Under the pieces are notes generated by a model, which did no database searches, was not told the origin of the DNA, and saw only the letters and a program-made list of their open reading frames with translations. The position numbers and the translations under genes are program-made. From Micromonospora pattaloongensis (GTDB taxonomy: Bacteria; Actinomycetota; Actinomycetes; Mycobacteriales; Micromonosporaceae), in the NCBI RefSeq assembly GCF_900107255.1, contig NZ_FNPH01000002.1:558001-622000 (forward strand): a DNA stretch of 64,000 bases. The letters run 5' to 3'. This document shows, in pieces, positions 1 to 64,000 of the stretch; the first letter of the stretch is position 1, and every line of letters begins with the position of its first letter.

Positions 1-335
1 ATCGCCACCGATCGCATGCCGGCGTCGACCGGCGTCGGACGGGGCTCGGTCGCGGTCGGCGCGGACCCCTCGGGGACGGCGACCAGCACACCCTGCACCT
101 GCTCGCCAAGGGCGACGGTGTCGCTCACCTCGCGGAGCAACTCGGACAGGCGCGCGCCGAGGGCGTCACAGATCGAGGCCAGCAGCTCGCTGGAGGCCTC
201 CTTCTGACCCCGCTCGATCTCGGAGAGGTAGCCGAGGCTGACGTTGGCCGCGGTGGAAACCTCGCGCAGGGTGCGGCGCTGACCCTGCCGGCGCGCACGC
301 AGTGCGTCGCCGATCACACGGCGTAGCAGGACCAT
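1..335 (-). CDS. clgR: ClgR-like XRE-family transcriptional regulator, partial
   Basis: A Cro/CI-type DNA-binding regulator cut by the left edge; about the first 111 residues are present. Residues 8-67 form a helix-turn-helix with the recognisable core [20 protein letters not shown]. The ATG at 335 has a strong ribosome site (GGGGGAGG, four bases before the start). It lies 94 bases downstream of cinA on the same strand, the usual place of clgR in Streptomyces and relatives, where ClgR activates clp protease and other stress genes. The HTH is seen directly; the ClgR identity rests on sequence style and synteny. The C-terminal part, needed to confirm it, is outside the window. Confidence 0.8.
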
Positions 336-429
336 CGCACCTCCCCCTGACACGGGACCAGCCGGCGGCTGCCGGAGGCTTCCCGCAACCATATCCGCTG
401 TGGCGCGGATCGACACCCCGCCTCACCGG

Positions 430-978
430 TCATCGGGCATGGGCTCCGTCCCCGCCGCGCACCGCGCCGGCCGGATCACCGCGGAGCTGGTCGGCGATCA
501 GGTGCAGGGCGCCGCGGACCGCTCCCGAGCGCACCGCGTGGCGCCCGGGGCCGAACACCAGCTCCCGCACGTCCGTGCCCTCCGGGCCGGCCACCGCGAC
601 GTAGACCAGGCCCACCGGCTTGCCGCCCTGCGGCTCCGGGCCGGCCACGCCGGTCGTCGCCAGCCCCCAGTCGGCGCCGCAGCGTCGCCGGCCGCCCTCG
701 GCGAGCGCCACCGCCACGTCCGGGTCGACCGGCCCCCGCTCGGCGAGCAGATCGCCCGGCACGCCGGCGAGCGACTCCTTGAGCTCGGTGGCGTAGACCA
801 CCAGCCCGCCCCGGAAGACCGCGCTCACCCCCGCGATCTCGACGATCGCGGCGGCGAGCAGGCCGCCGGTCAGGGACTCCACGACCGCGAGGGTCTGATC
901 GCGCTCCACGAGCGCGTGCACGACCGCGGCGGCCTCGGTGCCGAACGGCACCGACACTTCGCCCGAATTGGTGCTCAT
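430..978 (-). CDS. cinA: CinA C-terminal family / nicotinamide-nucleotide amidohydrolase (PncC-like)
   Basis: A 182-residue stand-alone CinA C-terminal domain. Members of this family deamidate NMN to nicotinate mononucleotide in NAD recycling. Visible motifs are VESLTGGLLAA near residue 35 and TTGVAGPEPQGGKPVGLVY near residues 108-126, both typical of PncC. The N-terminal MoaB-like domain of full-length CinA is absent, as is usual in actinobacteria. It is 9 bases downstream of pgsA. No ribosome site is visible before the ATG; instead a TAAGGT box ends six bases upstream, so a leaderless transcript starting inside the pgsA-cinA junction is possible in addition to read-through from pgsA. Confidence 0.88.
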   Translation of the reverse strand: MSTNSGEVSVPFGTEAAAVVHALVERDQTLAVVESLTGGLLAAAIVEIAGVSAVFRGGLVVYATELKESLAGVPGDLLAERGPVDPDVAVALAEGGRRRCGADWGLATTGVAGPEPQGGKPVGLVYVAVAGPEGTDVRELVFGPGRHAVRSGAVRGALHLIADQLRGDPAGAVRGGDGAHAR

Positions 979-984
979 CGCCCG

Positions 985-990
985 ACCTTA
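985..990 (-). promoter_or_regulatory. Candidate -10 box of a leaderless cinA promoter
   Basis: On the minus strand TAAGGT (matches TANNNT) is followed by six bases and then the cinA ATG at 978. It overlaps the pgsA stop region. The -35 region is poor. Assigned by its spacing, which recurs at several other genes in the window. Confidence 0.4.
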
Positions 991-1596
991 TCGCGCCCCG
1001 CGGCGCAGCCGCAGTGCACGCAGCACGTAGTCGAGGCCGGTGAGCACGGTGACCACCACCGCCGCCGACATGATCCACGGTCCGACCGCGGCGAGCGCCG
1101 CCGGGAAGGGCCACAGGTACCAGACGATGGCGAGGATCTGCAGCGCCGTCTTCGCCTTCCCGCCGCGGCTGGCGGCGATCACGCCGTGCCGGATCACCCA
1201 GAAGCGGATCGCGGTCACGCCGAACTCGCGGGCCAGGATCACCGCGGTCACCCACCACGGCAACTGGGCGTACCAGGAGAGCAGCAGCAGCGCCGTGCCG
1301 GTCAGGGCCTTGTCCGCGATCGGATCGGCGACCTTGCCGAACGCCGTGACCAGGGCGTAGCGCCGGGCTATCCAGCCGTCGACGAAGTCGGTCAGCGACG
1401 CCACCGCGAACGCCGCACAGGCGGCGACCCGCCACCCGTCGTGGGTCATCGCCGACTGGACACCGAAGACCACGAACACCGGGATCAGCAGCAGCCGCAG
1501 CGCGGTGAGCCCGTTCGCGGCGTTGACCACCGGCACGGGACCGACGACGGCGGCGGGAGCGGAGACCGGCTTCGTAGTCTCGGTCACAGCCCTCAC
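988..1596 (-). CDS. pgsA: CDP-diacylglycerol--glycerol-3-phosphate 3-phosphatidyltransferase
   Basis: Integral membrane CDP-alcohol phosphatidyltransferase, 202 residues, which makes phosphatidylglycerol phosphate, the first step to phosphatidylglycerol and cardiolipin. The signature D-x2-D-G-x2-A-R-x8-G-x3-D-x3-D is complete and starts at DFVDGWIARRY. Several hydrophobic segments surround it, beginning with GLTALRLLLIPVFVVFG. The start is GTG at 1596; a second GTG three codons in is an alternative. It follows rimO by 10 bases and precedes cinA by 9, so rimO-pgsA-cinA looks like one transcription unit. PgsA and PgsA-like cardiolipin synthases share this motif; the synteny with rimO and cinA favours PgsA. 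Confidence 0.93.
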   Translation of the reverse strand: MRAVTETTKPVSAPAAVVGPVPVVNAANGLTALRLLLIPVFVVFGVQSAMTHDGWRVAACAAFAVASLTDFVDGWIARRYALVTAFGKVADPIADKALTGTALLLLSWYAQLPWWVTAVILAREFGVTAIRFWVIRHGVIAASRGGKAKTALQILAIVWYLWPFPAALAAVGPWIMSAAVVVTVLTGLDYVLRALRLRRGAR

Positions 1597-1606
1597 CCCG
1601 CCCTGG

Positions 1607-3082
1607 TCATCGCCGCACGGTCGGTGCGGCCGACAGCATCTCCTCCGGCACCGCCAGCAGGTCGACCCCCTCGGTGCCGGTCACCGTGGCGCGGACCAGG
1701 TCCCCGGGGCGCAGCGCCGCCAGGTCCACGCCGCCGGTCGGGGGCGCGACCAACGTCGTCGACCCGTCGACCTCGGGCGCCTGGTGCGCGGCACGCCCCT
1801 CGACGATTCCATCGTCGACCGAGTCGACCAGCACTTCAACCGTCGTGCCGAGCCGTTCCTCGGCGCGCTGCGAGCACAGCTCGTCCGCGAGCGCGCTGAT
1901 CTTGTCATAACGGCGCTTGATGGTCGCCGCCGGGACCTTCCCCGGCAGCGACGCCGCCTCGGTGCCGTCCTCGTCGCTGTAGTCGAAGACGCCGATCGCG
2001 TCGAGCCGGGCGTCGGTCAGGAACCGCACCAGCTCGTCGACGTCGGCCCGCGTCTCGCCCGGGAACCCGACGATGAAGTTGCTGCGCGCGCCGGCCTCCG
2101 GAGCCAGCGCCCGCGCCGCGCCGAGCAGCTCCAGGAAGCGGGGGGTGGACCCGAAACGGCGCATCCGGCGCAACACGGGCTCGCTGGAGTGCTGGAACGA
2201 CAGGTCGAAGTAGGGCGCCACGCCCGGCGTGGTGGCGATCGCCTCGACCAGGCCGGGACGGGTCTCGGCCGGCTGCAGGTAGCTCGCCCGTACCCGGACG
2301 ATGCCGTCGATCGCGGCGAGCTGCGGCAGCAGCTTCTCCAGCAGCCGCGGGTCGCCGAGATCCTTGCCGTACGAGGTCGAGTTCTCGCTGACCAGCACGA
2401 GCTCCCGTACGCCGGTCTTGGCCAGCCACTCGGCCTCGGCGAGCAGCTCGTCCGGGGTACGCGAGACGAACGCGCCGCGGAACGCCGGGATCGCGCAGAA
2501 CGCGCACCGGCGGTCGCACCCGCTGGCGAGCTTGAGCGACGCGACCGGGCCGGAATCGAGCCGGCGCCGCAGCACGGTGCGCAGATGCGCCGGGGTGTGC
2601 TCGTCGACGCCTCCGTGTCCGGGCACGACCACGGGGCTGGACCGGCGCGACACCGGGGTCAGCGGCAGCAGCTCGCGGCGGTCGCGCGGGGTGTGCGCGG
2701 CGACCTGTTCGCCGGCGACCACCGCCCGCAGGCGGTCGGAGATCTCCGGATAGTCGTCGAAACCGAGCACCGCCTGCGCCTCGGGGAGGCTGTCGGCGAG
2801 CTCCCGACCGTACCGCTCGGCCATGCAGCCGGCCGCGACCACCTTGGCGCCGGTGTCGGCCGCGGCGAGCAGCGTCTGGATCGAGTCCTGCTTGGCCTTC
2901 TCCACGAAGCCGCAGGTGTTCACGAGCACCACGTCGGCGCCCTCGCCGTCGGTCGTCACCTGCCAGCCGTCGGCGTGCAGGCGCGCGGCCAGCTCCTCCG
3001 AGTCGACCTCGTTACGGGCGCAGCCCAGGGTCAGCAGCGCGACGCGGCGGCCGTCCGGCGATGAGGGGGAAGCAGCAGACAC
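1607..3082 (-). CDS. rimO: Ribosomal protein S12 methylthiotransferase RimO
   Basis: Radical-SAM methylthiotransferase, 491 residues, which adds a methylthio group to the conserved aspartate of ribosomal protein S12. The N-terminal UPF0004 domain carries three cluster cysteines (C21 in [13 protein letters not shown]57 in VNTCGF, C86 in AAGCMAER). The radical-SAM CxxxCxxC is C189-DRR-C193-AF-C196, and a TRAM domain closes the protein (about residues 420-485). The motif [10 protein letters not shown] and the pgsA neighbour distinguish RimO from MiaB. I chose GTG at 3082 over the GTG one codon earlier because TACCCT lies exactly six bases upstream and no ribosome site is visible. Confidence 0.94.
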
Positions 3083-3088
3083 CACCCG

Positions 3089-3094
3089 AGGGTA
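3089..3094 (-). promoter_or_regulatory. Candidate -10 box of a leaderless rimO promoter
   Basis: TACCCT on the minus strand ends six bases before the GTG at 3082. No purine-rich ribosome site is present in the gap. The same spacing occurs at dapA, map, cinA and others in this window. Confidence 0.45.
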
Positions 3095-3152
3095 CCGGGC
3101 GGACCCGACGCGCCGATCGGCCGTGCCACCGGGCGTGGCGCGGCGGCGCGGC

Positions 3153-4076
3153 TCACACCGGGACGGCGACGCTGCTCGCCAGCCGGTCGAGCAGGTACGC
3201 CTCGGTGCCGGCGAGCCCCACCGAGCAGAACAGGGTGATCTCGTCTGCCGTCGTGCGGCCGGGCAGCGCGCCGGCCAGGATCGCCCCCAGGTGGCGCAGC
3301 CGCGGCTCGGCCGTGGTCCCGACGACGATCATCGGCGGGTCGTACGCGACGGCCTGCACCGGTGAGTCGGTGGCGAGCACGTGGGCCCGGTCGACCAGGT
3401 CGAGCCCGAACTCCGAGCGCCCGTGCTGCTTGAACCCGACCGCGTTGACGTGGGTGCCGGGAGCGAGGTCCGTCGCGCTGATCACCGGGGTCCGGCTCGT
3501 GGTGGCGAGCACCACGATGTCGCGTCCCGCGACCGCGGCGGCCGCGGTATCCACCGCGCGCGCCCGCAGCCCCAGCTCGGCCCGCACCCGCGCCGCGAAA
3601 GCCTCCCGCGACGCCGGCGTGCGGCTGAACACGGTCACCTCGCGCAGCGGGCGCACCGCCGCGGCCGCCCAGAGCTGCGTCCATGCCTGCCCGCCCGCGC
3701 CGATCACCCCGATCGTCCGGGACTCCTCGCGCGCCAGCGCGGCGGTGGCGACGCCGCCGATCGCTCCGGTACGGCGGGATCCGATCTCCTCGCCGACGGC
3801 CATCGCGCGCACCCGCCCGGTGGCCGCGTCGTGCAGCACCACGAGCTGCTCGCCCTGCCGGTGCCCGAACGTGTCGTACGACCGGTAGCCGTACCACCGG
3901 TCGGTCAGCTGCCCGGCGGTCATCACCAACCGTCCGCCGGTCAGCGGGGCGGCGGTGCGGGGCGGCGCGACGAGCCGGCCCTCGTACGCGTCGACGATCG
4001 CGGCCCGCATCGCGGCGACCGAGGTCGTCGCGTCGAGGCGTGCGGCGACCTCGTCATCGGTGAAGAGCATCGGCAT
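3153..4076 (-). CDS. Ornithine cyclodeaminase / mu-crystallin family NAD(P)-dependent protein
   Basis: A 307-residue member of the OCD/mu-crystallin family. Family members catalyse NAD(P)-dependent deamination or reduction of amino/imino acids (ornithine to proline, alanine dehydrogenase, ketimine reduction, siderophore precursor synthesis). The Rossmann fold is clear around residues 118-215, with the glycine motif [13 protein letters not shown], followed by the family block [14 protein letters not shown] and the upstream arginine patch [15 protein letters not shown] chose the third in-frame ATG (4076) because GAAGGA sits eight bases before it, whereas the ATG at 4085 overlaps that site. It stands alone between ftsK and rimO; no biosynthetic partner is adjacent, so the substrate cannot be told. 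Confidence 0.85.
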
Positions 4077-4157
4077 GGGATGCATCCTTCAAGGTGAAGT
4101 CAGGTTGAGGTCAACGTGCGGTGACCCATCCCACCTGTACCCGCGCGGCGGCCCGCG

Positions 4158-6656
4158 TCACTCCTCCGGGTCGTCGCCGCGCAGCGCGGCGAAGGCCGCC
4201 TCCAGCTCCTCCGGCTTCACCAGCACCTCGCGCGCCTTCGACCCCTCCGAGGGGCCGACGATCCCGCGCGTCTCCATCAGGTCCATCAGCCGGCCGGCCT
4301 TGGCGAACCCGACCCGCAGCTTGCGCTGCAACATCGAGGTCGAGCCGAACTGCGAGGTCACGACGAGCTCGATCGCCTGCACGAGGAGATCCAGGTCGTC
4401 GCCGATCTCCTCGTCGACCTTCTTCTTGTTGTCCTTGGCCGGGGCGAGTACGTCGGGCCGGAACTCCGGCTCCCGCTGCTGCTTGCAGAACTTGACGATG
4501 TCGTTGATCTCGGACTCGCTCACCCAGGCGCCCTGGATGCGCACGGGCTTCGACGCCCCCATCGGCAGGAAGAGCCCGTCACCGCGGCCGATCAGCTTCT
4601 CCGCGCCCGGCTGGTCGAGGATGACCCGCGAGTCGGCGAGCGAGGAGGTGGCGAACGCCAGCCGGGACGGGACGTTGGCCTTGATCAGACCGGTCACCAC
4701 GTCGACCGACGGGCGCTGGGTGGCCAGCACGAGGTGGATGCCGGCGGCGCGGGCCAGCTGCGTGATACGCACCACCGAGTCTTCGACGTCCCGCGGCGCG
4801 ACCATCATGAGGTCGGCCAACTCGTCGACGATCACCAGCAGGTACGGGTACGGGCGCATCTCCCGCTCGCTGCCGGGCGGCGCCTTGATCTCCCCGGACC
4901 GCACCTTGCGATTGAAGTCGTCGATGTGCCGCACCCCGTTGGCCGCGAGGTCGTCGTAGCGCATGTCCATCTCGCGCACGACCCATTCCAGCGAGTCCGC
5001 CGCCTTCTTCGCGTTCGTGACGATCGGCGTGACCAGGTGCGGAATGCCCTCGTAGCTGGTCATCTCGACGCGCTTGGGGTCGATCAGCAGCAGCCGTACC
5101 TGATCGGGGGTGGCGCGGGCCAGGATCGACACCAGCAGGGAGTTCAGGCAGGAGGACTTGCCCGCGCCGGTGGCACCGGCGATCAGGATGTGCGGCATCT
5201 TCGCGAGGTTGGCCACCACGTAGCCGCCCTCGATGTCCTTGCCGAGCGCGACCACCATCGGGTGGTGGTCGGCGGTCGCCGCGCGGGAGCGGAGCACGTC
5301 GCCGAGCGCCACGTCCTCGCGGTCGACGTTGGGGATCTCCACGCCGACCGCGCTCTTGCCCGGGATCGGGCTGAGGATGCGGACGTCGGGCGACTTCACC
5401 GCGTACGCGATGTTGCGGGAGAGCTGGGTGATCCGCTCGACCTTCACGCCGAGGCCGAGCTCGACCTCGTAGCGGGTGACCGTCGGGCCGCGGGTGAACC
5501 CGGTGACCGCCGCGTCCACGTCGAACTGCTCGAAGACGCCCTGCAGCGCCGCGATCACCTCGTCGTTGGCCTTGCTGCGGGTCTTGGCCGGGCTTCCCGG
5601 ACGCAGCAGGTTCGTCGGCGGCAGCGTGTAGTCGCCGGAGATCCCGTTGATCGACAGCTGCTCGGCGTGGGCGGGCGGCTCGGTGTGCTCGGGCGGCTCG
5701 GGCGTCTTGCGGGTGGCCGGCACCTTCGACGGCGGCGTGCGCGGCAGCGCGACCGTCTCGTGCCCGACCGCCTCGGCGTCGTCCTCGCCGGCGGACTCGT
5801 CCCCGGTGAGCATGCTGGCCTGCCGGCGGCGCGACGGGCGGCGGCGCCCCGGCGTCTTCGCCTCGTCCTCCGCCTCCTCACCGTCCTCGGTGGAGGGCTC
5901 CGGCTCACGCCCGAGGACCGCGCCGACGAAGAGCCCGAGCCGCTCCGGGACCTTGTTGATCGGCGTCGCGGTGACCACCAGCAGGCCGAACAGCAGCAGC
6001 AAAGCGAGCAGCGGGACCGCCACCCACGCGCTGACCGCGGCCTCCAGCAGCGAGCCGATGCCCGTCCCGATCAGGCCGCCGGCGTAGTCGCGCTGGGTGG
6101 GGTCGATCGGGTCCTGGGCGAGGTGCAGCAGGCCGTCGGTCGAGACGATCAGGGCGCTCCAGCCGACCACGCCGCGGCCGCGGTGCTCCGGCTCGGCCGG
6201 CTCGCGCATGAGCCGGATCGCGCCGAAGAGCAGCAGCAGCGGCAGCGCGACCGCGACGGCGCCGAAGAACAACCGGATGGTGTCGGCGAGCCGCTCGCCG
6301 ACCGGACCGGCGGCGGAGAACCAGACCGCCATCGCGGTCAGGATGGCCAGGCCGAACATCAACAGCCCGCCGCCGTCGCGGCGGTGACCGGGGTCGAGCT
6401 CCTTGGCGGTGGCCGCCTGTCGTCCGACCGCCCGCACCGCCCATCCCAGGGCGTGGGCCAGCCCCATCCAGACCGCGGCGAGGCCGCGCAGAAGGTAGAC
6501 GGCGGGGCCGGGGCCCGCGGGACGGCGCCGGGCCGCCGCGGCCCGGGACTTGGCGGTGGTACGCGACTTGGCGGCCGTGCGGGCGCGCGTGGCGGCGGCA
6601 CCGCGCGCCGAGGAGGTGCTCCGGCGCCGGCTCGTCTGAGAGGTACGGCCCGCCAT
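4158..6656 (-). CDS. ftsK: DNA translocase FtsK/SpoIIIE
   Basis: Septal DNA pump, 832 residues, that moves chromosome ends out of the closing septum and activates XerCD at dif. A basic, alanine-rich N-terminus (about 1-60) is followed by roughly four membrane segments (about 95-240), then an acidic/proline-rich linker (about 245-340) and the motor. Walker A GATGAGKSS is near residue 492 and Walker B LLVIVDELADLMM follows at about 612. The C-terminal gamma winged helix (STSMLQRKLRVGFAKAGRLM) is intact. No ribosome site precedes the ATG; TACCGT inside the palindrome ACGGTTACCGT ends eight bases upstream, so a leaderless start is possible. It stands alone and is divergent from the YbjN gene. Confidence 0.96.
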   Translation of the reverse strand: MAGRTSQTSRRRSTSSARGAAATRARTAAKSRTTAKSRAAAARRRPAGPGPAVYLLRGLAAVWMGLAHALGWAVRAVGRQAATAKELDPGHRRDGGGLLMFGLAILTAMAVWFSAAGPVGERLADTIRLFFGAVAVALPLLLLFGAIRLMREPAEPEHRGRGVVGWSALIVSTDGLLHLAQDPIDPTQRDYAGGLIGTGIGSLLEAAVSAWVAVPLLALLLLFGLLVVTATPINKVPERLGLFVGAVLGREPEPSTEDGEEAEDEAKTPGRRRPSRRRQASMLTGDESAGEDDAEAVGHETVALPRTPPSKVPATRKTPEPPEHTEPPAHAEQLSINGISGDYTLPPTNLLRPGSPAKTRSKANDEVIAALQGVFEQFDVDAAVTGFTRGPTVTRYEVELGLGVKVERITQLSRNIAYAVKSPDVRILSPIPGKSAVGVEIPNVDREDVALGDVLRSRAATADHHPMVVALGKDIEGGYVVANLAKMPHILIAGATGAGKSSCLNSLLVSILARATPDQVRLLLIDPKRVEMTSYEGIPHLVTPIVTNAKKAADSLEWVVREMDMRYDDLAANGVRHIDDFNRKVRSGEIKAPPGSEREMRPYPYLLVIVDELADLMMVAPRDVEDSVVRITQLARAAGIHLVLATQRPSVDVVTGLIKANVPSRLAFATSSLADSRVILDQPGAEKLIGRGDGLFLPMGASKPVRIQGAWVSESEINDIVKFCKQQREPEFRPDVLAPAKDNKKKVDEEIGDDLDLLVQAIELVVTSQFGSTSMLQRKLRVGFAKAGRLMDLMETRGIVGPSEGSKAREVLVKPEELEAAFAALRGDDPEE

Positions 6657-6789
6657 AGAGTCACACGGTAACCGTGCGGCCCGACGAATCCTCGCTTTTG
6701 CGGCTCGTGTCCGGTCACGGGTATCCGTCGACTGTCGATCGGCCTACCATGACGGGCGCTCGGACGGCCCACGCGGGAGGGGACGACGC

Positions 6790-7257
6790 ATGCCACCGTC
6801 GGGTATCGGGGACACGTCCGGTCCGGCCCCGGGCGACGCCCCGGCGGTCCTCCAGCCGCTGAGCAACGAGCTGATCGCGGCGGCGCTGCGGCGCCGCGAC
6901 CACCACTTCGCCACCGACGACGACGGCGACCTCTACGGGCAGTGGGAGGGAAACCTGATCTACTTCTTCCGGCTCGGCGAGAACCGCGATCTCTTCCAGG
7001 TCCGCACGATGGCCGCCACCCGCTTCGAGATCGACGACGTGCCCCGGCTCTACGCGTTCTGCAACGCCTGGAACCACGACCGGCTGTGGCCGAAGGCGTT
7101 CGTGCACGTCGAGGACGACGGCACGGCGCGGGTCTGCGGCGAAGTGGCCGCCGATCTGGAACGCGGGGTCACGTTGGGGCAGCTCGACCAGTTGATCGGT
7201 TGCGGCATCGTCACCGGCTGCCAACTCGCCGCGGCCGCCGCCGAGCTGCGGCCGTAG
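6790..7257 (+). CDS. YbjN domain-containing protein
   Basis: A 155-residue cytoplasmic protein made of one YbjN domain (secretion-chaperone-like fold). The family is widespread in actinobacteria and cyanobacteria; its biochemical role is not established. The domain spans about residues 22-150, with the conserved block YAFCNAWNHDRLWPKAFV followed by GEVAADLERGVTLGQLDQLI. GGGAGGGG provides a ribosome site nine bases before the ATG. It is followed after 113 bases by a second protein whose C-terminus is a closely similar YbjN domain, so the two probably arose by duplication and act together. No catalytic residues are apparent; a binding or chaperone role is inference. Confidence 0.8.
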   Translation: MPPSGIGDTSGPAPGDAPAVLQPLSNELIAAALRRRDHHFATDDDGDLYGQWEGNLIYFFRLGENRDLFQVRTMAATRFEIDDVPRLYAFCNAWNHDRLWPKAFVHVEDDGTARVCGEVAADLERGVTLGQLDQLIGCGIVTGCQLAAAAAELRP

Positions 7258-7370
7258 CGGGCGGAGTCCGAGATGGAGCACCGGCACGCGGTCGAGGCGC
7301 GCGACGGCCAGGCGCTGCTGTCCGCCCGCCATCCCCTCCGGACGGTCGACGCCACCGCCGGGGAGGCGCC

Positions 7371-8942
7371 ATGACCAGGGACGAGATGCGCGAGGCGCTG
7401 GAGGACGCGCGGGACCTGCCCGACGGGGACGAAAAGATCGCCGCGCTGGAGCGGCTGCTGGCGCACGCCGACGCCGCCGGCGACCTCCGGTTGGGCATGG
7501 ACATCCGGTTCGAGTTGATCGAGGCGTACCACGACCACACCGAACGCTGGCGGCTGCTGCCCGCCTTCGACTGGTGCCTCGCCGCCCACGACCGCGACCC
7601 GTCGCTCTTCACCGACCGGCACGCGGAGATGCTGCGCTGGTACCACAAGTGGGCGGTCGCCACGCTGCGCAGCACGCCGCGGGTCGACCTCGACGAGACC
7701 CTCGCGGCGCTCGACGACATGGAGCGGCGGTTCCGGGAGAGCGGACAGAGCCCGCAGATTATCTACAACCTCCGGTGCGGGATCGCCGACCATCTGGGCG
7801 ACGAGGCCGCGGCCCGGGAGTGGCTCGCGAAGTGGCGCGCCACCCCGCCCGACGAGAACAGCGACTGCGCCGGCTGCGACCCGTCCCGTCAGGCCGAGCT
7901 GCTCGCCGGCTGGGGCGAGTGGGCCGAGGCGGTGGCGACCGTCGAGCCGGTGCTCTCCGGGATGGTCGGCTGCACGGAACAGCCGGAGAAGGCGCTGGTC
8001 GCGATCATGCTGCCGCACCTGCACCTCGGCCGGTACGCCGAGGCGGCGGCGGCGCACGTCCGCGCGTACCGCCGGCACCGCTTCGAGCGCGACTCGGTCG
8101 GCTACCTCGCCGAGCACCTGCGGTTCTGCGCGCTGACCGGGCACCACGCACGCGGCCTGGACATCCTGGAGGAGCATCTCGGCTGGCTGGACCGGCCCTA
8201 CGACGAGGCGTCGGCGATGGAGTTCGCCGCCGCCGGGGCGCTGGTCTGCCGGGTCGCGCACGCCAACGGCCTGGGCGCACGGCTGCTGCACCGCCCGGAA
8301 CACGGGGAGCGGCGCGCCGCAGAGGTCCCGCTGGCACGGCTCGGCGCCGACCTCGCGGCCACCGCCCGCAACCTGGCGCGCCGCTTCGACGACCGCAACG
8401 GCACCGACCATCAGTCGCAGCGGATGGAGTCGTGGCTGGCGGCGGCGCCGCTGACCACCGAGCTCGAACTGCCGCCGGACGAGCCGGACGGCGCGGAGCT
8501 GACGGTGGGGTCGCCGCCCGAACAATGGCGCGACGTGCTCGCCCCGCTCACCGTCGAATCCATCGCCGCGGTGCTCGACGCGCGTGGCGACCGGTACGCG
8601 GTGGACGCCGACGACGTGATCCGGGGGCGATGGGCGGACGCGTACCTCCACTTCGATCGCCTCGGCGAGCGGCAGGAGATCCTGCACACGCGGATCCTGG
8701 CGGCGCGGCAACTGCCCGCCGACCGGCTCGCCGACGCGCTGGAGTTCTGCAACGCCTGGAACCACGACAAGGTCTTCCCGAAGGCGTACGTGCACGACAC
8801 CGGCGAGGGGCAGCTGATCCTGGCCGGCGACGTCACCACCGACCTGGAGCACGGAGTGACCGGCGCGCAACTCGCCGTTCTGATCCACGCCACCGTAGCC
8901 ACCGCCACCGCGTACGCGGCGGCCGTCGCCGCCCTCCCCTGA
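7371..8942 (+). CDS. Helical-repeat (TPR-like) protein with C-terminal YbjN domain
   Basis: A 523-residue soluble protein with two parts. Residues 1 to about 345 are alpha-helical and look like degenerate tetratricopeptide repeats (EKIAALERLLAHADAAGDLR, GRYAEAAAAHVRAYRRHRFE). Residues about 386-520 are a YbjN domain with the same FCNAWNHDKVFPKAYVH and GDVTTDLEHGV blocks as the upstream protein. The ATG at 7371 has GGGGAGG five bases upstream and fits where coding character begins. An internal DCAGCDPSRQ could bind metal, but only one CxxC is present. The pairing of a solo YbjN protein with a TPR-YbjN fusion suggests a scaffold/partner relation; the function is unknown. Confidence 0.78.
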   Translation: MTRDEMREALEDARDLPDGDEKIAALERLLAHADAAGDLRLGMDIRFELIEAYHDHTERWRLLPAFDWCLAAHDRDPSLFTDRHAEMLRWYHKWAVATLRSTPRVDLDETLAALDDMERRFRESGQSPQIIYNLRCGIADHLGDEAAAREWLAKWRATPPDENSDCAGCDPSRQAELLAGWGEWAEAVATVEPVLSGMVGCTEQPEKALVAIMLPHLHLGRYAEAAAAHVRAYRRHRFERDSVGYLAEHLRFCALTGHHARGLDILEEHLGWLDRPYDEASAMEFAAAGALVCRVAHANGLGARLLHRPEHGERRAAEVPLARLGADLAATARNLARRFDDRNGTDHQSQRMESWLAAAPLTTELELPPDEPDGAELTVGSPPEQWRDVLAPLTVESIAAVLDARGDRYAVDADDVIRGRWADAYLHFDRLGERQEILHTRILAARQLPADRLADALEFCNAWNHDKVFPKAYVHDTGEGQLILAGDVTTDLEHGVTGAQLAVLIHATVATATAYAAAVAALP

Positions 8943-8960
8943 CGTGCGCTTCTCCTGCGT

Positions 8961-9032
8961 CGATCTTGCAGTTGCGGCGCCCGATTGCCGCTCGTTGAGA
9001 CCGCTTTGTCCACGGCCACAACTGCAAGATCG
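8961..9032. terminator. Long-armed inverted repeat between convergent genes
   Basis: CGATCTTGCAGTTG (8961-8974) is repeated as a perfect reverse complement at 9019-9032, with a 44-base loop. It begins 18 bases after the YbjN-TPR stop and also lies downstream of the protease on the other strand, so it could end transcription both ways. No T-tract follows. It resembles the other stop-codon-adjacent inverted repeats in this window in placement, though its arm sequence differs. Confidence 0.5.
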
Positions 9033-9057
9033 GCGTTGACTACTCGGGGGAATGGCG

Positions 9058-9097
9058 CGGCCCACCGCCCGACGGAGGAGTCGAGAGCGGTGGGCCG
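9058..9097 (-). terminator. Hairpin terminator of the secreted protease gene
   Basis: CGGCCCACCGC (9058-9068) pairs perfectly with GCGGTGGGCCG (9087-9097), an 11-base GC stem with an 18-base loop, starting 14 bases after the protease stop at 9112 on the minus strand. Confidence 0.65.
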
Positions 9098-9111
9098 GCC
9101 CGTGTGCGTTC

Positions 9112-10674
9112 TCAGTCGACCGAGAACGCGAGTGTGTAGCGCCCCGCGCCGCTCTGGGACTGGACGCGGTAGCGGTAGAAACCGGCGTCACCGGAGTGCG
9201 TGAGCCGCTCGCCGCTCGACGCGGCGACCGTACGCCAGGCGCTGCCGTTCCAGCGTTGCAGCACCAGGTCGAAGTCCGCGCCCTGCGGGGCGTCGAGGCA
9301 GGCGGTGTGGTCGCCGGCGCGGGCCCGGAAGTAGCGGCCGTTCGGCTGGATCTGGGCGCTGCCGGCGCGGGCGAGGTTGCCGCTGCGGACCGCGTCCGGG
9401 TTGTCGCAGCCGGCCGGGGTCTCCGGCGCCTCCGACGGCGGGTCGGTCGGGGCGGGCTCGCTCGGGACCGACGGCGTCGGCGCGGCGGCCGGCGGCTGCT
9501 CGCCGGCGGAGCCGGTCGTCACCAGGGTCAGGTTGTTGCGCTGCAGGATCTCGGCGAGCGGCTGGAAGAACGTCGTCCCACCGACGGTGCAGTTGCCGGA
9601 GCCGCCGGAGGTGACGCCCTGCGCCTGGTCGCCGGAGATCCACGAGCCGCCCGAGTCGCCGCCCTCGGCGCAGACGTTGGTCTGGGTCAGGCCGCCGACC
9701 GCGCCCTCCGGGTAGTTCACGGTCACGTTCTTGGCCTGGATGACGCCGCACCGGGTGCCGGTGGTGGATCCGGAGCGGCAGATCGACGCGCCGATCGGCG
9801 CCTCCTGCGCCCCGGCGACCGCGACCTCGCCGCCGTTGAAGTTCTTGACCACCGGACGCGGCGTCCAGTCGCCGTTCACCTCCACCACGCCCCAGTCGTC
9901 GCCCGGGAACGAGGAGGCCCGGACGGTGCCCTGCGGGGCCTGGTTGAAGCCGGTGGTGGTGGCGCCGACCGCTCCACAGTGGCCGGCGGTGACGAAACCG
10001 CCGACCACCGAGAAGCCGATGGAGCAGCGGGCCCGGCCGTCGATGAAGTAGGGGTCACCGCCGATGACGTCGAAGAGCGGCACCGGCACCGCGGTCGAGG
10101 TCTCGACCCGGACGGAGCCGGCCGGCACCCCGCTCGCGGTGGCGAAGCGCCGGGCCGCCGGCTCGGCGCCCGGCTGGGCGAGCACCACGACGGAGTTGTC
10201 GGCGACGTCCACGTACCAGCCGGACATGTCGGGGGTCGCGTTGCCGGCGTTGCGGTCCAGTGACCGCTTCACGGTGTCGAGCTGGCGTTCGCTGCGGGCG
10301 ACGAGCTTCGGCTCCGCGCCGGTGGCGCGTACCCGCTCGGCCGCCGCCGGATCGGTCACCGCGACCATCAGCTGGCGGCCGTCGGCGGTCAGCCAGCTGC
10401 CGCCGAAGCCGCCGCCCAGGTCGGCGCGGAGCTGCCCCGCGGTCCGCCGCGCCCACTCCTCCTTGGCCAGCCGCGACCGCGCCTGGTCGGCGGTGAGGCG
10501 CAGGTCGCGACGGAGCGCGTCCACCATTTCCGGCGCGGCGCCCCCGGCGGGCGCCGCGGCCGGCCGCCGGTCACGGCCGGGGCCGTCGTCGGCGACCGCC
10601 GGGATCGTGACCGCCGCGGCGGCTCCCACCGTCGCCAGCATCACCGCGCCCGCGATGGCTCGTCGTCGCTGCAT
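9112..10674 (-). CDS. Secreted S1 family serine protease (streptogrisin / alpha-lytic type) with C-terminal domain
   Basis: A 520-residue exported protease. Residues 1-28 are a Sec signal peptide (MQRRRAIAGAV start, cut near AVA-DD), about 30-200 a prodomain including an alpha-lytic-protease pro region, and about 203-390 a chymotrypsin-fold domain. The triad is visible: H232 (TAGHCG), D260 (DDWGVV) and S341 (GGDSGGSW); paired cysteines C217/C233, C299/C309 and C335/C362 are likely disulfides. A Pro/Ala/Glu linker (391-420) leads to a beta-rich C-terminal domain (about 423-520) resembling a pre-peptidase C-terminal or substrate-binding module. ATG 10674 was chosen for its GGAGGGAG ribosome site and because it starts the signal peptide. 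It is probably an extracellular protein-scavenging enzyme. Confidence 0.92.
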   Translation of the reverse strand: MQRRRAIAGAVMLATVGAAAAVTIPAVADDGPGRDRRPAAAPAGGAAPEMVDALRRDLRLTADQARSRLAKEEWARRTAGQLRADLGGGFGGSWLTADGRQLMVAVTDPAAAERVRATGAEPKLVARSERQLDTVKRSLDRNAGNATPDMSGWYVDVADNSVVVLAQPGAEPAARRFATASGVPAGSVRVETSTAVPVPLFDVIGGDPYFIDGRARCSIGFSVVGGFVTAGHCGAVGATTTGFNQAPQGTVRASSFPGDDWGVVEVNGDWTPRPVVKNFNGGEVAVAGAQEAPIGASICRSGSTTGTRCGVIQAKNVTVNYPEGAVGGLTQTNVCAEGGDSGGSWISGDQAQGVTSGGSGNCTVGGTTFFQPLAEILQRNNLTLVTTGSAGEQPPAAAPTPSVPSEPAPTDPPSEAPETPAGCDNPDAVRSGNLARAGSAQIQPNGRYFRARAGDHTACLDAPQGADFDLVLQRWNGSAWRTVAASSGERLTHSGDAGFYRYRVQSQSGAGRYTLAFSVD

Positions 10675-10813
10675 GCGTATCTCCCTCCGCCGGTCCGACG
10701 CCGGTTGACGCCGTCGCGGGGTACGGATGAACGGCGTCGATGGATGAGGCAGCGGCAATGGTCAATTTCACAGGCCCGATCGTGAACCGATCACGAATTC
10801 CGTGCGTGGATGC

Positions 10814-11008
10814 TCAACGGGCGTCGAATTCACCCGCGCGCACCCCGGTCACGAAGGCGGTCCAGTCGGCGCGGGAGAAGATGAGGATGTTGCCCTCGGG
10901 TTCCTTCCCGTCCCGCATCGCGATCGCCCCGCCGACGGAGGCCACCTCCACGCACGTGTTCGAGTCGCACCGGCGACTTCTGCGCCATTCAATCGACAAC
11001 CGGGACAT
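10814..11008 (-). CDS. DUF397 domain-containing protein
   Basis: A 64-residue DUF397 protein (MSRLSIEWRRSRRCDSNTCVEV, then IAMRDGKEPEGNILIFSRADWTAFVTGVRAGEF). These small proteins are found almost only in filamentous actinobacteria, next to XRE regulators with DUF5753, as here; some pairs behave as toxin/antitoxin-like or developmental regulatory modules, but the role is not settled. I chose the ATG at 11008 because AAAGGA lies nine bases upstream; the ATG three codons earlier overlaps that site. It follows the HTH gene by 126 bases on the same strand. Confidence 0.87.
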   Translation of the reverse strand: MSRLSIEWRRSRRCDSNTCVEVASVGGAIAMRDGKEPEGNILIFSRADWTAFVTGVRAGEFDAR

Positions 11009-11134
11009 GGCAGTCATTCCTTTCGGTTTCCCTTCGGTGTTCCGACTGCCATAACGGGGACCGACGATCGGCGACGCGCAGGCCGCGTGCCAGATTGGCC
11101 ACGGCGCGGCACGTCGGTCACGACACTCCCGCCG

Positions 11135-12049
11135 CTACGGCGCGTCGGCCCCGGACACCATGCCCGAATCAGCCATCAGCGCGGCGAGCCTGGCCCCGAT
11201 CAGCCGCGCCGACGCCTCCTCGCCGAGCGCCGCCTGCCACATCTGGTCGAAGTAGCCGCGATGCCGCTCGATCGCCGCTCCACTGTGCAGGATCTCGTCG
11301 AGAAACAGCGACTCACGGTAGAGCACCGCGTTCTCCTCGTCGCCGAGGTCGAAGATCGTGAACGGGCCGAGCATCCCGGTGATCGCCGCGTCGGCGAGCG
11401 GCACCACCCGGACCACGATGTCAGGCCGCGCCGTGAGGTCGAGCAGGTGACGCAGTTGCTCGGCCATCACCCGCGGGCCGCCCACCACGCGCCACAGCAC
11501 CGACTCGTCGAAGACGTACAGGTAGCGCGGCGGATCGGTCTGGTCGAAGACCTCCACCCCGCGGCGCAGCCGGGCCTCCAGCCGCGCGGCGCGGTCCGCC
11601 GCCGGCATCTCGCTGCTCCAGAAGTTCATGATGAACTCCGCGTACGCCCGGGTCTGCAGCGGCCCGGCGATCAACGTCGGGTGGAAGTGGCGGATGAGCG
11701 ACGCCTCGCTCTCGAACTGCAGCATCTGCCGCAACGCCGGCGTCAGGTGCTCCCGGTAGCCGGGCTCGTCCCACCAGCCCCGGCGCCGCGAGGCGCGGGC
11801 ATCGGCGAGCAGTCGGCGGACCCGGTCGCCGTCGGTGACGCCGCAGAGCTCCAGCAGCGCCCGGAGGTCGGTGGTCGAGACGGTGACGTCACCCTTCTCG
11901 ATCCGGGTGATCTTCGAGACGGACCAGTCGAGCGCCTCGGCCACCTGCCCGCGGGTGAGACCGCGGGCCTCCCGGGCGTCGCGGAGCGCGAGCCGGACGC
12001 GGCGGCGGGCCACCGCCGGCAGTTCACCGAAACCATGCTCGAATCCCAC
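11135..12049 (-). CDS. XRE-family regulator with DUF5753 ligand domain
   Basis: A 304-residue regulator. Residues about 13-75 form the helix-turn-helix (LRDAREARGLTRGQVAEALD, then WSVSKITRIEKGDVTVS), and residues about 110-290 are the DUF5753 domain (LQFESEASLIRHFHPTLIAG, LLDLTARPDIVVRVVPL). Such proteins are highly paralogous in Streptomyces and Actinoplanes and are normally coupled to a DUF397 gene. I placed the start at GTG 12049, just before GFEHGFGELP, with GGTGAGG upstream; an open frame continues to 12175 but that part has poor coding character. It probably controls its own operon and developmental genes (inference). Confidence 0.85.
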   Translation of the reverse strand: MGFEHGFGELPAVARRRVRLALRDAREARGLTRGQVAEALDWSVSKITRIEKGDVTVSTTDLRALLELCGVTDGDRVRRLLADARASRRRGWWDEPGYREHLTPALRQMLQFESEASLIRHFHPTLIAGPLQTRAYAEFIMNFWSSEMPAADRAARLEARLRRGVEVFDQTDPPRYLYVFDESVLWRVVGGPRVMAEQLRHLLDLTARPDIVVRVVPLADAAITGMLGPFTIFDLGDEENAVLYRESLFLDEILHSGAAIERHRGYFDQMWQAALGEEASARLIGARLAALMADSGMVSGADAP

Positions 12050-12274
12050 TGGCGCCTCACCGCGGGAAACTATGCCGCCGTCTGCGTCGGCGGAGCGGTT
12101 GGTGAGCCACGATGGAATCGATGCGGCTCTGTGCTCGCCGGGTCGGCCGGAAGGCGGCAGGTGCGCCACGAGCACGTGCGGTCACGTCGTTCCAGTATGC
12201 GCGCGGCCGGATCGCGGGGCCACACCTCGTGACCGTAGGTCGCACACAGCGTCCGTCCGCGGCCCGCGCCCGTA

Positions 12275-12329
12275 CGTCGATCAAGGACTCGTCCGCGCCA
12301 TCGACGATCGGACAAGTCCTTGATCGACG
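12275..12329 (-). terminator. Inverted repeat directly behind rnj
   Basis: CGTCGATCAAGGACT (12275-12289) and AGTCCTTGATCGACG (12315-12329) are a perfect 15-base inverted repeat with a 25-base loop. The inner arm ends five bases from the rnj stop at 12335. It has no T-tract, but the position fits the end of the dapA-rnj operon. It is one of the inverted-repeat family described under findings. Confidence 0.55.
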
Positions 12330-12334
12330 GCGGG

Positions 12335-14023
12335 CTACACCTCGACGACGGTGGGGACGATCATGGGGCGGCGGCGGTAGGCGTCGTTGACCCAGCGGCC
12401 CACGACGCGGCGGACCACCTGCTGCAGCTGGTGCGGGTCGGTGATGCCGTCCCCGGCCGCCCGGCCCAGCGCCTCCGTGATCAGCGGGATGACCGCGTTG
12501 AACGCCTCCGGGTCCTCCGAGAAGCCCTTCGCCGAGACGGTGGGCCCGCCGACGACCTTGCCGGTCACCGAGTCGATCACCACGGTGGCGGCGATGAAGC
12601 CGCCGTCGCCCAGCATCCGCCGCTCGGTCAGCAGCGACTCCCCCACGTCGCCGACGGCCAGACCGTCGACGTAGACGTACCGGCTCTTCACGTGGCCGAC
12701 GAGCCGGGCGCGCCCCTCGACCAGATCGACGACGTCGCCGTCCTCGCAGATCACCACCCGGTCCGGCTCGACGCCGGAATCGATGCCGAGCCGCGCGTGG
12801 GCGCGCAGGTGCCGCCACTCGCCGTGCACCGGCATCAGGTTGCTCGGCCGCACGACGTTGAGCAGGTAGAGCAGCTCACCGGCGGGCGCGTGCCCGGAGA
12901 CGTGCACCCGGGCGACGTCCTTGTGGATCACCGTCGCGCCGGCGCGGGAGAGCTGGTTGATCACGCGGTAGACGGAGGTCTCGTTCCCCGGCACCAGCGA
13001 GCTCGCCAGCACGACCGTGTCGCCGGGCTCGATCGTGATGTGCCGGTGGTCGCCGGTCGCCATCCGGCCGAGCGCGCTCATCGGCTCGCCCTGCGAACCG
13101 GTGGACATCAGCACGATCTGGTCCGGCGGCAGCGTGGTCGCCTCCTCGAGCCCGACCACCAGGCCGGGCCGGATGCGCAGCAGCCCCAGGTCGCGGGCGA
13201 TGCCCATGTTGCGGACCATCGAGCGACCGATCAGCGCGACCTTGCGGCCGTGCTCGTACGCCGAGTCGAGCACCTGCTGCACGCGGTGCACGTGCGAGGC
13301 GAACGAGGCCACGATGATCCGGCCACGCGCCTTGGCGAAGATCGAGTCGAGGACCGGGCCGATTTCCCGTTCGGGCGTCACGAAGCCGGGGATCTCGGCG
13401 TTGGTCGAGTCGGAGAGGAGGAGGTCGACGCCCTCGGCGCCGAGCCGGGCGAAGCCGGCCAGGTCGGTGATCCGGCCGTCGAGCGGCACCTGGTCCATCT
13501 TGAAGTCGCCGGTGTGCAGGACCAGTCCGGCGGGGGTGCGGATGGCGACCGCCATCGCGTCCGGGATGGAGTGGTTCACCGCGAAGAACTCGCACTCGAA
13601 CGGCCCGAGCCGCTCGCGCTGTCCCTCCCGCACGGTCAGCGTGTAGGGCTCGATCCGCCGCTCCGCGAGCTTCGCCTCGACGAGCGCGAGGGTGAACTGC
13701 GACCCGACCAGCGGGATGTCGGGCTTGTGCGCCAGCAGGTACGGCACCGCGCCGATGTGGTCCTCGTGCCCGTGGGTCAGCACGATCGCCTGCACGTCCG
13801 CGAGCCGGTCCACGATCGCCGTGAAGTCCGGCAGGATCAGGTCGACGCCGGGCTGCTCCACGTCCGGGAAGAGCACCCCGCAGTCGACGATCAGCAGCTT
13901 GCCGTCGTACTCGAAGACGGTCATGTTGCGCCCGATGGCGCCGAGGCCGCCGAGCGGGATGATCCGCAGGCCGCCCTCGGGCAGCGGCGGTGGGACGTCG
14001 AGTTCGACGTGGGCCTGACTCAT
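12335..14023 (-). CDS. rnj: Ribonuclease J
   Basis: Metallo-beta-lactamase/beta-CASP ribonuclease, 562 residues, with 5'-to-3' exonuclease and endonuclease activity in mRNA decay and rRNA processing. The zinc motif HGHEDHIG is near residue 80; later metal ligands lie in VLHTGDFKMD and the beta-CASP motif in VHVSGHAPAGELLYLL, and a C-terminal RNase J domain ends the protein. GGGAGCTCGC gives the ATG a ribosome site inside dapA, and the genes overlap by four bases (ATGA), so translation is coupled. dapA-rnj is the standard actinobacterial order. Confidence 0.96.
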   Translation of the reverse strand: MSQAHVELDVPPPLPEGGLRIIPLGGLGAIGRNMTVFEYDGKLLIVDCGVLFPDVEQPGVDLILPDFTAIVDRLADVQAIVLTHGHEDHIGAVPYLLAHKPDIPLVGSQFTLALVEAKLAERRIEPYTLTVREGQRERLGPFECEFFAVNHSIPDAMAVAIRTPAGLVLHTGDFKMDQVPLDGRITDLAGFARLGAEGVDLLLSDSTNAEIPGFVTPEREIGPVLDSIFAKARGRIIVASFASHVHRVQQVLDSAYEHGRKVALIGRSMVRNMGIARDLGLLRIRPGLVVGLEEATTLPPDQIVLMSTGSQGEPMSALGRMATGDHRHITIEPGDTVVLASSLVPGNETSVYRVINQLSRAGATVIHKDVARVHVSGHAPAGELLYLLNVVRPSNLMPVHGEWRHLRAHARLGIDSGVEPDRVVICEDGDVVDLVEGRARLVGHVKSRYVYVDGLAVGDVGESLLTERRMLGDGGFIAATVVIDSVTGKVVGGPTVSAKGFSEDPEAFNAVIPLITEALGRAAGDGITDPHQLQQVVRRVVGRWVNDAYRRRPMIVPTVVEV

Positions 14024-14946
14024 GCGAGCTCCCGTCCCGAGGCGGCGCAGTCCGTCCGCAGCTGCGCGATCTGCTCGTCGGTCGCGTCGACGAGCGGCGG
14101 GCGCACCGGGCCGGCCGGCAGCCCGGCCAGCCGCAGCGCGGCCTTGGTCATGATGACGCCCTGGGTCCGGAAGAAGCCCTCGTACGCCGGGAGCAGCTGC
14201 TGGTGCAGCGCGAGCGCGCCGGCGACATCGCCGCGCTCGTACGCCTCGATCATCTCCTTGGTGGGGGCGCCGAACAGGTGGGTCGGCACCCCGACCACCC
14301 CGACGGCCCCGACCGCGAGCAGCGGCAGCGTGAGCAGGTCGTCCCCGGAGTAGTAGGCGAGATCGGTGCGGGCGATCACCTGCGCGGTCGCGGCCAGGTC
14401 GCCCTTGGCGTCCTTGACCGCGACGATCCGCTCGTGCTCCGCGAGCCGGCAGATGGTGTCGCTGGCGAGCGCCGTGCCGGTGCGGCCGGGGATGTCGTAG
14501 AGCATCACGGGCACGTCGGCGGCGTCGGCGACCATGGTGAAGTGCCGCAGCAGCCCGGCCTGCGGGGGCTTGTTGTAGTACGGCGTGACGACCAGCAGCC
14601 CGTGCGCCCCGGCCTTCGCCGCGGCCTGCGCCAGCTCGATGGTGTGGTGGGTGTCGTAGCTGCCGACGCCCGCGATCACCGAGGCCCGGTCACCGACCGC
14701 CTCCAGGACCGCTCGCAGCACGGTGTCCTTCTCCGCGTCGCTGGTCGTGGGCGACTCCCCGGTGGTGCCGTTGACCACCAGGCCGTCGTGGCGCTGCTCG
14801 TCGACCAGGTAGGTGGCGAGCCGGGCGGCCCCGTCGACGTCGAGCGAGCCGTCGGCGGCGAACGGAGTGATCATGGCGGTGATGAGGCGCCCGAAGGGCC
14901 GTCCGCCGGCTCCGGGGCCGGCAGGGGCAAGGTGGTCGTGCGTCAT
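14020..14946 (-). CDS. dapA: 4-hydroxy-tetrahydrodipicolinate synthase
   Basis: Condenses pyruvate with aspartate semialdehyde, the committed step to diaminopimelate and lysine; 308 residues, a cytoplasmic TIM barrel. The Schiff-base lysine is K178 (IVAVKDAKGD), with Y150 (LYDIPGRTGTAL) and T61-T62 (VVNGTTGESPT) completing the catalytic set. The ATG has no ribosome site; TAGGTT ends six bases upstream, predicting a leaderless mRNA. dapB, about 5 kb away on the same strand, has the same upstream block, which suggests shared control of the two steps. Confidence 0.96.
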   Translation of the reverse strand: MTHDHLAPAGPGAGGRPFGRLITAMITPFAADGSLDVDGAARLATYLVDEQRHDGLVVNGTTGESPTTSDAEKDTVLRAVLEAVGDRASVIAGVGSYDTHHTIELAQAAAKAGAHGLLVVTPYYNKPPQAGLLRHFTMVADAADVPVMLYDIPGRTGTALASDTICRLAEHERIVAVKDAKGDLAATAQVIARTDLAYYSGDDLLTLPLLAVGAVGVVGVPTHLFGAPTKEMIEAYERGDVAGALALHQQLLPAYEGFFRTQGVIMTKAALRLAGLPAGPVRPPLVDATDEQIAQLRTDCAASGRELA

Positions 14947-14952
14947 GCAGAC

Positions 14953-14958
14953 AACCTA
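14953..14958 (-). promoter_or_regulatory. Candidate -10 box of a leaderless dapA promoter
   Basis: TAGGTT on the minus strand, six bases before the dapA ATG. It is part of the 11-base sequence GGATAGGTTGT (14951-14961) that also precedes dapB. Confidence 0.55.
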
Positions 14959-15012
14959 TCCGACGCCCCCATCGGGTTTCCCACGCTCCTCACCCCGCCC
15001 CTCCACCGGGGC

Positions 15013-15088
15013 AGATCCGCGTGATCAGGGGGCCCACCACACGGCGCGCCGACAACACGCCGGACGTACTCCCTGATCACGCGGATCT
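15013..15088 (-). terminator. 18-base inverted repeat behind thyX
   Basis: AGATCCGCGTGATCAGGG (15013-15030) and CCCTGATCACGCGGATCT (15071-15088) are perfect reverse complements with a 40-base spacer. The right arm ends two bases from the thyX stop codon (15091). It lies between thyX and the dapA promoter, so it probably separates the two units. Nearly the same arm recurs near 55838 and 56385. Confidence 0.6.
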
Positions 15089-15090
15089 TG

Positions 15091-15843
15091 TTAGGCGTGC
15101 TCGGTGTGGGGGGAGGCGGCGACCTCGGTGCCGTCGGGGAGGGTGGAGATCTGGAAATCGGCGAAGACGTTGGGGGCGACCCGCTGGAGCTGGCGGAGGC
15201 ATTCGATGGCCAGCTCGCGGATCTCGACGTCCGCGTGCTCCGTCGCGCGCATCGCGAGGAAGTGGCGCCAGGCGCGGTAGTTGCCGGTGACCACGATCCG
15301 GGTCTCGGTGGCGTTCGGGAGCACCGCGCGCGCGGCCTGCCGGGCCTGCTTGCGGCGCAGCGTCGGGTTCGCCACGTCCGCGAACTTCTGCTCCAGCCCC
15401 TCGAGCAGCTCGTTGTAGGCGCGCACGCTCGCCTCGGTCGCCTCGACGAACTTCTTGTGCAGCTCCGCGTCCTCGGCGATCACCGACGGCTCCACCATCG
15501 CCGCGTCCCGCTCCGGGACGTAGCGCTGGGACAGCTGGGAGTACGAGAAGTGCCGGTGCCGGATCAGCTCGTGCGTGAACGAGCGCGAGACGCCGGTGAA
15601 GTAGAACGTCACGCTGCCGTGCTCCAGCACCGACAGGTGCCCCACCTCGAGAATGTGCGCGAGGTAGCCGGCGTTGGTCGCGGTCGCCGGGTTCGGCTTG
15701 CTCCACGACTGGTAGCAGGCGCGGCCGGCGAACTCCGCCAGCCCCTGCCCGCCATCGGCGTCCGTCGACCACGGCACGTCGGCGGGGGGCTCGAAGTGCG
15801 TCCACGCGATGATCTTTACCTGGGGGGCCACCATGTCCGGCAT
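15091..15843 (-). CDS. thyX: Flavin-dependent thymidylate synthase ThyX
   Basis: Makes dTMP from dUMP with FAD and methylene-tetrahydrofolate; 250 residues, cytoplasmic homotetramer. The ThyX signature RHRx7S is R95[10 protein letters not shown]105, followed by QRY. The ATG at 15843 lacks a ribosome site but lies seven bases after TACAGT, with TTCACT 17 bases further upstream; this supports a leaderless start there rather than at the ATG three codons in. A thyX between dapB and dapA is typical for actinobacteria. Confidence 0.96.
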
Positions 15844-15850
15844 TCCCCGG

Positions 15851-15879
15851 ACTGTAGTCGGCGCGACCCGCGCAGTGAA
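15851..15879 (-). promoter_or_regulatory. Candidate leaderless thyX promoter
   Basis: Minus strand: -35-like TTCACT (15879-15874), 17-base spacer, -10 TACAGT (15856-15851), then seven bases to the thyX ATG. It is among the best complete promoters visible in the window. Confidence 0.55.
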
Positions 15880-15944
15880 CGCGGGCGTGGGGGCGTGTCG
15901 AGACCGTCACCCCCCGTGACGCCGCTCACCGCACGGCGGACGGG

Positions 15945-16520
15945 TCAGACGTAGAGCCAGCTGAACGGCGCCCACGGCAGATTGCGCAGCACCGAGAAGG
16001 CCAACCAGGCCCCGAGGAACAGCCCGACCGCGGCGGGCGTCATCCGCAGCTGCGGCAGCCGCCACCCGAACCAGGTGCGCCCGGCCCACGCCACGTACAG
16101 GTAGATCAGAAACGGCACCGCGAACACGAAGAGCAGGTGATGGCGGGCGGCCGCCGGCAGATCGCCGTGCAGCAGGTACCACGCCGCGCGGGTGCCGCCG
16201 CAGCCCGGGCAGTCCAGCCCCGTGGTCAGCTTCAGCAGGCAGCTCGGGATCGCGTCCGCCGCGCTGTCCGTCGGATCCGAGATCACCGTGTAGCCGACCG
16301 CGCCGGCGATGCAGCCCAGCGCCGTGACCGGGGCGAGCCAGCGGGGCGCGCGGGCGGACCATCGGTACACGAAGCGGGTCAGCCGGTCCGGCTGGTGGAC
16401 CGAGGGCGGGTGGCCCGCCGCGGCCCACGCGGGCGCCGGCGCGCCGACCTCCGCGTCGGCGGCCACCGACGCGGCGCCGCCGGGCCGGTCAACACCGGTC
16501 GGATCAACCACGCTCGTCAT
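15945..16520 (-). CDS. DUF2752 membrane protein
   Basis: A 191-residue protein with a disordered, Ala/Pro-rich N-terminus (about 1-50) and the DUF2752 domain after it. Three to four hydrophobic segments are visible (WLAPVTALGCIAGAVGY, HHLLFVFAVPFLIYLYVAW, AAVGLFLGAWLAFSVLRNL). The family hallmark C-P-G-C-G-G-T-R-A is intact (GLDCPGCGGTRAAWYLL) and could bind a metal or form a redox pair; the function is not known. It overlaps the ycaQ-like gene by four bases (ATGA), so the two are translationally coupled. Confidence 0.82.
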   Translation of the reverse strand: MTSVVDPTGVDRPGGAASVAADAEVGAPAPAWAAAGHPPSVHQPDRLTRFVYRWSARAPRWLAPVTALGCIAGAVGYTVISDPTDSAADAIPSCLLKLTTGLDCPGCGGTRAAWYLLHGDLPAAARHHLLFVFAVPFLIYLYVAWAGRTWFGWRLPQLRMTPAAVGLFLGAWLAFSVLRNLPWAPFSWLYV

Positions 16521-17794
16521 CGCGACTCCACCTCGTCCGTGGCACTCGTCTCACCGTACACCGGCGCGGCACCGCCACCCGGCGCGCGCAGCGCGGCGGC
16601 CAGCGGGACGGCGAGGTCGCCGGCGTCCGGGGACGCGACCTCGGCCAGGCCGAGCCAGCCGGCGAGCCGGCGCAGCTCCGCCGCGAGCGCGGCGGCGGTC
16701 TCACCCGCGTCCGCCGACGGCTCGCCCCAGGCCGCCGGCACCCGCAGCACGCCCGCCTTCCGGTCGGCCTTGAGATCCACCCGCGCCGTGAACCGGTCCC
16801 CCTCCAGGAACGGCAGCACGTAGTAGCCGTGCACGCGCTGCGGCGCCGGCACGTAGATCTCGATCCGGTAGCTGAACCCGAAGAGCCGCTCGGTGCGCCC
16901 CCGTTCCCAGATCAACGGGTCGAACGGACTGACCAGAGTGTTGGCCCGCACCCACCGCGGCAGCCTCGCCTCGGCGTGCAGGTACGCCTGATGCCGCCAG
17001 CCCTGCACCGTCACCGGCGTCAGCACGCCCGCCTCGACCAGCTCGCCGATCGCGGCGCGCGCCGCCGACACCGGCAGCCGGAAGTAGTCGCGCAGCTCCG
17101 GCTCGGCGGCGACCCCGAGCGCCCGCGCGGCCACCCCGACGAGCTCCCGGTACGCGTCCGCCGGGGCGGGCGTCGGCGCGTCCAGCACCGCGGCCGGCAG
17201 CACCCGCTCCGGCAGGTCGTAGACGCGCGCGAACGCCGTGGTGCGGGCGGCGGCGGTCACCTCGCCGGCCCAGAACAGGAACTCCAGCGCCCGCTTCACC
17301 GCCGACCAGTTCCAGCCCCAGTTGCCCGTCTCGCGCGGCGCGTCGTGCTCGATCTCCGCCGCCGTCAGTGGCCCCTTGGCGCGCACCTCGTCGAGGACCC
17401 ACGCCACCAGCTCCGGCTGCTCCGCCGCGATGCGTCGCATCCCACCCCACGCCTGGGTGCGCGCCGCCGCCATACGCCACCGCAGCGCCGGCTGCAGCGC
17501 GACCGGCACCAGCGACGCCTCGTGCCCCCAGTACTCGAACAGCTCGCGCGGCCGGCGGTAGGCCGCGCGGTCCAGCAGCCCGGTCGGGTACGGCCCGAGC
17601 CGGCTGTAGAGCGGCAGGTAGTGCGCGCGCCGCAGGACGTTGACCGAGTCCATCTGGAGCAGGCCGACCCGGCCCAGCACCCGGCGCAGGTGCCGCAGGT
17701 CGGGCACGCCGCCGGGCCGCGGATCGGTGAAGCCCTGCGCGGCCAGCGCGACGCGGCGGGCCTGCGCCAGCGACAACGACTCGGCAACCGTCAT
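16517..17794 (-). CDS. YcaQ/AlkZ-family (HTH_42) DNA glycosylase-like protein
   Basis: A 425-residue winged-helix protein of the HTH_42 family, which includes AlkZ (interstrand-crosslink glycosylase that protects the azinomycin producer) and E. coli YcaQ (now AlkX). The catalytic motif that separates the two branches is Q-phi-Q in AlkZ and Q-phi-D in YcaQ; here Q47-M-D49 (LLQMDSVNV) places it in the YcaQ branch, expected to unhook nitrogen-mustard-type crosslinks and alkylated bases. FEYWGHEASLVPV and the winged-helix repeats are conserved. TAACGT ends eight bases before the ATG. It is divergent from the acetyltransferase at 17868 and coupled to DUF2752 downstream. Confidence 0.85.
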   Translation of the reverse strand: MTVAESLSLAQARRVALAAQGFTDPRPGGVPDLRHLRRVLGRVGLLQMDSVNVLRRAHYLPLYSRLGPYPTGLLDRAAYRRPRELFEYWGHEASLVPVALQPALRWRMAAARTQAWGGMRRIAAEQPELVAWVLDEVRAKGPLTAAEIEHDAPRETGNWGWNWSAVKRALEFLFWAGEVTAAARTTAFARVYDLPERVLPAAVLDAPTPAPADAYRELVGVAARALGVAAEPELRDYFRLPVSAARAAIGELVEAGVLTPVTVQGWRHQAYLHAEARLPRWVRANTLVSPFDPLIWERGRTERLFGFSYRIEIYVPAPQRVHGYYVLPFLEGDRFTARVDLKADRKAGVLRVPAAWGEPSADAGETAAALAAELRRLAGWLGLAEVASPDAGDLAVPLAAALRAPGGGAAPVYGETSATDEVESR

Positions 17795-17832
17795 GGCCGA
17801 GCACGTTAACCCAGGGGTACGACGCGTCGCGC

Positions 17833-17861
17833 TGGACCGGCCGGCCCCGCCCGGCTAGAAC
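17833..17861 (+). promoter_or_regulatory. Candidate leaderless promoter of acetyltransferase gene
   Basis: TGGACC (17833-17838), 17-base spacer, TAGAAC (17856-17861), then six bases to the ATG at 17868. There is no ribosome site in between. Confidence 0.45.
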
Positions 17862-17867
17862 GGTCAG

Positions 17868-18422
17868 ATGCTCATCATCCGCCGCGAACGGCCCGAGGAC
17901 GCCGCGGCCGTCGCGGACGTCCACGTGCGCACCTGGCAGACCGCGTACGCCGGTCTCATGCCGCCGGAGGTGCTGGGCCGGCTCAACCCGGCCGCCTGGG
18001 CGCAACGCCGCCGCGACGTCGGCACCGCCGACCCCGACCACCCGTTCGTCACGCTCGTCGCCGCCGAGGCCGACGCGGTGCTCGGGTTCGCGACCGTCGG
18101 CCCGTACCGCAACAACCAGGACCCGGACGACCTCGACGGCGCGCACGGGGAGCTCCTGAGCATGTACGTGGACCCGCTCCGCTGGGGGGAGGGCGTCGGG
18201 CGGGCGCTGATGGCGGCGGTGCTCGCGGAGACCTCCGACCGCGCCTGGCGCCAGCTGCGGCTGTGGGTACTGGCCGGGAACACCCGGGGGCGGCGCTTCT
18301 TCGAGCGGGCCGGGCTAGCGCCCGACGGGGAGAGTTGCGTCTACGACCTGCCCCTCGGCCCCCGACAGCCGCCGCTGCCGCTCACCGAGCTCCGCTACGC
18401 CCGCCCCCTCGGCCCCACCTGA
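17868..18422 (+). CDS. GNAT family N-acetyltransferase
   Basis: A 184-residue single-domain acetyl-CoA-dependent acetyltransferase. Motif A (acetyl-CoA loop) is at LLSMYVDPLRWGEGVGRALM, about residues 94-113, and motif B at LWVLAGNTRGRRFFERAGL. The N-terminal block AAAVADVHVRTWQTAYAGLM is typical of a broad actinobacterial GNAT subfamily of unknown substrate. The last 108 bases overlap, in the opposite direction, the end of the GT87 gene. Confidence 0.85.
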   Translation: MLIIRRERPEDAAAVADVHVRTWQTAYAGLMPPEVLGRLNPAAWAQRRRDVGTADPDHPFVTLVAAEADAVLGFATVGPYRNNQDPDDLDGAHGELLSMYVDPLRWGEGVGRALMAAVLAETSDRAWRQLRLWVLAGNTRGRRFFERAGLAPDGESCVYDLPLGPRQPPLPLTELRYARPLGPT

Positions 18423-19649
18423 CGGGTCCCGCTCCCGCACCGGCATCGCCACCAGCAGCGCCAGCGACACCCAGACGTAGGCACTGCTGCCCACGAAGCC
18501 GACCGGGCCCTTGGAGTTGTGCTCCCAGATCCAGACGATCCCGCTGGACAACACCGCGTACGCGACGGCCAGCGACGCCAGCCGGCGACGGCGCTCCGGG
18601 CTGCCGGCGGGGGCGGCGAACGCCCGGTCGGCGGTCAGCAGCAGCGCCGGCAGCAACCACACCAGGTGGTGCACCCAGGTGACCGGGCTGACCAGGCCGC
18701 CGACGATGCCGGTGAGGGCCAGGCCGGTCGCGGCGTCCACCGGTCGGCGCGGCGCGCGGCGGCGCCGGGTGACGGCGGCGACCAGCGCCGGGGGCACCGC
18801 CCGGAGCCGCCACAACCAGATCGCGAGCACGACGCACACCAGCAACGGCCAGAGCGGCTCCGTGAGCGCGGGCGCGCCGAGCCGCTCCAGCATGCCCTGC
18901 AGCGACTGGTTGGAGATGAACGCCAGCACCCCGACCCGGTCGGTGTTCGGCAGCGCCGAGAACCAGAATTCGCGGGTCGCGTCCGGGGCGACCGCCGCGG
19001 CGAGCAGCGTGGCGGCGGCCGCGGTCGCGGTCGCGGTGACGGCGGCGCGCCAGCGGCGGGTCACCAGCAGGTAGATGAGGAAGATGCCGGGGGTCAGTTT
19101 GATCGCGGTGGCCAGCCCGACGCCGACCCCGGCCCAGCGGCTCCCCCGGGCGACGAGCCGGAGCAGGTCGGCGGCGACCAGGAAGAGCAGCAGCGTGTTG
19201 ACCTGACCGAAGCTGACGGTCTCGCGCAGCGGCTCGAAGACCGCGGCCAGACAGGCGGCGACCGCGACGGCGAACCAGGGGGTCCAGCCCTGCCGCCGCG
19301 CGATCGGGGCGACCAGCCACCACAGCACCAGCCCGGTGGTGACCACGGTCAGCGTCACGCTGATCACCTGCGCTCCCCCGAGCGGGATCAGCGCCATCGG
19401 CAGCATCAGCAGCGCCGCGAACGGCGGATAGGTGAAGCCGTACGGGGTGTACGCCTTGAGGTAGTCGTAGATCTCGCCGCCGTCGCGGACCCAGTGGCTC
19501 AGCGCGCCGTAGTAGACGCGCAGATCGAAGAAGTGGTTACGCCGGGCGAGCACCACCAGCAGGCCGGCGGCCACGAGCGCGAGCACGGCCACCGTGGCGA
19601 CCTGACGCCCGGTGCGGGCGCGCGCGGCTCCGATCGCCCCCTGCGACAC
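18315..19649 (-). CDS. GT87 (DUF2029) family polyprenyl-phosphate-mannose-type glycosyltransferase
   Basis: A polytopic membrane glycosyltransferase of 444 residues with about ten membrane segments. Known GT87 enzymes (PimE of mycobacteria) are alpha-1,2-mannosyltransferases acting on the outer face of the membrane with a lipid-linked sugar donor. The family's first loop is visible: an acidic DLRVYYGALSHWVRDGG after the first membrane segment, then LKAYTPYGFTYPPFAALLML. GTG 19649 was chosen for its GGGAGG ribosome site; the longer open frame upstream overlaps the divergent acetyltransferase. The C-terminal tail runs 108 bases into the opposing GNAT gene. The acceptor is unknown; phosphatidylinositol mannosides or lipoglycans are possible (inference). 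Confidence 0.85.
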   Translation of the reverse strand: MSQGAIGAARARTGRQVATVAVLALVAAGLLVVLARRNHFFDLRVYYGALSHWVRDGGEIYDYLKAYTPYGFTYPPFAALLMLPMALIPLGGAQVISVTLTVVTTGLVLWWLVAPIARRQGWTPWFAVAVAACLAAVFEPLRETVSFGQVNTLLLFLVAADLLRLVARGSRWAGVGVGLATAIKLTPGIFLIYLLVTRRWRAAVTATATAAAATLLAAAVAPDATREFWFSALPNTDRVGVLAFISNQSLQGMLERLGAPALTEPLWPLLVCVVLAIWLWRLRAVPPALVAAVTRRRRAPRRPVDAATGLALTGIVGGLVSPVTWVHHLVWLLPALLLTADRAFAAPAGSPERRRRLASLAVAYAVLSSGIVWIWEHNSKGPVGFVGSSAYVWVSLALLVAMPVRERDPSGGAEGAGVAELGERQRRLSGAEGQVVDATLPVGR

Positions 19650-19683
19650 TGCGTCCTCCCTGAAGTCCGTACGCTGACCACTC

Positions 19684-20247
19684 ATGTCGCTCGGATATGT
19701 CCGCCCAGCCCGCCCCGAGGACGCCGGCGAGGTCGCGCGGGTCCAGTTGGCGACCTGGCGGGTCGCGTATCGGCGGTTGCTGCCGAAGCACGTGCTCGAC
19801 CGGCTGGACGAGGCGTGGCTGACCCGCCAGTGGCGCGCCGCGATCGAGGCCCCGCCGTCGGAACGGCACCGTGTGCTGGTCGCCGTCGAGCAGGCCGACC
19901 AATCGTACTTGGTGGGTTTCGCGGCCTCCGGGCCCGTGGACGAGCAGGCGCTCGCCCCGGAGGAGCCGGCCGAGGCGCTCGGGCCCGGCGCGGTGGCGGT
20001 CACCGATCTGCTCGTGGAGCCGCGCTGGGGGCGGCGCGGGCACGGCAGCCGGCTGCTGTCGGCCAGCGTCGACCTGTGGCGGGAGGACGGCTTCGCGACC
20101 GCGGTGGCCTGGGCCTACGAGGGCGACGAGGCGACCCGGAAGTTCCTCACCTCCACCGGATGGGAGCCCGACGGCGCGGCACGCGCCCTCGACGTCGACG
20201 ACATGCTGGTCCCCCAGCTCCGCCTGCACGTCTCCCTGGCCGAGTAA
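19684..20247 (+). CDS. GNAT family N-acetyltransferase
   Basis: A second acetyltransferase, 187 residues, of the same general subfamily as the one at 17868 (VARVQLATWRVAYRRLLPKH). The acetyl-CoA loop is VTDLLVEPRWGRRGHGSRLL at about residues 104-123; motif B is AWAYEGDEATRKFLTSTGW. No ribosome site is visible; TACGCT ends eight bases before the ATG. It is divergent from the GT87 gene with only 34 bases between the starts, so the two promoters must overlap. The substrate is unknown. Confidence 0.84.
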   Translation: MSLGYVRPARPEDAGEVARVQLATWRVAYRRLLPKHVLDRLDEAWLTRQWRAAIEAPPSERHRVLVAVEQADQSYLVGFAASGPVDEQALAPEEPAEALGPGAVAVTDLLVEPRWGRRGHGSRLLSASVDLWREDGFATAVAWAYEGDEATRKFLTSTGWEPDGAARALDVDDMLVPQLRLHVSLAE

Positions 20248-20282
20248 CGGCTCCCCCGCGTCGCGATCCTGCAGGCGGAGCG

Positions 20283-21068
<786 letters not shown>

Positions 21069-21094
21069 TCACGAAACAGCGCACGTCCGGGCGA

Positions 21095-22459
21095 CTACCG
21101 CGCGAAGTCGCCCTCGTCGAACGGACCGACCACGGCCAGCGCCATCGGCCGGCTCAGCAGCTCGGCCGCGAGGCGGTTGACCTCGTCGGCGGTCACCGCG
21201 TCGACCCGGGCCAGCAGCTCGTCGACGGAGAGCAGGTCGCCGAAGAGCAGCTCACCCTTGGCCAGCCGGCTCATCCGTGATCCGGTGTCCTCCAGGCCGA
21301 GCACGTACGAGCCCTTCGCCATGCCCTTTCCTCGGGCCAGCTCGGCGTCGGTGATCCCGTCCGCGGCCACCTTCGCCAACTCGGTACGGGTCAGCTCCAG
21401 CACCTCGTCGACCTTGCCCGGCGCGCAGCCGGCGTAGACCGCGAAGACGCCGCTGTCGGCGTACTGGCTGGAGTAGGAGTAGACGGAGTACGCGAGCCCG
21501 CGGCGTTCGCGGATCTCCTGGAAGAGCCGGCTGGACATGCCGCCGCCGAGCACGTTGTTGAGCACGCCGAGCGCGAACCGCCGCTCGTCGAGCCGCCCGA
21601 TGCCCTCGCAGCCCAGCACCACGTGCGCCTGCTCGGTCTCCTTGGCGCGCACCACGGTGCGGGTGCCGGTCCGCACGGCCGGCGCGGCCGGGCGGTGACC
21701 GGCGGGCTCGGCCGGCGCGACCTCCAACGGCGTGCCGCGCAGCGCCTGCCGCACCTGCCGCACCACCTCGGCGTGGTCGAGGTTGCCGGCCGCGGCGATG
21801 ACGATGGCGGGGGCGGCGTAGCGGCGCCGGTAGAAGCCCTGGATCTGTCGGCGGGTCATCGCGGAGACGGTCTGCTCGGTGCCGGAGATCAGCCGGCCCA
21901 GCGGGTGCGTGCCGTAGATCGCCTCGGTGAACAGGTCGTGCACCTCGTCGCCGGGCTCGTCGTCGTGCATGGCGATCTCTTCGAGGATGACGGCCCGCTC
22001 GGTCTCCACGTCCGCGGCGGCGAGCACCGAGTCCGCGACCAGGTCACAGACCACGTCGACCGCGAGCGGCAGGTCCTCGTCGAGCACCCGCGCGTAGTAG
22101 CAGGTGTACTCCTTGGTGGTGAAGGCGTTGGTCTCGCCCCCGACCGCCTCGATCTCCGAGGAGATCTGCAGTGCGCTGCGCTTGCGGGTGCCCTTGAAGA
22201 GCAGGTGCTCCAGGAAGTGCGAGACGCCGGACTGGGCCGGCGTCTCGTCGCGGGACCCGACCGCCACCCAGACCCCGAACGACACGCTGCGCGTCGTCGG
22301 GATCGCCTCGGTGAGGATCCGCAGCCCGCTGGGGAGCACCGTCCGCCGGACGGTGCCGCCCAGGGGGTCGGCCGACACGGTGCGGGTGACCGCCCGGGCC
22401 GGCGCTTGCGCGCCGGCCCGGGAACTGGTCGATCGTGTTGTGCGCGACGCGCGATTCAT
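21095..22459 (-). CDS. M16 family zinc peptidase (PepR / processing-peptidase-like)
   Basis: A 454-residue pitrilysin-clan peptidase. The inverted zinc motif HxxEH is H81-FLE-H85 (SHFLEHLLFKGTRKR) and the distal glutamate lies in ETERAVILEEI. Two M16 halves are present, the second with the R/Y block (AYSVYSYSSQYADSGVFAVY) that shapes the substrate chamber. The N-terminal 30 residues are Ser/Thr/Arg-rich and look unstructured. The gene starts 8 bases after pnp, as in Streptomyces and mycobacteria; the pnp-pepR link is conserved but the natural substrate is not established. Confidence 0.93.
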   Translation of the reverse strand: MNRASRTTRSTSSRAGAQAPARAVTRTVSADPLGGTVRRTVLPSGLRILTEAIPTTRSVSFGVWVAVGSRDETPAQSGVSHFLEHLLFKGTRKRSALQISSEIEAVGGETNAFTTKEYTCYYARVLDEDLPLAVDVVCDLVADSVLAAADVETERAVILEEIAMHDDEPGDEVHDLFTEAIYGTHPLGRLISGTEQTVSAMTRRQIQGFYRRRYAAPAIVIAAAGNLDHAEVVRQVRQALRGTPLEVAPAEPAGHRPAAPAVRTGTRTVVRAKETEQAHVVLGCEGIGRLDERRFALGVLNNVLGGGMSSRLFQEIRERRGLAYSVYSYSSQYADSGVFAVYAGCAPGKVDEVLELTRTELAKVAADGITDAELARGKGMAKGSYVLGLEDTGSRMSRLAKGELLFGDLLSVDELLARVDAVTADEVNRLAAELLSRPMALAVVGPFDEGDFAR

Positions 22460-22467
22460 CGCACGCG

Positions 22468-24858
22468 TCAGCTGTGCCGGGTGCGACGGCGACGCTCGCC
22501 GCCGCCCTCGCCACCGCCTTCGCCGCCCTCGCCGCTCTCGTCACGGCCACGGCCCGGGCCGCGCTCGCCACGCTCACGGTCGCCGCGGTCCCGCGGAGCC
22601 CGGTCGCCGCGCTCGCGCCCGGCCGGGCGCTCGCCACCGGCGGGACGCTCGCCGCCGGCCGCGGCCGGCGCCTCCTCGCCCTCCGGGCGCACCTTGTCCA
22701 GGTAGATCTTGCCGCGGGCGTCGATGTCCGCGATCTGCACCTCGACCTTGTCGCCGACGTTGAGGAAGTCCTCGACCTTCTCGACCCGCTTGCCGTCGCC
22801 CACCTTCGAGATGTGCAGCAGGCCGTCGCGGCCGGGCAGCAGCGAGATGAAGGCGCCGAACGCGGCGGTCTTCACCACGGTGCCGAGGAACCGGTCGCCG
22901 ACCTTGGGCAGCGTGGGGTTCGCGATCGCGTTGATCCGCTCGACCGCCGCCTCGGCGGAGGGGCCGTTGGTCGCGCCGACGTAGATGGTGCCGTCGTCCT
23001 CGATGGAGATCTCGGCGCCGGTCTCGTCCTGGATCGCGTTGATGGTCTGACCCTTCGGGCCGATCACCATGCCGATCTTGTCGACCGGGATCTTCACCGT
23101 GGTCACCCGCGGCGCGTAGTCGGACATCGTCGCCGGCGCGTCGATCGCGGCCGCCATCACCCCGAGGATGGTCTGCCGGGCCTCGCGGGCCTGCTGGAGC
23201 GCGGCCGCCAGCACGTCCGACGGGATGCCGTTGAGCTTGGTGTCGAGCTGCAGCGCGGTGACGTACTCCGGGGTGCCGGCGACCTTGAAGTCCATGTCGC
23301 CGAACGCGTCCTCGGCGCCGAGGATGTCGGTCAGCGTCACGTACTCGGTCTTGCCGTCGACCTCGTCGGAGATCAGGCCCATCGCGATGCCGGCGACCGG
23401 CGCCTTCAGCGGCACACCGGCCGACAGCAGCGCCAGGGTCGACGCGCAGACCGAACCCATGCTGGTGGAGCCGTTGGACCCGAGCGCCTCGGAGACCTGG
23501 CGGATGGCGTACGGGAACTCCTCGCGCGCCGGCAGCACCGGGATCAGGGCCCGCTCGGCGAGCGCGCCGTGCCCGATCTCGCGCCGCTTCGGCGCGCCGA
23601 CCCGGCCGGTCTCACCGACGGAGTACGGCGGGAAGTTGTAGTTGTGCATGTAGCGCTTGGACTTCTCCGGCGAGAGCGTGTCCAGCGCCTGCTCCATGCG
23701 GAGCATGTTCAGCGTGGTGACGCCGAGGATCTGCGTCTCGCCGCGCTCGAACAGGGCGCTGCCGTGCACCCGCGGCAGCACGCCGACCTGGGCGGTCAGG
23801 TCGCGGATGTCGCGCGGGCCGCGGCCGTCGATCCGGACCTGGTCGCGCAGCACGCGGCTGCGCATCTCCGACTTGGTCAGCGACCGGAAGGCCGCGCCGA
23901 TCTCCTTCTCACGCCCCTCGAACTGGGCGGAGAGCTGCTCGTACGCCTTTTCCTTGACGCGGTCCAGGGCCTCCTCGCGGTCCGCCTTGCCGGCGATCCG
24001 CAGCGCCTCGGCGACCTCGGAGCGGACCGCGCCGGCGACCGCCTCGTAGACGTCGTCGCTGTAGTCGAGGAAGATCGGGAACTCGACGACCGGCTTGGCC
24101 GCGACGTCGGCCAGCTCGCTCTGCGCCCGGCACAGCTCCCGGATGGCCGGCTTGGCGGCCTCCAGGCCGCTGGCCACGACCTCCTCGGTGGGCGCCGTGG
24201 CGCCACCGGCGATCAGCTTGGCGGTGTGCTCGGTGGCCTCGGCCTCGACCATCATGATCGCGACGTCACCGTCGGGCAGCGTGCGGCCGGCGACCACCAT
24301 GTCGAAGGTGGCCCGCTCCAGCTCCTCGTAGGTCGGGAACGCGACCCACTGCCCGTCCACGCACGCCATCCGGGTCGCCCCGATCGGGCCGGAGAACGGC
24401 AGGCCGGAGAGCTTGGTCGACATGGAGGCCGCGTTGATCGCCACGACGTCGTACGGGTGCTGCGGGTCGAGCGCGAGAACGGTCTCGACGACCTGGACCT
24501 CGTTGCGCAGCCCCTTGACGAAGCTGGGGCGCAGCGGCCGGTCGATCAGCCGGCAGGTGAGGATCGCGTCCTCGCTCGGCCGTCCCTCGCGGCGGAAGAA
24601 CGAGCCGGGGATGCGACCCGCGGCGTACATCCGCTCCTCGACGTCGACGGTCAGCGGGAAGAAGTCGAAGTGCTCCTTCGGCTGCTTGCTCGCGGTCGTC
24701 GCGGAGAGGACCACCGTCTCGCCGAGCTGGGCGATGACGGAGCCGGCGGCCTGGCGGGCGAGGCGGCCGGTGGAGAAGGTGATCTCACGCGTCCCGAAGG
24801 ACCCGTTGTCGATCACGGCCTTGCTGTGCTGGTTGCCCAGCGAGTTCTGGTCTGCCAT
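22468..24858 (-). CDS. pnp: Polyribonucleotide nucleotidyltransferase (PNPase)
   Basis: Phosphorolytic 3'-to-5' exoribonuclease and, in actinobacteria, the main RNA 3'-tailing enzyme; 796 residues from ATG 24858 ([19 protein letters not shown]). Two RNase PH domains flank an all-helical domain, then come KH ([20 protein letters not shown], near residue 605) and S1 ([20 protein letters not shown]). The last 60 residues are an Arg/Gly/Glu-rich low-complexity tail ([19 protein letters not shown]), a common actinobacterial extension probably for RNA or RNase E contact. AAGGAG lies about 13 bases before the ATG, rather far. It is preceded by a 234-base leader after rpsO. Confidence 0.96.
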
Positions 24859-25053
24859 CAGTGCGTTGCACTCCTTTGTGTCGTTGGGGCCCACGACCTC
24901 GGGGAGCTGCTCAGACGGCCGGTCATCGATTGAAGCGCCCGGGGGAGCCGGCTTCGCGCCGGCCGGCCCGGGGGCCACTACCGAGGACCGGTGCGCTGAC
25001 CGGCTCCCCACGGGGTGGTCGAGCTCGCCCCGGTATTCGGGTGGTGAGACGCC

Positions 25054-25088
25054 AGCGGGGAGCGACCGCCGCGCGATCGCTCCCCGCT
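25054..25088 (-). terminator. Hairpin terminator/attenuator behind rpsO
   Basis: AGCGGGGAGCGA (25054-25065) and TCGCTCCCCGCT (25077-25088) form a perfect 12-base stem with an 11-base loop, four bases after the rpsO stop on the minus strand. It separates rpsO from pnp and may also be the processing site from which PNPase autocontrol starts, as known in other bacteria. The rest of the 234-base gap holds a second GC hairpin near 24940-24972 but no gene. Confidence 0.65.
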
Positions 25089-25092
25089 CACG

Positions 25093-25362
25093 TCACCGCC
25101 GCAGGCCGAGTCGCTCGATGAGCGAACGGTAGCGGTTGATGTCCTTCTTCTGCATGTAGTTCAGCAGTCGCCGGCGGCGACCGACCAGCAGCAGCAGACC
25201 ACGACGGCTGTGGTGGTCGTGCTTGTGCACCTTCAGGTGCTCGGTGAGGTCGGCGATGCGCTTGGTGAGGACCGCCACCTGCACCTCGGGGGAACCCGTG
25301 TCACCCTCGACGGTGGCGTACTCCTGGCGGATCTTGGCCTTGGCTTCCTGGTCGAGCGCCAT
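25093..25362 (-). CDS. rpsO: 30S ribosomal protein S15
   Basis: An 89-residue primary 16S-rRNA-binding protein. The whole chain matches S15: [20 protein letters not shown], then [20 protein letters not shown] and [23 protein letters not shown] 25362 has AGGGAG five bases upstream; the open frame before it is leader. It has its own 159-base upstream region after ribF and a strong hairpin after its stop, followed by pnp. Confidence 0.98.
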
Positions 25363-25521
25363 CTTCTCCCTGTTCTGTGGGTTCGTCACAAACCTCGCAC
25401 CCGCGGCGTCGTGCAGGCACGCGAGGCCCATCGTCGGCAAATCCGACGTCCCGCCCAGGCTACCAGCCCACCGGCGCGACCACCCGTCAGGCCGCCCCCG
25501 TGGGGCCCGGCGGCGGCGCGG

Positions 25522-26454
25522 CTAGCCCAGCACCTCACGCGTACGGGCGACGTCCTCGGTGATCTGCGCCACCAGCGCGTCGACCCCCTCGTACCGGCGC
25601 ATCTCCCGCAGCTGCGCGACGAAGTCCAGGCAGAGCCGCTCGCCGTAGAGGTCGCCCTCGAAATCGAGCACGTACGCCTCCACCCGGCGCTCCCGCCCGG
25701 AGAAGGTGGGGTTGGTGCCGATCGACACCGCCGCCGGCAGCGCCGGACCGCGCCCCGCCCCCCGCACCAGCCGGGCGGCGTACACCCCGTCGGCGGGCAC
25801 CGCGGCGTGCCGGTGCGTGAGCAGGTTGGCGGTGGGAAAGCCCAGCTCGCGGCCGCGCTGGTCGCCGCGGACCACCACCCCCTCCAGGCGGTGTGGGCGG
25901 CCGAGCGCCGCGGCCGCCGCGGTCACGTCGCCGGCGGCGACGCAGGCCCGGATGTACGTGGACGAGAAGACCGTGTCGTCGACGGCGACCAGCGGAGCGT
26001 CCTCCACCCCGAAGCCGAACGTGCGCCCCAGCTGTCCCAGCAGCGCCACCGTGCCGGCCGCTTTGTGCCCGAACCGGAAGTTCTCCCCCACCACGACGAG
26101 CGCCGCGTGCAGGTGCTCGACGAGCATGTCGTGCACGAACTGCTCGGCCGGCAGCCGGGAGAACTCCGGGGTGAACGGCACCACGCAGAGCACGTCGACG
26201 CCGAGCGCCTCGATCAGCTCCGCCTTGCGGGCCGGCTCGGTGAGCACCGCCGGGTGCGAGCCCGGCCGGACCACCTCGGCGGGGTGCGGGTCGAAGGTGA
26301 CCACGACCGAACGCACCCCCAGCTCCTTCGCGCGCGCGACCGCGTGCCCGATCGTCGCCTGGTGGCCCCGGTGGACGCCGTCGAAGACGCCGATGGTCAC
26401 CACCGAGCGCCCCCAGCCCGCGGGCACCGCCTCGAAGCCCCGCCACCGCTGCAT
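25522..26454 (-). CDS. ribF: Bifunctional riboflavin kinase / FAD synthetase
   Basis: A 310-residue enzyme that makes FMN and then FAD. The N-terminal nucleotidyltransferase domain shows VVTIGVFDGVHRGHQATIGH and the FRFGHKA-GTV loop; the C-terminal riboflavin kinase domain (about residues 180-310) has GRELGFPTANL and a PxxF-like NPTFSGRERRVEAYVLDF block. ATG 26454 was chosen because GGAGGAGG lies five bases upstream. It follows truB by 45 bases in the conserved truB-ribF-rpsO order. Confidence 0.96.
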   Translation of the reverse strand: MQRWRGFEAVPAGWGRSVVTIGVFDGVHRGHQATIGHAVARAKELGVRSVVVTFDPHPAEVVRPGSHPAVLTEPARKAELIEALGVDVLCVVPFTPEFSRLPAEQFVHDMLVEHLHAALVVVGENFRFGHKAAGTVALLGQLGRTFGFGVEDAPLVAVDDTVFSSTYIRACVAAGDVTAAAAALGRPHRLEGVVVRGDQRGRELGFPTANLLTHRHAAVPADGVYAARLVRGAGRGPALPAAVSIGTNPTFSGRERRVEAYVLDFEGDLYGERLCLDFVAQLREMRRYEGVDALVAQITEDVARTREVLG

Positions 26455-26499
26455 CCGTTCCTCCTCCTGGCCGTACGCCCGTGCTCGGCGCGGCACCGG

Positions 26500-27384
26500 T
26501 CACGCGGGCGCGAGGACGATCTCCGCCCGCGCCCGGCCGTCCCGCTCGCTGACCACCGCCAGCAGGCTGCCGTCGGGGGCGAAGACGGCGTACGGGCCCG
26601 CGATGCCGAGCTGTGCGATCGGCCCCCCGTGCGAGAGCACCTTAGCCTCGTCCGCGGTCGCGTCCCGGCGCGGGAAGAACCGGTCCGCCGCCGCGGCCAG
26701 CGGCAGGTTCACCACGTCCGGCGCCCGCTCCTCCAACTGCGGCAGGGTCGCCGCCTCGGCCAGCGTGAACCCGCCGACCGCGGTGCGGCGCAGCGCGGTG
26801 AGGTGACCGCCGACCCCGAGCGCGGCGCCGAGATCCCGGGCGAGCGCCCGGATGTACGTGCCGGACGAGCAGTCGACGTCGACGTCCACGTCGACCACGT
26901 CCGGGCCGGGGCGCCGGATGGCGAGCACGTCGAGGCGGGAGACGGTGACGCGGCGCGCGGCCAGGGTCACCTCCTCGCCCTCACGCACCCGCTTGTACGC
27001 CCGCTGCCCGTCCACCTTGATCGCGCTCACCGCGCTCGGCACCTGGTCGATCTCACCGGTCAGCGGCGTCAGGCCGGCGCGGATCTGCTCGTCGGTCACG
27101 TGCCCGGCCGGCGTCGCGGCCACGACCTCGCCCTCGGCGTCGTCGGTGACGGTGGACTGGCCGAGCCGGATCGTGGCGGTGTAGGACTTCGCGGAGCCGA
27201 TCACGTACGTGAGCAGCCGGGTGGCCCGGTTGACTCCGATCACGAGCACGCCGGTCGCCATCGGGTCGAGCGTGCCGCCGTGCCCGACGCGGCGGGTGCG
27301 CGCCAGCCGCCGGATCCGGGACACCACGTCGTGCGAGGTCATCCCGCCCGGCTTGTCCACCACGATCAGACCGTCCGCGCTCAC
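26500..27384 (-). CDS. truB: tRNA pseudouridine(55) synthase TruB
   Basis: Converts U55 of the T-loop to pseudouridine; 294 residues. The catalytic aspartate is D40 in VGHGGTLDPMATGVL, preceded by the KPGGMTSHDVVSR block. The substrate-binding YKRVREG and the C-terminal PUA-like part are present. I placed the start at GTG 27384 (VSADGLIVVDKPG), where homologues begin; the frame is open to a GTG at 27432. Neither start has a clear ribosome site, so expression may depend on read-through from the MATE gene. Confidence 0.94.
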   Translation of the reverse strand: MSADGLIVVDKPGGMTSHDVVSRIRRLARTRRVGHGGTLDPMATGVLVIGVNRATRLLTYVIGSAKSYTATIRLGQSTVTDDAEGEVVAATPAGHVTDEQIRAGLTPLTGEIDQVPSAVSAIKVDGQRAYKRVREGEEVTLAARRVTVSRLDVLAIRRPGPDVVDVDVDVDCSSGTYIRALARDLGAALGVGGHLTALRRTAVGGFTLAEAATLPQLEERAPDVVNLPLAAAADRFFPRRDATADEAKVLSHGGPIAQLGIAGPYAVFAPDGSLLAVVSERDGRARAEIVLAPA

Positions 27385-27475
27385 ACGCCCGCCCCACGTC
27401 GCCCGCTCATGGCGTCCAAGCGTGCCAGACACCCGGTCGGCGGTCGTCGAAGGCCCCCGTCCGATACGCCCCTGC

Positions 27476-28810
27476 TCAGGTGGGGCGGACGGCGCCGACC
27501 ACGGCCCACCTGCCGGAACGCAGCCGCAGCAGCAACCCCACGAGCCGGACCACGATGAAGACGGTGAGCCCGGCCCAGATCCCGCCGAGCCCGAGGTCGA
27601 GCGCGTAGGCCGCCCAGATCGCCGGCAGGAACGCCCCGAGCGCCGCGACGATCGTCAGGTTTCGCAGGTACCGGACGTCCCCCGCGCCGATCAGCACGCC
27701 GTCGAGGGCGAAGACCACGCCGGCGATCGGCTGCATCGCCACGAACCACGGCCACGCGATCATGGCCTGCCCGTGCACCTGCGGGTCGTCGCTGAACCAG
27801 CTCGGCACGACGCCGGCGCCGGCCGCGATCACCAGCGCGAAGGCGACCCCGCAGACCCCGCCGATCAGTGTGATCCGACGGGCGAGCCGGCGTGCCCCGG
27901 CGGCGTCCCCGCGGCCGAGCGCCGCGCCGACCAGGGACTGGGCGGCGATCGCGACGGCGTCCAGGACCAGCGCCGTGAAGAAGAACAGCTGGACGGCGAT
28001 CTGGTGCGCGGCGACCACCGCCGTGCCGAACCGGGCCGCCACGGTCGTCGCGGACAGGAAGCTGGCCTGGAACGCCGCGCCCCGCACGAGCAGGTCGCGG
28101 CCGAGCACCAACTGCCGGACGATGACGGCCGGATGCGGGCGCAGCGACACCCGCTCGGCGACCAGCGCGCCGACGAAGAGGACGCCGGAGACCGTCTGCG
28201 CGACGACGTTGGCGACCGCCGAGCCGATCAGCCCGAGGCCGAGCGGGTAGACCAGGAGCGGGCAGAGCACCGCGGAGAGGACGTTCGCGCCGAGCACGTA
28301 GCGCAGCGGCCGGCGCGTGTCCTGCACCCCGCGCAGCCAGCCGTTGCCCGCGGCGGCGAGCAGCAGGCCGGGCGCGCCCAGCGCCGCGATCCGCAGCCAC
28401 TGCGCGGCGGCGTCGGCGACGTCGGATCCGCCCCCGGCGAGGGTACGGGCCAGCGGCGCGGCGAGAAACTGGAGACCGACCGCGAGCGCGAGTCCCACGG
28501 CGACGGCGAGCCAGGAGGCCTGGACCCCCTCGGCGACGGCGGCGGCCCGGTGGCCGGCGCCGAAACGCCGGGCGGCGCGGCCGGTCGTGCCGTACGCCAT
28601 CACGGTGCCGAGCCAGGCGGCGACCGACATGACGGTGCCGCCGATCGCGACGGCGGCCAACGGGACCCGCCCGAGGTGGCCGACGACCGCGGTGTCGACG
28701 AGCACGTAGAGCGGCTCGGCGGCGAGGACGACGAGGGCGGGCAGCGCCAGACCGGCGATCCGGCGCGGCGAGGCGGCGGATGTGGGCGCGGTGTCGGCGG
28801 CGGGGCTCAT
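27476..28810 (-). CDS. MATE family efflux transporter (DinF-like)
   Basis: A 12-segment cation-coupled drug/metabolite exporter of 444 residues. Two six-helix halves are recognisable (IAGLALPALVVLAAEPLYVL, VDTAVVGHLGRVPLAAVAIG; second half from GAAFQASFLSATTVAARFGT). The acidic D in LYVLVDTAVVGHLG is typical of DinF-branch proteins. Its place between nrnA/rbfA and truB is conserved in actinobacteria. I chose ATG 28810 (MSPAADTAPTS) over an ATG six codons upstream; GATGCGGGGCG before it is a weak ribosome site. The substrate is unknown. Confidence 0.9.
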   Translation of the reverse strand: MSPAADTAPTSAASPRRIAGLALPALVVLAAEPLYVLVDTAVVGHLGRVPLAAVAIGGTVMSVAAWLGTVMAYGTTGRAARRFGAGHRAAAVAEGVQASWLAVAVGLALAVGLQFLAAPLARTLAGGGSDVADAAAQWLRIAALGAPGLLLAAAGNGWLRGVQDTRRPLRYVLGANVLSAVLCPLLVYPLGLGLIGSAVANVVAQTVSGVLFVGALVAERVSLRPHPAVIVRQLVLGRDLLVRGAAFQASFLSATTVAARFGTAVVAAHQIAVQLFFFTALVLDAVAIAAQSLVGAALGRGDAAGARRLARRITLIGGVCGVAFALVIAAGAGVVPSWFSDDPQVHGQAMIAWPWFVAMQPIAGVVFALDGVLIGAGDVRYLRNLTIVAALGAFLPAIWAAYALDLGLGGIWAGLTVFIVVRLVGLLLRLRSGRWAVVGAVRPT

Positions 28811-28828
28811 CGCCCCGCATCGTGTCAC

Positions 28829-29312
28829 GCGCGAAGTAAGTGATGCAAACCGGTTGGCTGCTTACACTTGCGTAGCCGCCACGGCCTCGACCCGGTCACG
28901 GCCGACCGGGTCATCCCCGACTGCGACCGGACCGGGCACCGGTCACTGGCGGGTGTCCATCGAGGTCTGCAGCGCGCGTCGCGCCTGCTCGCGTGCCTCG
29001 TCGACGGTTTCGGTCTTCGGCTTGCTCGGCATCGGAGTCGTCCTTCCAGGGCACGCCCGGCGCCATCACGGCGCGCGGGGCGGCGGGAACGGGTCGGTGC
29101 GCGGGCCGCGGCCGTCCGGGGTCGCCGGAGGGATGGCCGGGGCGGCGCGAGCCCGGGTCGGTGGACCCCGGAGGCGTGCGGCTGCCGTCGGGCGCTGTCA
29201 CCGATCGTTGTCGGATCAGCGCGGCGTGCATCCAGAAAACCAAGTTATCGTTCAGGTCCACATCCTGCGCACGGTTCCCGCATTACGAGACGTTAAGGTC
29301 GGCGAAAATCAA
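28829..29312. other. Intergenic stretch with possible promoter and one small ORF
   Basis: 484 bases without a standard gene. The part next to the MATE start (about 28830-28875) is less GC-rich than its surroundings and contains the related blocks AAGTGATGCAAAC and GCTTACACTTGCG, possibly a promoter/operator. The middle is GC-rich with no convincing coding frame except the 29-codon ORF listed separately. Around 29220-29310 the GC content drops again, as expected for promoters. Confidence 0.35.
28943..29032 (-). CDS. Candidate small protein (29 residues)
   Basis: Begins MPSKPKTETVDEAREQ and ends with TSMDTRQ and a TGA stop. It is highly charged and predicted to be one amphipathic helix. GGAAGG lies about ten bases before the ATG, and third codon positions are mostly G or C. 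It sits alone in the gap between the MATE gene and the small membrane protein at 29313. I do not recognise the family; it may be unrelated to both neighbours or be chance. Confidence 0.35.
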   Translation of the reverse strand: MPSKPKTETVDEAREQARRALQTSMDTRQ

Positions 29313-29531
29313 TCAGCGGGCGAAAAAGTGCCAGCCGACCCACCACCAGAACCCGAACAGCCCGATCCGGCCCACCGGCACCCGGCCGACCTCGTACTGC
29401 ATGACGAAGGCGCAGACGTCGCCGAGGGAGGGGATCCGGGAACGCTCGCGCCGGCTCGCGAACTCCAGCACCGCCACGAGCCCGATCGCCGCCAGGAAGC
29501 CGACGATCACCAACAGCCGCGTCGCACTCAT
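29313..29531 (-). CDS. Small membrane protein (DUF6186-like)
   Basis: A 72-residue protein with an N-terminal membrane helix (LLVIVGFLAAIGLVAVLEFA), a basic turn (SRRERSRIPSLGDVCAFVMQ) and a Trp-rich C-terminal hydrophobic end (GLFGFWWWVGWHFFAR). This layout matches small proteins of Micromonosporaceae and Streptomyces filed under DUF6186; that assignment is from memory of the pattern. It overlaps the preceding membrane-protein gene by four bases, so the two are co-translated. Function unknown. Confidence 0.65.
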   Translation of the reverse strand: MSATRLLVIVGFLAAIGLVAVLEFASRRERSRIPSLGDVCAFVMQYEVGRVPVGRIGLFGFWWWVGWHFFAR

Positions 29532-29935
29532 CGGCGCACCAGCCCCCAGAACGCGCTCAACCAGCCGAAATAGACCACCGAGCGGACGAGACCGTCCTCC
29601 AGCAGCGGATCGGCGAGCCGGGAGAAAGTCGGGAAGTCGTCGGTGGAGCCGAGCACGAACGTCGAGCCCTCAAACACGCCGAAGACCACCACCGGCACCA
29701 CCCACCAGACCGCACCCGAGCCGAGCCGCCCGGGCGGCGGCCGGCGCGGCACGCGGTTGGTCAGGCCCAGCCAGATCAGCGCACCGCCGGTGCCGACGGC
29801 GTAGAGGTTCGCCTGGGCGGAGAAGGACGGCAGCTGTCCACCGACCACCGACATGAGGACGAGCACCGGCACCGAGACGGCCGGACGGTCCCAGGGCCGC
29901 GGCGCTGCCGCGGTGAGCTCCGACGGCTGTTCCAT
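29528..29935 (-). CDS. Hypothetical membrane protein, four segments
   Basis: A 135-residue protein that I do not recognise. Hydrophobic stretches are VSVPVLVLMSVVGGQL, NLYAVGTGGALIWLGLTN, VWWVVPVVVFGVFEGSTF and VRSVVYFGWLSAFWGLV, giving about four membrane passes with a short cytoplasmic N-terminus. It starts 51 bases after nrnA and overlaps the next small membrane protein by four bases, so it is likely a partner of that protein at the end of the rimP-nrnA operon. Confidence 0.65.
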   Translation of the reverse strand: MEQPSELTAAAPRPWDRPAVSVPVLVLMSVVGGQLPSFSAQANLYAVGTGGALIWLGLTNRVPRRPPPGRLGSGAVWWVVPVVVFGVFEGSTFVLGSTDDFPTFSRLADPLLEDGLVRSVVYFGWLSAFWGLVRR

Positions 29936-29986
29936 CCTTCGATTGTCACCGCCGTCGATCCCGGCGGAAAGCGCAAATTCCCCCGG

Positions 29987-31099
29987 TTATCCCTGATCTT
30001 CCGGGAAGACGCCGCCGTCGGCCGGGGTACTGCCGCCGGTCAGCACGTCGCCGCCCGTGAGCTCGGCGCGGATCGCCTCGACCACCTGCGCCGCGGAGCC
30101 GTACCCGGTGAAACCGGCGGCCAGCCGGTGACCGCCGCCGCCGAGCGCCACGGCCACCCGACTGACGTCCACCGCGCCCTTGCTGCGCAACGACACCGCC
30201 CACTCCCCCGCGGCGACCTGCTTGAGAACGCAGCTGACGTCGGCCTCGATCGCGCACCGGACCGAGTCGATCAGCGCCTCCAGCACGTACGCCGGCTGGT
30301 CGTGGCGCGCCAGGTCGTCCAGGGTCGCGTACGTCCACACCAGGCCGCGCCCGCCCGCGGCGCCCGGCTCCAGCTCGGCGCGTTGCAGCACGTCGCCGTA
30401 GAGCCGGACCGCGCCGAACGGACGGCTGTCGAAGACCCGCCGCGCGATGTCACCCGGACGCAGACCCGTGGCGATCAGCCGCGCGGCCATCTCGTGCACC
30501 GCCGGGGTGGTCGCGTCGAACCGGAACGAGCCGGTGTCCGTCGCGACCGCGACGTAGAAGCACTCCGCGATCTGCCGGTCGAGCGGAACCCCGAGCCGGT
30601 CCAGCAGTTGCTCGGCGACGACCGAGGTGGCCGCGGCCATCGGGTCGACCAGGTGGATCGCGCCGAACCGGGTGTTGGAGGCGTGGTGGTCCAGCACCAC
30701 GGAGCGCGCGGTGAGCAGCCGGTCGGCCAGCGGGCCGAGCCGGGAGGCGCTCGCGGCGTCGAAGCAGAGAACGAGGTCCGGGTCGGTCCACGCCGCGTCA
30801 GCGGGGACGAGCAGGTCGAGCCCGGGCAGCCCCTGGAACGGCAGCGGCACCTCGGGCGGGCCGGGGAAGGTGGCCTGCAGGCGGCGTACGCCGAGCCGGT
30901 GCAGGCCCAGCGCGAAGCCGAGCATGCTGCCCAACGCGTCGCCGTCCGGGTTCACGTGGCAGATCAGCAGCACCCGCGCGTCGGCCGACAGGTCGCGCAG
31001 CGCCGCCACCGCCGCCGCCCACTCGGCCTCGGTCGGGCCCGACGGGGACGGCGACGCGGGCGCCTCCGCGACCGCGGAGGCGCCCGGAGCGTCGATCAT
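29987..31099 (-). CDS. DHH/DHHA1 phosphoesterase (NrnA-type nanoRNase / pAp phosphatase)
   Basis: A 370-residue cytoplasmic enzyme that degrades very short RNAs and dephosphorylates pAp, and in some species hydrolyses cyclic-dinucleotide products. Motifs: CHVNPDGDALGSM (about 48-60), D136-H-H138 (VVLDHHASNTRFG) and the DHHA1 motif GGGGHRLAAGF near 322. A 25-residue Ala/Pro-rich N-terminus precedes the domain. It overlaps rbfA by four bases (ATGA); the rbfA-nrnA pair is conserved in actinobacteria. Confidence 0.92.
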   Translation of the reverse strand: MIDAPGASAVAEAPASPSPSGPTEAEWAAAVAALRDLSADARVLLICHVNPDGDALGSMLGFALGLHRLGVRRLQATFPGPPEVPLPFQGLPGLDLLVPADAAWTDPDLVLCFDAASASRLGPLADRLLTARSVVLDHHASNTRFGAIHLVDPMAAATSVVAEQLLDRLGVPLDRQIAECFYVAVATDTGSFRFDATTPAVHEMAARLIATGLRPGDIARRVFDSRPFGAVRLYGDVLQRAELEPGAAGGRGLVWTYATLDDLARHDQPAYVLEALIDSVRCAIEADVSCVLKQVAAGEWAVSLRSKGAVDVSRVAVALGGGGHRLAAGFTGYGSAAQVVEAIRAELTGGDVLTGGSTPADGGVFPEDQG

Positions 31100-31581
31100 C
31101 GGCGTTCCTCGGCGCGGTCCGCCGTTTCCCGCTCGGCGCCCTCGGTCTCCTCGTCCTCGTCCTCGTCCTCGACCCGGTACGGCTGCGCCTCCCCCGCGTA
31201 CTGGGCGTTCGCGGCGAGTCGCTGCACCTCCGCGTCGGCGTGCCGCGCGGCGGCGAGCAGGTCATCGATGTGCTTGACCTGGTCCTGCACGTCGTCGAGG
31301 ACAAAGGTCAGCGTGGGCGAGTGGCGCAGGCCGAGCGCCTTGCCGACCGTGCTGCGCAGCATGCCGTTGGCGCTGTCCAGCGCCGCGGCCGTGCCGGACT
31401 GCGCGGCCGCGTCACCGAGGACGGTGTAGAAGACCGTCGCGTCCCGCAGGTCGGCGGTGATCCGGGCGTCGGTGATCGTGATCATGCCCAGGCGGGGGTC
31501 CTTGATCTGCGTGCGCACCACCGAAGCCACCAGCTCCCGCACACGTTCCGCGTGCCGGCGCACCCGGGCCGGGTCCGTCAT
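31096..31581 (-). CDS. rbfA: 30S ribosome-binding factor RbfA
   Basis: A 161-residue assembly factor for the 5' region of 16S rRNA, needed for 30S maturation and cold growth. The KH-like core is visible (RVRELVASVVRTQIKDPRLG, ITITDARITADLRDATVFYT, LRHSPTLTFVLDD). The C-terminal 35 residues are acidic (EDEDEDEETEGAERE) and probably disordered. GGAGGTGA gives a strong ribosome site. It is 156 bases after the DUF503 gene in the infB operon. Confidence 0.95.
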   Translation of the reverse strand: MTDPARVRRHAERVRELVASVVRTQIKDPRLGMITITDARITADLRDATVFYTVLGDAAAQSGTAAALDSANGMLRSTVGKALGLRHSPTLTFVLDDVQDQVKHIDDLLAAARHADAEVQRLAANAQYAGEAQPYRVEDEDEDEETEGAERETADRAEERR

Positions 31582-31737
31582 CTCGTCACCTCCGCCACTC
31601 GCCGCCCCCGGGTCCGGCGTGACGCTCCGTGCGGGACCGCCGTGGCCGACCCGGCCAACGTGTCGACACTACCTGCGGTCCGCCCTGGCACGCCTGCGGG
31701 CGGGCCTCCCTCACCCGGCCGCACCATGCCGTCGCTG

Positions 31738-32031
31738 TCAGTCATCGGCACCGTGCAACCGCCGCCGCACCGACAGCAGTTCGATCTCCGGACGGGCCGC
31801 GACGAGCCGCTCGCAGGCGTCCAGCACCTCGCCGACGTGCCCCGGCTCGGCGGCCACCACCGCTACCCCCAGCTCGGCCCGGCCGTGCAGGTCGAGCGCG
31901 CCGACCTCGGCGGCGGAGACCTCGAACCGACGCAGCGCCGCGAGGATCGGCCGTACATATGATCGTTTCGCCTTGAGCGACCGGGAATCGCTCGGCAACA
32001 ACAGGTCGAAGATCGCTGTTCCGGTATACAT
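31738..32031 (-). CDS. DUF503 (YlxP-like) protein
   Basis: A 97-residue DUF503 protein (GTAIFDLLLPSDSRSLKAKR, then RRFEVSAAEVGALDLHGRAE). It is a small ferredoxin-like fold found between infB and rbfA in most Gram-positives; a role in ribosome assembly or RNA binding is suspected from synteny only. TATCCT ends eight bases before the ATG without a ribosome site, so a separate leaderless transcript is possible after the infB terminator. Confidence 0.92.
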   Translation of the reverse strand: MYTGTAIFDLLLPSDSRSLKAKRSYVRPILAALRRFEVSAAEVGALDLHGRAELGVAVVAAEPGHVGEVLDACERLVAARPEIELLSVRRRLHGADD

Positions 32032-32100
32032 CGCCGGTCAGGATAGCCATCCCGCCGCCGGCCCGCGCCCCAATTTGATCAACGGCGGGGGCGGAAACGG

Positions 32101-32133
32101 CGGCGGGCCCGGTGCGTCGCACCGGGCCCGCCG
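32101..32133 (-). terminator. Strong hairpin terminator behind infB
   Basis: CGGCGGGCCCGGTGC (32101-32115) pairs perfectly with GCACCGGGCCCGCCG (32119-32133): a 15-base GC stem with a three-base loop, 14 bases after the infB stop. No T-tract, as is common in high-GC genomes. It would separate rimP-infB from DUF503-rbfA-nrnA. Confidence 0.75.
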
Positions 32134-32147
32134 TGAAACCGTCACCG

Positions 32148-35120
32148 TCAGGCGCGCGGCTTCTCCCGCATCTCGAAGGTCTCGATCACGTCGCCGACCT
32201 GGATGTTGTTGTAGTTGCTCACAGTCAGACCACACTCGAAGCCGTCGCGGACCTCGGTGGCGTCATCCTTGAACCGCTTGAGCGAGCTGATCGTGAGGTT
32301 GTCCGCCACGACCGTGCCGTCGCGCAGCAGCCGCGCCTTGGCGTTGCGTCGGATGACACCCGACCGCACGATACAACCCGCGATGTTGCCGATCTTGGAC
32401 GAGCGGAACACGTCGCGGATCTCCGCGGTGCCCAGCTCGACCTCCTCGTACTCCGGCTTGAGCAGGCCCTTGAGCGCCGCGTCGATCTCCTCGAGCGCCT
32501 GGTAGATCACGGTGTAGTACCGGATCTCCACACCCTCGCGGTCGGCCATCTCGCGAACCTTGTTCGAGGCCCGCACGTTGAAGCCGATGATCGTCACAGC
32601 CTCCGAGGACGCGCTCGCCAGCATGACGTCGCTCTCGGTGATCGCGCCGACGCCCCGGTGGATGATCCGCAGCTGGACCTCCTCCGGGATGTCCAGCTTG
32701 AACAGCGCGTCCTCGAGCGCCTCCACCGAACCGGAGACGTCGCCCTTGAGCACCAGGTTGAGCGAGGTCTTCTCGCCCTCCTTGAGCTGCTCCATGAGCG
32801 TCTCGAGGGTCGCCCGGCCGCGGGAGTTGGCGAAGCTCGCCGCCCGCCGCCGCGCCTGCCGCTGCTCGGCGATCTGCCGCACCGTGCGGTCGTCCTCGGC
32901 CGCCAGGAACGTGTCGCCGGCGCCCGGAACCGCGGTCAGACCGAGGACCATGACCGGACGCGCCGGACCCGCCTCGCTGAGCGGCTTGCCGTTCTCGTCG
33001 AGCATCGCCCGGACCCGGCCGTGCGCGCCACCGGCGACGATCGAGTCGCCCGCCCGCAGCGTGCCCTTCTGGACCAGGACCGTCGCCACCGCGCCGCGCC
33101 CCTTGTCGAGGTGCGCCTCGATCGCGACACCCTGCGCCGGCCCGTCGATCGGAGCGGTCAGCTCCAGCGACGCGTCCGCCGTCAGCAGCACGGCCTCGAG
33201 CAGGTCCTCGATGCCGATGCCCGGCTTCGCCGCGACGTTGACGAACATCGTGTCGCCGCCGTACTCCTCGGCGACCAGCCCGTACTCGGTCAGCTGCTGG
33301 CGGACCTTGTCCGGGTTCGCCTCCGGCTTGTCGACCTTGTTGACCGCGACCACGATCGGCACGTCGGCCGCCTTGGCGTGGTTGAGCGCCTCGATGGTCT
33401 GCGGCATCACGCCGTCGTCCGCCGCGACGACCAGGATCACGATGTCGGTCACCTGGGCACCACGGGCACGCATGGCGGTGAACGCCTCGTGACCCGGGGT
33501 GTCGATGAAGGTGATCGCCCGGTCCTCGCCGTCGTGCGGCACGCGCACCTGGTAGGCGCCGATGTGCTGGGTGATGCCACCCGCCTCGCCGGCCACCACG
33601 TTCGCCTTGCGGATCGCGTCGAGCAGCTTGGTCTTACCGTGGTCGACGTGACCCATGACGGTCACGACCGGCGGCCGGCTGACCAGGCGCTCGGCGTCCA
33701 CCTCGGCGTCGAGGTCGATGTTGAACTGCGCGAGCAGCTCGCGGTCCTCGTCCTCGGGGCTGACGATCTGCACGTCGAACCCGAGGTGCTCACCCAGCAG
33801 CAGCAGGGTCTCGTCCGAGCACGACTGCGTCGCCGTGACCATCTCACCCAGGTTGAACATCTCCTGGACGAGCGAGCCGGGGTTGGCGTTGATCTTGTCG
33901 GCGAAGTCGGAGAGCGAGGCGCCGCGCGACAGCCGGACGACCTGACCCTGACCCCGGGGCGCGCCCGAGCTCATGGTCGGGGCGGACAGGTTGTCGAACT
34001 CTTGTCTGCGCTGCTTCTTCGACTTGCGACCGCGGGCCGGCTTACCGCCCGGACGCCCGAAGGCACCCGCGGCGCCGCCGCCGCGACCACGACCGCCACC
34101 ACCCGGACGGCCCGCGCCGCCGGCCGCCGGAGCGCCGCCGCCACGGTAACCGCCGCCGCCACCGCCGGGACCCCCACCGGGACCCCCACCGGGGCCGCCG
34201 CGGTATCCACCGCCGCCGCCACCACCGGGACCGCCGCGGAAGCCGCCACCGCCGCCACCACCGGGACCGCCGCGGAAGCCGCCGCCACCACCGGGACGAC
34301 CCGCGCCGCCACCGGGACGACCGGCACCGCCGGGACCGCCGGGGCGACCCGGACGCTGCGCCGGCATGGACGCCGGGCTCGGCCGCGGGGGCATCGACGC
34401 TGGGCTCGGCCGCGGAGGCATGCCGGCCGGGTTCGGACGGGGGCCGCCACCGGCCGCCGGACCGGGGCGCGGAGCGGCGCCGCCCGGCGTGATGCCGAAC
34501 GGGTTGTTGCCGCCGCTACGCGCCGGCGGACGGGCGCCCGGACGACCCGGGGCCGGTGCCGGTGCGCCGGGGGCCGCGGGCCGACCGGCCGCGGGCGTGC
34601 CGGGGCGCGGCGGAACCGCACCCGGACCCGGCTTCGGACGGGGGGTGCCATCGGCCGGCGGCTCGCGCCGGACCGTTTCACGCTGCCTCGCGGCCTGCTG
34701 GGCGGCCTTGACGGACGCCTCCTGCTCGGCCTTGAGGGCCGCGGCGCGCGCCTCGGCGGCCGCCACCTCGATGTCGTGCGCGCTCGCCGGCTTGGCCACC
34801 GGCGCGGCCGGCTGCGGCGGACCCGGGACCGGGCCCCTGGGCTTGGCCGCCGGAGCCGCCGGCCGCCGCGGCGGCATCGGCTTCGCGGAAACCTTGGACT
34901 CGCCGGTGTTCGCCGGCGGGACGGAAGCCGGGGCGGCCGCCGGCGCCGGGGCCGACGCCGCAGCCGCGAACGCACCACGAAGCCGCCGGGCGACCGGCGC
35001 TTCCACCGTGCTCGACGCCGACTTGACGAACTCGCCCATCTCTTTCAGCTTGGCGAGTACGGTCTTGCTCTCGACCCCGAGCTCTTTTGCCAGCTCGTGT
35101 ACGCGGGCCTTTCCTGCCAC
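32148..35120 (-). CDS. infB: Translation initiation factor IF-2
   Basis: GTPase that places initiator tRNA on the 30S subunit; 990 residues. The N-terminal IF2 helix ([20 protein letters not shown]) is followed by about 400 low-complexity residues: Ala/Pro-rich, then Pro/Arg repeats (MPPRPSPAS twice), then a very Gly-rich RGG-like tract. The G domain starts near residue 485 with G1 [13 protein letters not shown]3 DTPGHEAF and G4 NKVDK; domains II-IV follow. Start GTG 35120 has GAGGAG six bases upstream and fits the conserved N-terminus. It is 107 bases downstream of ylxR and closed by a strong hairpin. Confidence 0.97.
34060..34350 (-). repeat. Glycine-rich tandem repeats within infB
   Basis: An internal stretch coding for repeats of the type [12 protein letters not shown] / YRGGPGG. 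At the DNA level units of about 30-36 bases recur nearly unchanged (two almost identical copies between about 34200 and 34290). Length polymorphism by slippage is likely. This is coding sequence, not a CRISPR. Confidence 0.7.
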
Positions 35121-35227
35121 TGCACTCCTCACTCCGAGGTCGTGCGGGCAGCACCCGCAACAACCTCACTCGTGCACTTGAAGCCTGATCATTTCTGGGA
35201 CTTCATCGTGTGCTCATGTCGGTCGTC

Positions 35228-35545
35228 CTACCTTGCTTGCGACCCTCGTCCGCCCGGATGGTCGGACGTAGTGGTTAACGCACTGATGTGTCCGGCCAGC
35301 TCACCGGTGTCGGGGACCCCGGTCAGTCGCAGCGCGCGCCCGAAGGCACGACGCCGCTGCGCCAGCGCGAGACAAGCCGGATCGGGATGCACATGCGCTC
35401 CCCGACCCGGCAGCCTTCGGGTCGGATCAGGGCGGAGACTGTAGCCAGCCCCGTTCCCGACCGCGACGACCCGCAGCAACTCGGAGGTCGGCGCACGCCG
35501 CCGGCAACCCACACAGGTGCGCTCCGGCCACGCACGTCCTACCAC
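35228..35545 (-). CDS. ylxR: YlxR (DUF448) family RNA-binding protein
   Basis: A 105-residue YlxR protein: ERTCVGCRRRAPTSELLRVV at the start, GRGAHVHPDPACL in the middle and RRRAFGRALRL near the end. YlxR is a nucleoid-associated or RNA-binding protein and has been linked to the RNase P RNA in some bacteria. It lies between nusA and infB, the usual place. The start is GTG 35545. C-terminal residues after about 80 are variable. Confidence 0.92.
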   Translation of the reverse strand: MVGRAWPERTCVGCRRRAPTSELLRVVAVGNGAGYSLRPDPTRRLPGRGAHVHPDPACLALAQRRRAFGRALRLTGVPDTGELAGHISALTTTSDHPGGRGSQAR

Positions 35546-35554
35546 TACGAAAGT

Positions 35555-36601
35555 CTACCCCGCCGCGCCCGAGACCGCGTCGCCCGCCTCCGTCGCGTGA
35601 TCAGCGCCGCGCGGCATCGCCGCCGCCTGCTCCGTATCGGAGCGGATGTCGATGCGCCAACCGGTCAACCGTGCCGCGAGCCGGGCATTCTGCCCCTCCC
35701 GGCCGATCGCCAACGACAGCTGGAAGTCCGGCACCGTCACCCGGGCGGCCCGGCTCACCGCGTCGACGACCTCCACCCGCAGCGCCTTGGCCGGCGACAG
35801 GGCGTTGCCAACGAAGGCCGCCGGGTCGTCCGACCAGTCGATGATGTCGATTTTCTCGCCGTGCAGCTCACTCATCACCGCGCGCACCCGCTGGCCCATC
35901 GGGCCGATGCAGGCGCCCTTGGCGTTCACCCCGGGCGTGGTCGAGCGCACCGCGATCTTCGTACGGTGACCTGCCTCACGCGCGATCGCCGAGATCTCGA
36001 CCGTGCCGTCGGCGATCTCGGGCACCTCGAGCGCGAAGAGCTTCTTCACCAGGTTCGGGTGGGAGCGCGACAGGGTGATCTGCGGGCCACGGAAGCCCTT
36101 CGCGACGTGCACCACCACGCACCGGATCCGCTGCCCGTGCTCGTAGAGCTCGCCCGGCACCTGCTCGGCCTGGGGCAGCACCGCCTCCAGCTTGCCGAGG
36201 TCGACGCTGACGATCCCCTTCTCGGCGCGCGCCTCGTGCGCCTGGATCACACCGGTGACCAGGTCGCCGTCGCGCCCGACATACTCGCCGAAGTGCACCT
36301 CGTCGGTGGCCTCGCGCAGCCGCTGCAGGATGACCTGTTTCGCGGTCATCGCGGCGATCCGGCCGAAATCATGCGGGGTGTCGTCCCATTCCCGGACGAC
36401 CCCGCCCTGCTCGTCGAGCTCCTGCGCGTAGACGAGGGCCGCGCCGGAGCGTCGGTCGATCTCCACGCGGGCGAACTGCTCCGCCCCGTCCGTGTGCCGG
36501 TAGGCGGTCAGCAACGCGGTCTCGATCGCTGCGAGGATCGTGTCGAACGGGATCTCCCGCTCGCGCTCCAGGGCGCGCAGCGCCGCGAGGTCGATGTTCA
36601 C
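35555..36601 (-). CDS. nusA: Transcription termination/antitermination factor NusA
   Basis: RNA-polymerase-bound elongation factor, 348 residues, with an N-terminal polymerase-binding domain ([20 protein letters not shown]), S1 domain (about 110-175) and two KH domains ([57 protein letters not shown]). It lacks the acidic C-terminal repeats of E. coli, normal for actinobacteria. It overlaps rimP by four bases, so translation is coupled. Confidence 0.96.
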
Positions 36602-37224
36602 CTCTCCTCGTCCTCCACTTCCTCGTCGTCGGCTGCGCCCTCGATCTCCTGGAGGTCCTCGTCGGACAACTCCTCGAGGCGCGTGAACTCCACCTGCACC
36701 CGCCCCGGCCCGAGGCCGTCGTACGCAAACTCCCGTACCGTGCCGTCCACGTCCAGCGTCACACGCTCATCGTCGGCCGCGGTCACCCGGCCGGTGACCT
36801 GGCGGTCCCCCGCCGTCACCCGCACCAGCCGGCCGATGTTGCGCCGCCAGTGCCGCGGCAGCGTCAACGGCCGGTCGACCCCCGGCGAGCTGACCTCCAG
36901 CTGGTATTCGCCCGCCAGCAACTCACCGCCGCGCTCCTCGGCCGCGTCGAGCGCGGCGGAGACCGCGCGGGAGACGTCCGCCACGGCGTCGAGGTTGATC
37001 CCCTGCTCGGCGTCGACGATGACCCGCACCACGTGCCGGCGGCCGGCCCGGGAGACGGAGACATCCTCCAGGTGGTAGCCCTGATCCGTAACCACGGGCT
37101 CGATCACCGCCCGCAACTGGACCCGCCGCGCGGCGAGGTCCCCGCGTGCTCGCTCGCCCGCCGGGCGGGAGGTCGGGCGCGTGCCGGCCGGTGGCCTGCC
37201 GGCGGCGCGGCCACGCTGCGTCAT
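36598..37224 (-). CDS. rimP: Ribosome maturation factor RimP
   Basis: A 208-residue assembly factor of the 30S subunit. Core motifs: [40 protein letters not shown] and [16 protein letters not shown] basic 30-residue N-terminus and an acidic C-terminal tail (EEVEDEER) extend the family core. ATG 37224 has AAGGGG upstream. It is the first gene of the long minus-strand operon; TAGGCT at 37311-37316 is the best -10 candidate, about 85 bases upstream. Confidence 0.94.
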
Positions 37225-37398
37225 CTGGCGCACCCCTTCGGTACTCGGCGGCCTGGCGAGAGGAACCATGCCGGTCTGCCGCCGGGCCGACATGCCCAGC
37301 GGCTGCGGAGAGCCTAACCCGCGCGCCGAGACGGGGACCGGCCGGCGCACCGATAGCCGTCGGCGGGGCCACACGGGCGACGCCCACGGCGGCCCGGA

Positions 37399-38001
37399 AT
37401 GGTGTTGACTAGCCCGGTGCCAAGCAGGAACGAACCGGTGCCAAGCAGGAACGAACCGGTGCCAAGCAGGAACGAACCGGCCCCGACAACGAACAGCGCC
37501 CCCGACGGTGACGTCCGGCGGCTGTCCCGGCGCGGGCTGCTGCGGATCACCGCCGGCGCGACGGTGACCGTCCCGGCCGCGGCACTGACCGGCTGCGGCC
37601 TGTTCGACCGCGACCCCGACACGCCCCCGGCGCCCGATCCGCTGGCGCCGCTGCTCGCCGGCGCGCTGGATCTCGCCGCCCGGCACGAGGCCGCCGCGGC
37701 CGCGCGCCCGGAACTCGCCGACCGGCTCGCCCCGATCGCGCAGGCGCACCGCGCGCACGCCGCCGAACTGGCCCGGGTCATCGGCGCGGCGGCGGCGACC
37801 CCGACCGCGACCGCCGGCCCGACGTCGGCGGGTCCCGGCGGCGCCGACGACGTCCGGGGGATGCTGGCCGATCTGCGCGCCGCCGAGCGGGCCGGGCAGG
37901 CGGCGGCCGTCCAGGCGTGCCGCGCCGCCCCGGCCGCCCGCGCCGCGCTGCTCGGCTCGATCGCCGCCGCGCGCGCCACGCATCTGGAGGTGCTGACGTG
38001 A
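37399..38001 (+). CDS. Tat-type lipoprotein with helical ferritin-like domain
   Basis: A 200-residue exported protein. SRRGLLRITAGATVTVPAA (about 43-61) is a twin-arginine signal and LTGC (63-66) a lipobox, so C66 would carry the lipid anchor. The rest is two Ala-rich helical segments (PLLAGALDLAARHEAAAAAR; VRGMLADLRAAERAGQAAAV) resembling a ferritin-like bundle. The first 27 residues come from three 21-base repeats (PVPSRNE three times). Each repeat contains AGGA followed by GTG, so any of several starts may be used; 37399 is the longest. It overlaps the DUF4439 gene by four bases (GTGA). Confidence 0.7.
   Translation: MVLTSPVPSRNEPVPSRNEPVPSRNEPAPTTNSAPDGDVRRLSRRGLLRITAGATVTVPAAALTGCGLFDRDPDTPPAPDPLAPLLAGALDLAARHEAAAAARPELADRLAPIAQAHRAHAAELARVIGAAAATPTATAGPTSAGPGGADDVRGMLADLRAAERAGQAAAVQACRAAPAARAALLGSIAAARATHLEVLT
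37415..37477 (+). repeat. Three perfect 21-base tandem repeats at the 5' end of the lipoprotein gene
   Basis: The unit begins CGGTGCCAAGCAGG and ends AACGAAC; copies lie at 37415-37435, 37436-37456 and 37457-37477, apparently identical. Being a multiple of three, copy-number change keeps the frame and only alters the number of PVPSRNE units and of AGGA-GTG start signals. Confidence 0.95.
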
Positions 38002-38420
38002 CCGAGGCGCTCGCCGCGGCCCTGGCCGCCGAACACGCGGCGATCTTCGCGTACGGGCCGATCGGGGTGCAGCTCGACGACGCCGCGCAGAAACAGGCGC
38101 GGGCGGCCGAGGCGGCGCACCGCGCCCGGCGGGACACGCTGGTCGTGCTCCTCGCCGGCGAGGGTGCGACGCCGGCCCCGGCCGAGCCCGGCTACGCGCT
38201 GCCGTTCCCGGTGACGGACCGCGCGACCGCGTTGCGGCTGGCGACGGCCATCGAGGAACGGACGGCGGCGGTCTGGCGCGCGGCGCTGCCCGCGACCACC
38301 GGCGCCGAGCGCGCCCAGTCGCTGGACGCGCTCACCGACTGCGCCGTCCGCGCCACCCGTTGGCGCCGGCTCGCCGGGACCGCCCCGGCGACCGTGCCGT
38401 TCCCCGGACGCGCCGGCTAA
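37998..38420 (+). CDS. DUF4439 ferritin-like protein
   Basis: A 140-residue cytoplasmic helical protein of the DUF4439 (ferritin-like) family: EALAAALAAEHAAIFAYGPI, then QKQARAAEAAHRARRDTLVV and AIEERTAAVWRAALPATTG. Glu/His positions typical of a diiron carboxylate bundle are partly visible (AAEHAA, AAEAAHRAR), but iron binding is unproven. The GTG start overlaps the lipoprotein stop, so the pair is translationally coupled and perhaps forms a mixed bundle across the export boundary; that is speculative. Confidence 0.78.
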   Translation: MTEALAAALAAEHAAIFAYGPIGVQLDDAAQKQARAAEAAHRARRDTLVVLLAGEGATPAPAEPGYALPFPVTDRATALRLATAIEERTAAVWRAALPATTGAERAQSLDALTDCAVRATRWRRLAGTAPATVPFPGRAG

Positions 38421-38454
38421 CGGCCGGCTGTCAGCGAGATCACGAGCGCGACGA

Positions 38455-38483
38455 TTGCCCCCGCCATACCGGGTATGCATACT
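38455..38483 (+). promoter_or_regulatory. padR promoter with embedded triple half-site operator
   Basis: TTGCCC (38455-38460), 17-base spacer, CATACT (38478-38483), then six bases to GTG 38490. The spacer and -10 box carry CATACCGGGTATGCATAC (38465-38482): two overlapping palindromes, CATACC-G-GGTATG and GTATGCATAC. PadR proteins commonly repress their own operon from such ATAC/GTAT-type sites, so autorepression is the simple reading. Confidence 0.65.
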
Positions 38484-38489
38484 CGGTCG

Positions 38490-39080
38490 GTGTCCATCCG
38501 CCACGGTCTCCTCGCCCTGCTCGAACGCGGTCCCATGTACGGCTACCAGCTGCGCGCGGCGTTCGAGGAGACCACGGGGGCGACCTGGCCGTTGAACATA
38601 GGGCAGGTCTACACGACGTTGTCGCGGCTCGAACGCGACGGGCTGGTACAACCGCTGCCGGAGCACGACGGGGGGCAGCGGCCGTACGAGATCACCGACA
38701 CCGGGCGGGCGGACCTGGCGCTGTGGTTCGCGACGCCGGTCAGTCGCGCCGACCGGCCGCGCGACGAACTCGCGATCAAGTTGGCGCTCGCCCTGACCAC
38801 GCCCGGCATCGACGTCCGGGCCGTGGTGCAGAACCAGCGCACCGCCACGATGCGGACCCTGCAGGAGCTGACCCGGCTGAAGGCCCGCGAGGACCGGCCC
38901 GGGGATCTCGCCTGGCGGCTGGTGCTGGACGCCATGGTGTTCCAGGCCGAGGCGGAGGTGCGCTGGCTCGACCACTGCGAGGCGAGCCTGGCGCGCCACC
39001 GGCCGACCGCGTCCCCGCCGCACCCCGCCGCCGCTCCGCTCCCCGCCGACCTGCCGGAACGCGAGGAGGCCGGGCGGTGA
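38490..39080 (+). CDS. PadR family transcriptional regulator
   Basis: A 196-residue PadR-type repressor. The winged helix spans about residues 5-80 (SIRHGLLALLERGPMYGYQL, NIGQVYTTLSRLERDGLVQP, YEITDTGRADLALW), and the C-terminal helices for dimerisation follow (Vir-type, longer than subfamily 2). I chose GTG 38490, where homologues begin and where a promoter predicts the transcript to start; an ATG five codons upstream lies inside the operator. It overlaps the ABC ATPase gene by four bases (GTGA), so it very likely controls that exporter. Confidence 0.9.
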   Translation: MSIRHGLLALLERGPMYGYQLRAAFEETTGATWPLNIGQVYTTLSRLERDGLVQPLPEHDGGQRPYEITDTGRADLALWFATPVSRADRPRDELAIKLALALTTPGIDVRAVVQNQRTATMRTLQELTRLKAREDRPGDLAWRLVLDAMVFQAEAEVRWLDHCEASLARHRPTASPPHPAAAPLPADLPEREEAGR

Positions 39081-39790
39081 CGGTGCTGCGACTGTGCGGT
39101 GTGCACCGGACGCACGGCACCGGCGCGGCCGCGGTGCACGCGCTGCGCGGGGTGGACCTTACGGTGGCGGCGGGCGAACTCGTCGCGGTGATGGGGCCCT
39201 CCGGGTCGGGCAAGTCGAGCCTGCTCAACCTGGCGGGCGGGCTGGACAGTCCGACCGAGGGCGAGGTGCACGTGGAGGGCCGGCACCTCGGCGCGCTGAC
39301 CCGCGCGCAGCTCGCCCAGCTGCGCCGGCGCAGCGTCGGCTACGTCTTCCAGGACCTCAACCTGATCGCCAGCCTCACCGCCGTCGAGAACGTCGCGCTG
39401 CCGCTGGAGCTCGACGGGGTGGGCGTACGCCCGGCGCGCAAGCTCGCCACGGTCGCGCTGGACGCGGTCGGGGTCGCGGAGCTGGCGGCCCGGTTCCCGG
39501 ACGAGCTCTCCGGCGGGCAGCAGCAACGGGTCGCGATCGCCCGGGCCCTGGTGGGCGAACGGCGGTTGGTCCTGGCCGACGAGCCGACCGGCGCGCTGGA
39601 CTCGCAGACCGGGGAGGCGGTGCTGCGGCTGCTGCGGGCCCGGATCGACGCCGGTGCCGCCGGTCTGCTGGTCACCCACGACCCCCGGCACGCGGCCTGG
39701 GCCGACCGCGTGGTCTTCCTCCGCGACGGCGTGATGGTCGACACGAGTGGGCCGCTGCCGAGCCCGGAACAGCTGCTGGGGACGGTGTGA
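39077..39790 (+). CDS. ABC transporter ATP-binding protein (MacB/LolD type)
   Basis: A 237-residue ATPase for an FtsX-type permease. Walker A GPSGSGKSSLLNLAGGL (about 36-52), Q-loop FQDLNLIASLT, signature LSGGQQQRVAIARAL, Walker B LVLADEPTGALD and the H-loop VTHDPRHAAW are all intact. The start GTG lies inside the padR stop and its own stop overlaps the permease start, giving a tightly coupled padR-ATPase-permease operon. Confidence 0.93.
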   Translation: MTVLRLCGVHRTHGTGAAAVHALRGVDLTVAAGELVAVMGPSGSGKSSLLNLAGGLDSPTEGEVHVEGRHLGALTRAQLAQLRRRSVGYVFQDLNLIASLTAVENVALPLELDGVGVRPARKLATVALDAVGVAELAARFPDELSGGQQQRVAIARALVGERRLVLADEPTGALDSQTGEAVLRLLRARIDAGAAGLLVTHDPRHAAWADRVVFLRDGVMVDTSGPLPSPEQLLGTV

Positions 39791-42540
39791 CCGCGGCCGG
39801 ACGGGACGCATCCGCCGGCCGGGGCCGCGACCGCGTCGGGATCGGCGCGCGGGCGCGGTGGCGCGGCGGGCTCGGGGCGTGGCGGGCGGCGCTGCGGATC
39901 GCCGTGCGCGAGGCGCGCCGGGCGAAGGGGCGCAACGCGCTGATCCTGGCCATGATCGCCCTGCCGGTGCTCGCGCTGACCTTCGCCGCGGTCACCTACG
40001 ACATGTTCCACCTGCGGCCGGCCGAGCAGCTCAACCGTGAGCTCGGCGCCGCCGACGCGCGCGTGCAGTGGGTCAGCGAGGTCGGGCTGGAGCAGGACCC
40101 GGAGGGCCGGGGCTGGTCTTCGTCGAGCACCTCGACGCCCGGCACCGCGACCATCGACCGGTTGCTCGACGTGCTGCCCGCGGGCAGCCGGGCCATCCCG
40201 AGCACGGTGGGGCTGCTGGACGTCCGCACCGCCGCCGGCATCGCCGAGCTGGAGGTACGCGGGATCGACGTCGCCGACCCGCTCACCCGCGGAATGGTCC
40301 GGCTGCGTGCCGGACGCGCCCCCGTCGGCGACGCCGAGATCGCGGTGAGCGAGTCGGCCGGCCGCCGGCTGGGGGTGGGCGTCGGGGACCGGGTGACCAG
40401 CGGGGGCGGCGCCCGGACGTACACGGTGGTCGGCGTCGTGGAGTGGACCGACGCGCTGCGGGAGCTGCTCGTGGTGGCGCCGGAGGCGCTGCCGTCGGAG
40501 TCACCGGCCTGGCTGGTGGACACGCCCGCGCCGGTGACCTGGGAGCAGGTCGGTCAGCTCAACCGGCACGGCCTGCTGATCAGGTCCCGCGCCGTGGTGC
40601 TCGACCCGCCGCCGACCGCCGAGGAGTACCTCGCCCCCGGCGCGGACGCGGAGACGGTCGGCGGCGTCGTGCTCGTCGGCGGGCTCGGACTGCTCGAGGT
40701 GGTGCTGCTGGCCGGTCCGGCGTTCGCGGTCGGCGCGCGCCGCCGCCAGCATGACCTCGCGCTGGTGGCCGCCAGCGGCGGCGCGCCGGCACATCTGCGC
40801 CGGATCGTGCTCGCCGACGGCGTCGTGCTCGGCGTGGCCGGCGCGGTCGTGGGCATCGCCGGAGGGGTGGCCACCGCCGTCGCCGCGCATCCGCTGATCG
40901 AGCAGCACCTCGCCCACGCGCGCGTCGGCGGCTACCGGTTCTTCCCGCTCGCGCTCGTCGGCATCGCCGCGCTGGCGGTGCTCACCGGGCTGCTCGCCGC
41001 GCTGGTGCCGGCGTACACGGCTGCGCGGCAGGACGTGGTGGCCACGCTCGCCGGCCGGCGCGGCATCGTGCGGTCGCGGCCCCGCTGGCTGGCGCTGGGG
41101 GTGGCGCTCACCGTCGCCGGCGGCGCGCTCGCCGCGTTCGGCGCGTCGCACACCAACAGCAACGTCATTCTCAGCGGGGTGGTGCTGGCCGAGCTCGGTC
41201 TGGTGCTCTGCACCCCGGCGCTGGTCGGACTCGTCGCCCGCGCCGGACGCACGCTGCCGCTGGCGCCCCGCATCGCGCTGCGCGACACCGCCCGCAACCG
41301 GGCTGCCGCGGCGCCCGCGATCTCCGCGGTCATGGCGGCCGTCGCCGGCAGCGTCTCGCTGGGCATCTTCCTGGCCAGCGACGACCTGCGCGGGGCCGCC
41401 ATGTACCAGCCGTCCACCCCTCCGGGCTACGTGCAGGTGCTCGAGTCGGATACCGGGCCGGCGCTACCGCCGGACCGGGTGCGGGCGGTCGCGTCCGCCG
41501 ACATCGCGCTGACCGGGCTCGTCGAGCTGCGCCGGCCGATGTGCCGGGACGACCCCGCACCGGAGCAGTGGTGCGAGCTGCATCTGCGGGTGCCGCCCGA
41601 GGCCGGTTGCCGGTACCTGCAGATGCAGCTCCCGACGGGCGCGGATGCCCGCGCGGCCGCCGCCGACCCCCGCTGCCGGGAGACGGCCCGCACCCTGTAC
41701 CCGGGCTACATGGGGTTCGCGATCGACGACGGCGCCGGGCTGCCGATCGTGACCGGGGCGCACGGCGAGGACGCCGACCGGGCGGTGCGGACGCTGCGGG
41801 CCGGCGGCGTCGTGGTCAGCGACGACCGCTACGTCGTCGACGGGACCGTCACGCTCGACGTGGTCACGACGGTGGACGGCGAGGGGGGCGAACCGAAACC
41901 GCCCGCCCGGTCGGTGACGGTTCCCGGGTACGCGCTGCGCACCGGGCTCAACGCGCCGATCGTGGTCTACTCGGCCACGGCCGTGGCGAGGGCCGGCCTG
42001 GCGACCCGGCAGTCCGGCTTCACACTGGCGACCGGCGCGACGCCGACGGTCGCGCAGGAGGAGCGCCTCCGGTCGACGCTGCGGGAGTTGAAGCCGGGGC
42101 TGCAGCTGCACGTGGAGCGTGGGCGGGGCGCGTCGAACGCCCCGATGCTGATCGTGCTGGCGATCGCCGCCGGCCTGGTCACGCTCGGCGCCGCCGCCAT
42201 CGCCACCGGGCTCGCCGCCGCCGAGAGCCGGACGGAACTGTCGACCCTGGCCGCGATCGGGGCCAGCCCGGGGGTGCGGCGGCTGCTGTCGCTCAGTCAG
42301 TCGGGAGTGATCGCCGGCCTGGGTACGGTGCTCGGGATCGTGGCCGGCCTCGTCGCCGGGCTCACCATCATCGCCGCGCTCAACCAGGGGCACCGCGGCG
42401 TGTGGCCGGCGCCGCAGCCGTACCCGTTGGTGGTGCCGTGGAGCACGCTCGCCGTGCTGGTGGCGGTGCCGTTGGTGGCGATGCTGGGCGCCGGGCTGCT
42501 GACCCGGTCCCGGCTCCCGATCGAACGCCGCCGCGACTGA
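39787..42540 (+). CDS. FtsX-like ABC transporter permease
   Basis: A 917-residue permease with about ten membrane segments: one near residue 55, three around 300-420, further ones to 545, and a final three after 790. Two large extracytoplasmic regions lie between (about 70-290 and 545-790). Each core three-helix block is an FtsX domain. It partners the upstream ATPase. PadR-controlled exporters of this kind usually respond to antibiotics, peptides or envelope stress; the substrate is not predictable here. The second extracytoplasmic loop has four cysteines (MCRDDP, WCELH, GCRYLQ, RCRETA) that could form two disulfides. Confidence 0.88.
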   Translation: MTAAGRDASAGRGRDRVGIGARARWRGGLGAWRAALRIAVREARRAKGRNALILAMIALPVLALTFAAVTYDMFHLRPAEQLNRELGAADARVQWVSEVGLEQDPEGRGWSSSSTSTPGTATIDRLLDVLPAGSRAIPSTVGLLDVRTAAGIAELEVRGIDVADPLTRGMVRLRAGRAPVGDAEIAVSESAGRRLGVGVGDRVTSGGGARTYTVVGVVEWTDALRELLVVAPEALPSESPAWLVDTPAPVTWEQVGQLNRHGLLIRSRAVVLDPPPTAEEYLAPGADAETVGGVVLVGGLGLLEVVLLAGPAFAVGARRRQHDLALVAASGGAPAHLRRIVLADGVVLGVAGAVVGIAGGVATAVAAHPLIEQHLAHARVGGYRFFPLALVGIAALAVLTGLLAALVPAYTAARQDVVATLAGRRGIVRSRPRWLALGVALTVAGGALAAFGASHTNSNVILSGVVLAELGLVLCTPALVGLVARAGRTLPLAPRIALRDTARNRAAAAPAISAVMAAVAGSVSLGIFLASDDLRGAAMYQPSTPPGYVQVLESDTGPALPPDRVRAVASADIALTGLVELRRPMCRDDPAPEQWCELHLRVPPEAGCRYLQMQLPTGADARAAAADPRCRETARTLYPGYMGFAIDDGAGLPIVTGAHGEDADRAVRTLRAGGVVVSDDRYVVDGTVTLDVVTTVDGEGGEPKPPARSVTVPGYALRTGLNAPIVVYSATAVARAGLATRQSGFTLATGATPTVAQEERLRSTLRELKPGLQLHVERGRGASNAPMLIVLAIAAGLVTLGAAAIATGLAAAESRTELSTLAAIGASPGVRRLLSLSQSGVIAGLGTVLGIVAGLVAGLTIIAALNQGHRGVWPAPQPYPLVVPWSTLAVLVAVPLVAMLGAGLLTRSRLPIERRRD

Positions 42541-42547
42541 CGCCCGC

Positions 42548-43264
42548 TCAGCCGAGGCCGCCGGCAACGCCGATCAACCGCCCGATCAGGTACGTCGCGG
42601 CGGCGGCCGCGGCGCCGAGCAGCAGTTGGCGCAGCCCGTTGTTCCACCAGCGCCGCCTCGTGAACCGGGCGACGATCGCGCCCGCGGCGAAGAGGCCGAC
42701 GCCACCGACGGCCAGCGCCGGCCAGAGCTGGTCGAAGCCGAGCAGGTACGTCAACAGCGGGATCAGCGCCCCCACCGAGAAGCAGAGGAACGAGGAGAAG
42801 GCCGCCGTCCAGGGGCTGGGCTGCTCGCCCGGTTCGACTCCCAACTCCTCGCGGGCGTGCAGCCGCAGCGCCTCCTCGGGGTTGTCCCGGATCGCGTCGG
42901 CGACCTGCTGGGCCAGGTCGGCCGGGAGGCCGCGCCGCACCCACGCCTCGGCGAGCTCCCGCGCCTCCGCCTCCGGGTGCCGCTCCAGCTCGCGCCGCTC
43001 CTTGGCGATCTCCGCGGCGATCTGCTCGTTCTGGGTCTGCACGCTGGTGTATTCGCCGAGCCCCATCGAGATGGCCCCGGCGACCAGGCCGGCGACCCCG
43101 GTGAGCACGATGTCGCGCGGCGGGACGCCGCCCCCGCCGACGCCGGCGATCAGCGCGATGTTGGTGACCAGCCCGTCCATGGCCCCGAAGACAGCCGGAC
43201 GCAGCCAACCACCGGACACGTCGGCGTGGTGGTGCTCGTCGAACGCGGCGGGGGCGTCCGTCAC
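42548..43264 (-). CDS. VIT1/CCC1 family iron/manganese transporter-like protein
   Basis: A 238-residue membrane protein with about five membrane segments. The N-terminal block [20 protein letters not shown] and [14 protein letters not shown] are hallmarks of the family, which moves Fe2+/Mn2+ out of the cytoplasm in plants and yeast. The charged cytoplasmic loop (about 80-135, [20 protein letters not shown]) corresponds to the metal-binding domain of VIT1. The start GTG overlaps the map stop by four bases. It ends seven bases from the convergent permease gene, with no visible terminator between. Confidence 0.88.
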
Positions 43265-44118
43265 GGGAGCGTGAGGATCTCGTACCCGTCCTCGGTCACG
43301 ACGATCGTGTGCTCGAACTGCGCCGTCCAGCGCCGGTCCTTGGTGACCACCGTCCAGCCGTCGTTCCACAGCTCGTACTCGTGCGTGCCGAGCGTGATCA
43401 TGGGCTCGATCGTGAAGGTCATCCCGGGCTCCATCACGTCGGTGGGGCGCGGGCTGTCGTAGTGCGGCACGTAGAGGCCGCTGTGGAAGGCCTCGCCGAT
43501 GCCGTGGCCGGTGAAGTCGCGGACGACGCCGTAGCCGAAGCGGCGGGCGTACGACTCGATCACCCGGCCGACGACGTTGATCTGCCGGCCGGGGGCGACG
43601 GCCCGGATCCCCCGCATCATCGCCTCGTGGGTGCGCTCGACGAGCAGCCGCGCCTCCTCGGAGACCTCGCCGACGCAGAACGTCGCGTCGGTGTCCCCGT
43701 GCACGCCGCCGATGTACGCCGTGACGTCGACGTTGATGATGTCGCCGTCCTCCAGCACCGTGGAGTCCGGGATGCCGTGGCAGATCACCTCGTTGAGGCT
43801 GGTGCAGCACGACTTGGGGAAGCCGCGGTAGCCGAGCGTCGACGGGTAGGCGTCGTGGTCGCAGAGGAACTCGTGCACCACGCGGTCGATCTCGTCCGTG
43901 GTGACGCCCGGCTTGCAGTGCTCGCCCGCGAGCTGGGTGGCCCGCGCCGCGATCCGCCCGGCGATCCGCATCTTCTCGATCGTCTCTTCGCTCTGCACGT
44001 GCGAGCCGCGGTATTCCTTCGGGCGCTTCTTCCCGACGTACTCCGGGCGGGCGATGTGGGACGGCACCTGCCGCCACGGGGAGAGCGTGCCTGGGGTGAG
44101 CGGTGCACGGACGGTCAT
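43261..44118 (-). CDS. map: Type I methionine aminopeptidase
   Basis: Removes the N-terminal methionine; 285 residues. The five metal ligands are visible: two Asp ([18 protein letters not shown]), His (GHGIGEAFH), Glu ([11 protein letters not shown]) and Glu ([12 protein letters not shown]). The 40-residue N-terminal extension with [18 protein letters not shown] is the SH3-binding-like linker seen in actinobacterial MetAP1c. No ribosome site precedes the ATG; TAGGCT ends six bases upstream. Coupled to the VIT1-like gene. Confidence 0.95.
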
Positions 44119-44124
44119 GGTTGC

Positions 44125-44130
44125 AGCCTA
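44125..44130 (-). promoter_or_regulatory. Candidate -10 box of a leaderless map promoter
   Basis: TAGGCT on the minus strand, six bases before the map ATG; the same hexamer is the best -10 candidate of rimP. Confidence 0.5.
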
Positions 44131-44206
44131 TCGCCGGCGCCCTGCGGCCCCCACGCTTCGCCCCACCGCTGCCGCGGACCCGCCGATCGTTGCCGAGGCG
44201 GAACTA

Positions 44207-44536
44207 ATGTGGCATCGTGGCCCGGTGGATCAAGAAGGCCGGGAGTCTGTCTTCTCCGCGACCACCGAACTCGACGGCGACCACGCCACCGTCCGTGTCC
44301 GGGGCGAGGTCGACCTGTCGACGGCGGACACCATGTTCCAGGCGGCGACCCGGGCGGACGCGCCCCGGGTGACGCTGGACCTGCGCGAGGTGATGTTCTT
44401 CGACTCCGCCGCGATCCAGGCGCTGATCCGCCTCGCCGACCACTGCCCGGAGCTGACCGTGCTCCCGTCCCGGCAGGTCCGCCGGGTGCTCGACATCTCG
44501 GGGCTGGGCGAGCAGCCCTGGCTGGCCACCACCTGA
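44207..44536 (+). CDS. STAS domain anti-sigma factor antagonist
   Basis: A 109-residue single STAS domain (SpoIIAA/RsbV type). The phosphorylation site is S67 in LDLREVMFFDSAAIQALIRL; EVDLSTADTMFQAA precedes it. Unphosphorylated, such proteins bind an RsbW-like kinase and free its sigma factor. AGGCGGAA lies just before the ATG. The gene ends 11 bases from the convergent kinase/phosphatase at 44548, whose C-terminus contains both an RsbU-like phosphatase and an RsbW-like kinase fold, so a functional pair is plausible. Confidence 0.85.
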   Translation: MWHRGPVDQEGRESVFSATTELDGDHATVRVRGEVDLSTADTMFQAATRADAPRVTLDLREVMFFDSAAIQALIRLADHCPELTVLPSRQVRRVLDISGLGEQPWLATT

Positions 44537-44547
44537 GCCGACCGGCC

Positions 44548-47500
44548 TCACCCGCTCAGCGGCCGCCGCAGCGTCACCTCCGTGCCGTGCGCGGTCCGGT
44601 CGACGGTCAGTTCGGCGAGCGCCCCGATCAGCGCGAGCCCCCGGCCCCGGAAGCCCCCCTCCGACGCGGCCCGCCACTGTCCGGTGTCGCGGACCCGGAC
44701 GACCACGGCGCCGTCGGAGATCCCGACCTCGATGGAGATCATCGGCTCGGTGGGGTCCACCGGGTGTTCGATGGCGTTGGCGACCGCCTCCGAGACCGCG
44801 ACCGTCAGATCGAACAGCGCCGCCTCGTCGGCCTTGTGGGCGACCAGGAAGTCCTCCAGCCGCCGGCGCAGCACCGCGAGCTTCGTCGGATCGGCCGGCA
44901 ACCGCAGCGTGAACCGGTCGAGGTGGGTCGCCTCCAGCGCCAACACCGCCACGTCGTCCCGGCGCCGCTGGTCGGCGATCCCTGACACCATCCGATCCAC
45001 CAGCTCCTCGACGTGGTCGAAGCGGCCCGCCGCGTCGTCGATCAGCCGCGCCAGCCCCGCGTCTATCCCCTCGTCGCGGTCCTCGATCAGCCCGTCGGTG
45101 TAGACCAGCAGCCGCGCACCCGGTTCCAGCTCCGCCTCCCGCGTCACGTACGCGGTGTCCGCGATCGCCCCGACCGGCGGGCCGAGCGCCCGGTCGTGGA
45201 GGAACCCGACCGGTTCGCCGGGGCGGATGACGACCGGCGACGGATGGCCCGCGCTGGCGTACCGGAGCCGCCCGGTGGGCGGGTCGAAGCGCAGGCAGAC
45301 CACGGTCGCCAGGGAATGCCCCTCGGTCGTGCGGACCAGCCGGTTGAGCCGGGTGAGCACGGCGCCGGGGTCGAAACCCTCCAGGACGTACGCGCGCAGC
45401 GCGTTGCGCAGCTGCCCCATCGTCGCGGCGGCCTGGACCCCCTTGCCGACCACGTCCCCGATGACCAGCACCAGCTCGCCGCCGTCGGCGGCGATCACGT
45501 CGTACCAGTCGCCGCCCACCTCGGCCTCGATGTGGCCGGGCAGGTAGCGGGTGGCGAGGATGGCGCCGGCGACCTCGGGCAACGAATCGGGCAGCAGGCT
45601 GTGCTGCAGGGTGGTCGCGATCCGCTGTTCCGCCTCGTAGAGCCGGGCGTTCTCCAGCCGCACCCCCACCAGCCGGCCGAGCTGGGCCAGCAGCAACTCC
45701 TCCGCGTCCGGCGCGGTCTCCGCGCCCGACCAGACCCGCAGCTCGCCGAGCGGCTCGCCGGTCACCCCGACCAGCGGCACCACCGTGCACGGCGGGGCCT
45801 CCGGCTCGGCGCCGCCGTCGACGTACCGGACGCCGGCCGCGGCGGCCACCGCGCGGTCGGCGCCGACCATCCGCCGGGCGTGCTGGGCGGCCACCCGGAT
45901 GACCTCGGCGGTGGAGCGCGCGGTGTTCACCGCGATGGCCGCGTCGGCGAGGCCACGCAGCCGGCGGACGGTCTGCCCGCGCAGCTGGGCCAGCTCCAGG
46001 CTGGACCGCACCCGGGCGACGAGCTCCTGACCGGAGAACGGCTTGGTCAGGTAGTCGTCGGCCCCCGCGGCGAGCCCCTCCACCGCGGCCTCCTCGCCCG
46101 CGCGCGCGGAGAGCAGGACGATCGGCAGGTGCCGGGTGCGGGGGTCGCGCCGTAACGCGGCGACCAGCCCGAACCCGTCCAGCCGGGGCATCATCACGTC
46201 GGCGAGGACGAGGTCGAACGCGGCGCTGCCCGCGACCCGCAGCGCGGCCTCGCCGTCGGGCACGGCGACAACCTGCCAGTACGGCGAAAGCAGCCGGGTG
46301 ACGTGATCCCGGAGATCGGCGTTGTCGTCGGCGAGCAGGATCCGGCCCCGCGGACCGTCCCCGGCTCCCGGGGCCGCCGGCGCGGGCGTCGGCGCCGCCG
46401 GCCACGGCCCGTCCTCGACGTACAGCTCGGTGCCGGTCGTGTCCGGCAGCGGCGTGCCGGGCGTGCGGACCTGCTCGGCGGGGAGATGGGCGTGCCCGAA
46501 CGGGACCGAGACCGTGAACGTGCTGCCCTCGCCCGGTCGGCTCCGGGCGGACACGGAGCCGCCGTGCAGCTCGGTGAGGCGCCGGACCAGCGCGAGCCCG
46601 ATGCCGGTGCCGTCGCCGCCGCGCGACGGTGTGCCGGCGACCCGGTGGAAGCGGTCGAACAGCCGCGGCAGCTCCTCGGCCGGGATACCCACGCCGGTGT
46701 CGGTGACGTGCAACCGCGCGGTCGAGCCGGCCGCGGAGAGCCGGACGGTGATGCTGCCCTCGAAGGTGAACTTGAGCGCGTTGGCGAGGAGGTTGAAGAC
46801 GACCTTCTCCCACATCTCCCGGTCGACGAAGACGGGGGCGGGCAGCGGTGGACAGTCCACTTCCAGCCGCAGCCCGACCCGCTGCGCGGCCGACCGGAAC
46901 GTGCTGGCGAGTCGGGCCGTGAAGTCGGCGAGGTCGGTCGGCTCGTAGACGGCGGTGTGCCGCCCCGACTCGACCCGGGAGAAGTCGAGCACGGTGTTGA
47001 CGAGCTTGAGCAGCCGCCGTGCGTTGCGCCGCACGAGGCCGAGCGGCTCCCGGTAGCGCTCGGGCAGCTCCGGGTCGGCCAGGAGATCCTCGGTCGGGCC
47101 GAGAATCAGCGTCAGCGGGGTGCGGAACTCGTGGCTGACGTTGGCGAAGAACGTGCTCTTGGCACGGTCGAGGGCGGCGAGCTGCGCGGCCCGGTCCCGC
47201 GCCTGCTCGTACGCGCGCTGGGTGGTCACCGCGCTGGAGATCTGCGCCGCCAGCAGGTCGAAGAAGGTGCGGTACTCGCCGAAGAGCGCCAGGTGCCGGC
47301 TCGTCCCCACCACCAGCGCGCCGGCCCGCTCGTCGGCGGCGGCGATGGGCAGCACCAGCGCCCGGGGCGAGGCCGTCTCCGGGAGCTGGGTGACGAAGTC
47401 CGACGCGTCGGCCAGGCCCGCCGGCCCGCCGGCCAGCACGGCGGCGAGCGCGGCCGGGGTCGACCGGTCCCGTCCGCTGCGCGGCGCGGCCACGGCCTGC

Positions 47501-48210
47501 TCCGGCACCCCGCTCCAGGCGGCCAGCTCGGCGTCGCCGCCGGCGCCCAGGTAGAGCAGCGCGAACGGGACGTCCGCGCGGTGCCGGTCGAGCACCCGCG
47601 CCGCCTCCTGCCCCAACCGGCCGCGGGTCTCCAGGTCGGAGAGGCGGGCGCCCAGCTCGGCGAGGGCGCGCAGCCGCCGCTCCCCCAGCACCCGCCCGGT
47701 GGTCTCGCTGACGATGCAGAAGATGCCGCCGATCGACCCGTCCTCGACCCGCAACGGGTCGTACGAGATGTCGAAGTACGTCTCCTCGAGATAGCCGTGC
47801 CGCTCCAGCAGGAACGGATGGTCCCGGCTCTGGTACGCCCGACCGGTGCTGGTCACGCCGGCGAAGAGCGGCGCGAGCACCGGCCAGAGTTCGGTCCAGT
47901 GTTCCCGCGCGGGGCGGGCGAGGGCGGCGGGATGCTTGTGCCCGATCGTCGGCAGGTACGCGTCGTTGTAGAAGGCGAGCTGCTCCGGCCCCCAGAACAT
48001 GACGATCTGGGACTGGGAGGCGAGCATCGTGCTGACCGCGTGGGCGAGGCTCGGGGGCCAGGTCTGCGGCGGGCCGAGCGGGGTGGTCGACCAGTCCAGG
48101 TCGCGCAGCCGGGCGCCCATCTCGCCGCCCGCCTCGAAGGCCGCCGCGAGGCTCGCCGAGAGGACCTTCCCCATGGGGAGATCACGGTCACTCTCCGGCG
48201 TTGACCCCAT
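44548..48210 (-). CDS. Hybrid histidine kinase - receiver - PP2C phosphatase - RsbW-like ATPase
   Basis: A 1220-residue cytoplasmic signalling protein without membrane segments. Domains: PAS (about 50-175), GAF (about 180-325), HisKA with H350 (NVSHEFRTPLTLIL), HATPase_c to about 565 (NALKFT, DTGVGIP, GTGIGLALV), receiver about 612-735 with D661 (LADVMMPRLDG), GAF (about 740-860), SpoIIE/PP2C phosphatase (about 865-1085; EAEVGGDWYDV, GDVVGKGVQAA, SAGHPSP, RDDVAVLAL) and a C-terminal RsbW-type ATPase (about 1090-1220; VAVSEAVANAIEH, GRGLALI). It joins two-component sensing to partner switching. ATG 48210 has GGGAGGG five bases upstream. The convergent STAS gene is the likely target. Confidence 0.9.
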   Translation of the reverse strand: MGSTPESDRDLPMGKVLSASLAAAFEAGGEMGARLRDLDWSTTPLGPPQTWPPSLAHAVSTMLASQSQIVMFWGPEQLAFYNDAYLPTIGHKHPAALARPAREHWTELWPVLAPLFAGVTSTGRAYQSRDHPFLLERHGYLEETYFDISYDPLRVEDGSIGGIFCIVSETTGRVLGERRLRALAELGARLSDLETRGRLGQEAARVLDRHRADVPFALLYLGAGGDAELAAWSGVPEQAVAAPRSGRDRSTPAALAAVLAGGPAGLADASDFVTQLPETASPRALVLPIAAADERAGALVVGTSRHLALFGEYRTFFDLLAAQISSAVTTQRAYEQARDRAAQLAALDRAKSTFFANVSHEFRTPLTLILGPTEDLLADPELPERYREPLGLVRRNARRLLKLVNTVLDFSRVESGRHTAVYEPTDLADFTARLASTFRSAAQRVGLRLEVDCPPLPAPVFVDREMWEKVVFNLLANALKFTFEGSITVRLSAAGSTARLHVTDTGVGIPAEELPRLFDRFHRVAGTPSRGGDGTGIGLALVRRLTELHGGSVSARSRPGEGSTFTVSVPFGHAHLPAEQVRTPGTPLPDTTGTELYVEDGPWPAAPTPAPAAPGAGDGPRGRILLADDNADLRDHVTRLLSPYWQVVAVPDGEAALRVAGSAAFDLVLADVMMPRLDGFGLVAALRRDPRTRHLPIVLLSARAGEEAAVEGLAAGADDYLTKPFSGQELVARVRSSLELAQLRGQTVRRLRGLADAAIAVNTARSTAEVIRVAAQHARRMVGADRAVAAAAGVRYVDGGAEPEAPPCTVVPLVGVTGEPLGELRVWSGAETAPDAEELLLAQLGRLVGVRLENARLYEAEQRIATTLQHSLLPDSLPEVAGAILATRYLPGHIEAEVGGDWYDVIAADGGELVLVIGDVVGKGVQAAATMGQLRNALRAYVLEGFDPGAVLTRLNRLVRTTEGHSLATVVCLRFDPPTGRLRYASAGHPSPVVIRPGEPVGFLHDRALGPPVGAIADTAYVTREAELEPGARLLVYTDGLIEDRDEGIDAGLARLIDDAAGRFDHVEELVDRMVSGIADQRRRDDVAVLALEATHLDRFTLRLPADPTKLAVLRRRLEDFLVAHKADEAALFDLTVAVSEAVANAIEHPVDPTEPMISIEVGISDGAVVVRVRDTGQWRAASEGGFRGRGLALIGALAELTVDRTAHGTEVTLRRPLSG

Positions 48211-48315
48211 CAAACCCTCCCGCGACGGCCGGCGTATCGAACGTTCTGCGACGTGTCCGCCAACGCCTTCTACCCCGGCCATCCATGACCGTAACGCCGG
48301 TGAGCCCGGCGACGC

Positions 48316-48894
48316 TCATTCAGGTGCCGGTTGAACCCCGGCCGCCAGCGCGGGCAACCCGTCGATGCTGACGGCGTTCCGGGTCGCACGATAGTCCGCG
48401 AGCTCCGCGGCGCTGCGCCGGGAGTGGGACGTGATCAGCAGCTCCCGGTCGCCCTCGTACGTCATGAGCGGGACCGCGAAGCCGCAGGAGTCGCTGACCC
48501 GGCTCACCGCGACGGTGATCACCGCCCGGACGCCGTGCCGGTCCGGCGCGGCGGGGAACGCGGCGAGCAGCTCGGCGAAGCGGGGGTCGTCGACCGGCAC
48601 GGCGACGCCGTGCCCGTGCAGCCGGACGATCTTCGGAGGGCCGGCGAACGCGCAGAACATCAGCGTGACGCGCCCGTTGTCACGCAGGTGCGCGATCGTC
48701 TCCGCGCCGCTGCCGTGGTAGTCGAGGTAGGCGACCCGATGCTCGTCGAGCACGGCGAACGTGCCGGTCATGCCCTTCGGTGAGACGTTGACGTGCCCGT
48801 CGGCGCCGGACGGAGCGGTCGCCACGAAGAAGACGGGTTGAGCGTCGATGAACTCGCGGAGCCGGCCGTCGATCCCGTCGTACACCTTTCCCAT
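48316..48894 (-). CDS. Pyridoxamine 5'-phosphate oxidase-like (flavin split-barrel) protein
   Basis: A 192-residue PNPOx-like protein. The N-terminal split barrel shows FIDAQPVFFVATAPSGADGH, VNVSPKGM and the YLDYHGSGAETIAHLRDNGR block found in a widely distributed subfamily that probably binds FMN or F420. The C-terminal part (RNAVSIDGLPAL) is family-typical. CAGGAT ends seven bases before the ATG and no ribosome site is seen. Substrate unknown. Confidence 0.85.
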   Translation of the reverse strand: MGKVYDGIDGRLREFIDAQPVFFVATAPSGADGHVNVSPKGMTGTFAVLDEHRVAYLDYHGSGAETIAHLRDNGRVTLMFCAFAGPPKIVRLHGHGVAVPVDDPRFAELLAAFPAAPDRHGVRAVITVAVSRVSDSCGFAVPLMTYEGDRELLITSHSRRSAAELADYRATRNAVSIDGLPALAAGVQPAPE

Positions 48895-48934
48895 GATCGT
48901 GATCCTGGCACGGGACGTTCCGGAACGGAACGGG

Positions 48935-49627
48935 TTATCGATCGGTGATCGCGCGCACCAGCGCGGCGAACGGCCGGACGTCGCCGGCCGCCTCCGGATG
49001 CCACTGCACGCCGAGCACGAAGCGCCGCGCGGGATCCTCGACCGCCTCGATCACGCCGTCGTCGGCCCAGCCGGTCGCGGTGAGCCCGCCCGGGTCGGCC
49101 ACCCCCTGATGGTGGTAGGTGTTCACCTCGCGGTCGGCGCCCATCACCGCGGCGACGCGGCTGCCGGGGGCGAACCGGACCGGGTGCGTGCCGTACCGCC
49201 CGGGCGCCGGCCGGTGCCGCTCGTGCCCGACCACGTCCGGCAGGTGCTGGTGCAGCCGGCCGCCGTAGGCGACCGCCAGCAGCTGCATGCCCCGGCACAC
49301 GCCGAGCACCGGCAGGTCCGCGGCGAGCGCGCCGCGCAGCAGCGTGAGCTCGCCGGCGTCGCGGTCGGGGCGCGGCTCGGTGTGCGGAGCGGACGCCGCC
49401 CCGTACCGCGCCGGCTCCACGTCCGCGCCGCCGGCGAGCACCAGCGCGTCGAGCCCGCGCAGCACCCCGGCGTCGGCGTCGTCGGGGGGCAGCACCACGG
49501 CCCGGCCGCCGGCCGCGGTCACGGCGCGCACGTAGTCGTACGGGACGAGCGCGGCCGGGACGTCCCGCCAGACCGCCCAGGAGGCCGGCTCGACGTAGGA
49601 CGTGATCCCGACGATCGGGCGGCTCAC
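48935..49627 (-). CDS. Class I glutamine amidotransferase-like gamma-glutamyl hydrolase (PuuD family)
   Basis: A 230-residue peptidase C26 protein. PuuD-type enzymes cleave the gamma-glutamyl group from gamma-glutamyl-GABA and similar amides. The triad is C111 (GVCRGMQLL), H210 and E212 (GVQWHPEA); the N-terminus PIVGITSYVEPASWAVW and the RHRPAPGRYGTHPVRF loop are family features. The start GTG overlaps the SDR stop by four bases. It is the last gene of the amine-utilisation cluster and would perform the final release of glutamate. Confidence 0.9.
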   Translation of the reverse strand: MSRPIVGITSYVEPASWAVWRDVPAALVPYDYVRAVTAAGGRAVVLPPDDADAGVLRGLDALVLAGGADVEPARYGAASAPHTEPRPDRDAGELTLLRGALAADLPVLGVCRGMQLLAVAYGGRLHQHLPDVVGHERHRPAPGRYGTHPVRFAPGSRVAAVMGADREVNTYHHQGVADPGGLTATGWADDGVIEAVEDPARRFVLGVQWHPEAAGDVRPFAALVRAITDR

Positions 49628-50391
49628 AGCGGGGTCACGTACGCGCCGGTGATGCCGCCGTCGACGACGAACTGCGACGCGGTCATGAACGACGCGTCGT
49701 CGCTGGCGAGGAAGGCCACCGCGGCGGCGATCTCCTCGGGCCGGCCGAAGCGCCCCATCGGCACGTGCACGAGCCGGCGCGCCGCCCGCTCCGGGTCCTT
49801 GGCGAAGAGCTCCAGCAGCAGCGGGGTGGCGATCGGCCCCGGGCAGAGCGCGTTCACCCGGATCCCCTCGCGGGCGAACTGCACCCCCAGCTCGCGGGTC
49901 ATCGCCAGCACCCCACCCTTGCTGGCGGTGTAGGCGATCTGCGAGGTCGCCGCGCCCATCAACGCCACGAACGAGGCGGTGTTGATGATCGAGCCCTTCC
50001 CCTGCCGCTGCATGTGCGGGATGGCGTACTTGCAGCAGAGGTAGACGCTCGTGGTGTTGACCCGCAGCACCCGCTCCCACGCGTCGAGACCGGTGGTGAG
50101 GATCGAGTCGTCGTCCGGCGGCGAGATGCCGGCGTTGTTGAAGGCGATGTCGACCCGGCCGTGCCGCGCGGCCACGCCGTCGAAGAGCTCCCGCACCTGC
50201 TCCTCGTCGGCGACGTCGCAGGCGACGAAGTCGCCGCCGACCTCCTCGGCTGCCGCCTTGCCGGCCTTCTCGTCGACGTCGACGCAGACCACCCGCGCCC
50301 CCTCGTCCGCGAACCGCCGGGCGGTCGCCAGCCCGATCCCGCTCCCGGCCCCGGTGACCACCGCGACCCGATCCTGCAACCGCCCCTGCAC
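49624..50391 (-). CDS. Short-chain dehydrogenase/reductase (SDR)
   Basis: A 255-residue classical SDR. NAD(P) motif TGAGSGIG (13-20), NNAG (85-88), N112, S140, Y154-x3-K158 (YTASK) are all intact. D38/D40 at the end of the second strand (VVCVDVDEK) favour NAD over NADP. GAGGAGGGG lies before the GTG start. In the context of a GS-like ligase, aldehyde dehydrogenase and gamma-glutamyl hydrolase, an alcohol-to-aldehyde oxidation of a gamma-glutamylated amino alcohol is the natural guess; the family alone does not tell the substrate. Confidence 0.9.
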   Translation of the reverse strand: MQGRLQDRVAVVTGAGSGIGLATARRFADEGARVVCVDVDEKAGKAAAEEVGGDFVACDVADEEQVRELFDGVAARHGRVDIAFNNAGISPPDDDSILTTGLDAWERVLRVNTTSVYLCCKYAIPHMQRQGKGSIINTASFVALMGAATSQIAYTASKGGVLAMTRELGVQFAREGIRVNALCPGPIATPLLLELFAKDPERAARRLVHVPMGRFGRPEEIAAAVAFLASDDASFMTASQFVVDGGITGAYVTPL

Positions 50392-50406
50392 GACCCCTCC
50401 TCTACT

Positions 50407-50469
50407 GGTTGATCAAGGCGCCGGCAGCACCGCCGGCGTCGATTCCCGCTGCTGATCCCTTGATCAACC
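50407..50469 (-). terminator. Inverted repeat overlapping the aldehyde dehydrogenase stop
   Basis: GGTTGATCAAGG (50407-50418) and CCTTGATCAACC (50458-50469) are perfect reverse complements; the right arm includes the ALDH stop codon (50464-50466). A smaller hairpin (GCCGG / CCGGC) lies inside. It sits within the operon, so it may reduce rather than stop transcription into the SDR gene. Confidence 0.5.
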
Positions 50470-51822
50470 GGGCTCGGTGGCGATGAAGACGTTTTTGACG
50501 TCGGTGAAGGAGTGCAGGGCTTCGGGGCCCAGCTCGCGGCCGAGGCCGGACTGCTTCATCCCGCCGAACGGGGTCCAGTAGCGCACCGACGCGTGCGAGT
50601 TCACGCTGAGGTTGCCGGACTCGACGCCCCGGGCGACGCGGATCGCCCGCCCCACGTCGCGGGTCCAGATCGAGCCGGAGAGCCCGTAGTCGGTGTCGTT
50701 GGCGAGCGCGACCGCGTCGGCCTCGTCGTCGAACGGGAGCACCGACACCACGGGCCCGAAGATCTCCTCGCGCCAGTGCCGGTCGGCGGCGGAATCGGCG
50801 AGGAGCACGGTCGGCGCGTACCAGTAGCCGGCCCCCTCGGGTGCTCTCCCGGTGAACGCCACCCGTGCGCCGTCCACATAGGAAGCGACGGCGGCGCGCT
50901 GTCCCGCCGAGATGAGCGGGCCCATCTCCGCGGTCTCCAGCGCCGGATCCTCCACCCGGAAGTCCCGCACCGCCGGTTCGAGCAGCTCGAGGAAGCGGTC
51001 GTGGACCGACCGCTGGACCAGGATCCGCGACCGGGCGCAGCAGTCCTGCCCGGCGTTGTCGAAGACGGAGTACGGCGCCGTGGCCGCCGCCTTCTCCAGG
51101 TCGGCGTCGGCGAACACGATGTTCGCGCTCTTGCCACCCAGCTCCAGCGTCACCCGCTTCACCTGGTCGGCGCAGCCCGCCATGATCCGCTTCCCGACCT
51201 CCGTCGAGCCGGTGAAGCAGAGTTTGCGGACCGCCGGGTGGGTGACGAAGCGCTCCCCCACCACGCTGCCCTTACCGGGCACGACGGTGAGGACACCGTC
51301 GGGAAGCCCGGCTTCGAGGGCCAACTCGGCGAGGCGGATGGCGGTCAGCGGGGTGAGCTCGGCGGGCTTGAGCACCACCGTGTTGCCGGCCGCGATCGCG
51401 GGCGCGAAGCCCCAGCCGGCGATCGGCATCGGGAAATTCCACGGCACGATCACGCCGACCACGCCGAGCGGCTCGTGGAACGTCACGTCGAGCCCGCCGG
51501 CCACCGGGATCTGCCGGCCGGTCAGCCGTTCCGGCGCGCCGGCGTAGTAGTCGAGCACGTCGCGCACGTTGCCCGCCTCCCAGCGGGCGTTGCCGATCGT
51601 GTGTCCGGCGTTGCGGACCTCGAGCTGCGCCAACTCCTCGCGGTGCGCGTCGACGACCGCGGCGAAACGCCGCAACAGCCTCGCCCGGTCTCCGGGCGAC
51701 ACGTGACGCCACGACTCGTACGCCCGCCGCGCCCGGTCGATCGCGGCATCCGTCTCCTCCACCGACGCGGAGTGCACCGTCGCCACCGACACCCCGGTGG
51801 CCGGGTTGATCACCTGAGTCAA
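50464..51822 (-). CDS. NAD-dependent aldehyde dehydrogenase (gamma-glutamyl-aminoaldehyde type)
   Basis: A 452-residue ALDH superfamily enzyme. Key residues: N129 ([11 protein letters not shown]), K152 ([10 protein letters not shown]), E227 ([13 protein letters not shown]) and catalytic C261 ([11 protein letters not shown]). Sequence style ([20 protein letters not shown]) resembles PuuC-like and betaine-aldehyde-like dehydrogenases. I chose TTG 51822 because GGGGAG is correctly spaced before it; the GTG at 51858 lies inside the preceding gene. It follows the GS-like gene by 16 bases. In the proposed route it oxidises the gamma-glutamyl aldehyde to the acid. Confidence 0.9.
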
Positions 51823-51838
51823 CGCCGCTCCCCTGTCG

Positions 51839-53206
51839 TCACAAGCGTTCGAAGCCACGGAACAGCTCCCAGTCGGTCACCGCGGCGTCGAAGGCGGCCA
51901 GCTCGACCCGCGCGTTGTTGGCGTAGTGCGCCAGCACCTCGTCGCCGAAGGCCGCGCGGGCGAGCGTCGACTCCTCCCACAACCCGAGCGCGTCGCGCAA
52001 CGTCGGCGGGACGCGCGGCGCGTCCCCGTCGTCGTACGCGTTGCCGGCGACCTCCTCTTCCAGCTCGAGCTCGTTCTCCAGCCCGTGCAGCGCGCCGGCG
52101 ACGAGCGCGGCGATCGCGAGGTACGGGTTGACGTCCGCGCCGGGCACCCGGTTCTCCACCCGCATGCCCTCGCCGTGCCCGACGACGCGCAGCGCGCAGG
52201 TGCGGTTGTCCGTGCCCCAGCGCACCGCCGTCGGGGCGAAGGATCCCGGCTGATAGCGCTTGTACGAGTTGATGTTGGGGGCGAACAGGAGGCTGAACTC
52301 CCGCATCGTGGCGAGCAGCCCGGCAACCACCCGCTGTCCGGTGACGGAGAGGCGCCCGTCGCCGCCGGGCATGGCGGACGATCCATCGGCGGAGCGGAGC
52401 GAGAAATGGATGTGGCAGGAGTTGCCCTCGCGCTCGTTCGGCTTGGCCATGAAGGTCAGCGCCATGCCCTCCAACGCGGCGATCTCCTTGGCCCCGTTCT
52501 TGTAGATCACGTGGTTGTCGGCGCAGGTGATCGCATCGGCGTAGCGGAACGCGATCTCGTGCTGGCCGAGGTTGCACTCGCCCTTGGCGCTCTCCGGCAC
52601 CAGGCCGGCGCCGGCCATCTCGTTGCGGATGCGGCGCAGCAGCGGCTCGACCCGGGCGGTGCCGAGCAGCGAGTAGTCGACGTTGTAGAGGTTCGCCGGG
52701 GTGAGCTCGCGGTAACCGCGCCGCCACGCCTCCTCGTACGAGTCGCGGTAGACGACGAACTCCAGCTCGGTGCCGGCGTACGCGGTCAGTCCGTGCGCCG
52801 CGAGCCGGTCGAGCTGCCGGCGCAGGATCTGCCGGGGCGAGGCGGGCACCTCGCCCGCGCCGTCGAGCCAGGCGAGATCGGCGAGGAGCATGGCGGTGCC
52901 GGGCTGCCACGGCACGCGGCGCAGCGTCGCCAGGTCGGGCACCATGGCGAAGTCACCGTAGCCGCGCGTCCAGCTCGACATCGCGTAACCATCCACGGTG
53001 TTCATGTCGACATCCACGGCGAGCAGGTAGTTGCAGCCCTCGCTGCCGTGCGCCACCACCTCGTTGAGGAAGAACGGGGCGTGGAACCGCTTGCCCTGCA
53101 GCCGCCCCTGCATGTCGACGAGGGCGAGCACGACGGTGTCTATCTCGCCGGCGTCGACCGCCAGGCGGAGCTCTTCGAGGGTGAGGACGGGGGCGGGGGT
53201 GGTCAT
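51839..53206 (-). CDS. Glutamine synthetase-like gamma-glutamylamide synthetase (GlnA3/GlnA4/PuuA type)
   Basis: A 455-residue member of the glutamine synthetase superfamily, branch of ligases that join glutamate to organic amines with ATP. Conserved blocks: [49 protein letters not shown] (the ATP/His region), [20 protein letters not shown] and [20 protein letters not shown]. In Streptomyces, GlnA3 acts on polyamines and GlnA4 on ethanolamine. The housekeeping tyrosine-adenylylation motif (NLYDLP) of GlnA is not seen, against a role in nitrogen assimilation. GGAGG lies before the ATG, and a palindrome lies 21 bases further upstream. Confidence 0.9.
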
Positions 53207-53226
53207 CGGTGGACCTCCATGTCAAA

Positions 53227-53242
53227 GGTCTACTAGTAATCC
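53227..53242. promoter_or_regulatory. Palindromic operator candidate before the GS-like gene
   Basis: GGTCTACTAGTAATCC is a 16-base imperfect palindrome (12 of 16 positions symmetric) centred on TACTAGTA, strikingly AT-rich for this genome. TTGACG lies 17-18 bases away on the far side at 53251-53256 (minus strand), as expected of a -35 box, so the palindrome would overlap the -10 region. The FadR-type regulator just upstream is the obvious candidate ligand. Confidence 0.5.
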
Positions 53243-53268
53243 AATTCATCGTCAATGGGCCGGACGCT

Positions 53269-53384
53269 GGCCATCTCTTCGTTCGCGACTGCGGGGCTCC
53301 GCTCCGCTGCACTCCTCGCGCTCACCGGCCATCTCTTCGTTCGCGACTGCGGGGCTCCGCTCCGCTGCGCTCTTCGCGCTCACC
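53269..53384. repeat. Two tandem copies of a 58-base intergenic repeat
   Basis: Copies at 53269-53326 and 53327-53384 differ at about two positions (GCACTCCTCG versus GCGCTCTTCG). Each begins GGCCATCTCTTCGTTCGCG and contains the GGGGCTCCGCTCCGCTGC run common in actinobacterial spacers. They fill the gap between the regulator stop and the GS-like promoter. Confidence 0.85.
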
Positions 53385-53388
53385 GGCG

Positions 53389-54120
53389 TCACCCGAGCAG
53401 GCCACGCAGCAGTTCGGCCGTACCGTCGCAGTGCTCCTCCATCACCGCCCGGGCGGACGCGGCGTCACCGGCGAGGATCGCGTCGACGACCCGGGTGTGC
53501 TGCGCGTCGGAGTGATCGAGGTTGCGCGCGATGACCGGGATCGCGCCGAGCAACTGGTCCAACGTGAGTTGCACATCGGCCACGGCGGCCGCCAGCGACG
53601 GGCTGCCGCTCGCCGCGGCGATGGCGAGGTGCATCCGGGAGTCGGCGACCCGCCGGGTGGCCGGGTCGCGGTCGCGCGACGCCGCCAGGCAGGCGACCAG
53701 GCGCTGCCGGTCGCCGGCGGCGAGCGGCCGGCTCGCCGCGAGTCCGGCCGCCCCCGGCTCCAGTACCCGCCGGAAGTCCAACGCGTCGTGCAACTCCGCC
53801 CCCATCTGCCGGGCCAACTCCCCCGCGTCGGCCGCGACCCGTCCGGCCGCGACGGCGGAGATCACGAACGTCCCGCCGCCCCGCCCCCGCCGCGACCGCA
53901 GGTAGCCCGCCTCGCGCAACGCCCCGATCGCCTCGCGCAGCGTCACCCGGCTCACCTGGAGGCGCTCGGCCAACTCCCGTTCCGCCGGGAGTCGCTCACC
54001 GACCTCGACCAGGCCCAGCTTGATCGCCTGCACGAGGCGCGCGACCGTGATCTCGAACGCGTTGCCACCGCGGACCGGACGCCACGTCGGGACCGCGGTG
54101 CGCGGGCGGTCCGCGTTCAC
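53389..54120 (-). CDS. GntR/FadR-family (FCD) transcriptional regulator
   Basis: A 243-residue regulator. The GntR winged helix spans about residues 22-88 (GERLPAERELAERLQVSRVT, LREAIGALREAGYLRSRRGR), followed by the all-helical FCD ligand domain (about 100-240), whose metal-binding Asp/His positions include RMHLAIAAASGSP and HTRVVDAILAGD. GGGAGG lies ten bases before GTG 54120. It sits between the permease and the GS-like gene on the same strand, consistent with local control of amine uptake and breakdown. Confidence 0.9.
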   Translation of the reverse strand: MNADRPRTAVPTWRPVRGGNAFEITVARLVQAIKLGLVEVGERLPAERELAERLQVSRVTLREAIGALREAGYLRSRRGRGGGTFVISAVAAGRVAADAGELARQMGAELHDALDFRRVLEPGAAGLAASRPLAAGDRQRLVACLAASRDRDPATRRVADSRMHLAIAAASGSPSLAAAVADVQLTLDQLLGAIPVIARNLDHSDAQHTRVVDAILAGDAASARAVMEEHCDGTAELLRGLLG

Positions 54121-54140
54121 CGGCTCGTACCTCCCTGGGC

Positions 54141-54172
54141 TCCGCCGGGTGCGCCGTGGCACACCCGGCGGA
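54141..54172 (-). terminator. Hairpin terminator behind the APC permease
   Basis: TCCGCCGGGTG (54141-54151) pairs perfectly with CACCCGGCGGA (54162-54172), with a further GCC/GGC inner pairing, ten bases after the permease stop at 54182. It separates the permease transcript from the regulator gene. Confidence 0.7.
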
Positions 54173-54181
54173 ATCTCGACG

Positions 54182-55753
54182 CTAATCGCCGACCGGCTGC
54201 CTGCCCGCCGGCTCTTCCCCGGCCAACTCCTCCCCGGCCGGATCTTCCCCGGCCAGGTTCTGTCGCGGGCCCGTGAACCAGTGGCGCGCGCTGACGACCC
54301 ACCACAGCCACGCACCACCGACGACCACCGCGACCGCCACGATCGTGTAATTGAAGGTCTGCGCGGTGATCGGGCTGCCGGTCGGCAACACGAAGAGCAC
54401 GCAGATCACCCCCACCCAGACGACCGCCAGCCAGCCCACCGGCGCGCTCCACCGCCCCAGGTTCCACGGCCCCGGCACGAAGTCGTCACGGCGGCGACGC
54501 AGGAACACCGGCGCCACGTACGCGATATAGAGACCGATCACCGCGATCGAGGTGGCCGCGAGATAGGCGGTGGTGTTCCACAGCGACGGCAGGACCAGCA
54601 ACGTCGAGCAGGCGACGCAGAGCCAGATCGAGTTGGTGGGGGTGCCGGTGCGCGGGTTGACCCGCTTCCAGAGCCGCGAACCGGGCAGCGCGCCGTCCCG
54701 GCTGAACGCGTACGCCATCCGCGAGTTGGCGGTCACCGAGGCCATCCCGCAGAAGAACTGCGCGACCACGCAGATGAAGAGCAGAACGGTGCCGAGGCTC
54801 TGACCGGCCGCGTCGATGAAGATCTGCGCGGGCGGCAGCCCCAGCTCCGTGCCCCGCTGCGCCTCGTAGTCCTGAATGGACCACGTGATGGCGACCAGCA
54901 GCACGAAGCCGGCGATCACCGACACGAGCACGGACATCACGATGCCGCGCGGAGCCGAGCGGGCCGCGTCGTGCGTCTCCTCGGCGACATGCGCGCTCGC
55001 GTCGTAACCCGTGTAGGTGTACTGCGCCATCAGCAGACCGATGAGCACCGCGTAGAAACCGGCGCCGGTGAAGGTGAAGCCGGTGGCGTTGCGGACCTCG
55101 AAGAAGACCTCCGAGATCGGTTTGTGCTGGTCCGGCACGACGACGAGCACCCCGACGATCACCACCACGCCGACGATGTGCCACCAGGCGCTCACGTCCG
55201 AGAGCACCCGCACCAGGTTGACGCCGAACGTGTTGAGCAGCCCGTGCGCCACGATGATCGCGAGAAAGACCAGGAACGTCCGGCCCGGGGTCACCTCGAG
55301 GTCGAAGGCGAGGCTGAGGAAGGCCGACGTGGTGATCGCTGCGCCGAAGTCGATCGCCGCGGTGACCGCGACCTCGCCGAGGAAGTTGAACCAGCCGACG
55401 AACCACGCCCAGGCCGCCTTGTTGCGTTTCGCGAGCGCCGCCGCCCACCAGTAGAGCGCGCCGGCGGTCGGGTAGACCGAGCAGATCTCCGCCATCGCCA
55501 GCGCGACGAAGAGCACCATGCCGCCGACGAAGAGCCAGCCGAGGGTGATCGCCGCCGGGCCACCGGCGGTCATGGCGATGCCGTACGAGGTGATCGCGCC
55601 GGCGAGGATCGAAATGATCGAAAACGAGACCGCGAAGTTGGAAAAGCCGGAGAGCTTACGGCGCAACTCCTGTTTGTAGCCCAGTTGCGCGAGGCGCTCC
55701 TCATCGGTCATCGGGGCCGCCGCGGTGGCCCCGTCCTGCGTGGTTGCGCTCAT
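54182..55753 (-). CDS. APC superfamily amino acid/amine permease
   Basis: A 523-residue secondary transporter with about twelve membrane segments (first SGFSNFAVSFSIISILAGAI; then AAITLGWLFVGGMVLFVALA). The family block GYDASAHVAEETHDAARSAP before segment eight matches the GABA/choline/amine (ACT) branch. The C-terminal tail has imperfect AGEEPAG/AGEDPAG repeats. AAGGAG precedes the ATG. It is the first gene of the putative gamma-glutamylation cluster and is the probable amine importer; the substrate is inferred from its neighbours. Confidence 0.9.
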   Translation of the reverse strand: MSATTQDGATAAAPMTDEERLAQLGYKQELRRKLSGFSNFAVSFSIISILAGAITSYGIAMTAGGPAAITLGWLFVGGMVLFVALAMAEICSVYPTAGALYWWAAALAKRNKAAWAWFVGWFNFLGEVAVTAAIDFGAAITTSAFLSLAFDLEVTPGRTFLVFLAIIVAHGLLNTFGVNLVRVLSDVSAWWHIVGVVVIVGVLVVVPDQHKPISEVFFEVRNATGFTFTGAGFYAVLIGLLMAQYTYTGYDASAHVAEETHDAARSAPRGIVMSVLVSVIAGFVLLVAITWSIQDYEAQRGTELGLPPAQIFIDAAGQSLGTVLLFICVVAQFFCGMASVTANSRMAYAFSRDGALPGSRLWKRVNPRTGTPTNSIWLCVACSTLLVLPSLWNTTAYLAATSIAVIGLYIAYVAPVFLRRRRDDFVPGPWNLGRWSAPVGWLAVVWVGVICVLFVLPTGSPITAQTFNYTIVAVAVVVGGAWLWWVVSARHWFTGPRQNLAGEDPAGEELAGEEPAGRQPVGD

Positions 55754-56254
55754 CGGTATCTCCTTGAGCCGTGTGACCTACGCCACTGCGTGAGGAGATG
55801 ATCGCGCCGCCTCGACGTGCGGTCAATGGACCCGCATGATCCGCGCGATCAGGGATCCGCTCGCGCGTGTCCCCGCGCGTCCCCGCCGCCACTCCCTGGT
55901 CACCGTGATCAGGGAAATGCGTTGCGGCGGAACGGCGGCGCGCGCATGCTCATGGGCATGACAAGGCAGGAGTACGACGGGGGGCGACGGCAGCGATGCC
56001 GACGCGACGGGTCCGCCGTCCTGCCGGGAGTTCGTACGCGCCGCTGAGCGCGACCGGGCCCCGGCGGGCCCGCAGACTTCCCGGGCGGTTCGCCCGGTTC
56101 CAGGGTCCTCATCAGACCCTCGGTCACCCGGGCGGCTCAGGCCCGGCGCCGGGTCCTCGGACGGCCCGGCACCCGCGGCGGCGCGGGGCGCGGTCACCTC
56201 TCTCACCGCACGGCCTCACCGTGCCAACGCCCGCTCCGCGTCGCCGCACATCAC
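55754..56254. other. Intergenic region with repeat arms, between permease and tRNA-Arg
   Basis: 500 bases without a supported protein gene. It holds the permease promoter (TTGACC at 55821-55826, minus strand, as possible -35; no convincing -10), then repeat arms of the TGATCA family, then about 300 very GC-rich bases with no coding character. Confidence 0.5.
55838..55915. repeat. TGATCA-family repeat: one outward arm plus a near-perfect palindrome
   Basis: GATCCGCGCGATCAGGGA (55838-55855) is one mismatch from the thyX 3' arm. TCCCTGGTCAC (55893-55903) and GTGATCAGGGA (55905-55915) form a palindrome around one central base with one mismatch. Confidence 0.75.
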
Positions 56255-56328
56255 CCGCTCGTGGCCCAACTGGACAGGGCTCCGGCCTACGAAGCCGGCG
56301 GTTGCAGGTTCGAATCCTGCCGAGCGGA
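56255..56328 (+). tRNA. tRNA-Arg (anticodon ACG)
   Basis: A complete 74-base cloverleaf: acceptor CCGCTCG pairs with CGAGCGG; D-arm GCCC/GGGC; anticodon stem CCGGC/GCCGG with loop CTACGAA (anticodon ACG at 34-36); variable CGGTT; T-arm GCAGG/CCTGC with loop TTCGAAT; discriminator A. CCA is not encoded. A34 would be deaminated to inosine by TadA to read CGU, CGC and CGA. The gene stands alone between the permease and the chemoreceptor genes. Confidence 0.95.
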
Positions 56329-56384
56329 CGGTGCCGCACCGACAGTGACGATCGTTGGTGCGCCGACCAGTCGACTGACGTCGA

Positions 56385-56402
56385 TCCCTGATCACGCGGA
56401 TC
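56385..56402. repeat. TGATCA-family arm behind the chemoreceptor gene
   Basis: TCCCTGATCACGCGGATC ends six bases from the chemoreceptor stop (56409). It is identical to 15070-15087 behind thyX and is the reverse complement, with one mismatch, of 55838-55855. Confidence 0.8.
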
Positions 56403-56408
56403 CTGCGG

Positions 56409-58022
56409 CTAGGTGGTCCGGAAACGGTGGACCAGGGTCTGCAGCTCCTCGGACATCCGGGCCAGCTCCGCGGCCGACCGCTGGAACTCCGCGACGCGCT
56501 GCGTGGTCTGTTCCGTGGCCGTCGCCACGCCGGCGACGGTCGTCGCGATGTTCGCCGAGCCGCCGGCGGCGTCGCCGATGCTGCGGTTCATCTCGGTGGT
56601 CGTCGCCGTCTGCTCCTCCACCGCGGAGGCAATCGTCAACTGATGCTCGTTGATCTTCGAGATGATCTCGCCGATCTGGGTGATCGCCGCGACCGCGCTC
56701 GATGTGTCGCTCTGGATCGCCTCGACCCGCCCGGCGATGTCCTCGGTCGCCCGGGCCGTCTCCTGCGCGAGTTCCTTGACCTCGTTCGCGACCACGGCGA
56801 AGCCCTTGCCGGCATCCCCCGCGCGGGCGGCCTCGATGGTGGCGTTGAGAGCGAGCAGGTTGGTCTGCTCGGCGATCGACGTGATCACCTTGATCACGTT
56901 GCCGATCTCGGCCGACGACTCGCCCAGCTTGGCCACCGTGTGGTTCGTGTCGGCCGCCACCGAAACCGCCTGGCTGACGACCCTCGACGCCTCGTTGGCG
57001 CTCCGCGTGATGTCCTGGATCGAGGCGCCCATCTCGGCCGAGCCCGTCGCCACCGTGTGCACGTGATGCGACACCTGCTCCGCCGCGCCGGCCACCATGC
57101 CGGCCTGCGCGCTGGCCTCCGCCGCGGACGAGGCCGCGGCGACCGAGTTGGTTTCCACGTTCTTCGAGGCGTCCGACAGTTGACGGGCCGTGTCGGCCAC
57201 CGCCAGCACCGTGCCGCGGATCGAGCCGACCGCCTCATCCAGGGCACGCCCCATCTCGGCGACCTCGTCACGACCGTCGCCACCGACGCGTACGTCGAGA
57301 TCGCCGTCGGCGACCCGGCGCAGCGCGGTCAGGCAGCGGCCCAGCGGCCCGACGACGCTCCGGGTCACCAGCCACGCGAGCAGCGAGGCCAGCAGGACCC
57401 CGAGTGCGGCGGCGGCGTACATCAGGGTCCGTGAGGTCTTGGCCAGTTCTCCCGCCGCGGCGACCGCCTCGGCGCTGCGCTGGGTGGTGGACTTGATCAG
57501 CGCCAGCGTGCTGTCCATGATGGCCATGTACGTGTCCAACTGGACCGTGTTCACATAGTCGATGGCGGCGTCGGCGGCCGCCCTGGTGTTCGCCTGGAGC
57601 AGCCCCACCATGTGCTCGTCGATGCGGAAGTACTCCGCCCACGCCTCCCGCAGCTTGGTCAACTGCTGCAGCTCGCCGGCCGTCATGTACTGCGCGTGCA
57701 CCGTCTCCAGCGCCTTACGCAGCGCCTCGGTCTCGGCCAGGTAGCCGGCCCGGTTGACGCCCTTGTCGGCGATGGCCTCGCGCGGGGTGAAGCGGTATGC
57801 CTCGGCGAGGTAGCCCATCTGCCAGGCGCTGACGCTGCCGTCATAGAACTTGATCTGTTCCAGGTCGCTGGTGAGCACCCGCAGGTTCTCCACCCGCTGC
57901 ACGGCCGCTTCCTGCCGTCCCAACGCGTTGGCGGCGAGCAGCGCGGTGCCGATCAGCAACGCGGTGACCAACGCGAACGCGACGCCCAGGCGTACGCCCA
58001 GTTTCAGACGGTTCAACCCCAC
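56409..58022 (-). CDS. Methyl-accepting chemotaxis protein
   Basis: A 537-residue transmembrane chemoreceptor. Segments: TM1 about 9-31, a helical periplasmic sensor of about 165 residues (four-helix-bundle type, no Cache domain apparent), TM2 about 199-219, HAMP about 220-273 and a signalling domain from about 280 to the end. The CheA/CheW-contact hairpin tip is [20 protein letters not shown] near residues 385-405. GAGGAG precedes GTG 58022. No che or flagellar genes are in the window; many Micromonosporaceae have motile spores, which would use such receptors. Confidence 0.94.
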
Positions 58023-58092
58023 GTCCGCTCCTCACAGTGGCGAAAGACCTCAACGGGGTTCTATCGGCACTGTTGTCCCGGAGTTGAGCCCG

Positions 58093-60222
58093 CTAAGCGA
58101 ACGACAGCCGCGCGCTGATGTCGTCCGCCCCGCCGGGGTCGCCGTAGAAGCGCCCCTGCCCGGTGTCGCAACCCAACGCCCGCAACCGCTCGACCTGCTC
58201 CGGGGTTTCGACCGCCTCGGCCGTGACCGACAGCCCCAGCGCGTGCGCGAGCCGGACGAGCGCGTCGACGATCTGCTCGTCCACGGCGCTCGCCGGCCCC
58301 GGCTCGCGGATCCCCTCCACGAACGGCGCCGCGAGCTTCAGCGTGTGGATCGGCATCCGGCGCAGATACGCCAGGTTGGAGTAGCCGGTGCCGAAGTCGT
58401 CGATCGCGAGCCGCACGCCGAGCGCGGCGAGGCGGCGCAGCGACCGCAGCGGCTCCCCGGCGGTCGCCATCACCGCGCTCTCGGTCAGCTCCAGCTGCAG
58501 CAGCTCCGGCGGCAGGCCGGTGCGCTCCAGCACGTCGGCGACCTCGGCGACGATCCCCGGATCACTGACCTGCTGGGCGGCGAGGTTGACGCTCACCACC
58601 AGGCGCGCGTCGGGAAACTCGCTCCACCAGCGGCTCGCCTGCCGGCAGGCGTTCTCCAGCACCCAGCTGCCGAGCCGCACGATCAGCCCGCTCTTCTCGG
58701 CCAATCCGATGAAGCGGTCGGGTCCGAGCAGGCCCAGGTCGGGGTGGCGCCACCGGACCAGCGCCTCGACGGCGTGCAGCGTGCCGTCGGCGAGTGACAC
58801 GATCGGCTGGTAGTCGAGGACGAACTCGCCCCGCTCGACCGCCGCGGGCAGCTCCGTGGCGAGCATCGACCGGGCCAGGTGGTCGGCGCTGCGGACCGGG
58901 TCGAAGAGCGCGAACCGGCCGCGCCCCTCGGCCTTGGCCCAGTAGAGCGTCGTGTCGGCCGCCTTCATCAGGTCACTCGGGTTGGTGCCGTCGGCCGGCC
59001 CCTCGACCACGCCGATGCTCGCCGAGACCTCGATCCGGTGCTCGTCGATCAGCGCCGGCGCGGCGACGGTGTCGAGCGCGGTCTCGGCGACCGCGATCAC
59101 GTCGTCGGTGCCGGCGGCGTCCCGGACGAGGATCACGAACTCGTCGCCGCCCATCCGCGCGACCAGATGCCCACGGGCGGCGACGCTGTCGGCGAGCCGC
59201 GCGGCGACGACGCCGAGCAGCCGGTCCCCCATCGCGTGCCCGAGCCGGTCGTTGACCGCCTTGAACCCGTCGAGGTCGAGGAAGCACAGACCGATCCGCT
59301 CCCCCGCGCTCGCGCCCTCCAGCGCCGCCGCGAGCTCCTCGAAGAACAGGGTGCGGTTGGGCAGCCCGGTCAGCGGATCGTGCAGCGCCTGGAACCGGAG
59401 CCGCTCCTGCAGCTCGTACCGGGCGGTGATGTCCTCCAGCATCGCCACCGTGAAGCGCGGCCGGCCGTCGTCGTGCCGGATCAGCGAGACCGACAGGTCC
59501 GTCCACAGCGCGCTGCCGTCCTTGCGGTAGTAGCGCTTCTCCACCCGAGCCCGGTTGTGCCGCCCGACGAGCAGGTCCCGGTAGAGCTGACGCAGATCGG
59601 CGGCGTCGTCGGGGTGGAAGAGCGCGGCCACGTTGATCTGCCGCAGCTCGGCCACCGAGTAGCCGAGCATGTCGGCGAAGGCCTGGTTGACCTCGATCAA
59701 CCGCCCGGTGAGATCCGCGATGCCGATCCCGGTCGCGGCGCCGGTGAAGACCGCCCGGAACCGCGCCTCGCTGTCCCGCAGCGCCTGCTCCGCGTCGCCC
59801 GCGCCCGGCTCACACGGCGCCGACGCCGACTCGCCGCCGCGCTGCCGCAGCGCCCGCGCGTGCCCGGTGACCAGCGCGCGCCCCAGCTCGGCCACCCGCT
59901 CCCGCGCGGTCACCGGATCAAGCCGCTCGGGGAGCACGGCGGGCAGGAACCGCTCCCGCAGCGCCCGGGCCGACCACGTCGGCACGGCGGGCTCGACGAG
60001 CGCCGCCTCGGCGAGCGTCGACCCCACCTCCCGGCCGGGATCGGCGGTGAACGGCTCCGCGATCACCGCCCGGGCCAGCCGCAGCGTCTGGTCCAGCAGC
60101 AGCCGCTCCAACGCGGCGTCGGCCATCGGCGCGCGGCCGGCACGGCGCACCGCGGCGGCCCAGCCGCGGGCGTAGCGCTCCGCGCCCGGTCGGCTGAATC
60201 CCGGGCTGTCCGTGCTGGCCAC
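58093..60222 (-). CDS. PAS-GGDEF-EAL cyclic-di-GMP signalling protein
   Basis: A 709-residue cytoplasmic protein. Residues 1-140 are a helical N-terminal domain (AERYARGWAAAVRRAGRAPM) that I do not recognise. Then come PAS (about 150-270), GGDEF (RMGGDEFVIL, 358-362 intact) and EAL (VEALVRWRHPDLG, 486-488; NLAAQQV, ELTESAVM and DDFGTGYSNLAYL present). Both the cyclase and the phosphodiesterase site look intact. The inhibitory I-site RxxD is missing: the corresponding residues are RGHL (350-353). The start is GTG at 60222 without a clear ribosome site. Confidence 0.92.
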   Translation of the reverse strand: MASTDSPGFSRPGAERYARGWAAAVRRAGRAPMADAALERLLLDQTLRLARAVIAEPFTADPGREVGSTLAEAALVEPAVPTWSARALRERFLPAVLPERLDPVTARERVAELGRALVTGHARALRQRGGESASAPCEPGAGDAEQALRDSEARFRAVFTGAATGIGIADLTGRLIEVNQAFADMLGYSVAELRQINVAALFHPDDAADLRQLYRDLLVGRHNRARVEKRYYRKDGSALWTDLSVSLIRHDDGRPRFTVAMLEDITARYELQERLRFQALHDPLTGLPNRTLFFEELAAALEGASAGERIGLCFLDLDGFKAVNDRLGHAMGDRLLGVVAARLADSVAARGHLVARMGGDEFVILVRDAAGTDDVIAVAETALDTVAAPALIDEHRIEVSASIGVVEGPADGTNPSDLMKAADTTLYWAKAEGRGRFALFDPVRSADHLARSMLATELPAAVERGEFVLDYQPIVSLADGTLHAVEALVRWRHPDLGLLGPDRFIGLAEKSGLIVRLGSWVLENACRQASRWWSEFPDARLVVSVNLAAQQVSDPGIVAEVADVLERTGLPPELLQLELTESAVMATAGEPLRSLRRLAALGVRLAIDDFGTGYSNLAYLRRMPIHTLKLAAPFVEGIREPGPASAVDEQIVDALVRLAHALGLSVTAEAVETPEQVERLRALGCDTGQGRFYGDPGGADDISARLSFA

Positions 60223-60496
60223 CGCTAGGGGCGGGCGTCGGCGGCGCGCCCACGCGCCCCCGCCCTCGTCAGCCCGGCGGCGTACCGCCCCGGCTCATCG
60301 GACTGCCGGCCCCCGACCCGACCGTGGCCGCGCCCCGGCCACCCGCCGCGGGCTCCGATCGCGCCCCCTGCCCCTGGCTCTTCCATCCGATGCCCTCAGT
60401 CCACGTGCCGGTCAACTCGGGCCCCCATGTTGGGGAGAGCATACGCATCCGGCGCCGTCGCGACGGGGCACGCAGGACGGCGGTGGGGGCCGCCGG

Positions 60497-61702
<1,206 letters not shown>

Positions 61703-61727
61703 GGCCACACCTTTCGCGAAAACGCGG

Positions 61728-63185
61728 TCAGAACGGGTAGCTGGGCAGGTCGCCGCGGACCGTCACCCACCGGGTCTCGGTGAAGGCCTCCACGTTGGCG
61801 GCCGCGCCGCCGAACCGGGCCCCGGTGCCGGAGCTGGCCACCCCGCCGAACGGCACGTTGGCCTCGTCCCCGACCGTCTGGTCGTTGATGTGCACGATGC
61901 CGGTCGGGATCCGCTCGGCCAGCGCCAGGCCCTTGAGCACGTCGCGGGTGAGGATGCCGAGGGACAGACCGTACTCGCTGTCGGCGGCGAGCGCCGCGGC
62001 CTCGTCCAGCGTGCTGAAGCGCGCCACCGGTGCGACCGGGCCGAAGACCTCCTGGGCGTACGCCGGCATCTCCGGCCGGACGTCGGCGAGCACGGTCGGG
62101 CGGTAGAACAGCCCCTCGTAGGTGCCGCCGGCCGCGAGCAGCGCGCCGGCCTCGACGGTCCCGGTCACCAGCTCGTGGATCTTGTCGCGCTGTCGCTCGT
62201 CGATGATCGGGCCGAGCGCCACCCGGCCGGTCGCCGGGTCGCCGACCGGCAGCCGCTCCGCCCGCTCGGCGAGCGCCGCCACGTACGCGTCGTAGACCGA
62301 CTCGTGCACCAGGTGCCGGCCGGTGGTCATGCAGATCTGGCCCTGGTGGTTGAAGGAGCCGAACGCGCCGACCGAGGTGGCCCGCTCCACGTCGACGTCG
62401 TCGAGGACGATCAGCGCGGAGTTGCCGCCGAGCTCGAGGTGCACCCGGGTCAGGTGCCGCGCCGCGAGCTCGCCGACCCGGCGGCCGGCGGCGGTGGAGC
62501 CGGTGAACGAGACCACCCGCACGTGCGGGTCGGCGATCAGCGTCTCGCCGACGTCGGCGCCGCCGGGCAGCACCTGCAGGACGCCGGCCGGCAGCCCGGC
62601 CTCTTCGAAGATCCGCGCCAGCGTGAGGCCGCCGCAGACGGCGGTGCGCGGGTCGGGCTTGAGGATCACGGAGTTGCCGAGCGCGAGGGCCGGCGCCACC
62701 GACCGGATCGACAGGATCAGCGGGAAGTTGAACGGCGAGATCACCCCGACGACCCCGACCGGCACGCGCTGCGCCCAGCTCAGCCGCGGCTCCTGGCTGG
62801 GCAACAGCTCGCCGTACGGGCGGGTGGGCAGCGCGGCCGCCTCGTAGCACTCCTGCGCCGCGACCCCGATCTCGAAGTCCGCCTTCGGCGCCAGCGAGCC
62901 GGCCTCGCGGACGATCCACTCGCGCACCTCGGCGGCGTGCGCCTGCCACAGGTCTCCGGCCCGGCGCAGCACCGCGGCGCGCTCGGTCGGCGGCAGCGCC
63001 GCCCACTCCCGCTGCGCACGGGCGGCCTCGCCGGCCGCCGCGGTCACGTCGGCCGGCGACGCCATCCCGATCCGGCCGAGCTCCTTGCCGGTCGCCGGCT
63101 CGACGACGGCGCGCTCGCCGCCACCGCCGGTCGCCCACCCGGTACGGAAGATCCTGCCCTGCCAGGTCGACTCGTCGAGCAACAT
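61728..63185 (-). CDS. Aromatic aldehyde dehydrogenase (benzaldehyde/vanillin dehydrogenase-like)
   Basis: A 485-residue ALDH. Key residues: N153 (SPFNFPLIL), K176 (ILKPDPRTAVCGG), E251 (VHLELGGNSALIV) and C285 (FNHQGQICMTTGRH). The FNHQGQICMTTGRHLVH block and TVGDEANVPFGGVASSGTGAR are typical of the XylC/Vdh branch acting on benzaldehyde, vanillin and related aldehydes. ATG 63185 has GGGGAG six bases upstream and lies one base past the ABC ATPase stop, so the three right-edge genes are co-transcribed. Confidence 0.9.
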   Translation of the reverse strand: MLLDESTWQGRIFRTGWATGGGGERAVVEPATGKELGRIGMASPADVTAAAGEAARAQREWAALPPTERAAVLRRAGDLWQAHAAEVREWIVREAGSLAPKADFEIGVAAQECYEAAALPTRPYGELLPSQEPRLSWAQRVPVGVVGVISPFNFPLILSIRSVAPALALGNSVILKPDPRTAVCGGLTLARIFEEAGLPAGVLQVLPGGADVGETLIADPHVRVVSFTGSTAAGRRVGELAARHLTRVHLELGGNSALIVLDDVDVERATSVGAFGSFNHQGQICMTTGRHLVHESVYDAYVAALAERAERLPVGDPATGRVALGPIIDERQRDKIHELVTGTVEAGALLAAGGTYEGLFYRPTVLADVRPEMPAYAQEVFGPVAPVARFSTLDEAAALAADSEYGLSLGILTRDVLKGLALAERIPTGIVHINDQTVGDEANVPFGGVASSGTGARFGGAAANVEAFTETRWVTVRGDLPSYPF

Positions 63186-63186
63186 G

Positions 63187-64000
63187 TCAGCTCCCCACCA
63201 CGGCCTTGTCGTCGGCGCCCTCCGCGGCGCACACCGCCTCGTCGACGGTCCCCGCCCCACGCTTGGCGGCCTGGATCTGCTCGTAGACGTGCCCGCGCAG
63301 CTCGGTGAAGCGCGGCAGCGCCCGGGTGTGCAGCTGGTCGCGCTCGTCGGGCAGGTCGATGGTGAGCTGCTCGCGCACCACCGTCGGCGAGGACGACAGG
63401 ATGATCACCTTCTGGCCGAGGTACACGGCCTCGTCGATGTCGTGCGTGACGAACAGGACCGTCACGCCGAGCTTGCGCCACAGGTCGCGGATCAGGTCCT
63501 CCAGGTCCGCGCGGGTCTGGGCGTCGACGGCCGCGAACGGCTCGTCCATCAACAGCACCTTCGGCTGGTACGCGACCGCGCGCGCGATCGCCACCCGCTG
63601 CTGCATGCCGCCCGAGAGCTGCCACGGGTACGCCGTGTGCGCGTCCGCCAGCCCGACCGCGGCCAGCGCCTCGTCCACCAGCCGCCGGCGCTCCGCCTTG
63701 GCGACCTTCTTCTGCTTGAGCGGCAACTCCACGTTGTCGCGCACGTTCATCCACGGGAAGAGGCTGCGGCCGTACTCCTGGAAGACCACGGCCATCCCCG
63801 GCGGCGGGCCGGTCACCGGCACCCCGTCGAGCCGGACCTCGCCGGCGGTCGGGGCGAGCAGCCCCGACATGCATTTGAGCAGCGTGGTCTTTCCGCAGCC
63901 GGACGGGCCGACCAGGCAGACCAGGTCACCGGACTCGATGGTGAACGTCAGGTCGCGCACCGCCTCCACCTGGCGTTGCCGTCCCTCGTACACCTTTTTC
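63187..64000 (-). CDS. NitT/TauT-type ABC transporter ATP-binding protein, partial
   Basis: About 271 residues of an importer ATPase; the N-terminal few residues lie beyond the right edge (the frame is open to base 64000, reading KKVYEGRQRQVEAVRD). Walker A GPSGCGKTTLLKCMSGL, Q-loop FQEYGRSLFPW, signature LSGGMQQRVAIARAV, Walker B VLLMDEPFAAVD and VTHDIDEAVYLG match the nitrate/sulfonate/taurine family (SsuB/TauB). Its permease and binding protein should lie just outside. With an aromatic aldehyde dehydrogenase downstream, uptake of an aromatic acid or sulfonate is plausible but not shown. Confidence 0.93.
   Translation of the reverse strand, partial: KKVYEGRQRQVEAVRDLTFTIESGDLVCLVGPSGCGKTTLLKCMSGLLAPTAGEVRLDGVPVTGPPPGMAVVFQEYGRSLFPWMNVRDNVELPLKQKKVAKAERRRLVDEALAAVGLADAHTAYPWQLSGGMQQRVAIARAVAYQPKVLLMDEPFAAVDAQTRADLEDLIRDLWRKLGVTVLFVTHDIDEAVYLGQKVIILSSSPTVVREQLTIDLPDERDQLHTRALPRFTELRGHVYEQIQAAKRGAGTVDEAVCAAEGADDKAVVGS

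Follow-up and report, generated by a model that had tools for sequence, protein, structure and literature searches.

A hybrid histidine kinase fused to a PP2C phosphatase and an RsbW-type kinase, and its probable STAS substrate, in Micromonospora pattaloongensis

When a histidine kinase, a receiver, a serine/threonine phosphatase and an RsbW-like kinase share one chain and a STAS gene converges on it, is the STAS protein the substrate of that chain, and is the arrangement a new one? We addressed these questions in a window of 64,000 nucleotides of M. pattaloongensis (contig NZ_FNPH01000002.1, positions 558,001 to 622,000), the features of which are collected in Table 1. GGAGGG lies immediately 5' of the ATG at 48210, and a start there gives exactly 1220 residues; residue numbers below follow the longer, 1244-residue form, and those of the 1220-residue form are lower by 24. 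The domain order of the sensor is PAS-GAF-HisKA-HATPase-REC-helix/GAF/helix-PP2C-RsbW. The HisKA, HATPase_c, Response_reg, SpoIIE/PP2C and HATPase_c_2 matches all lie above the curated Pfam cut-offs, and the N-terminal GAF domain scored 26.5 bits against a GAF_2 cut-off of 28.6. The start codon and these matches confirm the initial annotation, which had placed the four catalytic and receiver modules in a single 1220-residue chain.

Table 1. Features of the sensor-STAS locus (positions in the window; residues in the 1244-residue numbering)
Feature	Positions	Strand	Remarks and basis
Sensor gene	44548-48210	-	one chain, 1220 aa from ATG at 48210
Longer open frame of sensor	44548-48282	-	1244 aa, counted from the upstream ATG (48282)
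PAS, N-terminal	47617..47991	-	about residues 98-222; profile vs PDB, AF2 model
GAF	47227..47574	-	residues 237-352; Pfam GAF_2 just under cut-off, AF2 model
HisKA	46963..47163	-	residues 374-440, phospho-acceptor His384 (codon 47131-47133); Pfam, alignment
HATPase_c of histidine kinase	46498..46818	-	residues 489-595, N501 and D528 conserved; Pfam, alignment
Receiver (Response_reg)	46006..46341	-	residues 648-759, phospho-acceptor Asp695 (codon 46198-46200), K747; Pfam, alignment
Coupling element	45595..46032	-	helix 751-787, GAF-like stretch, helix 859-896; AF2 secondary structure
SpoIIE-type PP2C Ser/Thr phosphatase	44932..45486	-	residues 933-1117; Pfam E 4.5e-50
RsbW-type Ser kinase (HATPase_c_2)	44566..44901	-	residues 1128-1239; Pfam, PDB sequence match, alignment
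STAS protein (RsbV/SpoIIAA-like)	44207-44536	+	109 aa, probable substrate; STAS_2 and STAS above Pfam cut-off
Methionine aminopeptidase (Peptidase_M24, map)	43261-44118	-	context, outside the switch; divergent from STAS gene; Pfam
PNPOx-like protein	48316-48894	-	neighbour of sensor; Pfam

The sensor appears to be soluble: we found no transmembrane-like stretch (peak 19-residue hydropathy 1.45) and rejected a transmembrane sensor. The nearest solved sequence to its PAS domain is the PAS domain of Rv1364c, which supplied the three best sequence matches (profile against PDB, E 2e-11). A Foldseek search with the AF2 model of this domain (pLDDT 94) placed 3k3c at row 31 with a TMt of 0.73; phytochrome-type and DosP chains had better E-values but low TM. 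In the AF2 model the two helices of the coupling element are 37 and 38 residues long and the second runs into the phosphatase, while the stretch between them looks GAF-like, a name that we take from reading the model and that has no Pfam match.

HisKA with its histidine, HATPase_c and a receiver with its aspartate occur in one chain, as in a hybrid histidine kinase. The phosphatase is of the SpoIIE/RsbU type and retains D925, D928, D943, D1063, D1109 and D1110, among which we presume the metal-binding aspartates to be. The C-terminal domain, which matched RsbW 6m36 at E 0.006, has the N-box Glu/Asn and glycine motif of an RsbW/SpoIIAB-type serine kinase (E1165, N1169, D1199, G1213, G1215). Degenerate active sites, which the initial annotation had named as a finding that would refute it, were searched for in an alignment of the sensor with 19 of the 37 homologues listed (20 rows), and no site was degenerate. 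The key residues of histidine kinase and receiver, including the phospho-acceptor histidine, are intact in 19/19 rows possessing those domains, and those of phosphatase and RsbW domain, the six aspartates included, in 20/20. Judged by these sites, the chain holds both a kinase and a phosphatase through which STAS phosphorylation would be set, as had been claimed.

The STAS gene does converge on the sensor gene with 11 bases between the stops (44537-44547). Its Ser67 (codon 44405-44407) lies within the motif FFDSAA and, in an alignment with SpoIIAA (1auz), falls on the DS of the RsbV/SpoIIAA phosphosite; taken alone, this match is weak (E 0.0084). The protein is thus predicted to be of the RsbV/SpoIIAA type, with a phosphorylatable serine at the conserved site, and serine occupies this site in all 30 STAS orthologue loci examined, its own included.

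We then compared 121 genomes of the same family, own included. A PP2C-RsbW match at E<=1e-60 was found in 33; two of these, G094 and G108 (matches of about 1e-62), we set aside because they are more distant. The remaining 31 genomes with a close sensor orthologue all carry the STAS gene, which occurs in 37/121; the two genes are directly convergent in 29 of the 31 and convergent but 3.6 kb apart in 2. This co-occurrence largely reflects one inherited locus rather than 31 events. The STAS protein might therefore mainly serve other RsbW kinases and stand beside the sensor as part of an inherited locus structure next to map: a map match is present in 30/30 STAS loci examined, six of the 37 STAS-bearing genomes, all of genus g18, have the STAS gene without the sensor (it keeps its serine and adjoins map), and the genome holds 31 RsbW-like and 16 STAS matches in all (E<=0.001, several weak). 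We consider this reading unlikely, on three grounds. Among the 37 homologues listed, 10 have a convergent downstream STAS gene and 19 an overlapping, co-directional one, which forms a second lineage of pairing. L057 and L131, relatives that lost HisKA-HATPase-REC, kept PP2C-RsbW and the convergent STAS gene. Finally, STAS distances track PP2C distances after map-gene distances are removed (partial r 0.69, 22 loci; 0.46 for STAS against RsbW).

All 29 downstream STAS partners have serine at the phosphosite. At two Streptomyces loci, L036 and L049, a pair of STAS genes comes after the sensor homologue; for L036 the second downstream gene was counted, and the first also has the serine. A downstream STAS gene is missing in 8 of the 37 homologues listed, six without STAS within the distances tested and two with an upstream one only; of the six, L015 and L065 also had no RsbW match in Pfam, and RsbW was found in the others scanned. 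Comparative genomics thus supports the STAS protein as the predicted partner of the sensor, in line with its proposed role as substrate; the pair is not exclusive, because six genomes of one genus keep STAS without the sensor. Overall, the layout first described stands, and its interpretation does so in part: the active sites are intact but the pair is not exclusive.

We consider it probable that the protein is a soluble sensor of stress which, under histidine-kinase control, both adds a single serine phosphate to STAS and takes it off. The domains, the intact active sites and the conserved neighbouring STAS gene are observed; the signalling steps that follow are inferred. A cue sensed by PAS/GAF would alter autophosphorylation of His384, and the phosphate would be handed on to Asp695 within the chain or within the dimer. 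From the receiver, the signal would reach the phosphatase by way of the GAF-like stretch and the two long helices that flank it, shifting the balance between removal of the Ser67 phosphate by PP2C and its addition by the fused RsbW domain. Phosphorylation of Asp695 could raise or lower PP2C activity; both signs of histidine-kinase control over a REC-PP2C acting on STAS appear in passages of PMC10950880. Alternatively, the HK-REC half might signal outward to other response regulators and be merely joined to an independently regulated PP2C-RsbW, as its detachability in evolution (L057, L131) would allow. We regard this as quite improbable, given that both phospho-sites are conserved and that long helices join receiver to phosphatase, a linker type reported in part of PMC12143880 to control PPM phosphatases.

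Unphosphorylated STAS would then bind an RsbW-type partner, that of its own sensor or a remote one, and release that partner's client; the likeliest candidate for this client is a SigB/F-type sigma factor encoded elsewhere in the genome. Neither scanned neighbour (methionine aminopeptidase, PNPOx-like protein) is a sigma factor, and the genome's 12 SigBFG-profile matches all fall outside the window (C20:558001-622000), which agrees with the original remark that no sigma factor is adjacent; by this profile, the locus lacks the linked sigma gene that accompanies rsbV/rsbW in a classical partner switch. Two of the matches exceed the cut-off (C20:3306 and C4:13031). Describing the chain as a 'complete partner-switch' was an overstatement, because the STAS protein and the final target are separate from it. 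Possibly, though we doubt it, the RsbW domain is itself an anti-sigma factor that holds sigma directly until STAS releases it. Such a role was put forward for Rv1364c and has been reported for CrsR, and the kinase/anti-sigma domains of CrsR and HsbR interact with RpoS according to passages of PMC6482189; against it stands the lack of SigBFG-profile matches in the window.

A distant sigma factor (C4:12920-14059) has a built-in STAS domain with alanine at the phosphosite, so that it is non-phosphorylatable. Full-length matches to this fusion occur in 14/15 STAS-bearing and 8/46 STAS-lacking genomes (61 genomes; Fisher p 1.8e-7), and matches at E<=1e-85 in 36/37 and 19/84 (121 genomes), one of the 36, in G106, covering the sigma part only. 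An rpoB tree could be drawn for 59 of these 61 genomes (G024 and G038 had no rpoB match) and left only 3 supported independent pairs; under most pairings 2 of them agreed in direction and the third was uninformative, which is not significant. Shared ancestry is therefore enough to account for the co-occurrence, and we rejected the fusion as a linked output. That sensor, STAS and this sigma factor form one circuit, in which the sigma factor's STAS domain competes with the phosphorylatable STAS protein for RsbW kinases, is very improbable; if true, one fused His-Asp/Ser-phosphate protein would set a sigma factor carrying its own anti-anti-sigma.

If the preferred reading is right, in which the sensor sets the phosphorylation of its neighbouring STAS protein, a single protein connects histidine-aspartate signalling to partner switching by serine phosphate, and its small substrate is encoded next door. 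It would offer a convenient test of receiver control over PP2C, with natural relatives lacking HK-REC as built-in controls, and similar, as yet unassigned hybrid kinases such as SCO7327 of Streptomyces coelicolor may belong to the same module.

We recognised no prior description of the exact fusion in the literature searched, which did not cover de Been et al. 2011, reportedly concerned with hybrid histidine kinases and sigma-B. The closest solved relative of the sensor is Rv1364c of M. tuberculosis (3ke6), the top match of the PP2C-RsbW tandem among both solved sequences (E 2e-40) and solved structures (Z 29.4). Rv1364c is PAS-PP2C-RsbW-STAS in one chain, and PAS, PP2C and RsbW share a chain here too; our sensor differs in that HK-REC plus an additional segment separate PAS/GAF from PP2C, and in that its STAS protein is encoded by a separate gene on the opposite strand. 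SypE, which acts on SypA in Vibrio fischeri, is described in parts of its literature as a receiver protein that acts on STAS both as a kinase and as a phosphatase, as predicted for our sensor. We take SypE to differ in having RsbW at the N terminus, a central receiver, no histidine kinase in the chain and a non-sigma output.

HsbR/HsbA of Pseudomonas and CrsR/CrsA of Shewanella consist, in passages of PMC6482189, of REC-PP2C-RsbW plus STAS, with outputs that include RpoS and, for HsbA, FlgM and HsbD. The order of receiver, phosphatase and kinase/anti-sigma domain in one chain, with a separate STAS gene, is the same here; as described there, their histidine kinases are on other proteins (HsbR being reached via HPt), whereas ours is in the sensor's own chain. 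RsfS-RsfR/RsfB of M. smegmatis and RsbK-RsbY/RsbV of B. cereus likewise combine a histidine kinase with a REC-PP2C that dephosphorylates an RsbV-type STAS protein, with opposite signs of control (parts of PMC10950880); unlike our sensor, they are separate proteins and their RsbW kinase is separate. In Streptomyces coelicolor the hybrid histidine kinase SCO7327/OsaD lies two locus tags from SCO7325/RsbV, an RsbV homologue activating SigB (sections of PMC9739823, PMC9739842 and PMC8346170), and its signalling cascade is called unclear in a passage of PMC9739842. SCO7327 may belong to the lineage with co-directional STAS genes. The fusion is thus less isolated than the initial annotation implied: most of it is already found in Rv1364c, HsbR/CrsR, RsfSR and RsbKY, and the sensor is a variant, fused into a single chain, of a known stress-control module, not a new kind of system.

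In the initial annotation, a histidine kinase (HK), a receiver, a PP2C phosphatase and an RsbW-like kinase were assigned to a single 1220-residue chain facing a convergent STAS gene, with 11 bases between the two stops. Both points were borne out: the 1220-residue form begins at an ATG at 48210 with GGAGGG just before it, and HisKA, HATPase_c, Response_reg, SpoIIE and HATPase_c_2 all score over the Pfam cut-off, the N-terminal GAF scoring slightly below it. Residue numbers throughout are those of the 1244-residue form.

Coordinates of the sensor frame and the convergent STAS gene in the window
Feature	Coordinates	Strand	Description
Sensor frame	44548-48282	minus	open reading frame, 1244 aa
STAS gene	44207-44536	plus	open reading frame

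We scanned named genomes and, among the best 80 of 590 loci, retained 37 homologues that start in the front part and extend to the phosphatase end; the nearest named relatives by protein are Micromonosporaceae. The 37 include the Micromonospora lutea orthologue (L012), whose reading frame is broken around query residue 448, which may reflect a sequencing error or a pseudogene. Degenerate active sites, named in the initial annotation as a finding that would refute it, were looked for by aligning the window protein with 19 of these homologues, and none was found: His384, N501, D528, D653, D695 and K747 of the HK and receiver are conserved in 19/19 rows with the region (L057 is without it), and D925, D928, D943, T1062, D1063, D1109 and D1110, together with E1165, N1169, D1199, G1213 and G1215, in all 20 rows covering PP2C and RsbW.

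Structure models of the front (residues 45-370, PAS and GAF region; AlphaFold2 mean pLDDT 94.0) and of residues 640-1244 (pLDDT 86.9) were obtained; in the latter the receiver is followed by a helix of 37 residues, a GAF-like stretch, a second helix of 38 residues, and then PP2C and RsbW. The top structural match of the back half was the PP2C-RsbW tandem of Mycobacterium tuberculosis Rv1364c (3ke6; Z 29.4, 332 aligned, 32% identity), followed by SiaA PP2C and by RssB, which combines a receiver with PP2C. The same tandem is closest by sequence (E 2e-40), and the top three hits of the sensor PAS profile are all Rv1364c; in Foldseek searches with the front half, phytochrome-type and DosP chains gave the best E-values at low TM-score, and the Rv1364c PAS stood at row 31. 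Because structure, tandem sequence and PAS profile point to Rv1364c, the sensor looks like an Rv1364c-type chain into which a histidine kinase and receiver have been inserted and from which the STAS domain has been detached as a separate gene. Its helices leading into PP2C are of the type that PMC12143880 reports as the seat of control in such phosphatases, namely helical linkers into PP2C.

Two arrangements of the STAS partner were seen among the 37 homologues from the best 80 of 590 loci. A convergent STAS gene lies immediately downstream in 10, and a co-directional one, its profile match starting ahead of the sensor stop, in 19; STAS is upstream only in two, and none was found inside the distance limits set in six. 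The phospho-site is Ser in all 29 downstream partners. In the PP2C-RsbW tree the window protein clusters with nine Micromonosporaceae relatives (SH-aLRT 100), and the tenth convergent locus, from Pseudonocardia (L076), falls in the other lineage.

Within 121 genomes of the family, own genome included, the STAS profile matched 37 (E≤1e-15) and the PP2C-RsbW query 33 (E≤1e-60), a set that narrows to 31 at E≤1e-128. All 31 carry STAS, directly convergent with the sensor in 29 (at most about 110 bases between matched parts) and convergent across about 3.6 kb holding other genes in G044 and G081 (L158, L159). The six STAS-only genomes all belong to one genus (g18; L103, L108, L110, L112, L113, L114), and no sensor orthologue was found in them with the PP2C-RsbW query at E≤1e-60. 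A match to the methionine aminopeptidase gene map and a phospho-site Ser were present in 30/30 STAS loci examined, these six included, and STAS adjoins map in the three g18 contexts read. In a class sample of 197 genomes, four matched at E≤1e-70: the own genome, two further members of its family and one genome from a different family (6e-77). Co-occurrence of sensor and STAS is thus strong, yet it mostly reflects single inheritance; separate support for the pairing is provided by the co-directional lineage.

Loss of modules was seen in two orthologues. That of M. avicenniae (L057) is without residues 378-747, most of HisKA through the receiver by Pfam, and that of G075 (L131) is without HisKA, HATPase_c and the receiver, HATPase_c and receiver being present in the other 29 of 30 family loci. 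Since both retained PP2C-RsbW and the convergent STAS, the pattern fits an HK-receiver input module on a PP2C-RsbW-STAS core. In the 22 loci where the four proteins occur together, distances between the STAS proteins correlated with those of PP2C (0.85) and RsbW (0.72), and after removal of the neighbouring map gene partial correlations were 0.69 and 0.46; as the pairs are not independent, these values do no more than support the STAS-sensor pairing.

At E≤0.001 the genome holds 8 SpoIIE, 31 HATPase_c_2 (a number of them below cut-off) and 16 STAS_2 matches (two below cut-off), and two of its sigma factors pass the SigBFG cut-off, too many components to single out one target. Outside the window, G000:C4:12920-14059 (L150:4921-6063) in the same genome encodes a SigB/F-type sigma factor with a C-terminal STAS domain and Ala at the phospho-site, a position that is non-Ser/Thr in 20/20 family loci, own included (15 Ala, 2 Gly, His, Pro, Met). 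This fusion matched in 55/121 family genomes (E≤1e-85; those listed about full length except G106) and in three of the 197 class genomes (E≤1e-90), all of the same family; no description of it was recognised among the papers listed in a literature search, and an rpoB-tree test of its link to the STAS gene was not significant. Further fused RsbW/PP2C proteins are encoded at G000:C22:134342-136327 and C13:155860-156792, RsbW lying ahead of PP2C in one of them (a 962-aa frame, an OsaC-like order) and behind it in the other (an 892-aa frame).

Taken together, the sensor and its STAS gene are a real and conserved feature, most likely a phospho-switch sensor acting on the neighbouring STAS protein. 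Its modules are known from published systems: phosphorylation of RsfR by RsfS lowers RsfR phosphatase activity on RsfB, whereas RsbY becomes more active as a phosphatase once phosphorylated by RsbK (PMC10950880); HsbR joins REC, PP2C and kinase domains and targets HsbA (PMC6482189); and Rv1364c combines PAS, PP2C, kinase and STAS (PMC10950880, PMC7693655). In Vibrio fischeri the receiver protein SypE has kinase and phosphatase activities that act on the STAS protein SypA. In Streptomyces, SCO7327 (OsaD) is a hybrid histidine kinase, with a signalling cascade that is called unclear, and SCO7325 is an RsbV homologue involved in SigB activation (PMC9739842, PMC9739823, PMC8346170). The gene order sensor-STAS-STAS at two Streptomyces loci (L036, L049) agrees with the locus numbers SCO7327 and SCO7325, and we infer that SCO7327 is the same type of protein. 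The feature is a fusion variant of known modules.
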